Program-made: the position numbers and the translations under genes | The notes under the pieces: generated by a model | Seen by the model: only the letters and a program-made list of their open reading frames with translations | Told to the model about the DNA's origin: nothing | Database searches by the model: none | Part shown: positions 1 to 64,000 of the stretch, in pieces | Layout of the letters: each line of letters begins with the position of its first letter | Numbering within the stretch: the first letter of the stretch is position 1 | Assembly (NCBI RefSeq): GCF_016904885.1 | Contig: NZ_JADWYI010000001.1 | Span: 4,340,001 to 4,404,000 of the forward strand | DNA: 64,000 nucleotides | Direction: 5' to 3' | Source of the DNA: Archangium primigenium | GTDB lineage: Bacteria > Myxococcota > Myxococcia > Myxococcales > Myxococcaceae

Positions 1-1
1 G

Positions 2-316
2 GTGAAGGACACGAGCGCCGCGGACGAGCGCTTCCTGGCCGCCAAGGGCAAGCTGGACGCGTGGATGGCGGCCCTGGAGGAGCAGGATCCGCACCAGGTG
101 CTGGGCGTGTCCCCGAGGGATTCGCTGGAGGTGGTGCGCACGCGCTTCCGCGAACTGGCGCTCGAGCGGCACCCGGACCGGGGCGGTTCGGAGGCGCAGA
201 TGCGCGAGCTGAACCTGGCCTACGAGAAGATCCTCCGCCACCGCGAGCGCGCCGAGGTGCGCCAGCCGGTGCGCCCGCCCGTACGGGCCGCGGTGCTGCC
301 CGCGCGCGGCCGGTAG
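2..316 (+). CDS. Small J-domain (DnaJ-like) protein
   Basis: This 104-residue protein carries a J domain, the module that stimulates ATP hydrolysis by Hsp70/DnaK. The domain spans about residues 30-80 and shows the diagnostic HPD tripeptide (ERHPDRGG), with flanking helices VVRTRFRELALE and MRELNLAYEKIL. No Gly/Phe-rich, zinc-finger or client-binding region follows; the tail is Arg/Pro-rich. The GTG at base 2 gives a plausible full-length small protein, but the window begins there, so a longer N-terminus cannot be excluded. It converges on the pilin operon. The domain is clear; the substrate is unknown. Confidence 0.75.
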   Translation: MKDTSAADERFLAAKGKLDAWMAALEEQDPHQVLGVSPRDSLEVVRTRFRELALERHPDRGGSEAQMRELNLAYEKILRHRERAEVRQPVRPPVRAAVLPARGR

Positions 317-357
317 GGCGGGGGGAGGGAGCGCCCGGGCACGCCCGGACGGGCGCC

Positions 358-996
358 TCACTGGGTGGTGTTCTGATCACCCGTGGCGCCGCCGCTGCGC
401 TGCCCCTTGTAGTTGTCGCCGGGCACGTGGATGAGCACCACCTCCAGGACCTTGTTGCGCCGGGTCTCGCTCGTGTCCGAGAGCACCTGGCCGTGCCAGC
501 CGAAGGGGTCCTCCGTCACCTCGCGCGGGGACTCCACCACGTCGCGCAGCTGCAGCCGCGGGATGAGGCACTCGGCCCGGAGGACGATCTGCAGATCGTT
601 GTCCGAGAAGGGGTTGTTGGGCGTGTCGTCCACGTTGTCGCGGACGGTGACGCGGAAGTCGGGGGGCAGGGCGGCGGTGACGGGCTGGCCGTCCATCCGC
701 CCGAAGGAGCCGGGGGCCCAGTCCTCGCGCTTGGCCCCGGGGTTGCTGAAGCCCCGGGCGGGATCGAGGATGCTGTTGGGCCCCCCCCACTCGGCGAAGC
801 GCAGCCCGTAGAACTTGCGGCCGTACTGGGCGGCGGACTCGGCGCACGTCTGCGCGTCGATGTCGCGCACGGAGCGGTTGCTGCGCTCCTGCTCCGCGCC
901 GGTATACGTGAGCACGCCAAAGATGATGAGCGCCAGGATCACGGTGATCCCCAGGGCGGTCAACAGGGTGGAACCACGAGGAGCTTGGGGCTTCAT
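358..996 (-). CDS. PilX-like minor pilin (type IV pilus tip complex)
   Basis: This is the last gene of the leftward PilY1 operon, 212 residues from the ATG at 996. It starts with a short basic leader ending RG, then a hydrophobic helix (STLLTALGITVILALIIFGV), which is a class III prepilin signal. Glu at mature position 5 is absent, as in GspK and many PilX proteins that sit at the filament tip. The rest is a globular domain. By analogy with known minor pilins it would join PilV- and PilW-like proteins and PilY1 to prime pilus assembly. The position, the signal and the lack of Glu5 support the call; sequence identity to PilX cannot be judged here. Confidence 0.65.
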   Translation of the reverse strand: MKPQAPRGSTLLTALGITVILALIIFGVLTYTGAEQERSNRSVRDIDAQTCAESAAQYGRKFYGLRFAEWGGPNSILDPARGFSNPGAKREDWAPGSFGRMDGQPVTAALPPDFRVTVRDNVDDTPNNPFSDNDLQIVLRAECLIPRLQLRDVVESPREVTEDPFGWHGQVLSDTSETRRNKVLEVVLIHVPGDNYKGQRSGGATGDQNTTQ

Positions 997-1013
997 GTCG
1001 CGTCTCCGGCCTG

Positions 1014-2126
1014 TCAGATGCGCGAGGCGGCGAGGTTCTTGAGGAGTACCACGGTGCTGAGCACCCGGCGGCGGAAACCACTGGCTTCGGGTTGGGCGGT
1101 GGGTCCCGACAGATCCAGACCCCGCTCGAAGGGCGTCATCTCGCCCTTGGCCTGCAGGTCGCCCTTGTCCCCGATGAGGGGCGCGCTCGTGCGCGCCGAG
1201 AGGCTGACGCGAGCGTAGAGCAGGTACGGATCGGTGAAGCCGGCCGTGGGGCCGACGTCGCTGAAGCCGTCGTGGATGCCATCGCCGTTGGAGTCCGAGG
1301 CCCACTGCACCTGCAAGTCCTCCACGTCGCGCGCCAGCACGGAGGTGTTCAGCACGGCGCCCGTGCGGGGATGCAGCGTGTCCATGACCAGGTCGCCGCG
1401 CTCGGGGTGCTGCTCCGAGGCGGGCACGTAGGCAATCCGGTAGCGCACGATCTGCACCGGGAACACGCTGGCGCCCATGTCGATCCGGATGCCGTTCTGC
1501 TCCTGGAGCGTCTCGGGGATCATCCCGCCGGTGCGCACCTCGACGCGCGGGGTTCCGCCGTCCAACTGGGCCCGGTCCACGGGCACGAGCATGGCGCGCT
1601 GGAAGTTGGTGATGAGGGCGCTGTCGCCCTCCTCGAAGTGTTGCGCCACCACGCCGGGCGTGGTCGCCCGGCGGGGATCCGGTGTCACGTAGAACCGGCT
1701 GTTGGTCAGATCGCTCAGCAGCTCGCTGCGCCGGTCGGCCTTGTAGCGCAGGAGCGTGATCGTGTCGGGGGCCTGGGGCATCTTCGGCCCGAGCGGGGCG
1801 ACGCCGTTCTGGAAGATGAGCGCGGAGCGCATCACGCGGTTGCCCGATTCATCCAGATAGGCGTACTGGGTGCCGCCCACGCCGGTGGCCGCCAGGGCGC
1901 GCGAGAGGGTGCGCAGGGCGGCGCGGGACTCCTCGTTGGCATCCGACAGCAGCTGCTGGTTGCGCCGCATGCGGCCGGCGGCCAGCAGCACGGCCACCGC
2001 GGCCGACAGCAGGATGATGCCGAGCGCGGCGCTCATCACCAGCTCCACCAGGGTCAGGCCGCGGCGCGGGCGCCGCCTCCGGACCAGGGACGTTAGCGGG
2101 TCAGGACGGCGCTGGTGACGACGCAT
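1014..2126 (-). CDS. PilW-like minor pilin
   Basis: This is a 370-residue prepilin-like protein. A 23-residue basic leader ends in RRG and is followed by LTLVELVMSAALGIILLSAA, a textbook prepilin cleavage site with Glu at mature position 5 and an N-terminal transmembrane helix. The large globular C-terminal part fits PilW, the biggest minor pilin. It overlaps the upstream PilV-like gene by 34 bp and is followed after 17 bp by the PilX-like gene, so the three are translationally linked. The long arginine-rich leader makes the exact start less certain, since a shorter form would need a non-ATG codon. Confidence 0.7.
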   Translation of the reverse strand: MRRHQRRPDPLTSLVRRRRPRRGLTLVELVMSAALGIILLSAAVAVLLAAGRMRRNQQLLSDANEESRAALRTLSRALAATGVGGTQYAYLDESGNRVMRSALIFQNGVAPLGPKMPQAPDTITLLRYKADRRSELLSDLTNSRFYVTPDPRRATTPGVVAQHFEEGDSALITNFQRAMLVPVDRAQLDGGTPRVEVRTGGMIPETLQEQNGIRIDMGASVFPVQIVRYRIAYVPASEQHPERGDLVMDTLHPRTGAVLNTSVLARDVEDLQVQWASDSNGDGIHDGFSDVGPTAGFTDPYLLYARVSLSARTSAPLIGDKGDLQAKGEMTPFERGLDLSGPTAQPEASGFRRRVLSTVVLLKNLAASRI

Positions 2127-2641
2127 TGGGAATTACCTTCCAGGAAGTTGCCACACACGCCATCCGTCGCGTGGCTGACCGCGACGGTGACGCGCCACGT
2201 GTCTCCGATGTCGGAGCTGCTACTCACCTCCTGCGTGTAGCGCACGTAGCGGCGGTACTGGCAGGTGGGGTGGTAGCCCTGCTCGGGCGTGCCCGTGCGG
2301 CGGCAGGGGCGACCATAGATGTCCACCCACCCCATCAGGCTCGGATCCGTGCACAGCACCGCCGGCTTGCCGCTCTCCTGGCAGTCCGGCGGTGCACCAT
2401 CCACCACGGGCGCCGCGGCGGCGGCGGCCGTGCGCAGCTTCTGCTTCTGGTCGCCCATCACCAGGACCTCCAGCCGCTGCTGCGCCAGCCGCATCGCCAC
2501 GTAGTGGCGATAGGAGCGGCTGGAGTAGCGGGCGGCGATGGTGTTGGCGGACACCAGGGCCAGGGTGGCCACGGCGATGATCACCATGGCCACCATCACC
2601 TCGACGAGCGTCAAACCCCGGGGAGCAGTCCGCCTGGCCAT
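2093..2641 (-). CDS. PilV-like minor pilin
   Basis: This is a 182-residue type IV prepilin-like protein. The leader MARRTAPRG precedes LTLVEVMVAMVIIAVATLAL, which has the consensus Gly cleavage site, Glu5 and hydrophobic alpha-1 helix. The length and the LVEVMVAM motif are typical of PilV/GspI proteins. The C-terminal domain contains several cysteines (for example in the DGAPPDCQE and PAVLCTDP regions) that could form disulfides. It lies 6 bp downstream of PilY1 and overlaps the PilW-like gene. It probably acts in the periplasmic and tip complex that initiates pilus polymerisation. Confidence 0.72.
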   Translation of the reverse strand: MARRTAPRGLTLVEVMVAMVIIAVATLALVSANTIAARYSSRSYRHYVAMRLAQQRLEVLVMGDQKQKLRTAAAAAAPVVDGAPPDCQESGKPAVLCTDPSLMGWVDIYGRPCRRTGTPEQGYHPTCQYRRYVRYTQEVSSSSDIGDTWRVTVAVSHATDGVCGNFLEGNSQCVVTSAVLTR

Positions 2642-2647
2642 GCTGGT

Positions 2648-5600
2648 CTACTCCGCGAGGGCCCGGCCCAGATCCAGCCAGGAGCCGATGCGCACCGGGC
2701 TGCGCTTGCCTTCGATGCTCGACACCGGCACGTCGACGGTCTTGGGCGGCGTGCTCTGGATGCCCGTCATGGTCTGGGTGACGATGGTGCCATCGGGCAG
2801 CACGAGCACGCCCGCGGCCGCCTTGCCCGCCGTGGCGATCTCCTTGTCCGCCGTCTTGCCGCTCTTGTTCAGGTCCACCAGGTGGGTGCGGCCCTGCATG
2901 TTGGAGTTGAAGGGATCGCTCTCCGTGGTGCCGTAGGCGGTCGACAGCACGATGTTGCTGCCGACGATCTTCGGCGAGCCCACGGCGCGCTCCTTCTCCT
3001 CGAGCGTCAGGAAGGTCACCGCGCCGGACTTGACGGTGCCGCGATTGGCGAGCGGGCTGCGCAGATCGAAGGGCACCGGGGTGCTCTTGTCGTAGGAGAG
3101 CACGTCGCGGATGCCCAGGTCCTCGGGCAGCGCCACCGCCACGTACATCCGACCCTTGATCTTGTCGTTGCGCGCGAGGACCCAGTCGGCGCCGGCCGTG
3201 CCGAACACGAGCGCCAGCTTGCCCGAGGCCTTGTTGCCCACGCCCAGCCCGCTGAAGATGCTGCCGGCCTCGAACGTGTAGGGCAGGCGCATGATGGCCG
3301 GCACCGTGCTCACCGGGTGCAGCGGATCCTGCGTGCTGTAGAGCGGGTAGCTCACGGGCGAGCCGCCGACGTTGAAGTAGTTCAGGTTGGCTCCCGTGTG
3401 GGCGGACAGCTCCCACACCCGGCCTTCCATGTCACCCACGTACACCCGGTCCATGCTGCCGTCGCCGTCCACGTCCAGCGTGGAGGTGCCGCCGGGCAGC
3501 GAGTTGGAGGTGTCCTCGCCGTAGGGGCGCTCCCACTGCCAGATCTTCTTGCCCGTGCCCGCCTCCAGGGCGAACACCTGCAACTGCTGGGCGCCGTCCT
3601 TGCCGCCGTTGGTGGCCACGACGACCTGGTAGCTCGGGCGGTTGCCGCGGCGCACCGGCACCAGGTTCACCGTCAGCGTGTCGCCGAGGTCCAGGAAGTT
3701 GAAGGGGCCCGTCTTCTTGGTGGGCGGATCCAGGTAGGGCGGGGGCGGGTTCTTGTCGCCGTCCTTCCAGCGCTCCGTCCACTTGATGGCCGTGTCCTTC
3801 TGCGCGTCGCCCGTGTTGGTGTTGTCCGTCTTGGACACCACGTCCCAGAGCACGAGCGGCTTGAGGGGATCCGTCACGTCCAGCGCGAACAGCTCACCGC
3901 CCAGGCGGCCCGAGCCCGACACGAGCACCGTGCGCCAGCGGAACTTGCCCGTCGAGCGCTCCTTGTCGTTGGAGAGCACGCCGTCGTTGTTGGTGTCCTC
4001 GTAGTCCGCGTAGATGTCCGACACCACCGGCGAGATGTCCACGCGGGCGTTGTTGGTGGACAGGCGCGAGAGCTGCCCCTTGGGGACGAACGCCCACAGC
4101 TCGGTGCCCGGCTTGACGCTGGCCATGCCCGCCTGGGTGCCGCGCAGGTAGATGGCGTGCAGCTGGCCGTCCAGGCCGCCCACGTAGGCCACCTCCGGAC
4201 GCACCGTCTTGATGTAGGGGCTGGGGCCCACCACCGCGGCGCTCGCGTGATCCAGACCGCCGAGCGTGGAGCGCACCTCGCCGAACTGCCGGTTGTCACA
4301 CTGGTTCTCGGTGGGCGTGAACACGTCGAAGGGCGTGCCGTCGTTCACCTCGTGCGCCACACAGTAGCCCCGCACCCGCTGCAGGAAGTGCTTGCTCATG
4401 TGGTTGTACGTGTTGAACAGGGTCGTCATGTTGGAGAGGATCTCTCCGGCCCCGGTCGGATCCAGCACGCTGGTCCCGGTGGAGTTGAGGTCCAGGCCCA
4501 TCGCCTCCTGCAGGTCGCACATCTTCTTGATCTTGCCCGTGCTGGTGTCGTCCACGCAGCCGTTGCCGAGCTGATCGACGGTGAAGGGCACGCGCTTGAG
4601 GCCGGTCTGGTTGGCGCCGAGCACGGTGAAGAGGGTGCGCTGGCCCGGCGAGGGCACCAGCACGCTGGCCTCCCAGGTGGCGTTCTGGCTGAAGGTCTGG
4701 CGATCCGTGTCGATCGCCCTCGCATCGTAGGAGCGCAGGCGGCCCTCGATGTAGGGGAAGACCCAGTCGGCGGCCTGCTCCGCGCGGAAGTTGATGCGCT
4801 CGGGGTAGAGGGCCTGGGGCGGGGTGTGCAGGAAGGTGCCGGCGAGCACGTTCATCTTGTCGAGCTTGCCGTCCTTGTCATAGGTGAGGTCGGCCACGGG
4901 CTCCGAGCGGCTCGTCTCGAGCGACTCGGGCTTGTAGGCGAGGTTGAGCAGCGTGTTGAGCACGATGCGGTTGCCGCCCGCGAGCTGCGCGAAGGTGTGG
5001 CCCGCCAGGTAGATGACGTTGCCCTTCTGCTTGTTGTTGTCCTTCTGGCGCGACACGTACAGGTCCCAGCCGTCCTTGGCCGCGGTGGGGGACTTGGTGC
5101 TGATCATCCGCACCGCGCCCTCGTCGTAGTCCTGGCCCGAGCGGGGACGGAACGCCTCGACGGTGCTCGTGGACGGCACGGTCAGCTCGAAGTCGCCCTT
5201 CTGGCTGAACAGGTCGCCGTAGTTGCTGTAGCTGTAGCAGTCACCCGTGCGGCCCGGGTCCGAGCAGTCCTGTCCGTTCACCGCGAAGCCGTTGGGGAGG
5301 ATCAGCTCGCCGGCGTCCAGCGTCTGCAGGCCCGGCTTCTTCTGGGCGCCCGACATGAAGCGCGTGGGCTCGTTGTCCTGGTACAGGTCGCGCACCGTCT
5401 CGTTGGGCTTGTAGCTGCTCTCGTACGTCTCGATGGAGGCGCACTCGTTGAAGATGCTGTTCCCGATGTCCACGAAGTGCGCGATGTTGGACAGCGCCGA
5501 CTTGAGGTTGGAGCGCTTGGTGCTCGTGGAGACGTCGCCCTGCCAGTGCGGCGACCAGAGGACCTTGTAGTAGGTCTTGTTGGGCGCGCTGGCATCCGGC

Positions 5601-6436
5601 GCGTAGTTGAGCTTGCTCTTGGGGTAGGCGGCGCTGGAGACGAGCTCCTTGTCCTGATCCAGCACGTCGAAGATCTTGCCGTGCTTGTCGAACGTGCCCT
5701 CGGCGCCCGTGAAGTTCAGGCCGGCGTTGGTGAGGTAGGCGCGGAGGATCTCCACCGAGCCCGCGTTGGAGGTGTTGCGGCCGAGCACCAGCGCGATGGG
5801 CGGGGGCACCTCGTTCATGATGCGCGCGACGGGCGCCACGAACGCGTTGTTGGCGCGGTGCACGCGCACGTTCCAGGCGGTGCCGGGGTTGCACGTCGCG
5901 CTGCCCTCGGGGCCGCGGAACAGGCTGAAGTCCGCGTGGTCCTTGATGAGCGCGATGGCCTTGGCCGCCTCGGAGGCGTCGATGATGAAGGGGCCGCCCA
6001 TGTAGCGCAGGCGCGTCTGCTTCTTGTCCACCTTGATCGCACCCTCACCCGTGTTGTTCGGGTTGCCCGTGGTGCTGAAGGTGGTGAAGTCCTCGGAGAA
6101 CTTGCCCGTGGAGTTGCTCAGCAGGGACACCGGCTGCCCGGTCTCCTTCTCCACCTTGAAATCACAGCCGTCGATGTACCGCTTGTCGTCGGAGGTGTTC
6201 TTGCAGCGGTGGTGGCTCGTCTTCGTGGGCTCGACCGACCAGTAGATCGTCACCTTCTGCTGCAGCAGCCGGTAGACCAGACCGTAGGACGCCACGGCGC
6301 CACATCGGCTCTGGTAGGCCATCTGCTCGGGGATGATGAGTGAGCCCTGCTCGAAGCGGAGATCGGTGGCGCCAGCCGTCATGGGCAGCGCGAGCAGGCA
6401 CATCACGGCCAGTGATCGGATGCGGAGTGCTTTCAT
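2648..6436 (-). CDS. PilY1-type pilus tip adhesin
   Basis: This 1262-residue secreted protein begins with a Sec signal peptide (MKALRIRSLAVMCLLALPMTAGA). The C-terminal third has PilY1 features: a beta-propeller-like region with repeated GG.LFALDV and WELSAH motifs, and Asp-rich calcium-loop-like segments near residue 812 (DTNNDGVLSND) and near residue 990 (DVDGDGSMD). PilY1 caps the type IV pilus, binds surfaces and, with minor pilins, primes assembly. It is the first gene of the operon PilY1-PilV-PilW-PilX. The N-terminal 700 residues are divergent, as usual in this family, where that half sets adhesion specificity. Confidence is high for family membership. Confidence 0.85.
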   Translation of the reverse strand: MKALRIRSLAVMCLLALPMTAGATDLRFEQGSLIIPEQMAYQSRCGAVASYGLVYRLLQQKVTIYWSVEPTKTSHHRCKNTSDDKRYIDGCDFKVEKETGQPVSLLSNSTGKFSEDFTTFSTTGNPNNTGEGAIKVDKKQTRLRYMGGPFIIDASEAAKAIALIKDHADFSLFRGPEGSATCNPGTAWNVRVHRANNAFVAPVARIMNEVPPPIALVLGRNTSNAGSVEILRAYLTNAGLNFTGAEGTFDKHGKIFDVLDQDKELVSSAAYPKSKLNYAPDASAPNKTYYKVLWSPHWQGDVSTSTKRSNLKSALSNIAHFVDIGNSIFNECASIETYESSYKPNETVRDLYQDNEPTRFMSGAQKKPGLQTLDAGELILPNGFAVNGQDCSDPGRTGDCYSYSNYGDLFSQKGDFELTVPSTSTVEAFRPRSGQDYDEGAVRMISTKSPTAAKDGWDLYVSRQKDNNKQKGNVIYLAGHTFAQLAGGNRIVLNTLLNLAYKPESLETSRSEPVADLTYDKDGKLDKMNVLAGTFLHTPPQALYPERINFRAEQAADWVFPYIEGRLRSYDARAIDTDRQTFSQNATWEASVLVPSPGQRTLFTVLGANQTGLKRVPFTVDQLGNGCVDDTSTGKIKKMCDLQEAMGLDLNSTGTSVLDPTGAGEILSNMTTLFNTYNHMSKHFLQRVRGYCVAHEVNDGTPFDVFTPTENQCDNRQFGEVRSTLGGLDHASAAVVGPSPYIKTVRPEVAYVGGLDGQLHAIYLRGTQAGMASVKPGTELWAFVPKGQLSRLSTNNARVDISPVVSDIYADYEDTNNDGVLSNDKERSTGKFRWRTVLVSGSGRLGGELFALDVTDPLKPLVLWDVVSKTDNTNTGDAQKDTAIKWTERWKDGDKNPPPPYLDPPTKKTGPFNFLDLGDTLTVNLVPVRRGNRPSYQVVVATNGGKDGAQQLQVFALEAGTGKKIWQWERPYGEDTSNSLPGGTSTLDVDGDGSMDRVYVGDMEGRVWELSAHTGANLNYFNVGGSPVSYPLYSTQDPLHPVSTVPAIMRLPYTFEAGSIFSGLGVGNKASGKLALVFGTAGADWVLARNDKIKGRMYVAVALPEDLGIRDVLSYDKSTPVPFDLRSPLANRGTVKSGAVTFLTLEEKERAVGSPKIVGSNIVLSTAYGTTESDPFNSNMQGRTHLVDLNKSGKTADKEIATAGKAAAGVLVLPDGTIVTQTMTGIQSTPPKTVDVPVSSIEGKRSPVRIGSWLDLGRALAE

Positions 6437-6635
6437 CCTTCTGTCCTCGCGAACGGGGGCACCCCGGGGGAGATGCCTTCTAGATCTGGGGGGTAGGGTC
6501 CCAGGGCGGACTGCTTCTGCGTGAATTCTCCAGAAACATACCTGGAAGAAAAGCGAATAGACACTGGATGCCCCGCGAAAGTGGGAATTCCATCTACAGC
6601 GGATCCCTGGGAGCTGAAATTCCCTTCCTGCCCCC
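6437..6635. other. Upstream region of the PilY1 operon
   Basis: This is 199 bp between the PilY1 start (leftward) and the stop of the upstream leftward gene. It is clearly more AT-rich than the coding DNA, especially about 6520-6600, and would hold the promoter of the pilus-tip operon. I found no convincing sigma-70 or sigma-54 match and no gene. GGGAATT and AATTCCC segments near 6583 and 6619 face each other across a long loop; I regard this as weak. Confidence 0.4.
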
Positions 6636-7589
6636 CTAGGCGCGGCCCGCGCGCAGCAGGTAGCCCCAGAAGAGCGCGCCCAGGGCGAGGCCCAGCAAGG
6701 CCTTGAGGGGCGTGGAGAACAGATCGCCGGGAGACACGAAGCCCTCCACGAGCGCGATGAGGGCGAGGAAGGGCGCGCAGCCGAGCACGAGCTTCACGGC
6801 CTCGCGCCCGCGCAGCACGAGCGCCTGGCTCCGGGGCAGCTCGCCCGGGTCGACGAGCGACTGGCCCACCCTGAGCCCCGCGCCGCCGGCGATGACGATG
6901 ATGGACAGCTCCACGGGGCCATGCGCGGCGATGAAGTCCAAGAGCTTGGGCCCGAGCCCCTCGCGCGCGCACAGCGCCGCCACCGAGCCCAGGTGCACGC
7001 CGTTGTTGACGAGCACGAACACCGTGCCCAGGCCGAGCAAGAGCCCCGAGGCGAAGGTGACGATGGTGACGGTGAGGTTGTTGGTGGCGATGGCCGAGGC
7101 CACCGCGTTGGGGGGCGCCACGGACAGGATGCCGTCGGTCCACATCTCCCCGCGCGCGATGGAGTCGCGCAGGTTCTCGGGCACGAGCAGCTCGGCGCCC
7201 CGCGGCTCCAGGAGCACCACGCCCGCGCCCAGCAGGATGCCCAACAGGAACAGGCCCGCGCTCGTGGCCACGTAGGCCCCGTGGGCGCGCAGGGTGCGCG
7301 GCAATTCGTGGCGGAAGAAGGCGCCCAGCGCGGCCCAGCGCTCGCGCGGGGGCTGGTAGATGACGGCGTAGGCCTGGGCGCACAACTGGTTGAGGAAGCG
7401 GTGGACGTCGGTGCCCGCGTGGAACGTCTGCGCGTGCGCCAGGTCCGCCGCCGCGCGCCGGTAGAGCACGTCGAGCGAGCGCAGATCCTCCAGGCGCAGC
7501 GTGCCGGCGCGCTGCCGCGCGAGCAGCGCGCCCAGGGCGTCCCAGTCCGGCCGGCGGCGGCCCACGAACGCGGGCAGGGAGGAGGTCAC
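6636..7589 (-). CDS. SpoIIM-family (stage II sporulation protein M-like) membrane protein
   Basis: This is a 317-residue integral membrane protein starting at the GTG at 7589, two bases after the stop of the RDD gene. After a soluble N-terminal region of about 110 residues, several hydrophobic helices follow, including SAGLFLLGILLGAGVVLL, VTIVTFASGLLLGLGTVF and the helical C-terminus ending GYLLRAGRA. The motif NNLTVTIVTFASGLLLGLGT and an HGPVELSIIVIAGGAGL segment are typical of the SpoIIM/DUF95 family. Despite the family name, a role in sporulation is not implied. The link to an RDD protein is common in myxobacteria. The substrate is unknown. Confidence 0.78.
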   Translation of the reverse strand: MTSSLPAFVGRRRPDWDALGALLARQRAGTLRLEDLRSLDVLYRRAAADLAHAQTFHAGTDVHRFLNQLCAQAYAVIYQPPRERWAALGAFFRHELPRTLRAHGAYVATSAGLFLLGILLGAGVVLLEPRGAELLVPENLRDSIARGEMWTDGILSVAPPNAVASAIATNNLTVTIVTFASGLLLGLGTVFVLVNNGVHLGSVAALCAREGLGPKLLDFIAAHGPVELSIIVIAGGAGLRVGQSLVDPGELPRSQALVLRGREAVKLVLGCAPFLALIALVEGFVSPGDLFSTPLKALLGLALGALFWGYLLRAGRA

Positions 7590-7591
7590 GC

Positions 7592-8359
7592 TCAGCGCTC
7601 CGCCTGGGCGCACGTGCGCAGGAAGGCCTCGGCGTCCCCGGGCGAGGCGAGCAGCGCCGCGCGCTCGGCGTCCCCGAGGCCGCCATAGCGCTCCACCAGC
7701 CGCGCCCCCAGCCGCGCCCGCGCCTGGGGCTCGAGCCAGGGGGCCCGCGCGAGGAAGGACAGGATGAGCTCCGTGTCCCCGGAGGTGAGCCGGCGCGGGG
7801 TGGCGGGCCGCGGCGCGGACGACGGGGCGGGGGCGGAGGCGGGCGCGTACTTGCCCAGGTCGATGCGCTCCTCGCGCACGAGCAGCGTGCCGGCCAGCAG
7901 ATCCCCGAGCCGCTGGTGGCGCCGGGTGAAGAGCACGCTCAAGCAGCCCACCGCGTAGAAGAAGGGCAGGGCGTCCACCAGGCGCACGAGGTTGCGCACC
8001 GCGCACTCGAGCACGCCCACCGGGGCGCCATCGGCCCGTACCACGCGGATGCCCACCAGGCGCTTGCCGGGCGTCTGTCCATCCATGAGCACTTCACACG
8101 CCGTCCAGTACACCCACTGCGTGGCGAACACGCCCACCACGAGCAGCGTGCGCGCCAGCCCCGACAGGCCCTGGAAGAAGCCGAGCACGTCGCTCACCAG
8201 CAGCGTGAAGAGGAAGTAGGCCACCACCCAGAAGAAGAAGAGCAGCAGCAGGTCCACGAGGTAGGCCAGGCAGCGGTAGCCGAGGCCCGCCACCGGCAGC
8301 GAGAGCGAGACGCGCTCCGGGGTGGCGACATCCAGGTGGGCGGAGGGGGACGGGCGCAT
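7592..8359 (-). CDS. RDD-family membrane protein
   Basis: This 255-residue protein has an N-terminal RDD domain (about residues 15-160). It contains the family motif region RCLAYLVDLLLLFFFWVVAYF, a second hydrophobic stretch (ARTLLVVGVFATQWVYWTACEVLMDGQTPGKRLVGIRVVRADG), and RRHQRLGDLLAGTLLVREER near the end. The C-terminal 90 residues are soluble, Ala/Pro-rich and end in a charged helical region. RDD proteins are implicated in ion transport or as membrane partners of other operon members. The gene is two bases from the SpoIIM-like gene, so they are almost certainly co-expressed. The precise function is not known. Confidence 0.8.
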   Translation of the reverse strand: MRPSPSAHLDVATPERVSLSLPVAGLGYRCLAYLVDLLLLFFFWVVAYFLFTLLVSDVLGFFQGLSGLARTLLVVGVFATQWVYWTACEVLMDGQTPGKRLVGIRVVRADGAPVGVLECAVRNLVRLVDALPFFYAVGCLSVLFTRRHQRLGDLLAGTLLVREERIDLGKYAPASAPAPSSAPRPATPRRLTSGDTELILSFLARAPWLEPQARARLGARLVERYGGLGDAERAALLASPGDAEAFLRTCAQAER

Positions 8360-8829
8360 GCGCCGGGCAGCCTAGCCGGATCGGCCAGCGGGACGGGCCT
8401 CCTCATTTCCCGAGAACAGAGGATCGCGCCGCGAGGACGGGTCGCCCGAGGCGGGGGGGTGCTCACTGATGGACATCTCCAGGCGCCGTTGGGTCTGCAC
8501 CTGCACACTCTCCATCAGATGGCGCGACGCCGGCACTGGACAGGAAAGTGGGGGATGGACATTCGGACAGTCGTGGGAAAACGTCGGCCGCGCCTGGGTG
8601 CTGCCGGTGCTGGGTGCCGGAGCCTTTCTCCGGTACTGGAAGTGGGGGGGAGCGAAGAGCAGACACACAACGGTTCATGGTTGGATGCAGACGGGCCGAC
8701 CCAAACACCCGCGCGAACACAACGCGCACGGACTCCTGAGAAGTCGCCGGGTGTGGGCGTCGAGCCAGACGGTAGTCGATTGATTTCCAAAAAATAGGCA
8801 GTACGCCATGACGGCTGGGGGGCCCTCAC
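8360..8829. other. Gene-free region upstream of fruA
   Basis: This is 470 bp between the divergent RDD gene and fruA. Several short open frames exist on both strands but none has convincing codon use, ribosome site or homology, so I call no gene. An AT-rich stretch at about 8777-8801 (with TTGATT and AAAAAATAGG) lies 30-50 bp before the fruA start and is the best promoter candidate. I scanned the region for the MrpC consensus (TGTY, 8 bases, RACA) and found no full match. The length is unusual for this compact window and suggests long-range developmental control. Confidence 0.5.
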
Positions 8830-9519
8830 ATGGCAGCAAATCAAGTGGATGTGCGCGTTGGATTGTTGGAAGGACCGTGGGCGGCCTGGCAGGGCCTGGC
8901 CGATGGTCTCAAGGGTGAAGGCCTCAACGTCCTGTGGGTGACGCGCGATGTGCGCACGCTCCTGGACGGCATCGGCACGGATCCGCCGCAGGTGGCCATT
9001 CTCGACGTGGAGCCGTCGAGCGACGCGGGCATGGGGTGCTCGGGCATGGAGGGGCTCAACCTCCTGCGCGAGGCGCGCAAGCGCCGGCTGGAGGTGCGCA
9101 TGCTCGTGCTCTCCTCGGCCAACGCCCAGGACTTCATCTCGCAGTGCTTCGACGAGGGGGCGTCGGGTTATCTCTTCCGCCAGAGCCTCACGTCCAACGC
9201 GGTGAGCACCGCGGTCAATGCCCTGGTGCGCGGCGAGCGGCTCTTTCCGGTGCAGCTGTTGCGCAATGACTTCGAGCACCCACCGGTGCCGTCCGCCACG
9301 GCGAGCGTGTTGCTCACGCTCACCCAGCGCGAGCGCGAGGTGTTGGCGTACGTGGCGGGAGGCGCGGACAACCTGAAGATCGCCGCCCACCTGCAGATCG
9401 CCGAGCGCACCGTGAAGTCCCACGTGACCCAGCTCTACCGCAAGCTGGGCGCGGAGAACCGCACCCAGCTGGCGCTGCGCGCCTGCCACCTGGGTGTGCG
9501 GCCGCCGCCGGATCTGTAA
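8830..9519 (+). CDS. fruA: FruA-type developmental response regulator (NarL/LuxR class)
   Basis: The protein is 229 residues, the same length as Myxococcus xanthus FruA, and the candidate phospho-acceptor is Asp59 (VAILDVEP), the residue number mutated in FruA work. FruA is the transcription factor that, with MrpC, drives aggregation and sporulation after C-signalling. The receiver is atypical: the beta-1 acidic pair is reduced to a single Glu14 (GLLEGPW), and the usual beta-5 Lys is replaced (GYLFRQS). The C-terminal LuxR helix-turn-helix spans about 163-222 (LTQREREVLAYVAGG, AERTVKSHVTQLYRKLG). A strong terminator-like hairpin follows. Length, Asp59 and the degenerate receiver together make this call fairly secure. 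Confidence 0.86.
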   Translation: MAANQVDVRVGLLEGPWAAWQGLADGLKGEGLNVLWVTRDVRTLLDGIGTDPPQVAILDVEPSSDAGMGCSGMEGLNLLREARKRRLEVRMLVLSSANAQDFISQCFDEGASGYLFRQSLTSNAVSTAVNALVRGERLFPVQLLRNDFEHPPVPSATASVLLTLTQREREVLAYVAGGADNLKIAAHLQIAERTVKSHVTQLYRKLGAENRTQLALRACHLGVRPPPDL

Positions 9520-9541
9520 GGGCCGGGGCGCCCAGGGGTGC

Positions 9542-9578
9542 GCGGGGACGGCCGGGAGTCACCGGCGTCAGTCCCCGC
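9542..9578 (+). terminator. Nested hairpin after fruA
   Basis: Outer arms GCGGGGAC (9542-9549) and GTCCCCGC (9571-9578) enclose inner arms GCCGG (9551-9555) and CCGGC (9562-9566) around a 6-base loop. It starts 23 bp after the fruA stop. No U-run follows, which is usual in high-GC genomes. It would separate fruA from the next gene. Confidence 0.6.
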
Positions 9579-9663
9579 CCCCGTGGGACGTCAGAGCCCC
9601 CTGGCATAACCCGGGGTGAGACACCACTGTGTCGGCCCACGGGGCGCCAGGAGGAGGCGGGTG

Positions 9664-10422
9664 ATGAGCGGGGTGATGGGGCCGGGGTCGGAGGAGCGCG
9701 GCCTGACGGTCGGTGCGCGCCGGATTTGTATTGGCCGGGTGCCGGTGGATGCCGGGCGCCTGGAGGACACGCTGGGCCGCATCGCGCGGCTGGTGGACGC
9801 GCGGCAGGGCGGACGGGTGATGCTGCCCGACGTGGAGCACGTGGTCCGCGCCGAGCGGGACGTGGCCCTGCGCGAGGCGCTCGCCACCGCGGACCTGTGC
9901 CTGGCGGGAAGCCCCGCGCTGGTGCGGGCCGCGGAGCGACTGGGCTCGCCGCTGGCCGAGCCGCGCGCGGGCGCGGAGTGGTTGCCGCCGCTGGCCACCC
10001 TGGCGCGCGAGCGCGGGTGGCGCGTGGCGGTCGTGTCGGATCGTCCCCAGGTGGCCGAGCGCGCCGCGGGCGTGCTGCGCGACACCCATGGTCTGCTCGC
10101 GGTGGGCGTGACGGCGGCGCATCTGCCCCCCGAGGGCCGGGGCGCCGCGGTGGAGCGGGTGATCGAGCGCATCGCCCTGACGCGGCCGGATCTCGTCTGG
10201 GTGTGCCTGGCCACGCCCACCCAGGAGCTGTTCTGCCTGCAGGCCGCGCTGCGGTTGCCGGGCGCGGTGCTCGTGGGGGCCGGCGGCGCGCTGGAGGCGC
10301 TCGTGGAGGGCCTTCCGGGCAACCGTCGCCGCGCGCCGCTGTGGGCGCCCCTGCGGTGGTTGCGCCAGCGGTGGGCCTTCCTGCGTGTCCTGGCGAGCAC
10401 GACCCCCCTCCCCGCGCGCTGA
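9664..10422 (+). CDS. Degenerate WecG/TagA/CpsF-family glycosyltransferase-like protein
   Basis: The protein is 252 residues from the ATG at 9664, which follows an AGGAGG ribosome site. The fold signature is visible: PDVEHVVRAERD near residue 55, the region GWRVAVVSDRPQVAERAAGVL, PDLVWVCLATPTQELF (family consensus: PDLLLVGLGAPKQE), and GNRRRAPLWAPLRWLRQRW at the C-terminus (consensus: RAP.W....EW..R). WecG/TagA enzymes transfer N-acetylmannosamine-type sugars to lipid carriers. The usual Asp-Gly motif, whose Asp is proposed as catalytic, reads Ala81-Gly82, and the glycine-rich GAPKQE loop is altered. It may be inactive or have a changed reaction. It sits between fruA and a pseudo-receiver gene. 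Confidence 0.7.
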   Translation: MSGVMGPGSEERGLTVGARRICIGRVPVDAGRLEDTLGRIARLVDARQGGRVMLPDVEHVVRAERDVALREALATADLCLAGSPALVRAAERLGSPLAEPRAGAEWLPPLATLARERGWRVAVVSDRPQVAERAAGVLRDTHGLLAVGVTAAHLPPEGRGAAVERVIERIALTRPDLVWVCLATPTQELFCLQAALRLPGAVLVGAGGALEALVEGLPGNRRRAPLWAPLRWLRQRWAFLRVLASTTPLPAR

Positions 10423-10468
10423 GGTCATCGCCCGTCGGTGAACGCAGCGCCGTGACGCGCCCCGGCAC

Positions 10469-10486
10469 GTGTCTCGGGCGCGACAC
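10469..10486 (+). promoter_or_regulatory. MrpC-type palindrome (GTGTC, 8 bases, GACAC)
   Basis: The sequence is GTGTC at 10469-10473, eight bases, then GACAC at 10482-10486; the arms extend by one more pair (C...G). This is an exact match to the consensus reported for the Myxococcus developmental regulator MrpC. It lies about 145-160 bp before the start of the downstream pseudo-receiver gene, in non-coding DNA. With ten fixed bases, about 0.06 exact matches are expected by chance in 64 kb of equal base composition. Confidence 0.65.
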
Positions 10487-10547
10487 GGCCCCCCGCGGCG
10501 CCACGCGCGCACATTCTTTCCAGGCTGCACGGGCTGGTAGGGATATT

Positions 10548-10569
10548 CCGGGATGCTTAGTCATCCCGG
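10548..10569 (+). promoter_or_regulatory. Inverted repeat in the leader of the pseudo-receiver gene
   Basis: Perfect 8-bp arms CCGGGATG (10548-10555) and CATCCCGG (10562-10569) flank a 6-base centre, 62 bp before the predicted ATG. It could be an operator or an RNA hairpin in the 5' leader. No gene is present in the surrounding 208-bp gap. Confidence 0.45.
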
Positions 10570-10630
10570 GTCCGCTGGCCGAGGCCGTGCCGCCCAGCGG
10601 GAGATGGGTCTTCACGACGGGGGGGAGTAC

Positions 10631-11131
10631 ATGAGCGCCAACGCGGTATGGGCCCAGCAGCAGGCACAACAGCAATCGCCCGGGCAGGGGGGGCAGCGGG
10701 TGTTCTGGGGAGAGCCCCGCCGGCAACTCATGGTGTACCCGGGCCAGGTGCTGCTGCTCGAGAGCCTCAAGGCGCGCGGTCAGGCCGTGCGCGACATGCT
10801 CGTGCGCGAGCGCTTCGGGTGTGGGGTGGTGCAGGATGGCCGGGAGGTGGCGCCCTTGTTCGAGCGGCTGCTGCTCGGCCAGTACCGGATGCCGGAGCTC
10901 ATCATCTGCAACGCACGCATGCTCGACGACGCGGGCATGACGGCGCTGGTGCGGCTGAGCACGCGCCTGCCCCAGCTGCCCGTCATCATCTTCAGCGTCT
11001 TCAGCAATCCGCGGCTGCGCGCGCGCATGGCGCGGCTGCGGGGCGCGTGTGTGTTCGATCAGCACTTCGGCCTGGCGGACCTGCGCGATGCGTGTCTGGC
11101 CTTGAGCACCTTCTGCCGCAAGAGCCTGTAG
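10631..11131 (+). CDS. Pseudo-receiver domain protein
   Basis: This is a 166-residue protein from the ATG at 10631, preceded by GGGGGAG. After a Gln-rich N-terminal segment (about residues 8-22) comes a CheY-like fold (about 36-160). It has beta-1 LLLESL, beta-3 PELIICNARMLDDAGMTAL, beta-4 LPVIIFSVFSN, beta-5 ACVFDQHFG and a final helix. The phospho-acceptor Asp is replaced by Asn94, the beta-1 acidic pair is reduced to Glu44, and the beta-5 Lys is missing. Classical phosphorylation is therefore unlikely, and it has no output domain. It lies two genes from fruA and carries an upstream MrpC-type box, which suggests a developmental role. No named homologue is recognised. Confidence 0.7.
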   Translation: MSANAVWAQQQAQQQSPGQGGQRVFWGEPRRQLMVYPGQVLLLESLKARGQAVRDMLVRERFGCGVVQDGREVAPLFERLLLGQYRMPELIICNARMLDDAGMTALVRLSTRLPQLPVIIFSVFSNPRLRARMARLRGACVFDQHFGLADLRDACLALSTFCRKSL

Positions 11132-11137
11132 GCGCGC

Positions 11138-12187
11138 TCAGGGGCGGGGCACGAGCCGCACGGCGGGCGCCTTGAAGCTGGCGGTGACGGGCCGCCCCTC
11201 GGCGAGGCCCAGCTCCTCGCAGGACAGCCGGGTCACCCGGGCCACCAGGGGAAAGCCCGCGTCGAGCGCCACGCGCACCAGCGCGCCCTCGGGGGACAGG
11301 GACACCACGGTGCAGGCCAGGCGGTTGCGTGCGGAGGAAGCGCCACGCGGCTCGGACCCGGCCTCGGGCGCGCCCAGGGTGACGTCCTCGGCGCGCAGGC
11401 ACACGAAGACCTGATCGCCCCCGGGCGCGAGCTCCACGGCGTGCAGCGTCCGGGGGCCCGTCTCCACCGCGACGAGCCCGTGCTCGCGCCGCACCACCCG
11501 GCCGGGCAGCACCGTCTCGATGCCCGTCATGCGCGCCACCGCGAGCTCGGCGGGGTGGTTGAACACGTCGGCCACGGGCCCCACCTGGCACACCCGGCCC
11601 CCTTCCATGGCCACCAGCGTGTCGCCGAGCGCCAGGGCCTCCAGGCGATCATGCGTCACCACCACGGTGGGCACGCCCAGCTCGCGCAGCAGCCGCCGCA
11701 GCTCCCCCCGGAGGTGCTCGCGCGAGGGGGCGTCCAGCGCGGACAGGGGCTCGTCGAGCAGCAGCAGCCGGGGTCGGATGGCGAGCGCCCGCGCCAGGGC
11801 CACGCGCTGTTGCTGGCCCCCGGACAGCTCCCGGGGCAGGCGCCGCTCCAGGCCGTGCAGGCCCAGCAGCGTGAGCAAGGACTGGACGCGCTCGCGCCGC
11901 TCGGCCTCGGGCAGGCCCTCCAGGCCGTAGCGCACGTTGGCCTCGGCGGTGAGGTGGGGAAAGAGGGCGTAGTCCTGGAAGAGCAGGCCCACCCGTCGCG
12001 CCTGCGGGGGCAGCAGGACGCGGACGCGGGTGTCGCACCAGGGCTCGCCGTGGAAGTGGATGTGGCCCGTGTCCGGCCGCTCCAGGCCCGCCAGGCACCG
12101 CAGCACCGTGCTCTTCCCCGCGCCCGAGGGCCCGAAGAGCACCAGCACGCGGCCGGGCGCGGCCTCCCACTCCAGGGCCGCCCGCAC
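11138..12187 (-). CDS. modC: Molybdate ABC transporter ATP-binding protein ModC
   Basis: This is the ATPase of the molybdate importer. From the GTG at 12187 it has Walker A GPSGAGKST (residues 19-27), the signature LSGGQQQR, Walker B LLLLDEP, the H-loop VVVTHD, and a C-terminal MOP/TOBE region that binds oxyanion. The start is unclear. Sequence resembling the conserved first beta-strand (LEKRF) continues about 10 codons upstream of this GTG and overlaps the end of modB, but that stretch has no ATG, GTG or TTG in frame, only a CTG at 12217. The gene is last in the operon and converges on the pseudo-receiver gene 6 bp away. Confidence 0.9.
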   Translation of the reverse strand: MRAALEWEAAPGRVLVLFGPSGAGKSTVLRCLAGLERPDTGHIHFHGEPWCDTRVRVLLPPQARRVGLLFQDYALFPHLTAEANVRYGLEGLPEAERRERVQSLLTLLGLHGLERRLPRELSGGQQQRVALARALAIRPRLLLLDEPLSALDAPSREHLRGELRRLLRELGVPTVVVTHDRLEALALGDTLVAMEGGRVCQVGPVADVFNHPAELAVARMTGIETVLPGRVVRREHGLVAVETGPRTLHAVELAPGGDQVFVCLRAEDVTLGAPEAGSEPRGASSARNRLACTVVSLSPEGALVRVALDAGFPLVARVTRLSCEELGLAEGRPVTASFKAPAVRLVPRP

Positions 12188-12222
12188 GGTGGGGCCGCCG
12201 CGAAAGCGCTTCTCCAGCGCGA

Positions 12223-12912
12223 CTACGAGCGCACGCCCCAGGGGGCACCTCCCGCCCGCCGCGCGCCGTAGGTGAGCACCAGCACCGTGAAGGACACCCC
12301 CAAGAGCACCAGCGAGGTGCGGCCCGCCGCGGCGTAGTCCAGCGCCTGCACCGCGTCGTAGATGGCGATGGAGGCCGTGCGCGTGCGGCCCTCCAGGTTG
12401 CCGCCCACCATGAGCACCACGCCGAACTCGCCCAGGGTATGGGCGAAGGTGAGCACCATGCCGGAGAGGATGCCCGGAAAGGCCAGCGGCAGCACCACCC
12501 GCAGGAAGGTGCGCGGGCGCGACACGCCCAGGCACCACGAGGCCTCCAAGAGCCGCCGGTCCACCCCCGCGAGCGCCACCGTGAAGGGCTGTACGGCGAA
12601 GGGCAGGCTGTAGAGGACCGAGCCGAGCAGGAGCCCCGCGAAGCTGAAGGGCAGCGAGTGGCCCACGAGCGCCTCGAAGGCGGGCCCCAAGACGCCCCGG
12701 GGGCCCATGGCCACGAGCAGGTAGAAGCCGAGCACGGTGGGCGGCAGCACCAGGGGCAGCGCCACCAGCGCCTCCACCAGGAACTTGAAGCGCCAGCGCG
12801 TCTGGGCGAGCCACGCCGCCAGGGGCAGGCCCAGCACGAGCAAGAGGAGCGTCGTCCAGGCCGCCAGCCTCAGGCTCAACCCCAACGCGGCGGTGTCCAC
12901 GCGAGTCCTCAC
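12223..12912 (-). CDS. modB: Molybdate ABC transporter permease ModB
   Basis: This 229-residue inner-membrane permease starts at a GTG that overlaps the modA stop by 4 bp (GTGA). It has five or six hydrophobic helices and the family EAA-type loop EASWCLGVSRPRTFLRVVLPLAFPG, which docks onto ModC. The segments LPLVLPPTVLGFYLL and TLGEFGVVLMVGGN are hallmark ModB sequences. Length and gene order (modA, modB, modC) are canonical. It forms the pore for molybdate delivered by ModA. Confidence 0.93.
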   Translation of the reverse strand: MRTRVDTAALGLSLRLAAWTTLLLLVLGLPLAAWLAQTRWRFKFLVEALVALPLVLPPTVLGFYLLVAMGPRGVLGPAFEALVGHSLPFSFAGLLLGSVLYSLPFAVQPFTVALAGVDRRLLEASWCLGVSRPRTFLRVVLPLAFPGILSGMVLTFAHTLGEFGVVLMVGGNLEGRTRTASIAIYDAVQALDYAAAGRTSLVLLGVSFTVLVLTYGARRAGGAPWGVRS

Positions 12913-13715
12913 TCCCCGGGCAGGAAGAAGCCGTAGCGGCGCAACAGGGCCTTGCCCTCGGCCCCGAGCAGCGTGTCACGGAATCGCCGCGCCAGGGCGG
13001 GATCCTTCGCCGTCTTGAGCAGCGCGCCGCCCTGCTCCATCCGGGGGTAGGCCCCCAGGGGCACCTCCACGTAGTGGCCCGCCTTCTTCATGGCCGGCGC
13101 GAGCGCCAGCGCCAGCGCGATGAGCCCCGCGTCCGCGTTGCCGCTCTGCACGAACTGGGCGGTCTGCGCGATGTTCTCGCCGAGCACCAGGCGCTCCTGG
13201 AGCTCGGGCAAGAGGCCCTGGCTCTCGAGCGCGGCCTGGGCGGCGCGGCCGTAGGGGGCGTGCTGGGGGTTGGCGATGGCGATGCGCCGCGCGGCCGGGC
13301 TCCGCAGGGCCTCGAGCCCCTGGGTGTCCACCGGCAGCGGCGAGCCCTCGGGCACCCACACCACCAGCCGGCCCACGCCGTAGAGGAACACGTCGCCCTC
13401 CACGAGCCCTTGTTGGACGAGCTCGCGCGGGTACGTCACGTCCGCGGACAGGAAGACATCGAAGGGCGCGCCCTGGGACAGCTGCGCCAGGAAGTTGCCC
13501 GAGGAGCCATAGGTGACCCGCACGTCGGCGCCGGGGTTCTTCGCCCGGAAGTCCTGGAGCAGCTCGTCCAGCGCGAACTTGAGGTCCGACGCCGCGGCGA
13601 TGGTCAACGGGGGCCGCGCCTCGGCGGGGGGCGTCCCGCGCAGGCCCGTCACGACGCCCGCGCCCACGACGAGCAGCGCGCCCACGAGCACCGCGCCCTT
13701 CACGATGGGATTCAT
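12909..13715 (-). CDS. modA: Molybdate-binding periplasmic protein ModA
   Basis: This 268-residue solute-binding protein starts with an N-terminal signal or anchor (MNPIVKGAVLVGALLVVGAGVV). The mature part opens with LTIAAASDLKFALDELLQDF and YGSSGNFLAQLSQGAPFDVFLSAD, the ModA motifs that place serines around the oxyanion. Further family marks are NPQHAPYGRAAQAAL and VQSGNADAGLIAL. It captures molybdate or tungstate in the periplasm for ModBC. Its ATG overlaps the stop of the upstream regulator gene by 4 bp, so the regulator and transporter are made together. Confidence 0.93.
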   Translation of the reverse strand: MNPIVKGAVLVGALLVVGAGVVTGLRGTPPAEARPPLTIAAASDLKFALDELLQDFRAKNPGADVRVTYGSSGNFLAQLSQGAPFDVFLSADVTYPRELVQQGLVEGDVFLYGVGRLVVWVPEGSPLPVDTQGLEALRSPAARRIAIANPQHAPYGRAAQAALESQGLLPELQERLVLGENIAQTAQFVQSGNADAGLIALALALAPAMKKAGHYVEVPLGAYPRMEQGGALLKTAKDPALARRFRDTLLGAEGKALLRRYGFFLPGE

Positions 13716-14644
13716 GGAGATGACTTCCTCTGGGTGGATGCCGAGGAGGCCCCGGCGGCGCGCGCCGCGAGGAGCTGGAGGTGGCCGGTGTCGCCCGGCT
13801 CATAGCCGGGGATGCCCCGGAGCGAGCGCCGGTAGGCGGCGCCCTGCGCGGTTTCACACAACCCCACCACGGTGGGCTCGCCGAGCCGCTCCGTGGGGAT
13901 GACGAGTCCGTAGTCCTCGTGGCCGAGCGCGCGGAAGGACAGGCCGAGCCGCGAGGCCCAGGCGCGCGAGGCCAGGCCCACGTCCGCCTCGCCCCGGGCC
14001 ACCGCGCACGCCACGTCCCGGTGCGACGCCAGCAGGGTCGCGCGGCGGTGCACGGCCTCGGGCTCCAACCCCACGCCCCGCAGGGCCTCGTCCAGGTGGT
14101 GGCGCACGCCCGCGGTGGGGGGACGGCTCGCCAGGCGCGCCCGGGGCAGCCGCTCGAGCACCGGCGGCGCGCGGCCCGGAGGCGCGACGAGCCCCACCTC
14201 GCGGTGCACGAGGTGCAGCCGCGTCAGGCGCCGGTGCTGGGCGGGCAGCGTCCCGTGCCACCCGGCGGCGAGCACCTGTCCCGACTCCACCAGCGCCAGG
14301 GCCCGCGTGCGATCCGCGAGCACGAAGCCGACGAGCGGGTGGCCCTGGGCCGAGCACTCGGACAGGAGCGCCTCCACGGCGAGATCGCCATTCGCGGCGA
14401 GCAGCGGGGCGGGCGGAGCCGACTCGGGGGCAGGCGCGGGGGAGGACGCGGACGCGGCGCCCGGGGCGCGCTCGGCCCAGCGCAGCACCTCGTCTCGGGG
14501 AAAGAGCCACTTGCCCCCGGCCCGGCGCGCCGGCAGGCCCCGTTTGAGCAGCCGGTAGACGTGCTTGGGATGCACGCGCAGCAGCGCCGCCACCTCGTGG
14601 GTGGTGAGCAGGGCCTCGGTCGAAGCGGGGGATGCCATGGTCAC
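13712..14644 (-). CDS. HTH-PBP fusion regulator of the molybdate operon
   Basis: The protein is 310 residues. The N-terminus (about 12-60) is an excisionase/MerR-like helix-turn-helix of the DNA-binding-of-phage type (TTHEVAALLRVHPKHVYRLLKRG and GGKWLFPRDEVLRW). After an Ala/Pro-rich linker, residues about 85-300 form a periplasmic-binding-protein-like domain without a signal peptide, with family segments ADVGLASRAWASRLGLSF and EDYGLVIPTERL. This architecture is known in cytoplasmic molybdate-sensing regulators. Being first in the operon and coupled to modA, it probably senses molybdate or its cofactor and controls the mod genes. A second ATG lies two codons in. Confidence 0.8.
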   Translation of the reverse strand: MTMASPASTEALLTTHEVAALLRVHPKHVYRLLKRGLPARRAGGKWLFPRDEVLRWAERAPGAASASSPAPAPESAPPAPLLAANGDLAVEALLSECSAQGHPLVGFVLADRTRALALVESGQVLAAGWHGTLPAQHRRLTRLHLVHREVGLVAPPGRAPPVLERLPRARLASRPPTAGVRHHLDEALRGVGLEPEAVHRRATLLASHRDVACAVARGEADVGLASRAWASRLGLSFRALGHEDYGLVIPTERLGEPTVVGLCETAQGAAYRRSLRGIPGYEPGDTGHLQLLAARAAGASSASTQRKSSP

Positions 14645-14726
14645 CGCTTTCTACAATTTTCAACCAAAGGGAACAATCGGGATGGCAGAGTGCCGCGCTC
14701 CACCCCCTGTCCCCTGGAGCCCGCCC
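14645..14726. promoter_or_regulatory. Divergent promoter region, molybdate operon / propeller lipoprotein
   Basis: This is 82 bp between divergent genes. It has an AT-rich core at 14651-14679 containing two direct ACAAT elements, about 20 bp apart, around TTTTCAACCAAAGGG. This is the likely site of opposing promoters and of binding by the HTH-PBP regulator. No classical E. coli ModE palindrome is present. Confidence 0.45.
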
Positions 14727-15608
14727 ATGCGTGCCATCGCGCTCGCGCTCGCGCTCGCGCTCGTCGTCTGCGCTTGTGAGAACCCCATCCCCCCGGAGGG
14801 CGCCGCCATCGAGCGGGGTCCCAAGGCCATCGCCCTGGACGCCGACGCCAACGGCCTGCGCTGGGACGCCGCCTCGAAGACGCTCTACCTCGCGGATGAC
14901 CAGAACAACCGCGTCCTGCGCTGGACCGACGCGGAGGGCGTGTCGCTCGTGGCGAACCTGCCGCCGGCGCCCCCGGATGGCGCGGGCCTGGGCGACCTCG
15001 TGCGCCTGCCGGACGGCACCCTCGTCGTGGTGCGCTTTGGCGGGGGCAAGGCGGGCGACGTCGTCTTCGTGCGGCCCGATGGCACCTCGGGCATCGTGCC
15101 GGGGCTCGATCCGGAGCGTCGGCGCATCGGCCTGACGCTCGCCCAGGACGGGCAGCTCTACGTCGCCTCTTTCGTGCGCCGCAACAACGTGAACGTGGGC
15201 TCGGTGGCGCGGCTCACCCTGGAGGGCACCGAGCAGGAGGTCATCGGCGCGCTGCAGAAGCCCGTGGGGGTGCTCGCCGTGGGCGATGCGCTCTTCGTGA
15301 GCGACCAGCTCGCCGGCAAGGTGTACCGAGCCCCGCTGGCCTCGCCCCAGGACTACACCACCTACGCGACGCTGCCCAACCCGGACCTGCTCGCGCTGGG
15401 CCCCGACGGCGCGCTGCTCACCGGCAGCCGCCACGGCCAGGTGTTCCGCATCAACCCCTCGGGGGACATCCGCGTGCTGGCCTCGGGCTTCCAGCAGCCG
15501 CGCGGTCTGGCGTTCGACGCGGACAACCGGCGGCTGTTCCTCGCGGACCACGACGGCGACACGTCCAACGGCACCACGCACTTCCTCCAGATCGTCCCCG
15601 TCGAATGA
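14727..15608 (+). CDS. NHL/SMP-30-like beta-propeller lipoprotein
   Basis: The protein is 293 residues from the ATG at 14727, preceded by GGAG at an 8-base gap. The signal peptide (MRAIALALALALVVCACENP) ends in a lipobox-like VCAC; the hydrophobic core is coded by four GCGCTC hexamers. The mature part has repeated propeller blades such as GLRWDAASKTLYLADDQNNRVL, DLVRLPDGTLVVV, QLYVAS, VGDALFVSDQLAGKVY and GLAFDADNRRLFLADH. Such proteins often bind sugars or lactones or act as scaffolds, but the ligand here is unknown. It overlaps the downstream porin gene by 4 bp, so the two probably work at the outer membrane together. Confidence 0.7.
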   Translation: MRAIALALALALVVCACENPIPPEGAAIERGPKAIALDADANGLRWDAASKTLYLADDQNNRVLRWTDAEGVSLVANLPPAPPDGAGLGDLVRLPDGTLVVVRFGGGKAGDVVFVRPDGTSGIVPGLDPERRRIGLTLAQDGQLYVASFVRRNNVNVGSVARLTLEGTEQEVIGALQKPVGVLAVGDALFVSDQLAGKVYRAPLASPQDYTTYATLPNPDLLALGPDGALLTGSRHGQVFRINPSGDIRVLASGFQQPRGLAFDADNRRLFLADHDGDTSNGTTHFLQIVPVE

Positions 15609-16795
15609 GGCGCGCGCTCGCGGGGTGGGGGTGGGGCGTCGTGGGGGCGGTGCTGGCGCTCGGGTCGGGCCGGGCCATCGCGGCCGAGGACGAGCCGTGG
15701 TTCCGGCCGCTGCTGGTGGGCGAGCTGGACTACCGGGTGACGTCCGCCGCGGTGGAGGGCGAGACGGGCTTTTCCCTGGGCCGCTTCCGGGTGGGCGTGA
15801 GCGCCCGGCCGAGGCCCTGGCTGCACGCGGTGGGCAGCGTGGAGTGGGCGGGGGAGAAGCCCGCGCTCATCGACGCGCTCGTCGTCTTCACGCCCACCGA
15901 CACCGTCTGGGTGCGGCTGGGCTACGGCAAGACGCCCCTGTTCGCCTCGGCGAAGGAGCCCGGCGTGGAGTCGCTGCCCATTCCGGAGCTGTCCCTGCCC
16001 GTGCGGGCGCTCTGGCCGTGGCGGGACCTGGGGCTCGAGCTGCGCTGGGCGCCCTGGCACCTGCCGGTGGAGACGTGGCTGCGCGTGGGCAATGGCTCGC
16101 GCAGTCCGCTGGGCAATGACAACACCGCGCCCGCGGTGGACGCCCGGGTGGACGCGCTGCTGGGGGGCGCGGCGCGTGGCGCGGCCCCGGACACGCCCTG
16201 GGGCCTGCGCGTGGGGGCGGGCGCCCATGCGGAGCAGGCCTTCGATCGCGGCGGCATCAGCGGCACCACGGCCACGGGCTTCCTCTTCTACCGGCCGGTG
16301 CCGGTGTCGGGCGGGCGGTTGGTGAGCGAGGCGCACGCGGTGTTCTGGCACGGCCCCCTGCAGGTGACGGCCGAGGGCGGCGTGGCGTGGGAGCGGCGTT
16401 CGCGCGACACGGACGGCAATCCCCTCACGCCGCGCGAGCCCCTGCCCACGATTCGCGCCCAGGGCGCCGCGCTGGAGGTGTCCTGGATGCTGCGGGGCCT
16501 GCGGCAGGAGCGGCCCTGGCCCCGGGGTCCCGCCATCGGTCCCGGGGGCGGATGGAACGGCGGCGCCGTGGAGGTGGCCGGGCGGGTGGAGCGGCTGTCG
16601 CTGGGCCTGGGCGCGGCGGACGTCCAGGCCGGAGGCGCGAGCGGCGGGGCCGTGGCGGCGCGCTGGTGGGCCACGGACTTCCTGGCATTCAGCACCGCCG
16701 GCTACCTGCTGCGCTACGAGCGACCGCCCATCGAGGCGCCCGGGCGCCGTCTGTCGTGGACGGTGCTGACCCGAGTCACCGTGAGCCTTCGTTAG
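15605..16795 (+). CDS. Outer-membrane porin (phosphate-selective porin O/P-like)
   Basis: This 396-residue protein has a signal peptide ending ...GRAIAAEDEP. The mature chain is made of alternating amphipathic strands rich in Gly, Trp and Arg and ends VLTRVTVSLR, in keeping with an outer-membrane beta-barrel. Segments such as FSLGRFRVGVSARPRPWLHAVGSVEW and VWVRLGYGKTPLF resemble the OprO/OprP porin family, where the barrel conducts anions. It is translationally coupled (ATGA) to the propeller lipoprotein. The substrate cannot be assigned. The barrel call is firmer than the OprP subfamily. Confidence 0.68.
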   Translation: MRRALAGWGWGVVGAVLALGSGRAIAAEDEPWFRPLLVGELDYRVTSAAVEGETGFSLGRFRVGVSARPRPWLHAVGSVEWAGEKPALIDALVVFTPTDTVWVRLGYGKTPLFASAKEPGVESLPIPELSLPVRALWPWRDLGLELRWAPWHLPVETWLRVGNGSRSPLGNDNTAPAVDARVDALLGGAARGAAPDTPWGLRVGAGAHAEQAFDRGGISGTTATGFLFYRPVPVSGGRLVSEAHAVFWHGPLQVTAEGGVAWERRSRDTDGNPLTPREPLPTIRAQGAALEVSWMLRGLRQERPWPRGPAIGPGGGWNGGAVEVAGRVERLSLGLGAADVQAGGASGGAVAARWWATDFLAFSTAGYLLRYERPPIEAPGRRLSWTVLTRVTVSLR

Positions 16796-17033
16796 TCCGG
16801 GCGGACCCGGGTCGCGGAAAATCCTTCCCGGGCGTCGACTGGCCGCGCTGTAAGAAGTTCCCGGTTTCCGGGAGGGGAGACGCCTAGGGGGCGGCGGGAG
16901 GAAAGGCCTTGAACCCGGAGAGACGGGGTAACCTCCTGTTTTCCCGGAAGAAAGGGAGGAGGGGAAGGAAACGACCCCTCGGGGAGGATGGAACGTCCGG
17001 GGCTCGGCACGCTTCTGGCTTTATCGGGCAGTC

Positions 17034-17546
17034 ATGGCAACCACCACTTCCCGGAACGTCAGGCCCGCGGTTTGGACGACTTGGGCGCCCTCGTTGGGCG
17101 TGCTGACCCTGGTAGGTGCCCACCTCATGGCGGCCGCCCTGGGCCTGTACTCCTCGGCGCCGCGGCTCTCGGTGCTCGAGTCCGCCCCGGGCACGGAGGC
17201 CCCCGGACTGCTGCAGATCGCCGTCCAGGTGAACGACGGCCCCACGGGCTCGGGGGTGCGGCGGGTGGAGTACCAACTCGACTCCACCACGGGGGCCTGG
17301 ACGCCGCTGCTCCACAAGAGCGGCACGACGCTCTACACGGGCCTGCACGACACCTCGAGCCTGCCCGGCGGGCGCCACGCGCTGTACGTCCGCGCGGCGG
17401 ACTACACGGGCAACCAGCGTGTCATCTCCGTGCCGGTGACGGTGCGGCCGGTGGCCCCCGTGGCGCCCCACTCCAGCCAGGAAGCCCTGGACGTCTCCTT
17501 CCGGCTGCCCGAGGCCCCGCGGCGCGACGGCACGCCCCAGGGCTGA
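17034..17546 (+). CDS. Membrane-anchored protein with Ig-like domain
   Basis: This 170-residue protein of unknown role has an N-terminal hydrophobic segment (about 17-42, WAPSLGVLTLVGAHLMAAALGLY) that could be a signal anchor. The exported part has an immunoglobulin-like beta-sandwich signature (VRRVEYQLDSTTGAW, followed by LPGGRHALYVRAADYTGNQ), as in bacterial cadherin-like extracellular modules. The C-terminus is Pro-rich and charged. No clear ribosome site precedes the ATG. It converges on the TonB-like gene 13 bp away. I do not recognise a specific family. Confidence 0.6.
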   Translation: MATTTSRNVRPAVWTTWAPSLGVLTLVGAHLMAAALGLYSSAPRLSVLESAPGTEAPGLLQIAVQVNDGPTGSGVRRVEYQLDSTTGAWTPLLHKSGTTLYTGLHDTSSLPGGRHALYVRAADYTGNQRVISVPVTVRPVAPVAPHSSQEALDVSFRLPEAPRRDGTPQG

Positions 17547-17559
17547 AGCCCCCCGCGGC

Positions 17560-18312
17560 TCACGGCAGGCGCAGGTTCACGTTGAAGGTGTAGCTCACGT
17601 TGACGGGCTGTCCCCGGAAGGTCAGCGGCGCGTAGCGGCGACTCGTCAGGGAGTCGACCACCGCCTCGTCCATGAAGGGCTGGCCCTTGATGACCCGGCA
17701 GTTCTCCACGTCGCCCACGCGGGTGATGACGCAGCGGACCACCACCACCCCCTGCACCCGAGCCCTCAGCGCGTTGTCGGTGTAGGCGAGCGGCACGCCC
17801 GTGGACACGAGCTTGGGCGGCGTCATGCCCGGACCGAACGGCACCACGTCCTCGCCCGTGCCCGCTGGCGCGCTGCTCGGGAGGATCTCCCCGATGAACG
17901 GCATGTCGGGGTCCGCCTTGGCGTTGGGATCCCCGTCCGGGTGGCTGCCCGGGATGTAGGGCAGGGACGGATCCACCTCGGGCACGGGCTCGGGCTCGAC
18001 GGGCTTGGGCTCCACCGGCGGCAGGGGCTTGACCTCCCGAGGCTGGACGAGCTCGCGCCGGGGCTTGGGCTTCGGCTTGGGCTGGGCGGGGGGCTGGGCG
18101 ATCTGGGGCGTCGGCGGCGTGGGCGTCCCCCTGGGCGGCAGCCGCTGGAAGAGCTTGACCTCCCGCTCCACGGGCTTGTCCGCGGGCTTCTGGTGGGACA
18201 CGCCCACCAGCGCGCCGAACACCCCGGCATGAAGGAACAAGGAAACCCAGACGCCGGTGCTGAACCGGCCGACGCTGCTCACTCCCGAGGGATGGATGAC
18301 GGACTGGAACAC
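17560..18312 (-). CDS. TonB-family energy-transducing protein
   Basis: The protein is 250 residues from the GTG at 18312, chosen because GGAGG lies 8 bases upstream. It has the TonB layout. A single N-terminal transmembrane helix (TGVWVSLFLHAGVFGALVG) is followed by a long Pro/Lys/Glu-rich periplasm-spanning rod (PKPKPKPRRELVQPREV, then PVEPKPVEPEPVPEVDP). A C-terminal domain (about 180-250) holds VQGVVVVRCVITRVGDVENCRV and ends YTFNVNLRLP. Two cysteines in that domain may pair. TonB couples the ExbBD proton channel to outer-membrane receptors; no exbB or exbD is present here. Myxobacteria carry many TonB paralogues, so the partner is unknown. Confidence 0.85.
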   Translation of the reverse strand: MFQSVIHPSGVSSVGRFSTGVWVSLFLHAGVFGALVGVSHQKPADKPVEREVKLFQRLPPRGTPTPPTPQIAQPPAQPKPKPKPRRELVQPREVKPLPPVEPKPVEPEPVPEVDPSLPYIPGSHPDGDPNAKADPDMPFIGEILPSSAPAGTGEDVVPFGPGMTPPKLVSTGVPLAYTDNALRARVQGVVVVRCVITRVGDVENCRVIKGQPFMDEAVVDSLTSRRYAPLTFRGQPVNVSYTFNVNLRLP

Positions 18313-18391
18313 GTGAGATGCCTCCGTGGCTGACCTCTCACAACCTAGAGAGTCGCCTCCCACCGGTGGCCTTGGGCCCTCCATCTCTCCG

Positions 18392-19093
18392 TCATGGTTT
18401 CGTCATGGACTCCAATTCCAGGCGGTAGCCCACCCCCCGGAGGGTGTGGATGGTGAAGGCGGAGGCGCTCGTCCAGCCGAGCTTGCGCTTGAGGTTGGAC
18501 ACGAAGTTGTCCACCGTCCGGGGATCCACCACCACGTCCTGGCCCCACACGGCGTCGAGGATCTCCCCCCGGGTGAGGGCGCGGTCGCGGTGCTTGAGCA
18601 GGAAGGCGAGCAGGTCGAACTCGGTGCGCGTCAGCTCGACCCCCGCGCCGTCCGCCCGGGTGAGCAGCCGCCGGGCCAGGTCCATCTGGAAGCCCGCGAA
18701 GGCGAACACCTGGGGCGGGGCGCCGCCGCCCCGGCGCACGAGCGCCCCCACCCGCGCGAGCAGCTCGCGCAGCCGGTAGGGCTTGGTGAGGTAGTCCTGC
18801 GCCCCCGCCTCGAAGCCCCGCACGACGTCGTCCTCCAGCGAGCGCGCCGTCAGCATCATCACCATGGAGCGCACGCCCTGGGCGCGCAGCCGCCGGCAGA
18901 AGGCATAGCCGTCCTCGCCCGGGAGCATCACGTCGAGCAGGAGCAGATCGAACGCGCGCGCGGCCAGGAGCGGCTCGGCCTCGCGGGCGTGGGTGGCCAC
19001 GGCCACCTCGTAGCCCTCGTCGCGCAGGTTGTCGGCCAGGGCCAGGCGCAGGTTGGCGTCGTCCTCGACGATGAGGATGGAGGGAGGGTTCAT
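18392..19093 (-). CDS. OmpR/PhoB-class response regulator
   Basis: This 233-residue two-component regulator has a receiver at about 1-120, with the acidic pair Asp11-Asp12, phospho-acceptor Asp54 (LLLLDVMLPG), the beta-4 Thr (MMLTARS) and the beta-5 Lys (DYLTKPYRL), all intact. The C-terminal winged helix (about 135-230) has LTRTEFDLLAFLLKH, DPRTVDNFVSNLKRKL and HTLRGVGYRL. Its ATG overlaps the kinase stop by 4 bp, so the pair is cognate. The target genes are unknown. Confidence 0.92.
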   Translation of the reverse strand: MNPPSILIVEDDANLRLALADNLRDEGYEVAVATHAREAEPLLAARAFDLLLLDVMLPGEDGYAFCRRLRAQGVRSMVMMLTARSLEDDVVRGFEAGAQDYLTKPYRLRELLARVGALVRRGGGAPPQVFAFAGFQMDLARRLLTRADGAGVELTRTEFDLLAFLLKHRDRALTRGEILDAVWGQDVVVDPRTVDNFVSNLKRKLGWTSASAFTIHTLRGVGYRLELESMTKP

Positions 19094-20958
19094 GGGGCGG
19101 GCGAGGGGGGAAAGCGCAGGCAGAAGGTGGTGCCCTGGGGGCCGGACGTCTCGATGCTGATGCGGCCCCCATGCAGGGCCATGATCTTGCGGCACAGCGC
19201 CAGGCCGAGGCCACTGCCGTGCGCCAGCGAGCCCTCGGCGTCCAGGCGGTAGAAATCGTGGAAGACGTTCTCCCACTCGCCCTCGGGGATGCCGATGCCG
19301 TTGTCCTCGAAGAACACCACCACGTCCTGGCCCTCGCCCTGGGACGCGTAGGCGCGCAGGCGCAGCTCCACCGGAGAGCGGCGGTTGTAGGCGCGGGCGT
19401 TGCGCACGAGGTTGGCGAGCAGCAGCCGCAGGAGCGCCGGATCCGCGTCCACCCGCGCGTCCCCCGTGTCCGAGGTGAAGTGCACCGGCACCGCGCCGCC
19501 GCCGTCCTGGAGGTCCGCGCGCAGCATGCTCGCCAGCTCCTCCCACCGCACGGGGCTGCGCCGCAGCGTCCAGCGGCCCTTGTCGATGCGGTTGAAGGAC
19601 AGGATGTTCTCCACGAGGAAGCCGAGGCCGTCGGCCGCCTGGACGATGCGCTCGGGGTAGGCGCGCGTCTCGGGAGGCGCCTGGGCGAGCTTGCGCTCCA
19701 GCGTCTCGGCCATCAGGCGGATGGAGGCCAGGGGCGTGCGCAGCTCGTGGGACACCGTGGCCACGAAGTCGCTCTTGAGCTCGATGTAGCGGTAGCGCCC
19801 GCGCTGGGCCACCACCGCCATCACCCCGATGGCCACCGCGAGCAGGCCACAGGTGCCGACCAACAGCGTCTTGAGGCCATAGCGCTCCTCGATGGCCTCC
19901 TCGGCCCGGGTCCACTGGGGCACGGACACCCCGAGCCGCAGGTCCTCCAGGGGGAGCATGGCGTCGGGAGTCTTGAGCCATACCCGGCCCTCCACGCCGA
20001 AGTGCCCCTTGGCGCGCAGCTCCTGGGAGAGCGCGTCGAGCAGCGCGTCCAGGTCCACCGCGATGCCCCGCACCACGTCCTCGCGCGGCTCCACGTACCA
20101 GCGCTCGCCGTAGAGCGTGGGGCCCACGATGGCGCCGGGCAGCACGAGCATGCCGGCGTCGGCCTCGCGCGCGCGGGCGAGGAAGTCCTCGAAGGGCTCG
20201 CCAAGCATGGCGCTCACCCGCGTGGTGTGCGCCCGGAGGAACTCGAAGTCGGGCGCGGTGAGGCGGGAGCGTGAGCGCAACAGGTCGCGCTGCAGGCCCG
20301 CTGAGCGCGCGATGCCGCCGAAGTCCTCGGGCAGGCCCTCGCGCAAGAGCGCGCGCACGAGGGTGGGCGTCGTCGGGCCGTGCGCGAGCCGCTCGAGCAG
20401 CACGAGCAGGAAGGGCAGCTCGCGCTCCAGGGGCAGCGGGTGCTCGGCGTGGTAGCGCAAGAGCTCCGTGGCCAGGGTCTCGGCGCGGGCCGGATTCTTG
20501 TCGAGCGCGGCTCGGGCCTCGCGCAGCCGGGTGAGCCGCTCGCCCCAGGCCGCGTCCGGGCTCGTCCCCGTGTCGAGGGCCTCGACGAGGGCGCGGTAGT
20601 GCCGCCGGGCGGGGGTGCTCGCGCCCTCGACGGGGCGGGTGGCGCGCGGGAGGAACTGCAGCTCGCGGAAGCGCAGGAAGTAGCCCTCGCCGGGCGCCAG
20701 CGGATCGCCCATGGCGGCGTGGATGGCGGGCAGGTCGGTCTCCAACTGGCGGCCGAGGGTATGGCGCAGGGACTGGGTGGCGTACTCCTCGAGCGCCTCG
20801 CGGCTGATGCGCAGCTGGGCCCGTGCGTCCGCCCGCTCCTGGATGAAGAGGCGCTGGAGGCTCCACAGCCCCCAGAACAGGGCGAGCAGGCCACAGCCAA
20901 GGGCGAGGAGGGTGGGAAGGAGCCGGCGCAGCATGGGCGGGAGAGCGGCGGCGGACAT
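19090..20958 (-). CDS. Membrane sensor histidine kinase
   Basis: The kinase is 622 residues. TM1 lies at about residues 10-35 and TM2 at about 355-380, enclosing a large 320-residue periplasmic sensor of unknown fold. The phospho-acceptor is His404 in the HisKA box SHELRTPLASIRLMAETL. The catalytic domain has the N box (ANLVRNARAYN), the G1 box EDNGIGIP and the G2 box HGSGLGLALCRKIM. It is translated just before its response regulator with a 4-bp overlap. The oversized sensor is the unusual part; its signal is not evident from the context. Confidence 0.92.
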   Translation of the reverse strand: MSAAALPPMLRRLLPTLLALGCGLLALFWGLWSLQRLFIQERADARAQLRISREALEEYATQSLRHTLGRQLETDLPAIHAAMGDPLAPGEGYFLRFRELQFLPRATRPVEGASTPARRHYRALVEALDTGTSPDAAWGERLTRLREARAALDKNPARAETLATELLRYHAEHPLPLERELPFLLVLLERLAHGPTTPTLVRALLREGLPEDFGGIARSAGLQRDLLRSRSRLTAPDFEFLRAHTTRVSAMLGEPFEDFLARAREADAGMLVLPGAIVGPTLYGERWYVEPREDVVRGIAVDLDALLDALSQELRAKGHFGVEGRVWLKTPDAMLPLEDLRLGVSVPQWTRAEEAIEERYGLKTLLVGTCGLLAVAIGVMAVVAQRGRYRYIELKSDFVATVSHELRTPLASIRLMAETLERKLAQAPPETRAYPERIVQAADGLGFLVENILSFNRIDKGRWTLRRSPVRWEELASMLRADLQDGGGAVPVHFTSDTGDARVDADPALLRLLLANLVRNARAYNRRSPVELRLRAYASQGEGQDVVVFFEDNGIGIPEGEWENVFHDFYRLDAEGSLAHGSGLGLALCRKIMALHGGRISIETSGPQGTTFCLRFPPSPAP

Positions 20959-21107
20959 TATAGGAAGGCGCGAGAGGACGGTGGGACTTCACGCGGACAG
21001 GAAGGGGCTCGGCGGCCCGCTCGCTCGGGGAGGTGGAGACCTGGGGCTAACGGGAGGGGGAAGGGATGCGAAGACTGGAAGGGTGACTTTGGAGGTCAGC
21101 CCCGCGC

Positions 21108-21866
21108 ATGTCATCTCTTCCGTTGCTTCCCGACCTGCTGTCCGAACTCGCCGCCAAGGCGCTGCGCATCCACGAGCGCCTGTGCACTGAGTACGGCTGT
21201 CCCATCGCGTTCTTCCACTCGCACGACGCGCTCAGCGAATTGGTGTCCTCGCTGTTGAGCCACCGCACACGCAACGCGTCCAGCGGGGCGGCCTTCCGTC
21301 AGCTCCGGACGCGCTTTCCCACGTGGGAGGCCGTGCGGGACGCGCCGTGCGCCGAGGTCCAGGACTGCATCTCCGCGGTCACCTGGCCCGAGCAGAAGGC
21401 GCCGCGCATCCAGCAGGTGCTCCAGCGGATCACCGTGCTGCGTGACGGGGCGCTGTCCCTGGACTTCCTCAAGACGCTGCCCGTGCGCGAGGCCCGCGAC
21501 TGGCTGGAGTCCCTACCCGGCGTGGGTCCGAAGACGAGCGCCGCGACGCTGCTCTTCAGCGACCTGCGCATGCCGGCGCTGCCCGTGGACAGCCACCACC
21601 ACCGGGTCGCCGCGCGGCTGGGCCTCATCTCCGAGAACGTGCCCGTGGGCCCCGCCCATGCGTTGCTGGAGGCGCAGCTGCCCAAGGACTGGGATGCGCA
21701 GCGCGTCTACGACAACCACGAGGTGCTGATGCTGCACGGCCAGCGCTGCTGCTTCTTCCGCTCGCCGGCGTGCACGCGCTGCGTCGTGCTGGACCTGTGC
21801 CCCACGGGGCAGGCGCGGCTTGCCTCGGCTCGGAGTCCGCAGGCGAGCGAGCCCGAGCCGCCGTGA
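21108..21866 (+). CDS. Endonuclease III-like DNA glycosylase
   Basis: This is a 252-residue HhH-GPD protein. The helix-hairpin-helix LPGVGPKTS contains Lys142, equivalent to the catalytic Lys of EndoIII, and VDSHHHRV contains Asp161, equivalent to the catalytic Asp. Cysteines spaced C-X6-C-X2-C-X5-C (in CFFRSPACTRCVVLDLC) match the 4Fe-4S cluster loop exactly. It would remove oxidised pyrimidines and nick at AP sites. The N-terminal motif is LLSHRTRN instead of the LLSAQATD of classical Nth, so the base-recognition side differs and this is probably a paralogue. GGAGG lies 12 bases before the ATG. Confidence 0.82.
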   Translation: MSSLPLLPDLLSELAAKALRIHERLCTEYGCPIAFFHSHDALSELVSSLLSHRTRNASSGAAFRQLRTRFPTWEAVRDAPCAEVQDCISAVTWPEQKAPRIQQVLQRITVLRDGALSLDFLKTLPVREARDWLESLPGVGPKTSAATLLFSDLRMPALPVDSHHHRVAARLGLISENVPVGPAHALLEAQLPKDWDAQRVYDNHEVLMLHGQRCCFFRSPACTRCVVLDLCPTGQARLASARSPQASEPEPP

Positions 21867-21928
21867 GGGGGGGTTGCTTGCCCGGTCCGCGTGCATGTCT
21901 CAATTTGAGGGAAGACGCATTTTCTGCC

Positions 21929-22909
21929 ATGCGGCGCGCGGTCGCCGGGAAGGCGGGTGGGTGGATGCCGAAGGAATCGCGCCTCGGACCCGTGGAGCTG
22001 TTGCGGCATCTCGCCCTGTCGCTCGAACGCGTGGTGGTTCAAGAGGCCGCGAGCGGCCTGGTACGAGGCGCGGCGGACGGCCTGCGGGAGGAAGCGCCGG
22101 AGATTGACGGCCAGCTGCGCGCCATCGTCCAGGATGCGCTGACCGTGTTGGGGCGGCTGGTGCACGAGGCGGCCGAGCGCGAGGAGGTCGACCCCAGCGA
22201 GGCCACGCGGACCCTGGCGGCCTCGGCGATGCAGGGCATGTTGGAGGTGCTGGAGGCCGAGTGGCAGGACGGCGGCATGCCCCTGCATGGCTTCGTCCAG
22301 CGGCTCAACCTGCTGCTCGACGGCGTCATCGACTTCGCCCACTCGCGCTCCGAGGAGATTCGCACGCCACGCGAGCGGGCCCATGCCATCACCGAGGCCA
22401 TCGTGGACGCGGCGGTGGAGCGCCTGCACACGTCGGTGCCCCGGTTCGCCGAGGACCTGCGCGTGATGGCGCCGCTGGGCTCGGAGGTGGCGGCGATGAC
22501 GGGCCGAGGGCTCGTCACGGGCATCCAGTCCAAGCTCCAGGAGGACGAGGAACAACTCGCGGGACTGCTCCACCGGGCGGGGCGCGAGATGGGTCGGGGC
22601 ATGGCCGCGGGCATCCGCGAGGAACTGGCCTCCAGTCCTCCGGAGTCCATCGACGCGCTGGGCTCGGCGCTGGAGTCCCTGGCCGAACGGACCGCCGCCG
22701 CGACGGTTCGTGGCGCGAGCGGCGCGCTGATGAGCGCCTGGCGGGAGGCGCCGAAAAACGACGGCGCCATGCGCCGGATGTCACGGGACGTGACCGCGGG
22801 GGTGCTGGAAGCGCTGAGTGAGAAGTTGAAGCGCCCCCTGCTCGCCATGGCCGGGGCGGGGAGCGTCATGTCCCTGGCCCTGCTCGCGGTGCGTTGGCGC
22901 CGCGCGTAG
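21929..22909 (+). CDS. Conserved helical protein with C-terminal membrane segment
   Basis: The protein is 326 residues from the ATG at 21929; the ATG at 21965 is an alternative start. It is almost wholly alpha-helical, Ala/Glu/Arg-rich, and ends in a hydrophobic helix (LLAMAGAGSVMSLALLAVRW) with a basic tail, which suggests a tail-anchored membrane protein. Repeated motifs such as RGLVTGIQSKL, REMGRGMAAGIREEL and VTAGVLEALSEKL suggest internal helical duplication. No catalytic motif is visible, and I do not recognise the family. It follows the EndoIII-like gene by 62 bp in the same direction and may be co-transcribed with it. Confidence 0.6.
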   Translation: MRRAVAGKAGGWMPKESRLGPVELLRHLALSLERVVVQEAASGLVRGAADGLREEAPEIDGQLRAIVQDALTVLGRLVHEAAEREEVDPSEATRTLAASAMQGMLEVLEAEWQDGGMPLHGFVQRLNLLLDGVIDFAHSRSEEIRTPRERAHAITEAIVDAAVERLHTSVPRFAEDLRVMAPLGSEVAAMTGRGLVTGIQSKLQEDEEQLAGLLHRAGREMGRGMAAGIREELASSPPESIDALGSALESLAERTAAATVRGASGALMSAWREAPKNDGAMRRMSRDVTAGVLEALSEKLKRPLLAMAGAGSVMSLALLAVRWRRA

Positions 22910-23016
22910 GACGGAAAGACGACCCGCCGGGGTGGATACACGGTCGGTCCCGCGTGCATCCCACCAGGTCGTGGCGCTAGCCTGGCGCGCGGCTGTCCTT
23001 CCAATTCAAAAGGCAC

Positions 23017-23904
23017 ATGGCGAAGGCGATCTTCACGACCTCGGAAAGCTCCGCGTACGACGACCAGCCCGAGGTGCGCTACCACTTCCCACGGACGTAC
23101 CTGCGTCAGGCGCAAGCCGCCGTGGGGGACTGGGTTCTCTACTATGAACCTCGGCGCATCAAAGGGCCCACCAGTTCCTCGGGGCGTCAGGCTTACTTCG
23201 CCATCGCGCAGGTGCGGGACGTGGTGCCAGATGACGCGAAGCCTGGGCATTTCTATGCCCATGTCACGGGCTTCCTCGAGTTCGATCGCCCAGTGCGCTT
23301 CAGTGAGGGGGCGCACTATTACGAATCGGGATTGAGGAAGGCGGATGGCAGTACGAACAAGGGAGCTTTTGGCCGTTCCGTCCGTGAGCTGAGCGACGCC
23401 GAATTCGATGCCATTGTCCGGGCGGGATTCACGCGGGAACTCGAGCCCTGGGAGAACACCGCGGTGGGCGTCGCGGAGCCGCCCATCGTCTACACGACGC
23501 GGCCGCTCGTCACCATCACGCGGCCCTTCCGGGACGACGCCTTCCGTCGGCACGTGCGCGAGGCCTATGACAATACCTGCGCGGTCACGGGATTGCGGCT
23601 CATCAACGGAGGGGGCCGTCCCGAGGTCCAGGCCGCGCACATCCAACCCGTGGCGCGGGAGGGACCGGACTCCGTGCGCAACGGCCTCGCGCTCACGGGC
23701 ACGGTGCATTGGCTCTTCGATCGAGGCCTCATCTCGGTGGATGAGGAGCACCGCCTGCTGGTGGCGCGCAGCGGGCTGCCTGAGGCGATGAGCGGGCTGG
23801 TCCAATCCCAGCGTCCTCTGCGGCGGCCCTCGCGTCAGGAGTGGTGGCCTCACCCCAGCTACCTGCGCTACCACCGCGAGCATGTCTTCAAGGGGACGGG
23901 CTGA
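23017..23904 (+). CDS. HNH endonuclease with N-terminal PUA/EVE-like domain
   Basis: This is a 295-residue two-domain protein. Residues about 1-130 (VRYHFPRTYLRQAQAAVGDW, VLYYEPRR, QAYFAIAQVRDVVPDD) look like a PUA/EVE-type fold, used elsewhere to read modified bases. Residues about 175-265 are an HNH_2-type nuclease: YDNTCAVTGL, then VQAAHIQPV and RNGLALTGTVHWLFDRGLISVD, supplying the metal-binding His/Asn/His set. This arrangement is typical of modification-dependent (type IV-like) restriction or McrA-like proteins. It stands alone with no methylase. The nuclease call is firm; the N-terminal reader is inferred. Confidence 0.75.
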   Translation: MAKAIFTTSESSAYDDQPEVRYHFPRTYLRQAQAAVGDWVLYYEPRRIKGPTSSSGRQAYFAIAQVRDVVPDDAKPGHFYAHVTGFLEFDRPVRFSEGAHYYESGLRKADGSTNKGAFGRSVRELSDAEFDAIVRAGFTRELEPWENTAVGVAEPPIVYTTRPLVTITRPFRDDAFRRHVREAYDNTCAVTGLRLINGGGRPEVQAAHIQPVAREGPDSVRNGLALTGTVHWLFDRGLISVDEEHRLLVARSGLPEAMSGLVQSQRPLRRPSRQEWWPHPSYLRYHREHVFKGTG

Positions 23905-23907
23905 GGC

Positions 23908-23954
23908 GGGAGGCGAGTGGTGGGGGTGCTGGGTCCCCCACGCCGTCGCCTCCC
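23908..23954. terminator. Bidirectional terminator between convergent genes
   Basis: Outer arms GGGAGGCGA (23908-23916) and TCGCCTCCC (23946-23954) are perfect. Inner arms TGGGGG (23921-23926) and CCCCCA (23935-23940) close an 8-base loop. The element lies exactly between the stops of the convergent HNH and M3 peptidase genes, so it can serve both strands. Confidence 0.75.
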
Positions 23955-23970
23955 GGTGGGCCGCGTGCCC

Positions 23971-26166
23971 TCAGTTCTTCTTCGTGCCCGGCACGGGGAA
24001 GCCGCGCTTGCGCATCAGCGCGTCGATGCCCGCGTCCTTGCCCCGGAAGGCGCGGTAGCCCTCGGCGGGGTCCACCGTGTTGCCCACCTGGAAGACGTGC
24101 GTCTTGAGCCGCCCGGCCACGCTCGTGTCATACGGGCCCTTGGCCTCGGTGAAGGCCTCGTAGGCGTCCGCCGTGAGCGTGTCCGCCCACAGGTAGCTGT
24201 AGTAGCCCGCCGAGTACCCGTCGCCCGCGAACACGTGCCCGAACTGCGGCGTGCGGTGCCGCATGACGATCTCCTTGGGCATGCCGAGCGCCTTCAACGT
24301 GTCGCGCTCGAACGCGTCCGGATCGATCTTCTGCGCTCCCGCCAGGTGCAGCTTCATGTCGATGAGCGCGCTGGACAGGTACTCCACCGTGCCGAAGCCC
24401 TGGTTGAACGTCGCCGCCTTCTCCAGCTTCTGGATGAGCGCGGCGGGGATGGGCTTGCCCGTCTGGGCGTGCAGGGCGTAGGTGTTGAGCACCTCGGGCG
24501 TGCTCAGCCAGTGCTCGAGCAGCTGCGAGGGGAACTCCACGTAGTCACGCACCACCGCCGTACCGGACAGCCCGGGGTAGTGCACCCGCGAGCTCAGCCC
24601 GTGCAGGGCGTGGCCGAACTCGTGGAACAGCGTCTGCGCGTCGCTCCAGCTGATGAGCACGGGCTCGCCGGGCTTGCCCTTCACGAAGTTGGAGTTGTTG
24701 GAGACGATCGTCGGCACCTCGCCCCGGAAGTTCTCCTGGGCCCGGTACGCGTTCATCCACGCCCCCGAGCGCTTGCCCGGGCGGGCGTACGGATCGAAGT
24801 ACCACAGGCCCACGTGCGCGCCGCTCGCCTTGTCCTTCACCTGCCACACCCGCACGTCCGGGTGGAACACCGCCACGTCCGTCACCGGCGTGAAGGTGAA
24901 GCCGAACAGCTCCCCGGCCACCCAGAACATGCCCTCGCGCAGCTTCTCCAGCTGCAGGTAGGGCTTCACCTCGTTCTCGTCCAGGTCGTACTTCGCCTTG
25001 CGCACCTTCTCCGCGTAGTAGCGGTAGTCCCACGGCTCGATGGTGAGCTTCGCGCCCTTCGCGCTCTCCTTGTTGGCGATGGCCTGCATGTCGGCCACCT
25101 CCTCGCGCACGCGCGCCACCGCGGGCGTCCACACCGCCTCCATCAGGGTCAGGGCGCGCTCGGGCGTGCCCGCCATGCTGTTCTCCAGCCGCCAGTGGGC
25201 GTGCGTCGCGTAGCCCAGGAGCTTCGCCCGCTCGGCGCGCAGCTGGAGGATCTCCGTGATGATGGCGTTGTTGTCGTGCGCCCCGCCGTTGTCGCCGCGG
25301 TTCACGTAGTTGCGCCACACCTTCTCGCGCAGCTCGCGCCGCTTGGAGTAGGTGAGGAAGGGCTCCATGGACGAGCGCGTGTTGGTGACGGCCCACTTGC
25401 CGGCCTGGCCCCGGGCCTCGGCCGCCGCCGCGGCGCCCGCGCGCACCGACTCGGGCAGCCCGTCCAGCTCCGCCTCCGTGGTGAGCCACACCACCTGTCC
25501 CTCCTCGTCGGCGAGCACGTTCTGGCCGAACTGCGTGAAGAGCGAGGCCAGGCGCTGGTTGATGTCCACCAGGCGCTTCTTGGCCCCCGCGTCCAGCCGG
25601 GCCCCCGAGCGCACGAAGCGCGTGTAGTGGTGCCAGGCGAGCCGCTGCTGCTCGGGCGTCCGCTTCGCCTGGTCCGGCGACTGGTAGACGGCCTCGATGC
25701 GCCGGAAGAGCTTCTCGTTCTGGTAGATCTCATCCGACACGGCGGCGAAGCGCGGCGCCAGGGCGCGCTCGATGGGCTGGAACTCGGGCCCGTTGAGCGA
25801 GCTCGCCCAGATGCCGTAGAGCGTGCCCACGTTGTCGTAGGCGCGCCCCGCGTCCTCGAACGCCGCGAGCGTGTTCTCGAAGGTGGGCGGCTCCGGGTTG
25901 TCGGCGATCGCCGCCAGGTCGCGCCGGTACGCCTCGATGGACGCCTCCAGCGCGGCGGGGAACTCGTCGGCCCGGATGCGATCGAAGGGCGGCACCCCTC
26001 CGTGGGGACCGGTCCAGGGGGCCAGCAGGGGGGAGGGGGACGGCGTCGAGGTCGCGGTCATGTGCGGAGCGGGGTGAGGAGGGTCTCGGAGCTCCTGGGC
26101 GGTCGTCGCGCAGGCGGCGCAAGCGAGCACGGCGAGGCTCGCGCCAGTGAGGAACAGCGGTCGCAT
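23971..26166 (-). CDS. M3-family zinc metallopeptidase (peptidyl-dipeptidase Dcp-like)
   Basis: This 731-residue thimet-type peptidase has its zinc site as His515-EFG-His519 (LFHEFGHALHGLSS), with the third-ligand helix following in the usual place. Other family marks are VGLWYFDPYARPGKRSGAWM, FGHVFAGDGYSAGYYSYLWAD and the C-terminal basic end. The length fits Dcp and oligopeptidase A. The N-terminus has a lipoprotein-type signal (TGASLAVLACAACATT), so it is likely tethered in the cell envelope, unlike cytoplasmic E. coli Dcp. It would remove C-terminal dipeptides from peptides. It is monocistronic. Confidence 0.9.
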   Translation of the reverse strand: MRPLFLTGASLAVLACAACATTAQELRDPPHPAPHMTATSTPSPSPLLAPWTGPHGGVPPFDRIRADEFPAALEASIEAYRRDLAAIADNPEPPTFENTLAAFEDAGRAYDNVGTLYGIWASSLNGPEFQPIERALAPRFAAVSDEIYQNEKLFRRIEAVYQSPDQAKRTPEQQRLAWHHYTRFVRSGARLDAGAKKRLVDINQRLASLFTQFGQNVLADEEGQVVWLTTEAELDGLPESVRAGAAAAAEARGQAGKWAVTNTRSSMEPFLTYSKRRELREKVWRNYVNRGDNGGAHDNNAIITEILQLRAERAKLLGYATHAHWRLENSMAGTPERALTLMEAVWTPAVARVREEVADMQAIANKESAKGAKLTIEPWDYRYYAEKVRKAKYDLDENEVKPYLQLEKLREGMFWVAGELFGFTFTPVTDVAVFHPDVRVWQVKDKASGAHVGLWYFDPYARPGKRSGAWMNAYRAQENFRGEVPTIVSNNSNFVKGKPGEPVLISWSDAQTLFHEFGHALHGLSSRVHYPGLSGTAVVRDYVEFPSQLLEHWLSTPEVLNTYALHAQTGKPIPAALIQKLEKAATFNQGFGTVEYLSSALIDMKLHLAGAQKIDPDAFERDTLKALGMPKEIVMRHRTPQFGHVFAGDGYSAGYYSYLWADTLTADAYEAFTEAKGPYDTSVAGRLKTHVFQVGNTVDPAEGYRAFRGKDAGIDALMRKRGFPVPGTKKN

Positions 26167-26330
26167 GGGGAAGGATGTCTCCTCGTCAGGGGTGGTCGGG
26201 AAGGCGCTAGCATGGCCGCTCGCCCGAGACTCGTCGCGGCCCCATTTTCACGCGGTGTGTCATGAGGGGTTGACGGGGCTGACGCGATGCGTTACCTCTG
26301 CGTGCAGCCAACCCAGGAGGCCCGACGACC

Positions 26331-27155
26331 ATGGCGAAGAACAAGAACAAGCACCACGAGGCGACGACCCAGACCGCGCAGGAGACCGCGACCCCCGGCT
26401 GCCCGTACCACGAGGCCCAGAGCCCGGCGGTGGAGGCGGTGGAAGGTGCGGCCCAGAAGGCGGCGGAGACGGTAGGCGCGGCGGCCGAGCGCGTGGAGGC
26501 CGTGGCGCAGAAGGCCGCGGGCCAGGTGGCCGAGGCGGCCGAGCGCGTGGAGACCGCGGCGGAGACGACCGCGAGCAAGGTGGCCGAGAAGGTGGCCGAG
26601 GCGACCGGGCGCGTGGAGGCCGTGGCGGAGACGGCCGCGGGCAAGGTGGCCGAGAAGGTGGCCGAGGTGACGGCGCGCGCCGAGGCGGTGGCCGAGCGGG
26701 CGGCGGAGACGGTGGAGAGCGTGGCCCAGAAGGCGTCGGAGAAGGTGGCCGAGGCGGCCGAGGTGGCCAAGGCCGAGGCGGCCAAGGCCGAGACCGTGGT
26801 GAGCGAGACGGCGGGCCAGGTGGCCACCTTCGTGAAGGGTCGGCTGGAGCAGGCCCAGCGGCAGATCATCCTCCTCGAGGAGGAGGCGCAGAAGACGCTC
26901 ACCACGTGGGTGTCGCGCGGCCGCGAGCTGCCCGCCGTGCAGACCCTGCGGGAGCGGGCCACCTCGGCGGGCGGTGAGGTCCGCCTGCGCCTGACGGACC
27001 TGCGCGGCCGTATGGTGAAGGTGGTGGGCGGCGTGGCGAGCCAGTCCCAGGTGGACGCGCTCAACCGCGAGCTGGACCGCATCTCCAGCAAGCTGGATGC
27101 GTTCGTGGCCTCGCCCAAGGCGACCGCCTCCGAGCAGCAGACGCCCAAGGCCTGA
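26331..27155 (+). CDS. Ala/Glu-rich heptad-repeat protein
   Basis: This is a 274-residue low-complexity helical protein, with AGGAGG 10 bases before the ATG. Residues about 35-165 are an amphipathic repeat of roughly 11 and 22 residues built on variants of AAERVEAVAQKAAGQVAE and KVAEKVAEATGRVEAVAE, like apolipoprotein, LEA or phasin-type helices that coat lipid or polymer surfaces. The C-terminal third (RLEQAQRQIILLEEEAQKTL, ending VDALNRELDRISSKLDAFV) is a coiled coil. There is no signal peptide; a single Cys and two His occur near residues 24-27. A role in granule or membrane coating is a guess; no family is recognised. Confidence 0.6.
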   Translation: MAKNKNKHHEATTQTAQETATPGCPYHEAQSPAVEAVEGAAQKAAETVGAAAERVEAVAQKAAGQVAEAAERVETAAETTASKVAEKVAEATGRVEAVAETAAGKVAEKVAEVTARAEAVAERAAETVESVAQKASEKVAEAAEVAKAEAAKAETVVSETAGQVATFVKGRLEQAQRQIILLEEEAQKTLTTWVSRGRELPAVQTLRERATSAGGEVRLRLTDLRGRMVKVVGGVASQSQVDALNRELDRISSKLDAFVASPKATASEQQTPKA

Positions 27156-27172
27156 GCCCGACGCCGGGCGTC
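27156..27172. terminator. Short palindrome between convergent genes
   Basis: GCCCG (27156-27160) pairs with CGGGC (27165-27169), and the overlapping GACGCC-G-GGCGTC forms a 13-bp palindrome (27160-27172). It sits right between the convergent stops. The stem is short, so the terminator function is tentative. Confidence 0.35.
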
Positions 27173-28355
27173 AGCGCGAGGACTTGCGCTGACGCCTCGC
27201 CGCGTCGAGCACGTGCGGCCGGAGCAGGTGGCCAAAGCCCGCGTTCTCCAGCCGCAGCGCCAACTCCTCGCGTGTCGTCTTCAGCCGGGCCGCCGTGCGC
27301 TCCAGCTCCCAGTCACCCGCTGAGAGCTGTTGCAGCAGGTACGCCCGCTTCGTCTGCGCCGAGGACAGCCGGTACGTCTTGAGGTACTCGAGCGTGCCGT
27401 CGTCGCGCTGGATGCACTCGCCCAGGTGGTTCTCCTCGGAGGGCCGCAGCGAGGTGATGAAGCGCCGCAATTGGAAGGGCCCGGCCTGGTAGACGGTGCG
27501 CGCGTGGACCTCCGCGCCCCAGAGCCCGCCCGCCATGAAGCCCTGGAAGTCGGCCCAGTGCTCGCGCATGCGGGTGATGGCGGCCCGCAGCTCCGGCACC
27601 GAGCCAATCTCTTGCTCGTCCACGTCCAGGCCCAGCGGGGGCACCTGGCCGAGGTAGCCGTACTGGAGCATCAGCTCCCCGTAGAAGTCCTCCACCAGGG
27701 CGCGGTGCAGCCGCCGGTAGTCGTCCGGGTGGGACACGAGCGTGACGGACAACAGCAGGTCCGCCTGGAAGATGAGCACGCCCACCTGCCGCGCGTGCAG
27801 CTCGAAGATGCGCAGGGCCTCGGCGAAGGCGGGCAGGGCGCCGCCCGGGACCGAGCCCTCGATGCGCGGCGCGAGGCCGTGGCGCAGCGCGTCCTGGGAG
27901 TACTCGCGCCAGGCGATGTCCGGCCCCCCGAAGTGCAGGGACAGGAAGCCCTCCATGGCCAGGTGCAGGGGCAGGAGGCGCAGGCGGTTCTTGTCCTCCC
28001 GGCGCGCCATGCGGTGCAGCAGCCGCACGGTGAACGGCCCCCGGCGGGCGAGCACCGAGCCCTCGGGCGCGTCCAGTTGCGTGCCGAGCGTCACCGCCGC
28101 GCCCCGATCGTCCCAGTCCATCACCAGGCCATGGGGCACGTAGGAGATGTAGTGCGGGCCCCGCCCGGACGCGGGCCGGCCGTCCACGCGCACCACGGAC
28201 AGGGCGTCGTCGTAGGCGCGTCGGTGGAAGCGCAGGTCCTCGCGCACGGTGTCGCGCAGGATGGGGACCAGCCGCAGGGTGCCCCAGACCTGCGAGGGCG
28301 CGAGCCGCAGGCCCGTGGGCAGGAGCCGCAGCACATGCGCGTCGGACGGCTTCAC
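27171..28355 (-). CDS. ARPP-2-like protein with C-terminal HTH, partner of Ro60-like gene
   Basis: The protein is 394 residues, with a GTG start overlapping the upstream gene's stop by 4 bp. The N-terminal 300 residues are a predicted alpha/beta domain with motifs LRLAPSQVWGTLRLVPILR, GPHYISYVPHGLVMDW and FGGPDIAWREYSQDAL. They resemble, with low certainty, the ARPP-2 domain described in conflict and repair gene neighbourhoods. The C-terminus (about 325-385) is Fis-like: LLQQLSAGDWELERTAARLKTTREELALRLENAGF. It is inseparable in layout from the Ro60-like vWA gene, so the two products probably act in one pathway. Function is unproven; DNA or RNA binding through the HTH is the safest inference. 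Confidence 0.6.
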   Translation of the reverse strand: MKPSDAHVLRLLPTGLRLAPSQVWGTLRLVPILRDTVREDLRFHRRAYDDALSVVRVDGRPASGRGPHYISYVPHGLVMDWDDRGAAVTLGTQLDAPEGSVLARRGPFTVRLLHRMARREDKNRLRLLPLHLAMEGFLSLHFGGPDIAWREYSQDALRHGLAPRIEGSVPGGALPAFAEALRIFELHARQVGVLIFQADLLLSVTLVSHPDDYRRLHRALVEDFYGELMLQYGYLGQVPPLGLDVDEQEIGSVPELRAAITRMREHWADFQGFMAGGLWGAEVHARTVYQAGPFQLRRFITSLRPSEENHLGECIQRDDGTLEYLKTYRLSSAQTKRAYLLQQLSAGDWELERTAARLKTTREELALRLENAGFGHLLRPHVLDAARRQRKSSR

Positions 28356-29785
28356 GGCGTGCCCTCCAGCAGGCGCCGCACCCGCGCGGCGAGGTAGGTC
28401 TCGAGCTCCGCCAGGGGCACGGCGCCCTCCGCGAAGCGCGCGAAGCCGAGCACCGTGGGCAGGTCCTCCGCGTCGCGCACGCCCACGGTGGGCACCCGGG
28501 CGCCGAGCGTCCGGGGCGCGAGGTGCTCGGAGGCGAACACGGGGTTGGTGTGGATGATCGTGGTGCGGCGCGCGGGGTCCAGCTTCGTGCGGAACACGCG
28601 TGTCACCTCGGCCACGGCGTTGGGCGGATCATTGTCATAGCCATCGGACACCACGACGACGAGGTCCGGCATCCACTCCAGGGCATCGAGCAGGGGCGTG
28701 GCCAGGTCGGTCTGCCCGCGCGCGTGCACCAGCAGGGGCTCCTCGGGCGGAGACGTCCAGAAGGCCCGGTACTCGCGGGCCGAGGCGGCGAGCAGGTAGT
28801 GCGCTCCGAGCGCCACGCCCAGGGGCCGACGATGCTTCTCGGCGGAGCCCGAGGACGAGTAGCTGTTGTCGAGCACCGCCGCCACCCGGCCCAGGGACAC
28901 GGAGGCCCGGCGCAGGGTGCGCGCGGCGGCCCGCTCCAGCGCGGCGTGCAGCTCGTCGCGCCGCGCCCGCCGGGTCTCCCCGTCGAGCGAGAGCACGTAG
29001 AGCGCCAGCTTGGTGAGCGGCGCCTGGCCGAGGTCGATGGCGAGGTGCTCCTCGGCGCGCGTGGCCGCGTCCTGTAAGCGCAGCCGCTCGCCCGCGGTCA
29101 GCCGCGGCTCGATGCGGCGCAGGAACTCCTCGCGGGGAATCCGCAGCGTGTGGGCGAGCCCCTCGGCGACGGTGAAGGGCAGCTCGAAGACGGCGCGCTG
29201 ATCGAAGTGGGCCCGGCGGAAGGTTTCCAGAAGAGGCGTGGTGAACACGCGCTTCTTCCAGCCATGGAAGAGAAAGGGATTGAGCTCGCCGGGCAGCTTC
29301 AGGTGGGCGTGGGCCACGGTGGCGCGCAGCTTGGCGCGATACTTGATGGCATCGAACTCCAGCCCCGAGCGGCCCGCCAGGAATTGCCGGACGATGGCGC
29401 GCGTGCGGCGGTTGTTCACGCGGCGCTCGCGCAGGGTCTCCAGGACGCGGAAGGCGCGCTGGGGGGGGAGGGCGCGCAGGGTGGCGGCGATGAGCGCGCC
29501 CTCCTCGCGCCGATCCTCGGCGGGTGTCTGCTTTCCGGTGGCCAGCAGGTTGAGGACGATCTGCGCCTGGTTGAAATGGTTGATGCCCGCGGCGAGCGTG
29601 CGCGCGTAGAGGCGGCGGTAGTTGCCGAGGATGTAGGCGTGCAGGAAGTCGATGGAGACGGATTGGCCGCGCGCGTCGTTGTAGAACTCGCGCTGGCCGG
29701 TACACGAGAAGCAGGCGTTGATGAACATCACCAGGTCTTCCCGGGCGACCTGCTCCGCGCGCGACACCGCCCCATCCATGTCCAT
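28352..29785 (-). CDS. Ro60/TROVE-like protein with vWA domain
   Basis: The protein is 477 residues from the ATG at 29785 (GAGG five bases upstream). Residues about 1-290 are an all-helical repeat region (INACFSCTGQREFY, LHAYILGNYRRLYARTLAAG) resembling the TROVE ring that binds RNA ends and Y RNAs. Residues about 300-460 are a von Willebrand A domain with a complete MIDAS: DNSYS, the Thr in GQTDLATPLL, and the Asp in VVVSDGYDND. In other bacteria Ro proteins work with Y RNA in RNA quality control. It is coupled to the HTH-bearing ARPP-2-like gene. No Y-RNA gene could be identified. The vWA domain is certain; the TROVE assignment is probable. Confidence 0.68.
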   Translation of the reverse strand: MDMDGAVSRAEQVAREDLVMFINACFSCTGQREFYNDARGQSVSIDFLHAYILGNYRRLYARTLAAGINHFNQAQIVLNLLATGKQTPAEDRREEGALIAATLRALPPQRAFRVLETLRERRVNNRRTRAIVRQFLAGRSGLEFDAIKYRAKLRATVAHAHLKLPGELNPFLFHGWKKRVFTTPLLETFRRAHFDQRAVFELPFTVAEGLAHTLRIPREEFLRRIEPRLTAGERLRLQDAATRAEEHLAIDLGQAPLTKLALYVLSLDGETRRARRDELHAALERAAARTLRRASVSLGRVAAVLDNSYSSSGSAEKHRRPLGVALGAHYLLAASAREYRAFWTSPPEEPLLVHARGQTDLATPLLDALEWMPDLVVVVSDGYDNDPPNAVAEVTRVFRTKLDPARRTTIIHTNPVFASEHLAPRTLGARVPTVGVRDAEDLPTVLGFARFAEGAVPLAELETYLAARVRRLLEGTP

Positions 29786-29960
29786 GCACCTCACGAGAGG
29801 AGAAGCGCCGCTCGGGGAAGGCGGACACGACCAGCTAGTCAAGCTCCAAAGGCTCGGTTCGGAAGTCGCATCACAGTCCCGCGAGCGGCACCGCTCACCG
29901 TAGCAGGACGCGGGAGCCTGTTCGGTCCTGACAAGGGCGTTCCTCGAAACGAGGCGAAGC

Positions 29961-31448
29961 GTGTTCATCCGATCCATTCGAATCCCGTGGGCACTGCTCG
30001 GGGTCCTGCTGCTGAGCGGGTGCGCCACGGTCAAGATGGGCGAGAGTCTGACGCGTGGAGGGAGTCCGCCCGCTCGTTCCGCCGGGCGCGGTGATGTCGG
30101 ACCGCCGAGCGGGGCCGTCGCGGACTGGGACGGTGAGGATGTCTTCCAGCGTGTGCAGGAGGCGGGTGGACTCGAGGCGGAAGCCCGGCACCTGGCGGGC
30201 GCGACCCTGTCGCCCGCACAGGCGAAAGGCGTGCTGGCGCAACTGGTCCGAACCCCCGTGACGCGGAAGAGCTTCGCTCCGCGCCGGGTGTTGTCCTGGC
30301 TGTTGAGCGAGGTGGGGGCCGGCGGTGAGCGCGTGGAGTACAGCGACCTGGTCTGGCGCGCCGAGCGCTTCGGGCCGCTGGTGGTGGTTCGGCCCGATGG
30401 CTACCTGGTGACGGCACTCACGGGCACGCCTGTACAGCGTTTGGGCTCCTTGCGCCTGGTGGAGCGCGAGTGGCGCGTGGGCCAGCTGGTGGTGGGCGAG
30501 TTCTACTTCTCGCGCGGTGGTGTCTTCTTCCCGGTGACCCGCGCCCTGCGCCGCGGGGACGGGCCGCCGCTGGGCGAACTGGGCCTGGGCCGAGACTGGC
30601 TCACCGCCGCGCTCGATGGGGCGGGGGAGGCGCTGGGGGAGATGACGGTGGCCTTGGGCCAATCCGTGCTCCATCCCATCCGCACCCTGGAAGACCTGGC
30701 GCAGTTGCCCACCGCCTTGGCAGTACTCATCGCCTCCTCGCCCGAGTACTTCGCGCGCTACGGCGGCATGTCCCGGGAGGACCAGATTCGCGAGGCGGCG
30801 CGCCTGTCCACGCACGTGGTGCTGCTGTTCGGAGGGGCCGAGGCCACGATGGGCCGCCTGGGCGGATGGGGGGCCGGCGTGACGCTCACGGCCAGGGGCG
30901 AATTGGTTTGGGCGGAAGGCCTGGCGGTGCAAGGGGCGACCGGCGCCGTGGGCCTGCCCTCCGTGCTCCACATGGCGGGGCGTGGACGAGGACACGCGGA
31001 CGGAAGCGGTAGTCCGGGGGATGGGACGCCGGGCGAGAGCGCTCCGGCGAAGGTGCCCGGCAAATGGACGTACAAGAAACCCACGACCCGCTCGAGGGAC
31101 TCGCTGGAATACCAGGAGCAGGTGACGGGACGGCCCGCGTGGTGGGTCTACATGGTGGGGGAGGTGGAGTTCGATGGCCTCCTGGGCGCGGAGCTCTTGG
31201 AAGCCAAGGGCCCGGGCTACTGCGCCTTCTTCAACGCGGACGGGACGCCCAAGTACTGGTACACGAACTCCGGCAAGTTCAAGGAGATGATGGACCAGGC
31301 ACGCGCTCAGTCCGAGACCGCGAGACGCATCGGCCTTCCGCTGACGTGGTATGTCGCGGATGCCAAGGTCGCGGAGTTTCTCCGCCTGGAATTCAAGAGG
31401 CGTGGATTGTCCAACACCACCGTTCGTCATGCTCCGCCCACCCGATAA
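29961..31448 (+). CDS. SitA-like lipoprotein toxin with Tox-REase-5 domain (copy 1)
   Basis: This is a 495-residue lipoprotein starting at a GTG. The signal peptide ends in the lipobox LSGC21. Residues about 50-340 form the conserved delivery region of a large myxobacterial lipoprotein family (LLAQLVRTPVT-like, APRRVLSWLLSEVGAGGERV, VRPDGYLVTALTGTPVQRLG). Residues about 380-495 are a restriction-endonuclease-fold toxin of the Tox-REase-5 type, with nuclease residues Asp405 (FDG) and Glu414-Ala-Lys416 (LLEAKGPGY). SitA toxins of M. xanthus move between siblings by TraAB outer-membrane exchange; this protein has that design. The immunity gene follows 7 bp later. Confidence 0.8.
   Translation: MFIRSIRIPWALLGVLLLSGCATVKMGESLTRGGSPPARSAGRGDVGPPSGAVADWDGEDVFQRVQEAGGLEAEARHLAGATLSPAQAKGVLAQLVRTPVTRKSFAPRRVLSWLLSEVGAGGERVEYSDLVWRAERFGPLVVVRPDGYLVTALTGTPVQRLGSLRLVEREWRVGQLVVGEFYFSRGGVFFPVTRALRRGDGPPLGELGLGRDWLTAALDGAGEALGEMTVALGQSVLHPIRTLEDLAQLPTALAVLIASSPEYFARYGGMSREDQIREAARLSTHVVLLFGGAEATMGRLGGWGAGVTLTARGELVWAEGLAVQGATGAVGLPSVLHMAGRGRGHADGSGSPGDGTPGESAPAKVPGKWTYKKPTTRSRDSLEYQEQVTGRPAWWVYMVGEVEFDGLLGAELLEAKGPGYCAFFNADGTPKYWYTNSGKFKEMMDQARAQSETARRIGLPLTWYVADAKVAEFLRLEFKRRGLSNTTVRHAPPTR
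30236..31290 (+). repeat. Long direct repeat A, toxin gene core (copy 1)
   Basis: This block aligns without any gap to 33481-34535 (constant offset 3245 bp). Stretches of hundreds of bases are identical; for example, 30361-30691 matches with a single difference that I could see. It covers the delivery region and the nuclease active site of the toxin. Confidence 0.85.
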
Positions 31449-31455
31449 CACACCC

Positions 31456-32199
31456 ATGCTCGAGGATTATTACCTGGGGGCCTACTGGGGTCCTCGCGAG
31501 GAGAGCGCGCTGGACTGTGCGCGCCGCGCGGAAGCCTTCCTTCAAACGCTGGCGCGATGTGACCCGTTCTTGTCGCGGTGGTACTTCGGGGGACGCGGTG
31601 TTCCACGCGGTCTGCCAGGCCACCCCGTCGACCTGGATGTGAAGGCATTGGAGGAACTGTTTCTGAAGAGCAGGATCCGCGGCGATGCCAGCCATGCGGT
31701 CATTGAACGGCTGGGCTTTGGCCAGATTCTCTGGAATGCAAAGAAGGATGCCTCCTTCCTTCATCTGACGTGTGGAGGGTACTCCCCTTGGGGAAGCCCG
31801 AATTCCTGTCTGCTCAAGCCGACACGCGCGAGCCCCTTCCGCGAGCGGCTCCTGACGGCGCCCGTGCCCGCCGACATCCTCACCACCATGGTGACGGCGT
31901 GGGACCCAGACTTCGCCATGGCCAGCTCCTCGGAGCTGGTGGAGCAATTGGAGAAGTCAGACTTCGAGGTCCGGGTGGGCTGGCTGACCTACCTGTCTCG
32001 CCGACTGGGACGCCTGCCGCCCCTGCCCGCGCCCGTGCGCATCGAGCCGGTGGGTGAGTCGGGCTGGCTGCTCGTGCTCTCGCCCGAGCCCCTGACCGCC
32101 AGCAATCCCGAGCATGTCGCCTTGTGCGCGCGGGTGCGCGAACTCCTGGACCGAGCGGGCCTCATCCGTCGTCCAACCCCAGCGCCTGCTAACGGGTGA
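31456..32199 (+). CDS. Imm52-type immunity protein (copy 1)
   Basis: The protein is 247 residues, with the start at ATG 31456, just after the toxin stop; ATG 31429, inside the toxin gene, is an alternative. The N-terminal motif YYLGAYWGPREESALDCARRAEAFL and SPWGSPNSCLLKP are features of Imm52, the immunity family paired with Tox-REase-5. It has no signal peptide, as expected for a cytoplasmic antidote that blocks the nuclease after entry. The C-terminal 130 residues are nearly identical to the second copy, whereas the N-terminal 115 differ strongly, so specificity probably resides in the N-terminal half. Confidence 0.78.
   Translation: MLEDYYLGAYWGPREESALDCARRAEAFLQTLARCDPFLSRWYFGGRGVPRGLPGHPVDLDVKALEELFLKSRIRGDASHAVIERLGFGQILWNAKKDASFLHLTCGGYSPWGSPNSCLLKPTRASPFRERLLTAPVPADILTTMVTAWDPDFAMASSSELVEQLEKSDFEVRVGWLTYLSRRLGRLPPLPAPVRIEPVGESGWLLVLSPEPLTASNPEHVALCARVRELLDRAGLIRRPTPAPANG
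31798..32170 (+). repeat. Direct repeat B, immunity gene 3' half (copy 1)
   Basis: This block is highly similar to 35050-35422 (offset 3252 bp). It covers the C-terminal half of the immunity protein. The offset differs from repeat A by 7 bp because of small length changes in the divergent segment between them. Confidence 0.8.
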
Positions 32200-32228
32200 T
32201 GCCGAATTCGTGCGGGAAGGGGACGTGA

Positions 32229-32816
32229 TCAACCCATCTTTCCGCCAAGTGCTCGTAGCATCAACGCCACATCCGCGAGTGCTACTTTGAATCGTTCCAG
32301 TTGCTCCGGGTCTCGCTCAAGGTCCTCGATCAAACGCCGCTCATTGTAGGCTTTGCGCAAAAGATATGCGGCAATCTGTGCCTCCCGAACATAATTTTCA
32401 GGATAGGGTGGCTCTTTGTATTCAGATTCTGGGGCTGGCTTTTTGCTTTTTTCTGGCTCGTGTTCAGACGCAGGCGCTATGGCAGTCACGCGAGTGACGC
32501 TTGTGATGATGTCTTTGTCTTGTTCTTCACTGACTTCAACAATGCGGGACGTTGCAATGGTTCCAATCTCTAGGCTCTTGCCAATCCACATTGAAGGAGG
32601 AAGAGAAAAGAGAGAGCGCCCATCAATCCTGGGGTCTGAATCTCTTACATCGATTTTCCCGCCCAGATTCTTTGACTCACCACGCATGACAGCGAATTTG
32701 CGTCCCTCGTGTTCATGAAGTCCGACCGTATAAATACTTGTCTTCGTGCGGACTCGATACACTTCCCAGGAGTTGAGTCTACTCATCCTTGCATATCTGG
32801 TCACGTCATCGGACAT
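32229..32816 (-). CDS. Orphan hypothetical protein in lower-GC insert
   Basis: This is a 195-residue soluble protein on the opposite strand between the two toxin cassettes. Residues about 1-110 are beta-rich (WEVYRVRTKTSIYTVGLHEHEGRKFAVMRG), followed by a charged Pro/Glu/Lys linker (EPEKSKKPAPESEYKEPPYP) and a helical C-terminus (YVREAQIAAYLLRKAYNERR, ending LADVALMLRALGG). There are no membrane or signal segments. Codon use and base composition are clearly less GC-rich than in its neighbours, a sign of separate acquisition. I do not recognise the family. It could be cargo of the toxin island or an unrelated insertion. Confidence 0.6.
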   Translation of the reverse strand: MSDDVTRYARMSRLNSWEVYRVRTKTSIYTVGLHEHEGRKFAVMRGESKNLGGKIDVRDSDPRIDGRSLFSLPPSMWIGKSLEIGTIATSRIVEVSEEQDKDIITSVTRVTAIAPASEHEPEKSKKPAPESEYKEPPYPENYVREAQIAAYLLRKAYNERRLIEDLERDPEQLERFKVALADVALMLRALGGKMG

Positions 32817-33163
32817 GGGCTTCCCCCTTTTCTTCTGGTACCGCTGGGTAGATTACTATCATCCTCGAGGTAGATCCAAATCGGTTGTAACAACAGGACA
32901 TGAACGCTCCCCTTGCTCTGGCGAATCCCTGTGGTTTCAAGGGATTACGATCCAGTTGAACCGAGGAAATCCTCAAGCGTTACGTGCACTCGCGAAAATG
33001 AGGGCATGATACCCCAAGCAGGGGCTGTCGGTCTTGATGCGTACTCGCGAACCGGAGAGCAAATATGTCACTTCGATGCGTGTTTATGGCCCGGCTGTTT
33101 GGTGCCTTTGGTCATTTCTCTGAAAATGCGCGCCTTGAGGTGGATGTCGTCTCCTTTGCCCGA
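32817..33163. other. AT-richer intergenic region before toxin copy 2
   Basis: This is 347 bp with base composition below the window average and no convincing gene. It must contain the promoter of the leftward orphan gene and that of toxin copy 2. GGAGAG at 33054-33059 sits 5 bases before an ATG at 33065 that is in frame with the toxin. It shows no similarity to the DNA upstream of toxin copy 1. Confidence 0.5.
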
Positions 33164-34693
33164 ATGGATTTTCTTTCAATTCGGAGTCTTGTCGCGTCCA
33201 TCTTGCTCCTGTTGATGGCTGTTCCCTTTGTGGGTTGTTCCATGCGACTCTCAAAAGAGAGGCTGACGAATGGTCTTCACACGGAAGGCACTTCGTTGCT
33301 TCATGGGGCGGCGTCTTCACGGCTGGGTGTCACCTCTAGGTTTGAGATAAGCAGCACAGGCGGTTGGCCGGAAACAACAGCGGATGTCTTGCAGCGAGTC
33401 CAGGATGCGTGCGGCCTGGATGTGGAGACACGCCACCTGGTTGGCGCGGCCCTGTCACCCGGGCAGGCAAGAAACCTGCTGGCTCAACTGGTGCGGACAC
33501 CCGTGACGCAGAAGAGCTTCGCTCCACGCCGGGTGTTGTCGTGGCTGTTGAGCGAGGTGGGGGCCGGAGGCGAGCGTGTGGAGTACGTCGACCTGGTATG
33601 GCGCGCCGAGCGCTTCGGGCCGCTGGTGGTGGTTCGGCCCGATGGCTACCTGGTGACGGCACTCACGGGCACGCCTGTACAGCGTTTGGGCTCCTTGCGC
33701 CTGGTAGAGCGCGAGTGGCGCGTGGGCCAGCTGGTGGTGGGCGAGTTCTACTTCTCGCGCGGTGGTGTCTTCTTCCCGGTGACCCGCGCCCTGCGCCGCG
33801 GGGACGGGCCGCCGCTGGGCGAACTGGGCCTGGGCCGAGACTGGCTCACCGCCGCGCTCGATGGGGCGGGGGAGGCGCTGGGGGAGATGACGGTGGCCTT
33901 GGGCCAATCCGTGCTCCATCCCATCCGCACCCTGGACGACCTGACACAACTGCCCGTCGCCGTGGCACTGCTCCTTTCCTCCTCGCCCGAGTACTTCGCG
34001 CGCTATGGCGGCATGTCCCGGGAGGACCAGATTCGCGAAGCGGCGCGCCTGTCCACACACGTGCTGCTGTTGTTCGGAGGGGCCGAGGCCACGTGGGGCC
34101 GCCTGGGCGGATGGGGGGCCGGCATGACGCTCACGGCCAGGGGCGAGTTGATTTTGGCGGAGGGCGTGGCGATGCAAGGGGCGACTGGAGCCGTGGGCCT
34201 GCCCTCCGTGCTCCACATGGCGGTGCGTGGACGAGGACACGTGGGCGGAAGCGGAAGTCCGGGGGAGGGGACGCCGGGTGAGAGCGCTCCAGCGAAGGTG
34301 CCCGGCAAATGGACGTACAAGAAACCCACGACCCGCTCGAAGGACTCGCTGGACTACCAGGAGCAGGTGACGGGACGGCCCGCGTGGTGGGTCTACATGG
34401 TGGGGGAGGTGGAGTTCGATGGTCTCCTGGGCGCGGAGCTCTTGGAAGCCAAGGGCCCGGGCTACTGCGCCTTCTTCAACGCGGACGGGACGCCCAAGTA
34501 CTGGTACAAGAATTCTGGCAAGTTCGACGAGATGATGGAGCAAGCTCGGAAACAAGCACGTATGGCCGAACAACTGAGACTACAGCTGACGTGGCACGTC
34601 GCCGATGCCAAGGTCGTGGAATTCCTTCGTCGAGAGTTCAAGAGCGAAGGATGGCTCCACGTCACCGTCCGCCATACAACCCCAACACGGTAG
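33164..34693 (+). CDS. SitA-like lipoprotein toxin with Tox-REase-5 domain (copy 2)
   Basis: This is a paralogue of the 29961-31448 toxin, 509 residues from ATG 33164. That start puts a normal lipoprotein signal first (SLVASILLLLMAVPFVGC25). An in-frame ATG at 33065 has a better ribosome site but would add 33 residues before the signal. The central delivery region is nearly identical to copy 1; the first 90 residues and the last 60 diverge. The nuclease motif is intact, with Asp419 and Glu428-Ala-Lys430. The imm-like gene follows 14 bp later. Both copies appear functional, giving the cell two toxin specificities. Confidence 0.8.
   Translation: MDFLSIRSLVASILLLLMAVPFVGCSMRLSKERLTNGLHTEGTSLLHGAASSRLGVTSRFEISSTGGWPETTADVLQRVQDACGLDVETRHLVGAALSPGQARNLLAQLVRTPVTQKSFAPRRVLSWLLSEVGAGGERVEYVDLVWRAERFGPLVVVRPDGYLVTALTGTPVQRLGSLRLVEREWRVGQLVVGEFYFSRGGVFFPVTRALRRGDGPPLGELGLGRDWLTAALDGAGEALGEMTVALGQSVLHPIRTLDDLTQLPVAVALLLSSSPEYFARYGGMSREDQIREAARLSTHVLLLFGGAEATWGRLGGWGAGMTLTARGELILAEGVAMQGATGAVGLPSVLHMAVRGRGHVGGSGSPGEGTPGESAPAKVPGKWTYKKPTTRSKDSLDYQEQVTGRPAWWVYMVGEVEFDGLLGAELLEAKGPGYCAFFNADGTPKYWYKNSGKFDEMMEQARKQARMAEQLRLQLTWHVADAKVVEFLRREFKSEGWLHVTVRHTTPTR
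33481..34535 (+). repeat. Long direct repeat A, toxin gene core (copy 2)
   Basis: This is the partner of 30236-31290 at an offset of 3245 bp. Near-identity ends abruptly toward the toxin 3' end, where the second cassette becomes divergent. Confidence 0.85.
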
Positions 34694-34707
34694 ACCAGAG
34701 AGCCCTC

Positions 34708-35439
34708 ATGCAAGAGCATTACTACGTGGGCTCCTACTGGGGCCCGCGTCAGGAAACAGCGCTTGAATGTGCCCGGCGCGCGGAACTCTTCTTCAAGAGG
34801 CTCGCGCGGTGTGATGCCTCCTTCGCCCAGTGGTACCGCGCGGGGCGGGGGTTCCCTCGCGACTTGCCGGGCCATCTCATCCCTCCCGAAATGGATGCAC
34901 TGGCGCGGCTCTTTTCGGAGAAAAGCCTTCGCACCGACGGTGACAAGACCGTGATGGAGGACATGGGCTTTCGTTTGATGGCGTGGAATGCGAAGCAGGA
35001 CGCCACGGACATCAGTCTGACGTGTGGCAAGTCCTCTCCATGGGGCGGTCCCAACTCCTGTCTGCTCAAGCCGACACGGGCGAGTCCTCTCCGGGAGCGG
35101 CTCCTGACGGCGCCCGTGCCCGCCGACATCCTCACCAGCATGGTCACGGCGTGGGACCCGGACTTCGCCATGGCCAGCTCCTCGGAGATGGTGGAGCAGT
35201 TGGAGACGTCAGACTTCGAGGTTCGGGTCGGCTGGCTGACCTACCTGTCGCGCCGGCTGGGACGCCTGCCGCCCCTGCCCGCGCCCGTGCGCATCGAGCC
35301 GGTGGGCGAGTCGGGTTGGCTGCTCGTGCTCTCGTCCGAGCCCCTGACGGCCAACAATCCCGAGCATGTCGCCTTGTGCATGCGGGTGCGCGAACTCCTG
35401 GACCGCGCGGGCCTCATCCGTCGGCCCGCGGGTCCATGA
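34708..35439 (+). CDS. Imm52-type immunity protein (copy 2)
   Basis: The protein is 243 residues from ATG 34708. It begins YYVGSYWGPRQETALECARRAELFF, the Imm52 N-terminal motif, and ends with a C-terminal half almost identical to copy 1 (DPDFAMASSSEMVEQLE, VRVGWLTYLSRRLGRLPPLP). The N-terminal 115 residues diverge from copy 1 in step with divergence at the toxin C-terminus, as expected for cognate pairs. It is cytoplasmic by sequence. It converges on the YihY gene. Confidence 0.78.
   Translation: MQEHYYVGSYWGPRQETALECARRAELFFKRLARCDASFAQWYRAGRGFPRDLPGHLIPPEMDALARLFSEKSLRTDGDKTVMEDMGFRLMAWNAKQDATDISLTCGKSSPWGGPNSCLLKPTRASPLRERLLTAPVPADILTSMVTAWDPDFAMASSSEMVEQLETSDFEVRVGWLTYLSRRLGRLPPLPAPVRIEPVGESGWLLVLSSEPLTANNPEHVALCMRVRELLDRAGLIRRPAGP
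35050..35422 (+). repeat. Direct repeat B, immunity gene 3' half (copy 2)
   Basis: This is the partner of 31798-32170. Together with repeat A it brackets the variable segment of the second cassette (about 34536-35049). Confidence 0.8.
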
Positions 35440-35452
35440 ACGGACAAGCCCG

Positions 35453-36403
35453 CTACCGGCCCGCCTCCACCGGCCGGTGCGGAGGAATGCCCAGACCCTT
35501 CTTCGGGTCCCGCGGCGGCGGCACCTGTTGTGCTTGTCCTTCGGGCGAGCGGCTGCCATGGCGCCGCGCGTACACCTGGGTGAACTCCGCGCCCAGGAAG
35601 AGGATCTGCGCCGAGTAGTACACCCAGAGCAGCACCACCGCGAGCGAGCCCGCCGCGCCATAGCTGGACGCCACCGCGCTGCGGCCCAGGTACAGCCCGA
35701 TGCCGAACTTGCCCAGGCCGAACAGGAGCGACGTCACCGCCGCGCCCAGCCACACATCCTTCCAGGTCACGTGCGTGTCGGGGAGGATTTTGTACATCAT
35801 CGCGAACAGCACGGTGATGACGCCAAACGAGACGAGCAGGTTCACGCCCTGCCACGCCACCGTCCAGCCCGGCAACAGGTGATCGAACCAGGCGCCCAGC
35901 GCCGCCAGCACGGCGCTCACCACCAGCGACACCAGCAGGAGGAAGCCAATCACCAGCACCATCGCGAACGACAGCAGGCGCATGCGCAGGAAGTTGGTGA
36001 CACCGCTGCGCTCCTTGTCGGGCTGCACCCCCCAGATGTGGTTGAGCGCGTCCTGCAACTGCACGAACACGCCCGTGGCGCCGAACACCAGCGCGATGAG
36101 GCCCAGCGCCGTCGCGAAGATGCCCGTGCTGGGCTTGCGCGCGCTAATCATCATCTGCCCGATGATGTCCGCGCCGCTCTGGCCCACCAGGTCCTGCAAC
36201 TGCGCCTGCATCTGTCCCCGGGCCGCCTCCTCGCCGAACACCATGCCCGCCACGCTCACCGCGATGACCAGCACCGGGGCGATGGAGAAGATGGTGTAGT
36301 AGGACAGCGCCGCGGCGAACGTCGGGATGTTGTGGTCACTCCAGTCCGACACCGCCCGCTTCATGAGTTGGACGGTGTTGCGGCCACGCTGCGCGATCGA
36401 CAT
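35453..36403 (-). CDS. YihY/BrkB-family inner-membrane protein
   Basis: The protein is 316 residues from the ATG at 36403. The family signature at the N-terminus is clear: DWSDHNIPTFAAALSYYTIFSIAPVLVIAV. Six hydrophobic helices follow, with family segments FGATGVFVQLQDALNHIW, LPDTHVTWKDVWLGA and YGAAGSLAVVLLWVYYSAQILFLGAEFTQVYARR. The C-terminal 35 residues are a Pro/Gly-rich cytoplasmic tail. YihY proteins were once called ribonuclease BN by error; the true role is unknown, probably transport or envelope-related. It converges with the immunity gene. Confidence 0.88.
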   Translation of the reverse strand: MSIAQRGRNTVQLMKRAVSDWSDHNIPTFAAALSYYTIFSIAPVLVIAVSVAGMVFGEEAARGQMQAQLQDLVGQSGADIIGQMMISARKPSTGIFATALGLIALVFGATGVFVQLQDALNHIWGVQPDKERSGVTNFLRMRLLSFAMVLVIGFLLLVSLVVSAVLAALGAWFDHLLPGWTVAWQGVNLLVSFGVITVLFAMMYKILPDTHVTWKDVWLGAAVTSLLFGLGKFGIGLYLGRSAVASSYGAAGSLAVVLLWVYYSAQILFLGAEFTQVYARRHGSRSPEGQAQQVPPPRDPKKGLGIPPHRPVEAGR

Positions 36404-36562
36404 GGGGGCTCCTGTCCCTGGCGGGCCTGTCCGCGAGGCGGACGACTCCGCGTTGTTCCGGACATCTCCCCCAGGCGAGAAGCACGTGCCATGCCAGGGC
36501 CGGGCCCCGAGGGGGCGACACGCACCGGGCGCCGCCCCGGCCGCGCGCACCCCGTCATTCTT

Positions 36563-37369
36563 TCAGCCTTCCTCGAGCACCTCGACGGCGTCGCCCACCC
36601 GGAGGGTGCCCTCGCCGCGGGGCAGGACGTTCTGCCCGAAGAGCACCTTGTTGCCCCGCTTGCGGTACGTGGCGAGCGTGCGCAGCGGCTCCTGGTGGGG
36701 ATGAGGCCGCGCCGTCTCGGGGTCCACGGTGATGAGCACGCAGCGGGCGCAGGGCTTGCGCAGGGCGAACTCCACGCCGCCAATGCGCACGCGCTTCCAG
36801 CGGTCCTCGGCGAAGGGCTCGCAGCCCGTCACCACCAGGTTGGGCCGGAAGTGCGCCATGCCCACGGGCGTGTCCAGGCGCGTGTTGAGCTCGGCGAGCG
36901 AGGCCTCGGTGGTGAGCAGCAGGGGATAGGCGTCGGCGAAGCCCACCTCGTCTCCGGGGTCCGCGTAGGGCCGCTCCACCGGGCGCCGCATGCGCGCGTC
37001 CACGTGCACCAGCCGCAGCGGCTCGCCCAGGAAGTCCGACAGCCACCGGTCCGCCTCCAGCCCGGCGCGCGCCGCCGAGCAGGTGTCCCCCCAGACGGTG
37101 ACGTCCTGGCGCTCGGTGTCCTCGGCGGGCCGGGGCACCTCCAGCGGCGCCAGGCCCGGGGCGGACAGGCGCAGGCCCCCGGGCGTGGGCACCGCGTGGA
37201 GGCGCAAGAGCGCGGGCTGCTCGCGCCCCGTCAGGAAGGTGCCGTCCGGGCGCACCGCCATCCAGCGGCGGTCATGCGCGAGCCCCCGCGGCTCCACGGT
37301 GGCGTGCTCGAGCGGAAGGCCCGCGCAGGACTTGAGGGGGTAGATGGCGAGGGCGGAGAGGGTGGGCAT
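36563..37369 (-). CDS. MOSC-domain protein (YcbX/mARC-like)
   Basis: The protein is 268 residues from the ATG at 37369. The N-terminal MOSC_N beta-barrel begins LSALAIYPLKSCAGLPLEHA and has GLAHDRRWMAVRPDGTFLTGRE. The C-terminal MOSC domain has HFRPNLVVTGCEPFAEDRW and KPCARCVLITVDPETA, where the Cys in the KPCARC motif matches the residue that ligates the molybdenum cofactor in YcbX and mARC. Such proteins reduce N-hydroxylated bases using an electron donor. It fits with the molybdate importer elsewhere in the window. It lies divergently upstream of the sulfate operon. Confidence 0.83.
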   Translation of the reverse strand: MPTLSALAIYPLKSCAGLPLEHATVEPRGLAHDRRWMAVRPDGTFLTGREQPALLRLHAVPTPGGLRLSAPGLAPLEVPRPAEDTERQDVTVWGDTCSAARAGLEADRWLSDFLGEPLRLVHVDARMRRPVERPYADPGDEVGFADAYPLLLTTEASLAELNTRLDTPVGMAHFRPNLVVTGCEPFAEDRWKRVRIGGVEFALRKPCARCVLITVDPETARPHPHQEPLRTLATYRKRGNKVLFGQNVLPRGEGTLRVGDAVEVLEEG

Positions 37370-37551
37370 GGGAGAGGGGCCGAACTCGTCCGGGAGGGGG
37401 CCGAGCACCACGCGCGGCGCCTCGGGGGGCGGGAGAAGACGGGGAGGGCGTCGTATCATCGGCGCGCTTCCGGGATGGAGCCCTCCCGCACGCCGCCCGC
37501 CCACCCGTGAGCAGGCGGGCGGGCATCCGTGATATTAGCGGTTCGTCCATG

Positions 37552-37581
37552 TTGACGGACGGCCCTGCCCGGCGCTACTAC
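37552..37581 (+). promoter_or_regulatory. Candidate sigma-70 promoter of the sulfate operon
   Basis: A -35 hexamer TTGACG (37552-37557) and a weak -10 TACTAC (37576-37581) are separated by 18 bp. Initiation would fall only a few bases before the cysH ATG at 37591, giving a very short leader. The -35 is good and the -10 is poor, so this is a tentative call. I saw no riboswitch-like structure in the gap 37370-37590. Confidence 0.4.
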
Positions 37582-37590
37582 CAGCCAGCC

Positions 37591-38334
37591 ATGTCGATCG
37601 CCCCCGTTGCCGCTGCTTTCGCTTTGTCCTCCGACGAACTCCAGGCCGTCGCGGGCGCGCTGCGGGAAGCCCCCGCGGAGGAGATCCTCGCCTGGGTGGA
37701 GCGGCGGTTCGGCGCCCGCGCGGCCATCGCCTCGAGCTTCGGCGCCGAGGACATGGTGCTCATCGACCTGGCGCGCCGGCACGCCCCGAGCGTGCGCCTG
37801 TTCACGCTGGACACGGGACGCCTGCCGCCGGAGACGTACGAGGTGATGGACGTGGTGCGCCGGCGCTACGGGCTGGAAGTCGAGACGTTCTTCCCGGAGC
37901 GCGCGCGGGTGGAGGCGCTGGAGTCCACCCAGGGCTACTTCTCCTTCAAGGAGAGCATCGCGGAGCGCAAGGCCTGCTGTGCCCTGCGCAAGGTGGAGCC
38001 CCTGGGCCGGGCGCTCGCGGGCCGCGAGGCGTGGCTCACGGGGATGCGGCGCGACCAGTCCGTCACCCGCACGGAGGTGGGGGCGGTGGAGGTCGACGCG
38101 GCCCATGGGCTGATCAAGGTCAATCCGCTCGTGCGCTGGGGGAGCCGGGACGTCTGGGCCTACATCCAGGCGAACGGCGTGCCCTACAACACGCTGCACG
38201 ATCGCGGCTACCCGTCCATTGGCTGCGCGCCCTGCACGCGCGCGGTGAAGCCGTATGAAGACGAGCGCGCGGGACGCTGGTGGTGGGAGTCCCCGGACAA
38301 CAAGGAATGTGGCCTGCACGTGAAGCGGCCATGA
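37591..38334 (+). CDS. cysH: Iron-sulfur (P)APS reductase CysH
   Basis: The protein is 247 residues and reduces adenylylated sulfate to sulfite. The PP-loop region IASSFGAEDMVLIDLARR and LDTGRLPPETYEVMD bind the nucleotide. Paired cysteines ACCALRK and GCAPC supply the 4Fe-4S cluster seen in APS-type reductases, and the C-terminal ECGLH contains the catalytic Cys. The cluster cysteines argue for direct use of APS, consistent with the loss of APS kinase in the operon's CysN. It is the first gene of a seven-gene operon; its stop overlaps the next ATG. Confidence 0.9.
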   Translation: MSIAPVAAAFALSSDELQAVAGALREAPAEEILAWVERRFGARAAIASSFGAEDMVLIDLARRHAPSVRLFTLDTGRLPPETYEVMDVVRRRYGLEVETFFPERARVEALESTQGYFSFKESIAERKACCALRKVEPLGRALAGREAWLTGMRRDQSVTRTEVGAVEVDAAHGLIKVNPLVRWGSRDVWAYIQANGVPYNTLHDRGYPSIGCAPCTRAVKPYEDERAGRWWWESPDNKECGLHVKRP

Positions 38335-38975
38335 GCACTCCGGTCGACTTTCCCGTGTGTCTGCGGTTGGAAGGCAAACGGGTCCTGCTGGTGGGGGCGG
38401 GGAAGATCGCCGACGAGCGCGGGCAGCAGCTCGTGGACGCGGGGGCGCGGGTCCGGCTGGTGGCGCCCGAGGTGAGCCCGCGGCTGCGCCAGCTCGCGGA
38501 CGCGGGGCGTCTGGAATTGCGCGAGCGCCGCTGGAGCCCCGAGGACCTGGACGCGCAGCACCTGGTGTTCGTGGCCACGGATGACACCGAGGTGAGCCAC
38601 CGGGTGGCGGCCGAGGCGCGCGCCCGGGGCCTGTGGGTGAACACGGCGGACGTGCCGGACCTGTGTGACTTCACGCTGCCCTCGGTGGGGCGGCGCGGGC
38701 CGCTCGTGGTGGCGGTGTCCAGCTCGGGGCAGGCGCCCGCGCTGGCGCGGCTCCTGCGCGAGCGGTTCGTGGCGCAGGTGGAGCCGGGGCACGTGCAGCT
38801 GGCGCGCCTGAGCGGGTGGCTGCGCAAGCGCCTGCCCCGAGGGGCCGCGCGGATGCGGCTGCTCAAGCAGTTGGTGGAGGGCGAGGCGGGGGTGTTGTGG
38901 CTGCGCGGTGAGCGCCGGGCCGCGTGGGCCCAGGTGCGCGCCGCGATCGCGGAGCATTGGGGAGAGACGACATGA
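38331..38975 (+). CDS. Precorrin-2 dehydrogenase / siroheme synthase (CysG N-terminal type)
   Basis: This 214-residue protein, equivalent to the N-terminal half of CysG (Met8p-like), oxidises precorrin-2 with NAD and inserts iron. The Rossmann motif is LEGKRVLLVGAGKIADERGQQL. Later marks are LVFVATDDTEVSHRVAAEAR, VNTADVPDLCDFTLPSVGRRGPLVVAVSSSGQAPALARLLRE. It is joined to cysH and to the following SUMT gene by 4-bp ATGA overlaps. Its product, siroheme, is the prosthetic group of the CysI enzyme encoded downstream. Confidence 0.92.
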   Translation: MSTPVDFPVCLRLEGKRVLLVGAGKIADERGQQLVDAGARVRLVAPEVSPRLRQLADAGRLELRERRWSPEDLDAQHLVFVATDDTEVSHRVAAEARARGLWVNTADVPDLCDFTLPSVGRRGPLVVAVSSSGQAPALARLLRERFVAQVEPGHVQLARLSGWLRKRLPRGAARMRLLKQLVEGEAGVLWLRGERRAAWAQVRAAIAEHWGETT

Positions 38976-39769
38976 GCGAGCCCTCGCAGGGCACGGTGTA
39001 TCTGGTGGGGGCGGGGCCGGGAGATCCGGGCCTGCTCACGCTGCGCGCGGCCCGGCTGCTCGCGGGCGCGGACACGGTGGTGTACGACCGGCTCATCCAC
39101 CCCGAGGTCCTGTCGCATGCCCGGCCCCGGGCGCGGCTCTTGTTCGTGGGCAAGGAGGGGGGCGGCGAGTCGGTGGCGCAGGAGGAGATCCACGCGCTGC
39201 TCATCGCCCAGGCCCGGCTGGGTCGCTCGGTGGTGCGGCTGAAAGGGGGAGACCCCTTCGTCTTCGGCCGCGGCGGCGAGGAGGCCCTGGCCCTGGAGGC
39301 GGCGGGCATTCCCTACGAGGTGGTCCCTGGGGTGTCCAGCGGCGTGGCCGCGCCGGCCGCCGCGGGCATCCCCGTCACGCACCGGGGGGTGTCCGGCTCG
39401 GTGACGTTCGCCACCGCGCACCGCACCGGACCCGCGCCGGACTGGGCGCACCTGGCCGGGGCGGAGACGCTGGTGTTGTTCATGGCCAGTGGCCGCCTGG
39501 AGTCCGTGACGCACGCGCTCATGGCGGCGGGGCGTCCGGCCACCCAGCCCGCGGCGATCGTCGAGGCGGGCACGTGGGCGCACCAGCGGGTCATCGAGGC
39601 GACGCTCGCGGACATCGCCGTGCGCGCGCGGCAGGAGGCGGTGGGCTCGCCGGCGCTCCTGGTGGTGGGCGAGGTCGTCGCCCTGCGGGCCCAACTGCCC
39701 ACGCTCGCCCGGGACGCGGCCCGGAGCGAGCCGGCTGAAACGATTTCTCGAGGTGGAAGCGGGTCATGA
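38972..39769 (+). CDS. cobA: Uroporphyrinogen-III C-methyltransferase (SUMT)
   Basis: This 265-residue SAM-dependent enzyme methylates uroporphyrinogen III twice to make precorrin-2, the substrate of the preceding gene. Family motifs are [51 protein letters not shown] and [19 protein letters not shown]. The CysG activities are thus split into two adjacent coupled genes in this genome. The C-terminal 20 residues are a Ser/Arg-rich extension. The stop overlaps the cysD ATG by 4 bp. Confidence 0.93.
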
Positions 39770-40689
39770 GTCAATCCCTGTCATTGGCGGCACGGCACTC
39801 GCACCTGTCGGTGCTCGAGGCCGAAAGCATTCACATCCTCCGGGAGACGGCGGCCGAGTTCGCCAACCCGGTGATGCTCTACAGCATCGGCAAGGACTCG
39901 CAGGTGCTCTTGCACCTGGCGCGCAAGGCCTTCCATCCCGCGCCCCTGCCGTTTCCCCTGCTGCACGTGGACACCACGTGGAAGTTCCGGGAGATGTATG
40001 CCTTCCGTGACGCCTTCACGGCGCGCCACAACATCCGCCTGCTCGTGCACCAGAACAAGAAGGCGCTCGCCGAGGGCATCAACCCCTTCGACCATGGCAG
40101 CCAGAAGTACACCCACGCCATGAAGACGCAGTCGCTCCTGGAGGCGCTCGCGCTGCATGGCTTCGACGCGGCCTTCGGCGGCGCGCGCCGGGACGAGGAG
40201 AAGTCCCGGGCCAAGGAGCGGGTGTATTCCTTCCGCGACCGCCACGGCCAGTGGGAGCCGCGCCGGCAACGGCCGGAGCTGTGGAGCCTCTACAACGGCC
40301 GCATCGACGCGGGCGAGAGCATGCGCGTCTTCCCCCTGTCCAACTGGACGGAGCTGGACGTGTGGCACTACATCCTCAAGGAGAACATCCCCGTGGTGCC
40401 GCTGTACTTCGCGGCCGAGCGCCCGGTGGTGAGCCGCAATGGCCAGTGGATCATGGTGGATGACGCGCGCATGCGCCTGCGTCCCGGCGAAGCGCCGGTG
40501 AACAAGCGCGTGCGCTTTCGCACCCTGGGCTGCTACCCGCTCAGCGGCGCCGTGGAGTCCTCGGCCACCTCGGTCGAGGACATCATCACCGAGATGACCG
40601 AGTCGCGCGTGTCCGAGCGGCAGGGCCGGCTCATCGATCACGACGAGGAAGGCTCGATGGAGCTCAAGAAGCGCGAGGGGTACTTCTAA
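39766..40689 (+). CDS. cysD: Sulfate adenylyltransferase subunit 2 (CysD)
   Basis: This 307-residue protein is the catalytic N-type PP-loop subunit that forms APS from ATP and sulfate. Motifs are [22 protein letters not shown] (PP-loop), [38 protein letters not shown] and [13 protein letters not shown]. The length and the C-terminal KKREGYF are canonical. It is one base pair away from cysN, its GTPase partner, which drives the reaction. Confidence 0.96.
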
Positions 40690-40690
40690 G

Positions 40691-42355
40691 ATGGGCGCCG
40701 AGATCCAGCAGGTTCAAGAGACGACGGACGTCCAGCGCTTCCTCGCCGAGCACGCGGAGAAGGAATTGTTGCGGCTGGTGGTGGTGGGCTCGGTGGACGA
40801 CGGCAAGTCCACGCTCATCGGCCGGCTGCTCTACGAGTGCAACGGGCTCTTCGAGGATCAGGTGGCGGCGGTGAAGCGCGCGAGCGCGGGCGGGGAGATC
40901 GACTTCTCGCTCTTCACCGACGGCCTGCGCGCCGAGCGCGAGCAGGGCATCACCATCGATGTGGCCTACCGCTACTTCTCCACGCGCCGGCGCAAGGTGA
41001 TCGTCGCCGACACGCCGGGGCACCTGCAGTACACGCGCAACATGGCCACCGGGGCCTCCACGGCCGACGCCGCCGTCATCCTGGTGGACGCGCGCCTGGG
41101 CATCCTCCCGCAGACGCGGCGCCATGCGTACCTGGCCTCGCTGCTGGGCATCCCCTACCTGGCCGTGTGCATCAACAAGATGGACCTGATGGACTTCGAC
41201 CGCGCGGTGTCCGAGCGGCTCACCACCGAGTTCGAGGCCTTCGCGCGCACGCTCGGCTTCGAGCAGGTGCGCTACTTCCCCATCAGCGCCCGGGGCGGCG
41301 ACAACATCACCCAGCCGAGCGCCCGCACCCCCTGGCACGACGGCGAGACGCTGCTCGGGTGGCTGGAGTCCCTGCCGCACCAGCGCCGCCAGGAGGACGC
41401 CTCCTTCCGCTTCCCCGTGCAGTACGTGCTCCGGCCGGACCTGGACTACCGCGGCTTCGCCGGGCAGATCGTCTCCGGCTCGGTGCGCCTGGGCGACGAG
41501 GTGGTGGTGTACCCGTCCCAGCGGCGCACGCACGTCGCTTCCATCGACACCTTCGAGGGCCGGCTCGACGAGGCCAGCGCGCCCTCGTCGGTGACGCTGC
41601 GCCTCACCGACGAGGTGGATGTGAGCCGGGGGGATCTCATCGCCCTGGCCCACCAGCCGCCGCCGCTGGCGCTCCAGGAACTGGAGGCCATGCTCGTCTG
41701 GTTCGGCGAGGAGCGCCTGGACACCTCGCGCCGCTACCTCGTGAAGCACACCTCCAAATACGTCCCCGCGCACATCGAGCAGGTGCTCTGGCGCAAGGAG
41801 CTGGAGGACCTGTCCGAGGTGGAGGCGAGCACCCTGTCGCTCAACGAGATCGGCAAGGTGCGGCTCGTGTGCAAGCGGCCGCTCGCGTGCGACCCCTACC
41901 CCGACAACCGGCGCACCGGCGCCTTCATCGTCGTGGACTCGCTCACCAACGACACCGTGGCCGCGGGGATGATCCTCGGGGGCGTGGGCGGGGCGGGTGG
42001 CCAGGAAGCGCGCTCGCTCGTGTCCGCCGAGGAGCGGCGCGCGCGGCTGGGCCAGTCCGGCGCCGTCCTCCTGCTCGCGGGCTCGCCCGAGGTGCGTGAC
42101 GCCGCGCTGCGGCTGGAGCGCACGCTGTTCGAGCAGGGCCGGCATGTCGTCACGGTGCGCGGCGACGCGGAGAGCGCGCTCGCCCTGGCCGACGCGGGCC
42201 TGCTCGCCATCCTCTATACCCCCGTGCCCCAGGCGCGGCTGGGTCTGGCCCAACAGCTGCGGGGCGCGGGTGTCCCCTGGTTGGAGCTGGAGCCCTCCGA
42301 GGCCGTGGAGCAGCAGGTGCGGCGCGTCCTGGACGCGCAGGAGAAGACGTCTTGA
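40691..42355 (+). CDS. cysN: Sulfate adenylyltransferase subunit 1 CysN with vestigial APS-kinase-like tail
   Basis: The protein is 554 residues. The GTPase core has GSVDDGKSTLIGRLLY (G1), DTPGHLQYTRNM (G3) and NKMDLMDFD (G4), followed by EF-Tu-like barrels to about residue 440. The remaining 110 residues align in order with the start of APS kinase in CysNC fusions (ERRARLGQSGAVLLLAGS, then LERTLFEQGRHVVTVRGD). The Walker A stretch (expected GLSGAGKST) reads GSPEVRDAA, and the Asp-Gly nucleotide motif is altered. The domain is also only about half length. It therefore acts as CysN only, and APS goes straight to CysH. Confidence 0.93.
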   Translation: MGAEIQQVQETTDVQRFLAEHAEKELLRLVVVGSVDDGKSTLIGRLLYECNGLFEDQVAAVKRASAGGEIDFSLFTDGLRAEREQGITIDVAYRYFSTRRRKVIVADTPGHLQYTRNMATGASTADAAVILVDARLGILPQTRRHAYLASLLGIPYLAVCINKMDLMDFDRAVSERLTTEFEAFARTLGFEQVRYFPISARGGDNITQPSARTPWHDGETLLGWLESLPHQRRQEDASFRFPVQYVLRPDLDYRGFAGQIVSGSVRLGDEVVVYPSQRRTHVASIDTFEGRLDEASAPSSVTLRLTDEVDVSRGDLIALAHQPPPLALQELEAMLVWFGEERLDTSRRYLVKHTSKYVPAHIEQVLWRKELEDLSEVEASTLSLNEIGKVRLVCKRPLACDPYPDNRRTGAFIVVDSLTNDTVAAGMILGGVGGAGGQEARSLVSAEERRARLGQSGAVLLLAGSPEVRDAALRLERTLFEQGRHVVTVRGDAESALALADAGLLAILYTPVPQARLGLAQQLRGAGVPWLELEPSEAVEQQVRRVLDAQEKTS

Positions 42356-44157
42356 GCGCCCCCGTGAAGCTGGCCACGCCCATCGGTGACGAGAAGGCCG
42401 CGCTGTTGCAGCGGCTCGTCGAGGGGCTCGATGCCTCGTCGCTCACGTGGCTGAGCGGGTACTTCGCCGGGCTCGCCGCCCAGCCCGCGCGCGCCACCGC
42501 CGCGCCCCAGGCCCCGGCACCCCAGGCCTCGGCCCAAGAGACGGTGACGCTCGTCTATGGCACCCAGACGGGCAACAGCCGCCTGCTCGCGGAGCGGCTC
42601 AAGCGGCAGCTGGAGGCCTCGGGCGTGGCCGTGCGTGCCTTCCGCGCGGGCGAGTACCCCGTGCGCGAGCTCAAGAACGAGCGGCTGCTCTACGTGGTCA
42701 TCAGCACCCAGGGGGACGGAGAGCCGCCGGACGACGCGCGCGGGTTCTTCGACTTCGTGATGAGCAAGCGGGCGCCCTCGCTGGAGACGCTGCGCTTCGC
42801 GGTGCTGGCGCTCGGCGACTCGAGCTACCCGAAGTACTGCGAGGTCGGCCGCGTCCTCGACGAGCGTCTGGCTCAACTGGGCGCCGCGCGGCTGGTCCCG
42901 CGCGCCGACTGCGACCTGGACTTCGAGCCCACCGCCACGCCCTGGCTGGAGCAGGCGCTGGCGCGGGCGCGCGAGCAGGTGGGCACGCCCGCCGCGGGCG
43001 CGTCCGTCACGCCGCTGCACCCCGTGTCCCTTCCGCCCACGTTCAGCCGTGACAATCCCTATCCCGCCCTGGTGCTGGCCAACCAGCGCATCACGGGCCG
43101 GGACGCGCTCAAGGACGTGCGCCACGTGGAGCTGTCGCTGGAGGGCTCGGGCCTGCGCTACGAGCCGGGCGACGCGCTCGGGGTGATGGCCCGCAACCCG
43201 CCGGAGCTGGTCGACGCGCTGCTCACCACGCTCAGGCTGGACGGGGCCTCGGACGCCACCCGGGACGGCCGCACGCAGCCGCTCGCGCGCTGGCTCTCCG
43301 AGGGCCTGGAGATCACCAGGCTCAGCCGCGCCTTCCTGGCCCAGCACGCCGAGCGCTCGGGCAACGCGGCCCTCAAGGCGCTGCTCGTGCCCGAGGGCGG
43401 CGAGGCCCTGCGCGCGCTGCTCGCGAGCCACCAGGTGATCGACTTGCTCCGGGCCCACCCGGGCGCGTGGAGCGCGACGGAGCTGGTGGCCGCGCTGCGC
43501 CGCCTCACGCCGCGCCTGTACTCCATCGCCTCCAGCCAGAAGCGGGTGGGGGACGAGGTGCACCTCACCGTGGCCCGCGTGGACTACGAGGCCTTCGGCT
43601 CGCGGCACTTCGGCGCCGCCTCGTCCTTCCTCTCCACGCGAGCGGTCGAGCAGGACCTGGTGGACGTGTTCATCGAGTCCAACGAGCGCTTCCGGCTGCC
43701 CGCGGACGGCGCGCGGGACATCCTGATGATCGGCCCCGGCACGGGCGTGGCGCCCTTCCGCGCCTTCGTCCAGGAGCGGGCCGAGTCCGGGGCGAGCGGC
43801 CGCAACTGGCTCTTCTTCGGCGAGCAGCACTTCCGCTCGCAGTTCCTCTACCAGTTGGAGTGGCAGGAGGCGGTGAAGAAGGGGCAGCTCCACCGGCTGG
43901 ACGTGGCGTTCTCGCGGGACCAGGGCCAGAAGATCTACGTGCAGCACCGCCTGCGCGAGCACGGCCGCGAGGTGCATGCGTGGCTGGAGGGCGGCGCGTC
44001 GCTCTACGTGTGCGGCGAGGCCCAGCGCATGGCGCCGGACGTGCACGAGGCGCTCGTCGACATCTACGTGACCCACGGTGGCAAGAGCCGGGAGGATGCC
44101 CGGGCCCACCTCGATTCGCTGCGCGAGCAGCAGCGCTACCTGCGCGACGTCTACTGA
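42352..44157 (+). CDS. cysJ: Sulfite reductase flavoprotein subunit CysJ
   Basis: This 601-residue NADPH-sulfite reductase alpha subunit uses a TTG start that overlaps the cysN stop (TTGA). Order of domains: a helical lead ([18 protein letters not shown]), an FMN flavodoxin domain ([19 protein letters not shown], about 63-205), an FAD/connecting domain (RLYSIASS motif, about 225-445), and an NADPH-binding domain ([19 protein letters not shown] through [17 protein letters not shown]). It ends RDVY, the usual aromatic C-terminus that stacks on FAD. It feeds electrons to the hemoprotein encoded next. Confidence 0.95.
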
Positions 44158-44171
44158 GGGAGAGACACCCC

Positions 44172-45851
44172 ATGAGCAAGAACCCGACCCAGGCTCCGCT
44201 GGCCGAGGTGGAGCACATCAAGGCCAAGAGCCGCCACCTGCGCGGCACGCTGGTGGAGAGCCTCGCGGACCCCCTCACCGGCGCCATCGCCCCGGCCGAC
44301 ACCCAGCTCATCAAGTTCCACGGCAGCTACCAGCAGGACGACCGGGACATCCGCGAGGAGCGTCGGCTGCAGAAGCTGGAGCCGGCCTACAGCTTCATGA
44401 TCCGCACCCGCCTGCCCGGCGGCGTGTGCACCCCCACGCAGTGGCTCGCCCTGGATCAGCTCGCCACCACGCTGGCCAACGGCACGCTGCGCATCACCAC
44501 GCGCCAGGCCTTCCAGTTCCACGGCGTGCTCAAGGGGGACTTGAAGTCCACCATCGCGGGCATCAACGCCACGCTGCTCGACACGATCGCGGCCTGCGGC
44601 GACGTCAACCGCAACGTGATGTGCAACCCCAACCCCGTGGACACGCGCGCGCACGCCGTGGTGCAGGAGTGGACGAAGAAGCTGTCCGAGCACCTGCTGC
44701 CCAAGACGCGCGCCTACTACGAGATCTGGCTGGACGAGGAGAAGGTCGCCGGCGGCGAGGAGGAGCCCATCTACGGCTCCACGTACCTGCCGCGGAAGTT
44801 CAAGGCGGCCGTGGTGGTGCCGCCCCTCAACGACGTGGACGTGTTCTCCCAGGACCTGGGCTTCATCGCCATCCTGGAGGCTGGCGAGCTGGTGGGCTTC
44901 AACGTCACGGTGGGCGGCGGCATGGGCGCCACGCACGGCGAGAAGGCGACCTTCCCCCGGCTCGCGGACGTGATCGGCTTCGTTCCTCCCGAGCGCATGC
45001 TCGCGGTGGCGGAGAACGTGGTGAAGGTGCAGCGCGACTTCGGCGACCGCACCAACCGCAAGCACGCGCGGCTCAAGTACACCATCGAGGACCGGGGCAT
45101 CGCGTGGTTCGTCGCGGAGTTGGAGCAGCGGCTCGGCTTCACGCTGGAGCCCGCGCGGCCCTTCGCCTTCGAGCACAATGGCGATCGCTTCGGCTGGACC
45201 GAGGGCCATGACGGCAAGTGGAACCTGACGCTCTTCATCGAGAGCGGCCGGGTGGCGGACCGGGGCGAGCAGCGGCACCTCACGGGTCTGCGGGAAATCG
45301 CCAAGGTCCTCAAGGGCGACTTCCGGCTCACGCCCAACCAGAACCTCATCCTCGCGGGCATCGCTCCCGAGGACCGTCCCGCCATCGAGGCGCTGGTGAA
45401 GGCGCACGGCCTCGCGGGCTTCCAGAGCGCCAGCCCCCTGCGCCGCAACGCGCTGGCGTGCGTGGCGCTGCCCACGTGCGCGCTCGCCATGGCCGAGGCC
45501 GAGCGCTACCTGCCGGACTTCGTGAGCCTGCTGGAGCAGCGCATGGAGGCGCACGGGCTCGGCCGGGACAACCTGCACCTGCGCATCACCGGCTGCCCCA
45601 ACGGGTGCGCCCGGCCCTACCTGGCCGAGGTGGCGCTCGTGGGCAAGGCCCCGGGCCGCTACAACCTGTTCCTCGGCGGCGACAAGAAGGGCCAGCGGCT
45701 CAACCGGCTCTACCGCGAGAACATCGACGAGGCGGCCATCCTGGAGACGCTGGAGTCGTTGTTCGCCGCGTACGCCAAGGAGCGGCTGCCGGGCGAGGGC
45801 TTCGGCGACTTCACCGTGCGCGCCGGGCACGTCGCGGCCCCCAAGGCTTGA
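44172..45851 (+). CDS. cysI: Sulfite reductase hemoprotein subunit CysI
   Basis: This 559-residue assimilatory sulfite reductase beta subunit reduces sulfite to sulfide with six electrons. Conserved Arg/Lys anion-binding segments include [17 protein letters not shown] and [13 protein letters not shown]. The 4Fe-4S/siroheme ligands are [16 protein letters not shown] and [11 protein letters not shown]. It lies 14 bp after cysJ, with GAGAG before the ATG. It is the last gene of the operon, followed by a strong hairpin. With the two siroheme genes upstream, the operon provides enzyme and cofactor together. Confidence 0.96.
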
Positions 45852-45857
45852 GTCCAG

Positions 45858-45886
45858 GCCTCCCGTCGACGTCCTCGACGGGAGGC
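45858..45886 (+). terminator. Perfect 12-bp hairpin ending the sulfate operon
   Basis: The left arm 45858-45869 (GCCTCCCGTCGA) and right arm 45875-45886 (TCGACGGGAGGC) are exact complements around a 5-base loop. It starts 6 bases after the cysI stop. It also faces the end of the convergent lipoprotein gene, so it may work on both strands. Confidence 0.8.
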
Positions 45887-45950
45887 TCGAACGCGGCGTC
45901 TTCTCCAGGGTCGGGCCGTGCCTGACGCCTTCATGGGTGAAAGGGCAGGT

Positions 45951-46670
45951 TCACAATCGACGGCACGTGGTCGCCGTGTTGCCGAAGGCGTCGCCGCACG
46001 CGGCTCTGTAACCAGAACCCGAGGCGGAGTACCCGCTCGGACATGACGTGCCACAGGTGGTGAGGTTCGAGCCCGTGACGACCTGACACTGGGACCGCCT
46101 GTCGGCGAAGGCGCCACCGCACGAGTAGTTGTAGGCATTGCTCGAGGGGTAGTAACCGCTCGGGCAGCTCGTGCCGCACACACGCAAGGAGGAGCCCGTG
46201 ACGACCTGACACCGGGTCTGCCTGTTGGCGAAGGCGCCAGCGCACGAGTCGTTGTAGAGATTGCTCGAGGGGTAGTAACCGCTCGGGCAACTCTCGCCGC
46301 ATGTACTGAAGGGGGCGCCTGTGATGACCTGACACCGGGTCCGACTGTTGGCGAAGGCGCCACCGCACGAGGTGTCGTAGGTATTGATCGAGGCGAAGTA
46401 ACCGCTCGGGCAGCTCGCGCCGCACACGCTCAAGGAGGAGCCCTTGACGACCTCACACCGTGTCAGCCAGTTGGAGGAGGTGCCACCGCACGAGGCCTGG
46501 TAGGTGCTGATCGAGGGGTAGTAACCGCTCGGGCAGCTCTCTCCGCAGAGGCTGAGCGCGCTGTCCACCCTCCCGACCGCTTGCCCTGATTCCGGCGCCT
46601 CCTCCAAGGACGGACCACAGCCCAAGACGCTCAAGAACGCGAGAGACGCGACCACACCACGTACGGACAT
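45951..46670 (-). CDS. Lipoprotein with five Cys-rich tandem repeats
   Basis: The protein is 239 residues from the ATG at 46670. The signal peptide ends in lipobox SVLGC, so it is surface or periplasm anchored. From about residue 40 there are five repeats of about 40 residues with consensus CGxSCPSGYYPSxSxYxxSCGGAFANxxTRCQVVTGSS, each with four cysteines that probably form two disulfides. The last unit is more divergent (GYSASGSGY, ending TTCRRL). I do not recognise the repeat as a named domain. It may be an adhesion or binding module. It is monocistronic, with an unusual upstream hairpin. Confidence 0.72.
   Translation of the reverse strand: MSVRGVVASLAFLSVLGCGPSLEEAPESGQAVGRVDSALSLCGESCPSGYYPSISTYQASCGGTSSNWLTRCEVVKGSSLSVCGASCPSGYFASINTYDTSCGGAFANSRTRCQVITGAPFSTCGESCPSGYYPSSNLYNDSCAGAFANRQTRCQVVTGSSLRVCGTSCPSGYYPSSNAYNYSCGGAFADRRSQCQVVTGSNLTTCGTSCPSGYSASGSGYRAACGDAFGNTATTCRRL
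45957..46555 (-). repeat. Five tandem ~120-bp repeats inside the Cys-rich lipoprotein gene
   Basis: The DNA coding for the CGxSCPSGYYPS units recurs about every 120 bp (for example, the GTAGTAACCGCTCGGGCA element near 46150, 46270 and 46520, with close variants in between). High DNA similarity between units suggests recent expansion or recombination. Confidence 0.7.
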
Positions 46671-46690
46671 CCAGGGTTTCAGCACTGAGA

Positions 46691-46721
46691 GGATTCTCCT
46701 GCCAGGGTTTGGCAGGCATCC
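46691..46721 (-). promoter_or_regulatory. Stem-loop upstream of the Cys-repeat lipoprotein
   Basis: CCTGCCA (46698-46704) and TGGCAGG (46710-46716) are perfect arms around GGGTT, with outer GGAT/ATCC pairs extending the stem to 46691-46721. It lies about 20 bp upstream of the ATG at 46670 in the leader, so it could regulate translation or be an operator. Confidence 0.45.
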
Positions 46722-46859
46722 TGGATGTGTGTCGTTTTTGCCGCAATGAATGGCTTGCGTTTCAGGGCGCTCTTGGTCAACTGTCGAATAGTCTCCGCTC
46801 CCTGAATGAGCGTCCCGGCCCAATCCTCGTCTGGAACTGTCTGGATTGACCGGGGAGCG

Positions 46860-47453
46860 CTAGACGCGCCCGTCCGGGGGCTCCTCGGCCGTGCCGTCGA
46901 TGACCTTCTTGGCCAGGGCGAAGGGGAAGCCCGCGCGGGCCATGGCGGCCAGGTCCTTCTGGCGCTGGTCCTTCCGGGTCGCCAGGTCGCGCCGGAAGGG
47001 CCCCAGGCGCTTCTTGCGCGCCCAGATGCGCGCGGCGGCCTCCTCGGGCAGCTCGGCGGAGGCCTGGGCCACCTTGCTCGCCACCACGTCCGGGGCCACG
47101 CCCTTGAGCTTGAGCTTCTGGGCGATCACCCGGGAGCTGCGGCCCGAGGCCCGGAGCGAGTGGGCCCGGGTCTCCGCGTAGGCCTGATCGTTGATGAGCC
47201 CGTTGCGCATGAGCTTCTCCACCAGCGCATCCACCCAGCCCACCGCCTCGGCACGCTCCCCGCCGTGCGCGCGCACCGAACGGTCCACCCGGCGCATCAG
47301 CACGCGCTTGAGCTGCGTCACCGTCGCCGAGTAGCGCTTGAGGTAGTGCAGCGCCGCGTTCTCCAGGTAGCGCGGGGAGACCTTGCGCGGCTTCTTGTCG
47401 CGGGGCTCGCGGGGCTTGCGCCCCGTTTCATCCATCGATTCGTCCCTCATCAT
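46860..47453 (-). CDS. recX: Regulatory protein RecX
   Basis: This 197-residue RecX-family protein modulates RecA filaments. Its ATG at 47453 overlaps the upstream kinase stop by 4 bp; the further in-frame ATGs at 47450 and 47435 are possible. After a basic N-terminal tail it has tandem three-helix modules: LENAALHYLKRYSATVTQLKRVLMRR, LVEKLMRNGLINDQAYAETRAHSLRASGRSSRVIAQKLKLKGV and the C-terminal FRRDLATRKDQRQKDLAAMARAGF. It is not next to recA here but in an operon with a histidine kinase, which is unusual. Confidence 0.85.
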   Translation of the reverse strand: MMRDESMDETGRKPREPRDKKPRKVSPRYLENAALHYLKRYSATVTQLKRVLMRRVDRSVRAHGGERAEAVGWVDALVEKLMRNGLINDQAYAETRAHSLRASGRSSRVIAQKLKLKGVAPDVVASKVAQASAELPEEAAARIWARKKRLGPFRRDLATRKDQRQKDLAAMARAGFPFALAKKVIDGTAEEPPDGRV

Positions 47454-48832
47454 GATGCGAGGGGTGTAACACTCCGGACCGACCCGGACGCCCGGTTGCG
47501 CTCCGCTGGCCGGTTGGGGACCGGGGCGGCGAGGGCTCGCGGCAGCCGTAGGACGAAGCGGGCACCGCCCTGGGCGCGGTTCTCCGCGTGCAGTGTGCCG
47601 CCCACGCGCAGGACGTACTCGCGGCACAGGGCCAATCCCAGCCCCGTGCCCTTGCCGGGCGGCTTGGTGGTGAAGAAGGGGTCGAAGAGCCGGGGAAGCA
47701 CGTCCGAGGCGATGCCCGGCCCGTTGTCCTCCACCTCCAACTGCACCGTGTCACCGAGCACCCGCGCCCCGATGTCGATCCGCGCCAGGCGCGTGGCATC
47801 GGCGCCCTCCACCGCGTCCATCGCGTTGATGAGCAGGTTGAGCACCACCTGCACCAGGTGCCGCTGCCCCAGCCGCACCTCGGGAAGCCCGGAGGCCATG
47901 GCCAGCCGCACCTCGCCGCGTCCGCCCAGACGCACCGAGGCCAGGCGCCGCGCCTCCTGGAGCGCCTCCTCGATCCGCCCGCCGCCTTCCTCCTCGCCCG
48001 CGCGCGCGAAGCCCTTGAGGTCCAGGACGATCTGCTGGATGCGCAAGACGCCCTGGCGCGTCTCGGCGAGCACCTCACACAACTCGGCGCGATCCAGGGG
48101 CCGGGCCGCGTCGCGCGCCTCGCGCTCCAGGTGGGCGAGGTTCGCCTTCACGTAGGCCAGGGGGTTGTTCACCTCGTGCGCCACGCCCGCGGCGAGCTGC
48201 CCCACGAGCACCAGCCGCTCCACCTGCGCGCGCTCGCGCTCGGCGCGCATCCGCAGGCGCTCGCTCTCCGCGAGCCGCTCCAGGGCCTGGACGCGCTCCT
48301 GCTGGGCCTCGCGCTTGGCGTCGCCCATGCGCCGGTAGGTCCGCGTGCCGAACAGGGACAGGGCGGTGAAGAGGGTGAAGCCCGTGAGCTGCATGACGAT
48401 GAGCCGCGGGGGCAGGCCCGCCTGCGTGTCCAGGAGCAGCACGGCGCCCAGGGTCATCGCCCCGCTGAGCAGCGTGGGCAGGCGGTCCTCCGGGGTGAAC
48501 ATGGCGATGAGGCAGGGCAGGGCGCCGAACACCTGGAAGTAGGGGCTCGCCGGGCCCCCGCTCAGGTGCACGAGCGCCGTGGCGGCCACCATGCCGATGA
48601 ACACCGAGCCCAGCTTCGTGGTCCCCGGGCCCACCCAGCCCCGGCCCAGGGCGTGCGCCAGGGCCGCGAAGCTCGCGCTGCAGCCGAGCTGCAACGCCAC
48701 CAGGGGCCAGGTGACGTTCTTCTCCACCACCAGGAAGAAGCAGATCCCCACGAGGAAGAAGAGCGCGCAGGCGTGGAGGCTCTTGCGCTGCACACGCAGC
48801 ACGGCCTGCGACTCGGTGGGGTGGGGGCTCAT
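47450..48832 (-). CDS. Membrane histidine kinase
   Basis: The kinase is 460 residues. The N-terminal 170 residues hold about five or six hydrophobic helices with short loops (LHACALFFLVGICFFLVV, KLGSVFIGMVAATALVHL, VMQLTGFTLFTALSLFG), so the signal is probably sensed in the membrane. A coiled linker leads to the HisKA box VAHEVNNPLAYVKANLAHL with His219. The ATPase has LLINAMDAVEG, EDNGPGI and GKGTGLGLALCREYV. No response regulator is adjacent, so it is an orphan kinase. It is coupled to recX downstream. Confidence 0.9.
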   Translation of the reverse strand: MSPHPTESQAVLRVQRKSLHACALFFLVGICFFLVVEKNVTWPLVALQLGCSASFAALAHALGRGWVGPGTTKLGSVFIGMVAATALVHLSGGPASPYFQVFGALPCLIAMFTPEDRLPTLLSGAMTLGAVLLLDTQAGLPPRLIVMQLTGFTLFTALSLFGTRTYRRMGDAKREAQQERVQALERLAESERLRMRAERERAQVERLVLVGQLAAGVAHEVNNPLAYVKANLAHLEREARDAARPLDRAELCEVLAETRQGVLRIQQIVLDLKGFARAGEEEGGGRIEEALQEARRLASVRLGGRGEVRLAMASGLPEVRLGQRHLVQVVLNLLINAMDAVEGADATRLARIDIGARVLGDTVQLEVEDNGPGIASDVLPRLFDPFFTTKPPGKGTGLGLALCREYVLRVGGTLHAENRAQGGARFVLRLPRALAAPVPNRPAERNRASGSVRSVTPLAS

Positions 48833-48982
48833 GGGTGGCGTCCAAGGTACCTGTTGGCCTCCCGTCGGGGGACGCCCCCTGTACCCGCGTCCGTCGGGAA
48901 AGCGTCAGACCGGCCCCGTACCCTGGCGGCCGTGAGGTGGTCGCACGTGGGTTCGACGATGACATCCGGGGAGGCCAGGGGC

Positions 48983-49585
48983 ATGCGGGAACTCGAGAAG
49001 GCACGGCGGCAGGGGCGTGGCCGGCGCGGGGCGGGGGCGCGGCTGTCGGCGAACAGGGCCTTCGTGGAGACGGCGCGGCGGCAGCCCTGGGCCCAGGGCG
49101 CCGCGGGCGAGGAGTACGTCGCGAGCCTCCTGGACTCGCTCCAGACGCAGGGCTGGACGGCCCTGCATGATCTCAAGGTGGGGCCCCAGGGCCCGCCGGT
49201 GGATCACCTCGTGATCGGCCCGGCCGGCGTCTTCGTCCTCGACACCCGGTGGGTGAGCGGGCCCGTGCGCGTGGAGGGCGAGCGGATCCGGGTGAACACC
49301 TTCCCCCAGAACTACCTGGAGCACCTGGAGGCCCGGGTGCGCGACGTGCACGACCGGCTGCTCGCCGCGAGCGGACGGCGCGCGCTGGAGGTGCGGGGCC
49401 TGCTGGTGTTCGTGGAGCCGGAGCTGACGGTGAAGGCCCCCCCGGCCGCCCTCGACGTGATCTCCGACGCGGAGCTGCTGCTCATGCTCGTGCGGCGGCC
49501 GTCCTGCCTGACCTCCCGGGAGATCGCGGAGCTCGTCCGGTCCGCGCGGCGGGCCACGACGTGGTCGTCTCCCAGGGAAATGTGA
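48983..49585 (+). CDS. NERD-domain protein
   Basis: The protein is 200 residues from ATG 48983, chosen for the GAGG upstream; ATG 48959 is an alternative. After a basic N-terminal tail (RRQGRGRRGAGARL), residues about 35-150 match the NERD (nuclease-related) domain: GAAGEEYVASLLDSL, WTALHDLKV, PVDHLVIGPAGVFVLDTRW and RALEVRGLLVFVEPEL. The Asp in VDHLV and a following acidic position fit the restriction-like fold, but the usual QIDH and E.K motifs are altered, so catalysis is uncertain. It sits divergently to the kinase gene and upstream of sahR. Confidence 0.75.
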   Translation: MRELEKARRQGRGRRGAGARLSANRAFVETARRQPWAQGAAGEEYVASLLDSLQTQGWTALHDLKVGPQGPPVDHLVIGPAGVFVLDTRWVSGPVRVEGERIRVNTFPQNYLEHLEARVRDVHDRLLAASGRRALEVRGLLVFVEPELTVKAPPAALDVISDAELLLMLVRRPSCLTSREIAELVRSARRATTWSSPREM

Positions 49586-49648
49586 CAGCCCGGGAAGCCC
49601 GGGTGGGGGGTCGAGCGGGAAACCCCTTGTTCTCCTTGATGTTCCCCC

Positions 49649-49677
49649 TTGAGGCCCCGGCGGCATCGACGTATATT
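49649..49677 (+). promoter_or_regulatory. Sigma-70 promoter of the sahR-metH operon
   Basis: A -35 element TTGAGG (49649-49654), a 17-bp spacer and a -10 element TATATT (49672-49677) are well placed. The transcript would start near 49684-49689, that is, at or within five bases of the ATG, so the mRNA is probably leaderless. No Shine-Dalgarno sequence is present. Confidence 0.68.
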
Positions 49678-49687
49678 CATACGTCGA
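49666..49687 (+). promoter_or_regulatory. Palindromic operator over the sahR promoter
   Basis: This is a perfect 9-bp inverted repeat: TCGACGTAT (49666-49674) and ATACGTCGA (49679-49687) with a 4-base centre ATTC. It covers the -10 element and the start site, as expected for an ArsR-family repressor controlling its own operon. Confidence 0.72.
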
Positions 49688-49688
49688 G

Positions 49689-50645
49689 ATGCAGGAGCTG
49701 ACCGAAGCCTTCAAGACCCTGGGAGACCCCACGCGGCTGCGCATCCTGCGGCTGGTGGGCGAGGCACGGCTCAACGTGTCCGAGGTGGTGTCGCTGGTGG
49801 GGGTGGCGCAGTCGTCGGTGTCGCACCACCTGACGCGGCTCAAGGCGTTGGACCTCATCCGCGAGGAGCGCCAGGGCGGCTTCACCTACTACTCGCTGGC
49901 GGTGGACGAGAAGGCGCCGCTCTGGCCCCTCATCCGGCTGGCCAAGGAGGCCCCCGACGAGCACGGCGACCTGGCCCGGCTCACGGAGCTGCTGCGGCGG
50001 CGCGAGGACGTGCACACGCTCAACGAGAAGCTGCTCGAGCCCGGCCAGTCCTGGCGGCTGTGGGCCGCGGCGCTCGCGAGCCTGCTGCCCCCCCTGGACA
50101 TGGTCGACTTCGGCTGTGGCACGGGCGTGCTGACGGTGGAGCTGGCGCGCTGGGCCCGGCACGTGACGGCCATCGACCGCAGCGCGTCCGCGTTGGGCAA
50201 GGCGCGCGCGGAGGCCGAGCGGCTCGGCCTGCACAACATCACCTACCTGGAGGCCAACCTGGAGGCGCTGCCGCTCAAGAGCGCGGCGTACGACCTGGTG
50301 GTGCTCTCGCAGAGCCTGCACCACGTGGAGTCCTGCGAGCGGGTGCTGGCCGAGGGCGCGCGCCTGCTCAAGCCTGGCGGGCGCATGGTGGTGCTGGAGC
50401 TCCTGCCGCACGACGAGCAGTGGGTGCGCTCGCGGCTGGGGCACCAGCACCTGGGCTTCGAGCCGGACACGCTGCGCGAGTCGATGCGCGAGGCGGGGCT
50501 CGAGGCGCCCACGCTCGTGGCGGCGCCGCGCGACGTGGCCTCGCCCTTCAAGGCCTTCCTCCTCACGGGCACGCGCGCCGCTTCCGAGTCGCTCGCGGTC
50601 CCCATTCCCCTTCGCCAGTCGTCCTCTGGCACGAGAGCGTCATGA
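49689..50645 (+). CDS. sahR: SahR-like ArsR-family regulator with SAM/SAH-binding methyltransferase domain
   Basis: The protein is 318 residues. The N-terminal ArsR winged helix (about 1-95) has LGDPTRLRILRLVGEA and VAQSSVSHHLTRLKALDLIREER. The C-terminal part (about 125-300) is a class I methyltransferase fold with VDFGCGTGVLTVEL for SAM/SAH. SahR proteins use that domain to sense S-adenosylhomocysteine and control methionine-cycle genes. Here the gene is coupled (ATGA) to the homocysteine-methyltransferase gene, which supports the role. Cysteines for metal sensing are absent from the HTH. The exact ligand is inferred. Confidence 0.8.
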   Translation: MQELTEAFKTLGDPTRLRILRLVGEARLNVSEVVSLVGVAQSSVSHHLTRLKALDLIREERQGGFTYYSLAVDEKAPLWPLIRLAKEAPDEHGDLARLTELLRRREDVHTLNEKLLEPGQSWRLWAAALASLLPPLDMVDFGCGTGVLTVELARWARHVTAIDRSASALGKARAEAERLGLHNITYLEANLEALPLKSAAYDLVVLSQSLHHVESCERVLAEGARLLKPGGRMVVLELLPHDEQWVRSRLGHQHLGFEPDTLRESMREAGLEAPTLVAAPRDVASPFKAFLLTGTRAASESLAVPIPLRQSSSGTRAS

Positions 50646-51706
50646 TCCGACCCGCGCACACCGCCCAGGAACTCGAGCAGCTCTTCTCCCAGCGCATCGC
50701 CGTGCTCGATGGCGCCATGGGCTCGATGATCCAGACCTACCCGCTCGGCGAGGCGGACTTCCGGGGCGCTCGGTTCCAGGCGCACGGCAAGGATCTCAAG
50801 GGCAACAACGATCTGCTGTGCCTCACGCGGCCGGACATCATCGAGGAGATCCACGGGCGCTACTTCGCCGCGGGCGCCGACATGGTGGAGACCAACACGT
50901 TCAGCAGCACGTCCATCGCCCAGGCGGACTACGAGCTGAGCCACATCGTGACGGAGCTGAACGCCGCGGCGGTACAGTGCGCGCGCCGCGCCGCGGTGGC
51001 CGCCGAGGCCGCCACGCCGGGCCGCCGCTGCTTCGTGGCGGGAGCCATTGGCCCGCTCAATCGCACGCTGTCCATGTCCCCGGACGTCAACCGCCCGGAC
51101 TACCGCGCGGTGAACTGGGACGAGGTGGTGGCCTCCTACGCCGAGCAGGTGCGCGCCATGCTCGGCGCCGGGGTGGACGTGCTGCTCGTGGAGACCATCT
51201 TCGACACGCTCAACGCCAAGGCGGCGCTCTTCGCCATCGACAGCTGCTTCGAGGAGCTGGGCGTGCGGGTGCCGGTGATGGTGTCCGTCACCATCACGGA
51301 CGCCTCGGGGCGCACGCTGTCCGGGCAGACCATCACCGCCTTCTACCACTCCATCCGGCACGCCCGGCCCTTCAGCGTGGGCATCAACTGCGCGCTGGGC
51401 GCCAAGGACATGCGGCCCTACCTGCAGGAGCTGTCGGCGGTGGCCGAGTGCCATGTCACCTGCTACCCCAACGCGGGCCTGCCCAACGCGTTCGGCGGCT
51501 ACGACGAGACGCCCGCGGACATGGCCCGCCAGGTGAGCGACTTCGCCCGCCAGGGCTGGGTGAACATGGTGGGCGGCTGCTGCGGCTCCACGCCCGAGCA
51601 CATCGCCGCCATCGCCGACTCCGTGCGCGCCTTCGCCCGACGCGCCGCCCAGCCGCCCTCGCACACCTTGAGGCTCAGTGGTCTCGAGCCGCTCCTCGTT
51701 CCGTGA
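50642..51706 (+). CDS. metH: Methionine synthase, homocysteine-binding module (separate gene)
   Basis: This 354-residue protein is equivalent to the N-terminal barrel of MetH. It begins [20 protein letters not shown], and the zinc-ligand cysteines are in VGINCALGA and [13 protein letters not shown]. It ends [12 protein letters not shown], the exact linker that joins the homocysteine and folate modules in one-piece MetH. It activates homocysteine for methylation by cob(I)alamin carried by the next gene product. ATGA coupling ties it to sahR. Both halves are intact, so I treat this as a real split and not a broken gene. Confidence 0.92.
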
Positions 51707-51728
51707 TCCGGAGAAAGAAGACCCCGCC

Positions 51729-54419
<2,691 letters not shown>

Positions 54420-54426
54420 CGCGCGG

Positions 54427-55419
54427 CTAGTTGCAGGAGAAGGCCACGTTGTCGTGGCGCACGGCGGACGTCTTGTAGACGAGCGTGCGCAGCTCGCCCG
54501 CGGAGAAGCCACTCTCTCCGCAGGCGCACGTGGCCTGGGTGCCGGTGCAACTGGTCCAGTTGATGGCGTCGCCTCCGGCGTCCACGCGGTACTCGGCGTT
54601 GAAGACGGCCTTGTTCTGGGCGAGGAAGCTCGTCTTGTAGACGCCGCACTCCTTGTAGCGCTGGCACTCCTCGTTGATGGCGAAGTCGAAGGACGAGGCG
54701 AGCTGCGCCACCTGGTCGATGTCGTTCTTGAGCGCGATGCCCAGGCACTTGGCGTGCGCGGTGTCCGCCAGCCAGCGGTTGTAGGCGAGCTGATCGTTCG
54801 CCGTGATGCCCCAGCAGGCCTGGTCGGTGCAGTTGATCTCCGAGTCGTGCGAGTAGGCGTCGACGTTGTCCGGCTCCACGGCGTCACAGCCCTTGTCCCG
54901 CGCGAGTTGCAGGCGCGCCGCCATCACCGTGCGCACCGCGCTCTTGCGGTGATCCAACCACCACTCACAGCTCCCGCCGCTCTGGCACCAGTCGCCCAGG
55001 ATGTGGACGGACTTCGCGCAGTTCTCGCCCGGGGTGCACCAGGTGTCCTGGGGGAACTGGTTGGCATCGCCGCGCCAGTTCTCGTAGGTGCCCGCGCTGA
55101 AGTAGCAGACGACCTTCTTGCCCGCGTTCTTGTACTCCTGGATCTTCGTGCTCGTCGTGCCGAACAGGTCCACGACGTAGACCTGGGCGGACAAGGTCGT
55201 GGGCAGCGCGCTGTTCTCCAGATCCCAGATCCACGTGCTCGTCTTGGGGAAGCTCACCTGCGTGCACGCCAGGGCCGGCTCCGCGTCCGGGACGGCGGGC
55301 ACCTCCGCCGCGGGCGCCTCGGTAGCGGGCTCGGGGGGCGGGGCCTCCTCTTCCGCGGCCAGACAGCCGGAGAGCAGCAGGGACATCCAGGGGGTAAGCC
55401 ACCGCAACCGTGTCGTCAT
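54427..55419 (-). CDS. GH114-like endo-alpha-1,4-polygalactosaminidase lipoprotein
   Basis: The protein is 330 residues from the ATG at 55419 (GGGAG 6 bases before). The lipobox LLSGC is followed by a Glu/Pro/Ala-rich linker, then a TIM-barrel of the GH114 type: KTSTWIWDLEN, VYVVDLFGT, KKVVCYFSAGTYENWR, CDAVEPDNVDAYSH, LGIALKNDIDQV and FAINEECQRYKECG. The Asp/Glu residues in AVEPDNVD and NEECQ fit the family's acidic active site. The family cuts polygalactosamine exopolysaccharides, so a biofilm or slime substrate is likely. It converges with metH. Confidence 0.78.
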   Translation of the reverse strand: MTTRLRWLTPWMSLLLSGCLAAEEEAPPPEPATEAPAAEVPAVPDAEPALACTQVSFPKTSTWIWDLENSALPTTLSAQVYVVDLFGTTSTKIQEYKNAGKKVVCYFSAGTYENWRGDANQFPQDTWCTPGENCAKSVHILGDWCQSGGSCEWWLDHRKSAVRTVMAARLQLARDKGCDAVEPDNVDAYSHDSEINCTDQACWGITANDQLAYNRWLADTAHAKCLGIALKNDIDQVAQLASSFDFAINEECQRYKECGVYKTSFLAQNKAVFNAEYRVDAGGDAINWTSCTGTQATCACGESGFSAGELRTLVYKTSAVRHDNVAFSCN

Positions 55420-55481
55420 CGTGTCTCCCTTCGAGCGAAGCACCTTCATGGCAAACCAGGGATTTTCCCACAAGACGCGTT

Positions 55482-56090
55482 TTACGGGGTTGCGGGTGTC
55501 CGGGCGCAGAGGGCGGTGAAGGTCTCCACCAGGGTGTCGGTGGAGGAGGCGGGGAAGATGGGGCAGGTGAGCTTGAGGCTGACCACGCCATGCAGGCCGG
55601 CCCACAGCACCTCCGCCAGGGCGGTGGGAGCCAGGGCGGTGGACACGGCGCCCTGGGCCTGGAGGTCCTCGGCGAGCCGCACGACCACCTGGAAAGACTG
55701 GCCTCCGGCGTCGGCGTCGCTGCGGAAGATCTCGGTGGTGTACTTCGGGTCGGTCATGAACAGCAGCCGGTAGGTCTCCGGCTGCTCCAGGCCAAAGCCC
55801 ACGTACGCGTCCGCCAGGGCCCGCAGCCGCCGGGAGGCCACGGGCTCCCGGGTGGCGGGCTCCAGCCGCGCCAGCAGCTCCTCGAAGCCCTGGAGGCACA
55901 GCGCGCGGGCGATGGCGTCCCGGTTCTCGAAGTGCAGGTAGATGGCCGCGGGCGAGTACTCGATGGCCTCGGCGAGCTTGCGCATCGTCAGCGCCTCGAA
56001 GCCCTCGCGCACCACCATGTCCCGCGCCATGCGGAGGATGGCGGCGCGCACCTCCGCCCGCTGCCGCTCCCGACGCTCCGTGCTTCCCAT
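55482..56090 (-). CDS. TetR-family transcriptional regulator
   Basis: The protein is 202 residues from the ATG at 56090, preceded by GGGAGG. The N-terminal HTH (about 12-58) has RAAILRMARDMVVREGFEALTMRKLAEAIEYSPAAIYLHFENRDAI. The C-terminal ligand domain resembles TetR_C_33-like helices (LFMTDPKY, ALAEVLWAGLHGVVSL). It is divergent from an NAD-dependent SDR gene, with a 27-bp near-palindrome between them, so it most likely represses both. The inducer is unknown. Confidence 0.88.
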   Translation of the reverse strand: MGSTERRERQRAEVRAAILRMARDMVVREGFEALTMRKLAEAIEYSPAAIYLHFENRDAIARALCLQGFEELLARLEPATREPVASRRLRALADAYVGFGLEQPETYRLLFMTDPKYTTEIFRSDADAGGQSFQVVVRLAEDLQAQGAVSTALAPTALAEVLWAGLHGVVSLKLTCPIFPASSTDTLVETFTALCARTPATP

Positions 56091-56132
56091 GCGCTGCGTC
56101 CTCCCTTGACGCGATGAACGGGTCATATTATC

Positions 56133-56159
56133 TGAACGGCGTTTACTAAACAACGTTCA
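56133..56159. promoter_or_regulatory. TetR-type operator between divergent genes
   Basis: This is a 27-bp palindrome centred on 56146: TGAACG, two bases, GTTTA, centre C, TAAAC, two bases, CGTTCA. Only the two inner dinucleotides (GC versus AA) break the symmetry. Leftward elements TTGTTT and TAATAT spaced by 17 bp flank it and could form the regulator's promoter. Further TGAACG half-sites occur on each side, near 56114 and 56165. Confidence 0.72.
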
Positions 56160-56192
56160 CAAGATGAACGGCGATAAACGGGAGGCACGGAC

Positions 56193-57158
56193 ATGGGCAA
56201 GCTGGCGCTGTGGGGAGCGGCGGGAGCCGTGGGTCGGAGCATCGCGGAGGCCCTCCGGGCCCGGGGGCAGCCCTACCGGGTGGTGGGCCGCTCGCTCGGC
56301 GGGTTGAAGGCGACGTTCGGGGGAGATCCGCTGGCGGAGGCGGTGACGTGGAACCCGGAGGACGCGGCGTCGGTGCGCGCGGCGGCCCGGGGGGTGGACA
56401 CGCTCGTCTACCTCGTGGGGGTGCCGTACCCCGAGTTCCACCTGCACCCGGTGCTGATGCGGCGCACGCTGGACGCGGCCATCGCCGAGGGCGTCGAGCG
56501 CCTCGTGCTCATCGGCACGGTGTACCCGTATGGCCGGCCCCGGACGGCGACGGTGGACGAGACGCACCCGCGCGAGCCGCACACCTTCAAGGGGCGGATG
56601 CGCAAGGAGCAGGAGGACCTGGTGCTCGCCGAGCACGCCGCCGGGCGCATCCAGGGCACCATCCTGCGCCTGCCGGACTTCTACGGGCCGGGAGTGGACA
56701 AGAGCTTCCTGCACGCGGCCTTCCAGGCGGCGGTGTCGGGCGGCACGGCGAACCTGGTGGGGCCCCTGGACACGCCGCACGAGTTCGTCTTCATCCCGGA
56801 CGTGGGGCCGGTGGTGCTCTCCCTGGCGGAAGCGCCGGGCGCCTATGGCCGCTTCTGGAACCTGGCGGGGGCGGGCGCCATCACCCAGCGGGCCCTGGTG
56901 GAGCGCATCTTCGCCGAGGGGGGCCGGCCGCCGCGCTTCCGGGTGGCCTCGAAGCTGATGCTGCGGCTGCTCGGGCTGCGCGACCCGTTCCTGCGCGAGC
57001 TCGTGGAGATGCACTACCTGCTCACCCAGCCCGTGCTCCTGGACGACTCGGCGCTGCGCGGGCTGCTGGGCCCGTTGCCCAAGACGTCCTACGAGGAGGG
57101 CGTCCGGCGGACCCTGGAGGCCATGCGCGCGGAGGCGCGGGTGCCGGGCGCGGCGTGA
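56193..57158 (+). CDS. NAD(P)-dependent epimerase/dehydratase (SDR family)
   Basis: This 321-residue extended or atypical SDR has a Rossmann motif LALWGAAGAVGRSIAEALRARG. Later segments are VDTLVYLVGVPYPEF, RLVLIGTVYPYGRP (Tyr in place), LRLPDFYGPGV and FVFIPDVGPVVLSLAEAP. The classical YxxxK is not obvious, so the catalytic type is uncertain. It is divergent from the TetR gene across the palindromic operator, which implies induction by a compound sensed by that regulator. The substrate is unknown. Confidence 0.8.
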   Translation: MGKLALWGAAGAVGRSIAEALRARGQPYRVVGRSLGGLKATFGGDPLAEAVTWNPEDAASVRAAARGVDTLVYLVGVPYPEFHLHPVLMRRTLDAAIAEGVERLVLIGTVYPYGRPRTATVDETHPREPHTFKGRMRKEQEDLVLAEHAAGRIQGTILRLPDFYGPGVDKSFLHAAFQAAVSGGTANLVGPLDTPHEFVFIPDVGPVVLSLAEAPGAYGRFWNLAGAGAITQRALVERIFAEGGRPPRFRVASKLMLRLLGLRDPFLRELVEMHYLLTQPVLLDDSALRGLLGPLPKTSYEEGVRRTLEAMRAEARVPGAA

Positions 57159-57168
57159 CGGACGGGGC

Positions 57169-58428
57169 TCAGCGCCGGGGCCAGGCGGCGAGGATCCGCT
57201 CGACGGCGTCTTGAGCGCGCCGGTCCACCGCGCCGCTCAGGGATTTGGCGGGGACGTCGAAGTTCTTGAAGTGCAGCCGCTTCCACACCGGCAGGTGGGT
57301 GTCGTAGCGCACGCACGCGTTGGGGCTCCAGAGCACGCCGTCCGCCTGGGCCACGGCGCGCTCGAGGCACGCATCGAACCCGGCGCCGGTGGGCAGATGG
57401 CGCAGGGCCTCGACGACGTGGCGCAGATCGAGGGACAGGCCCGTCCGGGGCGCACCGGTCACCGCCTGGAACACGTCACCCAGCCGGTCCTCGGGCAGAA
57501 AGGCGAGGAAGCCAGGGCGCAGGATCGCGCATCCCGCGCGGAGGCGGCCGGCCTGGAAGGTGGCGGGAAAGCAGACCACGTCGGGCAGGGGCTCGGGGGT
57601 CGCGTGGCCGAACAGGGGCGCCCGGCGATGCAGCTCCAGCGCCGTCAGCACGCTCCGCTGCGTGTCGCGATCCAGTCCCAGGACGAACGTCTCGTGCGGG
57701 CCCGACACGAGGAGCGTGTCCGGGAAGGGGGCGGAGACCCCATGGGGGGGGATGTCGCGCAGGAGCACCTGCGTGCGCTCTCCCGGGGCGGACTCCCACA
57801 CGAGCCGCTCGGGCGTCAGCCAGTAGCGGGTGGAGCGGGGCCGTCGGTAACGGAAGGCGGGCAGCAGGCACATGACGACCCCGACGACCAATCCGGCGAA
57901 GATGCCCAGGAACAGGCTGCTCAGCACGAAGAGACCCAGGCCCACGAGCTGAGCACGGAATGGGACGCGGAACGGAGGGGATGGGTCCTGGGTGAGGAGG
58001 ATCTCTCCGGGCACCAGGTCCGGGACGGGGGTCCGGACGCACAGCGCGCGCAGGCGCGAGAGCCGCGCCCCGCGAGACGGGGTGGGGGTCTCGGGCGAGG
58101 GGCGCGATTCGAGCCGCTGGTCCAGGAGGGCGTCCAGCCGGTCGCGGCGCCGGAGCACCTCGCGCACGGTGGCGAGCACGGGGTGCGCGCGGGGCCAGTC
58201 CTCGCGTTGGGCGAGCTGCTGGATGGCGGCCAGGGCGGCCTCGAAGTCGGGCTCCCGGGCCGCCACCTCGTCGAGGAGGCCGGGTTGCTGTCCCAACTGA
58301 CGCCTCCACTGGCGCTCTTCCAGGCGGCCCTGGAGCGCCCGGTAGTGGACGCGCGCGGCCTCCACGGTCTCGAGGCGACCCTCGAGCCGGCGCCGCACGT
58401 CCTCGGGAGCCAGCAGGTGGTCGGACAT
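57169..58428 (-). CDS. Membrane protein of unknown function with PH-like domain
   Basis: The protein is 419 residues. Residues about 1-130 are a charged helical coiled-coil-like region (VRRRLEGRLETVEAARVHYRALQGRLEERQW). A double hydrophobic hairpin at about 168-205 (LVGLGLFVLSSLFLGIFAGLVVGVVMCLL) is followed by a beta-rich part starting RYWLTPERLVWESAPGERTQVLLRDI, which resembles bacterial PH-like (bPH2) modules. The C-terminus is helical. No enzyme motif is seen, and I do not recognise a specific family. It is divergent from the Ser/Thr kinase gene 42 bp away. Confidence 0.6.
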   Translation of the reverse strand: MSDHLLAPEDVRRRLEGRLETVEAARVHYRALQGRLEERQWRRQLGQQPGLLDEVAAREPDFEAALAAIQQLAQREDWPRAHPVLATVREVLRRRDRLDALLDQRLESRPSPETPTPSRGARLSRLRALCVRTPVPDLVPGEILLTQDPSPPFRVPFRAQLVGLGLFVLSSLFLGIFAGLVVGVVMCLLPAFRYRRPRSTRYWLTPERLVWESAPGERTQVLLRDIPPHGVSAPFPDTLLVSGPHETFVLGLDRDTQRSVLTALELHRRAPLFGHATPEPLPDVVCFPATFQAGRLRAGCAILRPGFLAFLPEDRLGDVFQAVTGAPRTGLSLDLRHVVEALRHLPTGAGFDACLERAVAQADGVLWSPNACVRYDTHLPVWKRLHFKNFDVPAKSLSGAVDRRAQDAVERILAAWPRR

Positions 58429-58470
58429 GGCGCCTCAGCGTAGCCCAGGGCTCGGATAGAGTGCGCGCCC

Positions 58471-60066
58471 ATGGCTTCCGTGCTCGCCCCCGCGTCGCAC
58501 TCCAATCGGTTGTTGAAGGAGTTCCTGGATCAGGACGTCGTCCCGCGCGAGATGTCCATCGCCCGGTTCATGTGCGGCCTCGCCTCGCTCGGGTGTGTGG
58601 CCGCGCTGGCGCTCGCCGGGGTGATTGGCTGGGGGCTGTCCCTGACGCTCGGGGGGCTGACCTTCGTGCTGGCCCTCTACTACGGGCTGTCGTTGTGGGC
58701 GCTCGGCCGGGGCAGCTTCCATCCGGCGCTCCAGTGGGTGGACAGCGCCATCACCGTGTCCATCCCGGCGCTCGTGTTCGTCGTGGACGGCGTCTTCCAC
58801 GGCCCCGAGTACGCGCTCACCACGCCGCCCTTGGTCATCTGGGGCGCGCTCATCGTCGTGTGCGCGCTCCGGGCGGGCCCGGGCCTGGCCTACTTCGCCG
58901 CGGGGCTCGCCGCGGTGGAGTACCTGGCCGTCTACCTGGTGCTCGTCCACCCGAGGCTTCCGCCCGAGGCCCTCAACACCCTGTCACCGCCCATGGTGGC
59001 GCTGCGCTGTGTGTTCCTCTTCGCCTACGGGCCGCTGACGGCCATGCTCGCCCGGCTCATCGTGAGCAAGGCCGAGGCGGCGCTGAGCGCCATTCGCGAG
59101 AAGGACGTGATGGGCAAGTACTTCCTGCACGAGCGGCTGGGCGCGGGCGGCATGGCCGAGGTGTTCCGCGCCACGTACAGCCCCGAGGGCGGCTTCGAGA
59201 AGCAGGTGGCCATCAAGCGCGTGCTGCCGGCCTACATGGACAACGAGGAGTTCCTCGCCCTGTTCCGGCGCGAGGCGGAGTTGGGCTCGCTCCTCATCCA
59301 TCCCAACATCGTCCAGGTGCTCGACCTGGGGCGGCACCAGGGCACGCTCTTCCTCACCATGGAGTACGTGCAGGGGCTCACGTTGAGCGCGCTGCTGCGG
59401 CGGGTGCCGGGCCGGCGGCTGCCCCCCGCGGTGGTGGCGTACCTCGGCGTGGAGATCGCCGGGGCGCTCGGGTACATGCACGCCCGCGCGGACACGACCG
59501 GCGAGCCCCTGGGCCTGGTGCACCGCGACCTGAACCCGCCCAACATCCTCCTGTCGCGCGTGGGGGAGGTGAAGCTGTCGGACTTCGGCATCGCGCGCGC
59601 CGCGAGCCGGGCCTCGCTCACCCAGGCGCAGGCGGTGCGGGGCAAGGCGGGCTACATGGCGCCGGAGCAGATCCGCGGCGAGCCCCTGGACGGGCGGGCG
59701 GACCTCTTCGCGCTGGGCCTCACCCTGCACGAGGCCCTCACGGGCGCGCGCACCATCCCCGGCGACAGCGAGGCCGAGATGATGATGGCCACCGTCCACC
59801 AGACGCCCAAGGCGCCCTCGGAGCTCGTGCCGGGCCTCTCCCCCGCGCTCGACGCCATCGTCATGGACCTGCTGCACCAGGACCGCGCGCGGCGCACGCC
59901 CTCGGGCGAGGTGCTCCAGCAGCGGCTCCTGGCGCTCACCGGGGTGGAAGCGCCCCTGCCCGAGGGCCGACGCCAGCTGATCGAACTGCTCCGGCAAGCG
60001 TCCGACCAGCCCGCGAGCACCCCGTCCTCGCGGCCCATGGCCCCGGGAGGCCTCGCCGCGGGCTGA
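58471..60066 (+). CDS. Ser/Thr protein kinase with N-terminal membrane domain
   Basis: The protein is 531 residues. The first 195 residues hold about five or six hydrophobic helices (FMCGLASLGCVAALALAGVIG, LTLGGLTFVLALYYGLSLW, IWGALIVVCALRAG, LRCVFLFAYGPLTAMLARLI). The cytoplasmic kinase follows at about 215-490, with glycine loop LGAGGMAEVF, Lys249 (VAIKRV), catalytic loop HRD (351-353, reading HRDLNPPN), DFG (Asp371) and GYMAPEQ. The order, membrane part first, is the reverse of the common Hanks kinase layout and suggests sensing within the membrane. No phosphatase is nearby. Confidence 0.9.
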   Translation: MASVLAPASHSNRLLKEFLDQDVVPREMSIARFMCGLASLGCVAALALAGVIGWGLSLTLGGLTFVLALYYGLSLWALGRGSFHPALQWVDSAITVSIPALVFVVDGVFHGPEYALTTPPLVIWGALIVVCALRAGPGLAYFAAGLAAVEYLAVYLVLVHPRLPPEALNTLSPPMVALRCVFLFAYGPLTAMLARLIVSKAEAALSAIREKDVMGKYFLHERLGAGGMAEVFRATYSPEGGFEKQVAIKRVLPAYMDNEEFLALFRREAELGSLLIHPNIVQVLDLGRHQGTLFLTMEYVQGLTLSALLRRVPGRRLPPAVVAYLGVEIAGALGYMHARADTTGEPLGLVHRDLNPPNILLSRVGEVKLSDFGIARAASRASLTQAQAVRGKAGYMAPEQIRGEPLDGRADLFALGLTLHEALTGARTIPGDSEAEMMMATVHQTPKAPSELVPGLSPALDAIVMDLLHQDRARRTPSGEVLQQRLLALTGVEAPLPEGRRQLIELLRQASDQPASTPSSRPMAPGGLAAG

Positions 60067-60183
60067 CGCCTTGTGAGGAGGGCAGGCCGCCAGTCAGCCG
60101 CCCCCATGCCGCTGGATCCGACTGTTCCGAGACCCAACCTTCCTATCCGTCAGGCACTTCACGAAACGGCGAGGAGGACGGAC

Positions 60184-60996
60184 ATGGCACGGGTGGAGAA
60201 GACGAAGGCACGCCGCTTGGCGGTCGTCACGGGCGCCTCGAGCGGCATCGGCTACGAATTGGCGAGGCAGTTCGCCCAGCATGGCTTCGACCTGCTCGTG
60301 GTCGCGGAGGACGCGGGCATCGTCCAGGCGGCGGAGCGGCTCGAGGCGCTGGGCGTCCGGGTGGAGAGCATGCAGGTGGACCTCGCGGAGTTCGAGGGCG
60401 TGGAGAAGCTCTACGAGCGCATCCAGTACGCGGGCCGTCCAGTAGACGCGATCGCCATCAACGCCGGCGTGGGCGTGGGCGGGGACTTCGCTCGGGAGAC
60501 GGACCTGAAGGCGGAGCTCAACCTCATCAGCCTGAACATCACCTCGTCGGTGCACCTGGCCAAGCGGGTGATCAAGGACATGGTGGCCCGGGGCGAGGGC
60601 CGCGTCCTGTTCACCTCGTCCATCGCCGCGGCGATGCCCGGTCCGTTCGAGGCCGTGTACTCGGCCTCCAAGGCCTTCCTGCTGTCCTTCTCCGAGTCCA
60701 TCCGCAACGAGCTCAAGGACACGGGCGTGACGGTCACGGCGCTCATGCCGGGCCCCACGGAGACCAACTTCTTCCACCGCGCGGGCATGGACGACACCCG
60801 GGTGGGCCAGCAGGAGAAGGACAGCCCGGAGCTCGTCGCGAAGCAGGGCTTCGAGGCGCTGATGGCGGGCGCGGACAAGGTCGTCGCCGGCTCGCTCAAG
60901 AACAAGGCCTTCGTCGCCGCGGCGTCGGTGCTGCCGCTCACCACCACGGCGGAGCTCCACCGCGCGTTGTCGGAGCCAGGCTCGGGCCGCCACTGA
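60184..60996 (+). CDS. Classical short-chain dehydrogenase/reductase
   Basis: The protein is 270 residues from the ATG at 60184 (GAGGAGG 6 bases upstream). The cofactor motif is VVTGASSGIGYELARQFAQHG. Catalytic Ser in LFTSSIAAAMPG and Tyr-Lys in YSASKAF make the full SDR triad with an Asn in AINAGVG. The C-terminal part has TALMPGPTETNFF. An acidic residue (VAED) after beta-2 suggests a preference for NAD. The substrate is unknown. A strong hairpin follows the gene. Confidence 0.9.
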   Translation: MARVEKTKARRLAVVTGASSGIGYELARQFAQHGFDLLVVAEDAGIVQAAERLEALGVRVESMQVDLAEFEGVEKLYERIQYAGRPVDAIAINAGVGVGGDFARETDLKAELNLISLNITSSVHLAKRVIKDMVARGEGRVLFTSSIAAAMPGPFEAVYSASKAFLLSFSESIRNELKDTGVTVTALMPGPTETNFFHRAGMDDTRVGQQEKDSPELVAKQGFEALMAGADKVVAGSLKNKAFVAAASVLPLTTTAELHRALSEPGSGRH

Positions 60997-61019
60997 GCGT
61001 TTCAATGCGCGTGTAGAAA

Positions 61020-61061
61020 GACAGCGCCGTGGTGCCCCGGGTGGGGGGCCACGGCGCTGTC
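61020..61061 (+). terminator. 13-bp hairpin after the SDR gene
   Basis: The left arm 61020-61032 (GACAGCGCCGTGG) and right arm 61049-61061 (CCACGGCGCTGTC) are perfect complements with a 16-base loop, followed by GTTTCC. It begins 23 bp after the SDR stop and ends 65 bp before the peptidase start. Confidence 0.75.
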
Positions 61062-61126
61062 GTTTCCGTGGTGTACTTTCGCCTCGATGGGCTCGTTCGG
61101 AGCCCCTGTGATTGCCCGAGGCGGGG

Positions 61127-62890
61127 ATGAAACGTCGCGTCGTCGTATCCAGTGGTTTGTGTCTGTGGCTCGCGCTCACCGCGTGCGGTGGAGAGGCGCC
61201 CAATCCGAGGCCCGAGCCGGGCGTCGAGTCTCCCGACTCGGGAATGAAGGATCCGCCGGTCGAGGTCCCGGACGCGGGGGGACCCGCTCCCGAGGTCGAC
61301 GCGGGCGTGGACGCGGGTGAGCCGGAACCCGAGGTCGACGCGGGCGTGGACGCGGGCGAGCCGCCGCCCGAGGCCGACGCGGGCGTGGACGCGGGCGAGC
61401 CCGAGCCGGACGGGGGCGTGGATGGAGGGTGGGATGGCGGCTCCGAGCCGGGCGATGCGGGCACGGACGGAGGCACGGGTTCTCCGGACGGGGGCGGCGG
61501 CGTGTGTGGTCCGTCCTTGTACGAGTCCCTGGCGTCGACGGGGGACGCGCGCGTCGTCGCGAACGCGGCGGAGGACATCCTGGTCCGGCTGCGGGCCATC
61601 CCGGGCATGACGGTGACGGAGGGCTCCAGCGGCGTCTCGGGGTACCGCTACTTCAGCATGACGTACGTGCAGCCGGCGGATCACACCCGTCCGGACTGCC
61701 AGTCCTTCACCCAGCGCCTGGCGCTGTGGCACACGTCGGACACGGCGCCGATGGTGCTCTCCACGAGCGGCTATTACCTGTCCACGGGCCGCAGCGAGCC
61801 CACGCGCCTGCTGGGCTCGAACCAGATCTCCATCGAGCACCGCTTCTTCCCGCCGAGCATTCCCTCGCCCGAGGACTGGAGCCAGCTGACCATCAAGCAG
61901 TCCGCGGACGACTTCCACCGGGTGGTGCAGGCCCTCAAGCCCATCTACGGCGGCAAGTGGCTGTCCACGGGCGGCAGCAAGGGCGGCGAGACGGTGGTGT
62001 TCTTCCGGCGCTTCTATCCCCAGGACATCGACGGCACGGTGGCGTACGTCGCGCCCATCGCCTGGGAGGACGACGAGCGCTTCCCGGCCTTCCAGGACGC
62101 GGTGGGCGGCGAGCCCCAGCGCGCCTGCCGCGAGCGCATCCACACCTTCCAGCGCACGGTGCTGGAGCGGCGCATGGAGATGCTGGACCTGCTGGCGGCC
62201 TACGGCGCCCGGACGGGACGGACCTTCAACCAGCTCGGTCTGGAGCGCGCCCTGGAGCACGCCGTCATCGAGACCTACTTCGCCTTCTGGCAGTACAACT
62301 ACCCGTCCTCGTGCTCGTCCTTCCCCGGTCCGGAGGCCACCAGCCAGCAGCTGCTCAACAAGATGGACGCGGAGGTGGGCCTGAGCACGTTCGCGGACAC
62401 GGGCTCCGGCAGCATCGGCCAGTACGCGGCGTACTACTACCAGGCGGCGGTGGAGCTGGGCTGGCCCCAGCCCTATGAGGCCTTCCTCGGCGGCCTCATC
62501 CAGTACCCCAACACCGACACCGCGCCCGTGTACTCGCCGCCGGGTCTGCCGCTCGTCTTCAAGCCCAACGCGATGGCGGACGTGCAGGACTGGGTGTCCA
62601 CCCGGGGCGAGCGGCTGCTCTTCATCTACGGCACGCTGGACCCCTGGAGCGCGGCGGCCTACTCGCTCGGCAACGCCCAGGACTCGTACCTGTTCGAGGT
62701 GCCGGGCGGCAACCACGGCGCGAGCATCGCCCAGCTCCCCGAGCCCCAGCGCACGATGGCGCGCGATGCGGTGCGCCGCTGGGCGGGCGTCTCCAGCCTC
62801 CGTCGGCTGAGCCCGGCGGAGTCGGGGCCCCAGTACCCCGAGTTCGCCCCGCACCTGCCGCCCTGGCTCCAGGGCCCGCGGGCGCCGTAG
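61127..62890 (+). CDS. S37 (PS-10) family secreted serine aminopeptidase lipoprotein
   Basis: The protein is 587 residues from the ATG at 61127 (GAGG 4-5 bases before). The lipobox LALTAC is followed by a linker of about 110 residues rich in Glu, Pro, Asp, Ala and Gly, containing three 13-residue repeats. The catalytic domain (about 125-580) matches the secreted tripeptidyl aminopeptidase family: nucleophile Ser284 in TGGSKGGET, LLFIYGTLDPWSA with the acid, and VPGGNHGASI with the His. It would trim peptides at the cell surface, fitting a predatory lifestyle. It converges with bioY. Confidence 0.87.
   Translation: MKRRVVVSSGLCLWLALTACGGEAPNPRPEPGVESPDSGMKDPPVEVPDAGGPAPEVDAGVDAGEPEPEVDAGVDAGEPPPEADAGVDAGEPEPDGGVDGGWDGGSEPGDAGTDGGTGSPDGGGGVCGPSLYESLASTGDARVVANAAEDILVRLRAIPGMTVTEGSSGVSGYRYFSMTYVQPADHTRPDCQSFTQRLALWHTSDTAPMVLSTSGYYLSTGRSEPTRLLGSNQISIEHRFFPPSIPSPEDWSQLTIKQSADDFHRVVQALKPIYGGKWLSTGGSKGGETVVFFRRFYPQDIDGTVAYVAPIAWEDDERFPAFQDAVGGEPQRACRERIHTFQRTVLERRMEMLDLLAAYGARTGRTFNQLGLERALEHAVIETYFAFWQYNYPSSCSSFPGPEATSQQLLNKMDAEVGLSTFADTGSGSIGQYAAYYYQAAVELGWPQPYEAFLGGLIQYPNTDTAPVYSPPGLPLVFKPNAMADVQDWVSTRGERLLFIYGTLDPWSAAAYSLGNAQDSYLFEVPGGNHGASIAQLPEPQRTMARDAVRRWAGVSSLRRLSPAESGPQYPEFAPHLPPWLQGPRAP
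61289..61405 (+). repeat. Three 39-bp tandem repeats in the peptidase linker
   Basis: Units start at 61289, 61328 and 61367 with CCCGAGG(T/C)CGACGCGGG and code for a 13-residue acidic unit (PEVDAGVDAGEPE and close variants). Length variation by whole units would leave the frame intact. Confidence 0.8.
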
Positions 62891-62891
62891 C

Positions 62892-63455
62892 TCAGCGGGG
62901 CGCGGCGGGCCGCGAGGCGGGAATGAGCGGCCAGGCGCGCTTCAAGGTGACGGCGGTGGAGGCGGCGATGGCCGCCTTCACCACGTCCCCGGGAACGAAC
63001 ACGAGCGAGCCGAGCGCGGCCTTGGACACGGGCAGGGCCGCGACCACGGCGAGCCAGGGGATGCCCACGGCGTAGATGACGCCGATGCCCCCCAGCACGT
63101 TGATGGCGAAGGCCCGGGGCACCGTGAGGCGCGCCCAGGAGCGCTCGGTGAGCCATCCGATGAGGAAGGCCGCGGGCAGCCACCCCACGAAGAAGCCGCC
63201 GGTGGGCCCGGGGTAGACGGCGAGCCCGCCGTTGCCGCCCGCGAGCAGGGGCAGGCCCGCGGCCACGAGCACGTGGAACAGGCCCAGGGCGAGCCCCGCC
63301 TTGCGCGCCCCGAGCGTGGAGCCCGCGAGCATCACCCCCAGCGTCTGCGCGGTGATGGGCACGGGCAGCCAGGGCAGGGGCAGGGGCGGCAGCAGCCCGA
63401 GCGCGGCCACGAGGGCGGCGAACAGGGCGACATGGACGAAGTCTCGGGTCTTCAC
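62892..63455 (-). CDS. bioY: Biotin-specific ECF transporter S component BioY
   Basis: This 187-residue membrane protein has six hydrophobic helices. The BioY signatures are PVPITAQTLGVMLAGSTLGARKAGLAL, PTGGFFVGWLPAAFLIGW and the C-terminal LVFVPGDVVKAAIAA. It binds biotin and docks with an EcfT/BioN subunit and an ATPase for uptake. Its GTG start overlaps the stop of the upstream EcfT gene by 4 bp. It converges on the S37 gene, with only 1 bp between stops. Confidence 0.93.
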   Translation of the reverse strand: MKTRDFVHVALFAALVAALGLLPPLPLPWLPVPITAQTLGVMLAGSTLGARKAGLALGLFHVLVAAGLPLLAGGNGGLAVYPGPTGGFFVGWLPAAFLIGWLTERSWARLTVPRAFAINVLGGIGVIYAVGIPWLAVVAALPVSKAALGSLVFVPGDVVKAAIAASTAVTLKRAWPLIPASRPAAPR

Positions 63456-64000
63456 GAAGGGTCCTCGGCGTCGAAGCAGCGCGCGTCGATGGCCTCGGCG
63501 AGCGCGTCCGCGGTGCGCAGGGTCTTGACGAGCAGGGGCACGAGCAGCGCGAGCGGGTCGCGCTCCAGGCCCCGCACGCGCTGGGCCTCGCGTACCTCGC
63601 CCACCCAGGTGGCCATCAGGGGGATGAAGCGCAGGGTGAGCGACAGCATCAGCCCGAGGCGGGTGGGGCTCACGCCGAAGCGGGCCAGGGGACGCAGGGC
63701 GCGGCCCAGGGCATCCAACTGCTCGGTCACCCGCGTGGTGAGCGACACGAGCGTGGCGAGCAGCACCAGCACGGCGAGCCGCGCCACGGTCCGTCCCGCC
63801 AGCTCCCAGTCGGCCAAGAGGCCCTGGAGCAGGAACAGGGGCACCAGCACCCAGGCGAGCAGCTGGAGCGTGGACAGCGGGGCGCTCGCGGGCAGGCGCG
63901 CCAGGGCGAAGAGGCCCAGGGTGGCCCCCAGGGCGAGCGCGAGCACGGGGGGCGAGGGGAAGACGAGCAGGCCGAGGCTCGCGGCGAGCAGGCCGAGCAT
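63452..64000 (-). CDS. ECF transporter transmembrane subunit (EcfT/BioN), truncated by window end
   Basis: 182 residues are visible, and the true N-terminus probably lies beyond 64000. Hydrophobic helices come first (LGLLAASLGLLVFPSPPVLALALG). They are followed by the EcfT coupling motifs LTLRFIPLMATWVGEVREAQRVRG and LVPLLVKTLRTADALAEAIDARCF, where the Ala-Arg-Gly-type motif (here AQRVRG and IDARCF) contacts the ATPases. Its coupling to bioY indicates a dedicated biotin importer; the ATPase gene (bioM-like) would be expected just upstream, outside the window. The gene could be named bioN, but context alone supports that. Confidence 0.85.
   Translation of the reverse strand: MLGLLAASLGLLVFPSPPVLALALGATLGLFALARLPASAPLSTLQLLAWVLVPLFLLQGLLADWELAGRTVARLAVLVLLATLVSLTTRVTEQLDALGRALRPLARFGVSPTRLGLMLSLTLRFIPLMATWVGEVREAQRVRGLERDPLALLVPLLVKTLRTADALAEAIDARCFDAEDPS

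Follow-up and report, generated by a model that had tools for sequence, protein, structure and literature searches.

We report an exact MrpC-type palindrome, GTGTC-TCGGGCGC-GACAC, in the promoter region of a pseudo-receiver gene of Archangium primigenium, within a stretch of 64,000 nucleotides (contig NZ_JADWYI010000001.1, positions 4,340,001 to 4,404,000, forward strand; hereafter, the window). On balance we favor the reading that it is an operator of MrpC, which would modulate a sigma-54-type promoter there as it does at mrpC. The gene appears to be new and branch-specific and the element is of a known kind, so that the pair makes a credible candidate MrpC target. Features of the locus are listed in Table 1.

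Table 1. Features of the fruA-pseudo-receiver region (window coordinates)
Feature	Position	Strand	Basis or remark
fruA promoter region without an MrpC-type site	8360..8829	+	Best match has 6/8 core letters; 1.5 bits, 71% of shuffles
fruA	8830..9519	+	GerE and receiver-like domains; divergent RDD gene upstream
WecG/TagA/CpsF-family glycosyltransferase gene, between fruA and the palindrome	9616..10422	+	PF03808, E 8e-22
MrpC-type palindrome GTGTC-TCGGGCGC-GACAC	10469..10486	.	Exact match and PWM scores
Decayed copy of the orthologues' enhancer-like element TGTGGCGGAACGCCACATGTGGCG	10500..10516	.	MAFFT alignment and local blocks
Promoter block GGGATGCTTAGTCATCCCGG common to Archangium-group orthologues	10550..10569	+	Alignment
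Candidate sigma-54 -24/-12 element TGGCCGAGGCCGTGCC	10576..10591	+	GG at -54 of the ATG; weak in the window
Pseudo-receiver gene, 166 aa	10631..11131	+	Receiver-like, Asn at the phospho-acceptor position

The full sequence of the palindrome is GTGTCTCGGGCGCGACAC, with an additional matching pair just outside it (10468-10487). It lies in noncoding DNA between the stop of the WecG/TagA-like gene and the ATG of the pseudo-receiver gene, its center 153.5 bp upstream of that ATG, which confirms the placement given by an earlier sequence-only reading of this DNA; where that reading says "two genes downstream of fruA," one gene (WecG/TagA-like) lies in between, and the palindrome stands before the second. 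It is the sole exact GTGTC-N8-GACAC in the window, and the earlier chance expectation of about 0.06 per 64 kb agrees with shuffles, which give 0.07 (7 of 100 shuffles with at least one). The whole 9.49-Mb genome contains five. In Myxococcus xanthus, the ChIP-seq motif of MrpC is TGTYN8RAC (PMC4320627). The palindrome fits this motif on both strands, and to that extent the match to a published consensus stands; the published motif is looser than the GTGTC-N8-GACAC first quoted, and the letters GTGTC were not found in the running text of PMC4320627, PMC10701913, or PMC8844925, though the stricter form may stand elsewhere. TGTYN8RAC matches the window six times (two of these being the palindrome read on either strand) versus 15.3 expected, which is no over-representation.

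Scored with a 29-site PWM (mrpC and fruA sites), the palindrome reached 18.1 bits, and with a 23-site PWM (mrpC sites alone) 17.5 bits; when 270 control stretches, each 300 bp long, were scanned for their best match, the 99th percentile was 10.2 bits. It differs in 1 of 18 letters from the mrpC-promoter site of a relative (locus L089). In M. xanthus, MrpC2 bound motif-matching sequences in 11 of 11 cases tested (PMC4320627), so binding of MrpC to the palindrome in vitro is likely; at dmxB, only one of four predicted, mismatch-carrying MrpC sites mattered for binding (PMC8844925), so a consensus-like sequence may also fail to bind.

Total motif count was tried as evidence and set aside as uninformative: about 10 exact palindromes per genome are expected (extrapolated from window shuffles), the five seen are no excess over that prediction, and the reversed-pattern control differs in dinucleotides. 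Across the comparison, exact palindromes numbered 397 in 729 Mb (72 genomes with MrpC; reversed-pattern control, 105) and 49 in 168.7 Mb (24 genomes without MrpC; reversed-pattern control, 31); they are denser with MrpC, yet also present in genomes without it. Because the count is uninformative, location tests with spacing controls were used instead.

The genome holds 56 TGTC-N8-GACA sites, 50 of which were located. Intergenic positions made up 32 of these 50 versus 16% of 1230 control positions (30 spaced loci; home-made gene caller), and 28 of 50 were both intergenic and 5'-proximal (within -400 to +100 of a called start) versus 11% of control positions. Since intergenic DNA is less G+C-rich (66% versus 72%), the half-sites at other spacings were taken as control. 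With the N11 spacing, which preserves codon phase, 5 of 35 sites (all N11 sites) were intergenic and 5'-proximal (Fisher P 8e-5 versus N8), and with N9 spacing 10 of 35 were (from 50 N9 sites; Fisher P 0.011 versus N8). Scaled to all sites, there are about 31 promoter-located N8 sites versus 5 (N11) and 14 (N9); about 54-84% of promoter-located N8 sites exceed background, and this concentration puts the odds that the palindrome is a true operator at roughly two in three. In a further set of 59 sites, of mixed spacing, 18 were intergenic and 10 of those were 5'-proximal as well, a result in the same direction as the N9 and N11 controls. All five exact palindromes of the genome are 5'-proximal, and four are intergenic. 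The share of sites outside genes varied with the gene caller: by the first it was 3 of 5 for exact palindromes and 5 of 15 for N8 sites, and by the second, which trims over-long starts and was applied to sites and controls alike, 4 of 5 and 32 of 50. Judged by eye from the open reading frames, the other exact palindromes precede an FHA-GAF-cyclase-like gene (L003), a histidine-kinase-like gene (L004), a divergent secreted-protein/thioredoxin-like pair (L005), and an amidohydrolase-like gene (L001). Three TGTC-N8-GACA sites (G000:C1 358563, 991271, and 4414123) are copies of one repeat, perhaps a mobile element.

A putative MrpC orthologue is encoded in the genome, downstream of a gene that is NtrC-type by eye. 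We take this protein to be MrpC from its genomic setting. It is 92-95% identical to the orthologues of Myxococcus-like genomes, and across the mrpC loci compared the recognition-helix region is unchanged but for one D/E position. TGTYN8RACA stands 248-267 bp upstream of mrpC in all 29 readable loci (30 fetched), that of the present genome among them. HTH_Crp_2 has eight matches in the genome, of which four are strong; the recognition-helix stretch, read from the open reading frames, is SRSF in MrpC and TRES, SRES, and SRQT in the three other strong CRP-like proteins, the corresponding stretch of Escherichia coli CRP being SRET. By these letters, two of the three others resemble CRP, and MrpC alone among the strong CRP-like proteins appears tied to TGTC-N8-GACA, via its own promoter.

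The product of the downstream gene matches Response_reg with an E value of 1.8e-5, weaker than the Pfam curated cut-off. A profile built from 11 members finds the NtrC receiver, whose Asp is aligned to Asn, and because Asn replaces the phospho-accepting Asp in 11 of 11 aligned members, we call it a pseudo-receiver. Orthologues (45-52% identical) are present in six genomes of one genus, G002-G007, where 5-18 kb separate the gene from the WecG gene upstream of it; we refer to these as the Archangium group (genus g3), a label that we infer, as we do "Myxococcus-like" and "Cystobacter-like." A ModC gene adjoins the pseudo-receiver gene in the window, G006, and G007, and the other four Archangium-group genomes showed no close ModC within the 0.8-2.5 kb available downstream. 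In three genomes of the same genus as the window, WecG and ModC are about 40 bp apart with no gene between them. The first 8-9 kb after fruA yielded neither WecG nor the pseudo-receiver gene in eight Myxococcus-like genomes, which contain, genome-wide, solely weaker receiver-like matches. As the gene was not found at that locus, M. xanthus probably has no syntenic gene at which MrpC ChIP-seq data could be looked up, a check that the sequence-only reading had proposed. The present genome has one close paralogue, at 6198762 (E 1.5e-23; 37-38% identical).

Upstream of the gene, a sigma-54-type -24/-12 element and an enhancer-like palindrome appear conserved, both of them decayed in the window. 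All six orthologues have GG-N10-GC (as GGCAC-N7-TGC), which resembles the sigma-54 -24/-12 consensus, with the GG at -50 to -55 of the ATG (shuffle fractions, 0-0.05), and a similar -24/-12-like element lies upstream of four of four paralogues (shuffle fractions, 0.01-0.09). The window copy, TGGCCGAGGCCGTGCC, keeps GG-N10-GC at -54 and is equalled by 33% of shuffles, so it is not significant alone. The enhancer-like element of the orthologues (TGTGGCGGAACGCCACATGTGGCG; TGTGGC-N5-GCCACA in most of them, poorest in G006) is about 100 bp upstream of the -24/-12-type element; in the window, the center of the MrpC-type palindrome precedes the candidate -24 GG by 99.5 bp. A single perfect match to the enhancer-like pattern GTGGCGGAANGCCNCATG occurs in the genome, in the paralogue promoter, which had itself guided the design of the pattern. 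The pseudo-receiver genes that are preceded by TGTGGCGGAACGCCACATGTGGCG and a sigma-54-like element are those at L036, L038-L042, and L052.

Conservation of the palindrome in orthologous promoters, another check put forward earlier, turned out mixed. The exact palindrome is absent upstream of all six Archangium-group orthologues and of the three same-genus paralogue genes. Absence from orthologous promoters is one of the two findings that the sequence-only reading had named as jointly refuting it. In four of the six orthologues (G006, G003, G002, and G005), a half-conserved match, the best by PWM within 300 bp, places its TGTC between -186 and -190 relative to the ATG, which is the homologous place: TGTC is 32-37 bp upstream of a conserved GCCAC in these four and 30 bp in the window, which is without 19-26 bp of the orthologues' GCCAC-to-ATG stretch. 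All four score low (3.7-6.3 bits; shuffle P 0.09-0.32 each), three of them come from closely related genomes, and only that of G006 fits TGTYN8RAC. In G004 and G007, a TGTC precedes GCCAC by 54 bp, and the strongest PWM match is elsewhere, at about -98 within the shared promoter block (9.5 bits; P 0.02). Before the paralogue in the present genome, TGTC-N8-GACA stands 268 bp from the ATG and a stronger match, of 13.8 bits, lies closer to it; the best score of this promoter was equalled in 1 of 300 shuffles. No significant MrpC-type match was present in the three paralogue promoters of the same genus (P 0.08-0.40). Two further exact palindromes were seen near pseudo-receiver-like genes of relatives, neither of them upstream: one just after the receiver-like match of L022 (L022 1936-1953) and the other some 7 kb beyond the G003 orthologue on its downstream side (G003:C1:5458818).

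The name fruA for the upstream gene is one that we assume, following the sequence-only reading; its orthologues are 90-95% identical in the same genus and the Archangium group. Nearness to fruA had been offered as support for an MrpC site, and here the earlier argument is weak. The fruA promoters (scanned over the fruA-RDD gap or, if that gap is long, over 1.5-1.8 kb) contained no significant MrpC-type site in 10 of 10 genomes scanned (the present one, three of the same genus, and six of the Archangium group; shuffle fractions, 0.25-0.99), those of G032 and G033 having one single-strand TGTYN8RAC match each; therefore, proximity to fruA is no argument for an MrpC-FruA circuit at this locus, and the pseudo-receiver gene itself was not found at the fruA locus of the eight Myxococcus-like and three same-genus genomes. 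Among the eight Myxococcus-like fruA promoters, four have clear sites (G018, G060, G062, and G069; fractions, 0-0.02), two have TGTYN8RACA with a low PWM score (G014 and G042), and two have neither a clear PWM site nor TGTYN8RACA (G037 and G041). The FruA consensus GGGYRN4-6YGGG does not occur in 10422-10640 (0.27 expected by chance); this is a weak test, since according to the text of the M. xanthus ChIP-seq study the consensus was likewise not found near MrpC peaks (PMC4320627). A leader before fruA, at about 8803-8833 (CGCCATGACGGCTGGGGGGCCCTCACATGGCA), is strongly similar in 19 of 19 aligned genomes, far above the rest of the promoter; in most of these genomes, the present one included, it contains a further ATG, which in the window lies 22 bases upstream of the fruA ATG in another frame.

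In the mechanism that we propose, MrpC, a CRP-family regulator of development, would bind the palindrome in the promoter region of the pseudo-receiver gene. This promoter would derive from one of the sigma-54 (-24/-12) type, served by an enhancer-binding protein from a site some 100 bp further upstream, and MrpC, sitting beside or over the enhancer site, would modulate access of the enhancer-binding protein, as at the mrpC promoter. In M. xanthus, MrpC represses the sigma-54 promoter of mrpC, competing with the enhancer-binding protein MrpB (PMC10701913). The data show the sequence itself, an MrpC orthologue, the promoter enrichment of the motif in this genome, and the conserved promoter anatomy of relatives; binding at the palindrome, the direction of the MrpC effect, the sigma-54 dependence of the window promoter, and any role in development are inferred.

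We consider it unlikely, if still a serious competitor, that the palindrome arose by chance and has no regulatory role, being background even among promoter-located sites. By the spacing controls, some 5-14 of the estimated 31 promoter-located N8 sites are background, the exact palindrome is kept in none of the six orthologues, and the number of exact palindromes is not above the shuffle prediction. Against chance stand a perfect 10-letter core scoring far above the 99th percentile of controls, a second MrpC-like promoter at the paralogue, and the half-conserved match at the homologous place in four of six orthologues. The claim of an MrpC site survives in part, carried by the MrpC orthologue, the promoter-enriched motif, the single difference from the L089 site, and the MrpC-like sites of the paralogue, and weakened by the lack of the exact palindrome in the orthologues.

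An operator of another CRP/FNR protein, or of a NifA-type sigma-54 enhancer-binding protein (whose site is TGT-N10-ACA), seems improbable. A NifA-type site would suit the spacing of nearly 100 bp to the -24/-12 promoter, the orthologues do carry a palindromic enhancer-like element at about that distance, and the genome offers the eight HTH_Crp_2 matches noted above; however, the enhancer-like element of the orthologues differs in letters and spacing, two of the three other strong CRP-like proteins resemble CRP in this helix, and only MrpC is linked to TGTC-N8-GACA. That the palindrome is an RNA hairpin or terminator of the fruA-WecG unit is very improbable, although its arms could pair (6 bp) and start 46 bp after the WecG stop codon: no terminator-like site was found in 10380-10660, and the predicted fold of 10420-10520 was no better than shuffles (z -0.92; 38 of 200 as good) and left the arms unpaired with each other, so this explanation was rejected.

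The preferred reading, an MrpC operator, has precedents in M. xanthus, where MrpC operators lie in the mrpC, fruA, dmxB, and pmxA promoters and ChIP-seq gave 1608 peaks (PMC4320627, PMC8844925). As in those operators, the dyad is TGTC-N8-GACA, intergenic, and upstream of a signaling gene in a genome with an MrpC orthologue (PMC4320627, PMC8844925), and the motif in this genome favors gene starts, as the M. xanthus MrpC peaks do (PMC4320627). Unlike them, it belongs to another myxobacterial branch, its gene was not found at the fruA locus of eight Myxococcus-like genomes, and the candidate is known from sequence. The arrangement, an MrpC-type site next to an enhancer-like element that precedes a -24/-12-type element by about 100 bp, is like that of the mrpC promoter, with its sigma-54 promoter, MrpB upstream activating sequences, and MrpC sites (PMC10701913); unlike there, the -24/-12 copy of the window is weak, and the orthologues' enhancer-like element is, by eye, distinct from the GAACGTTC-type repeats of the genome's own mrpC promoter. 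The protein is like atypical or pseudo-receivers of myxobacteria, such as that of FrzS (PMC1974792), in being receiver-like with the phospho-accepting Asp missing and unlike them in being stand-alone (166 aa), with a Pfam match under the curated cut-off.

The MrpC targets described in the texts of the cited papers are all from M. xanthus (PMC4320627, PMC8844925, PMC10701913), and the palindrome is a testable candidate MrpC target outside Myxococcus, whose standing among all instances of the motif in the same genome can be judged. The fruA promoters of this branch are without a significant MrpC-type site and the mrpC promoters have one, which questions the reach of the M. xanthus MrpC-to-FruA step in other fruiting myxobacteria. 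A broader, rather speculative reading, to which we give little credence, is that the Archangium/Cystobacter-like branch lost the MrpC input to fruA, that the pseudo-receiver pair with sigma-54-type promoters is now MrpC-controlled, and that the window operator was newly perfected at a place from which MrpC can exclude the enhancer-binding protein. If true, the MrpC circuit of the branch would have been rewired: fruA would no longer receive the direct MrpC input that is central in M. xanthus, and pseudo-receiver genes would have been gained as targets.
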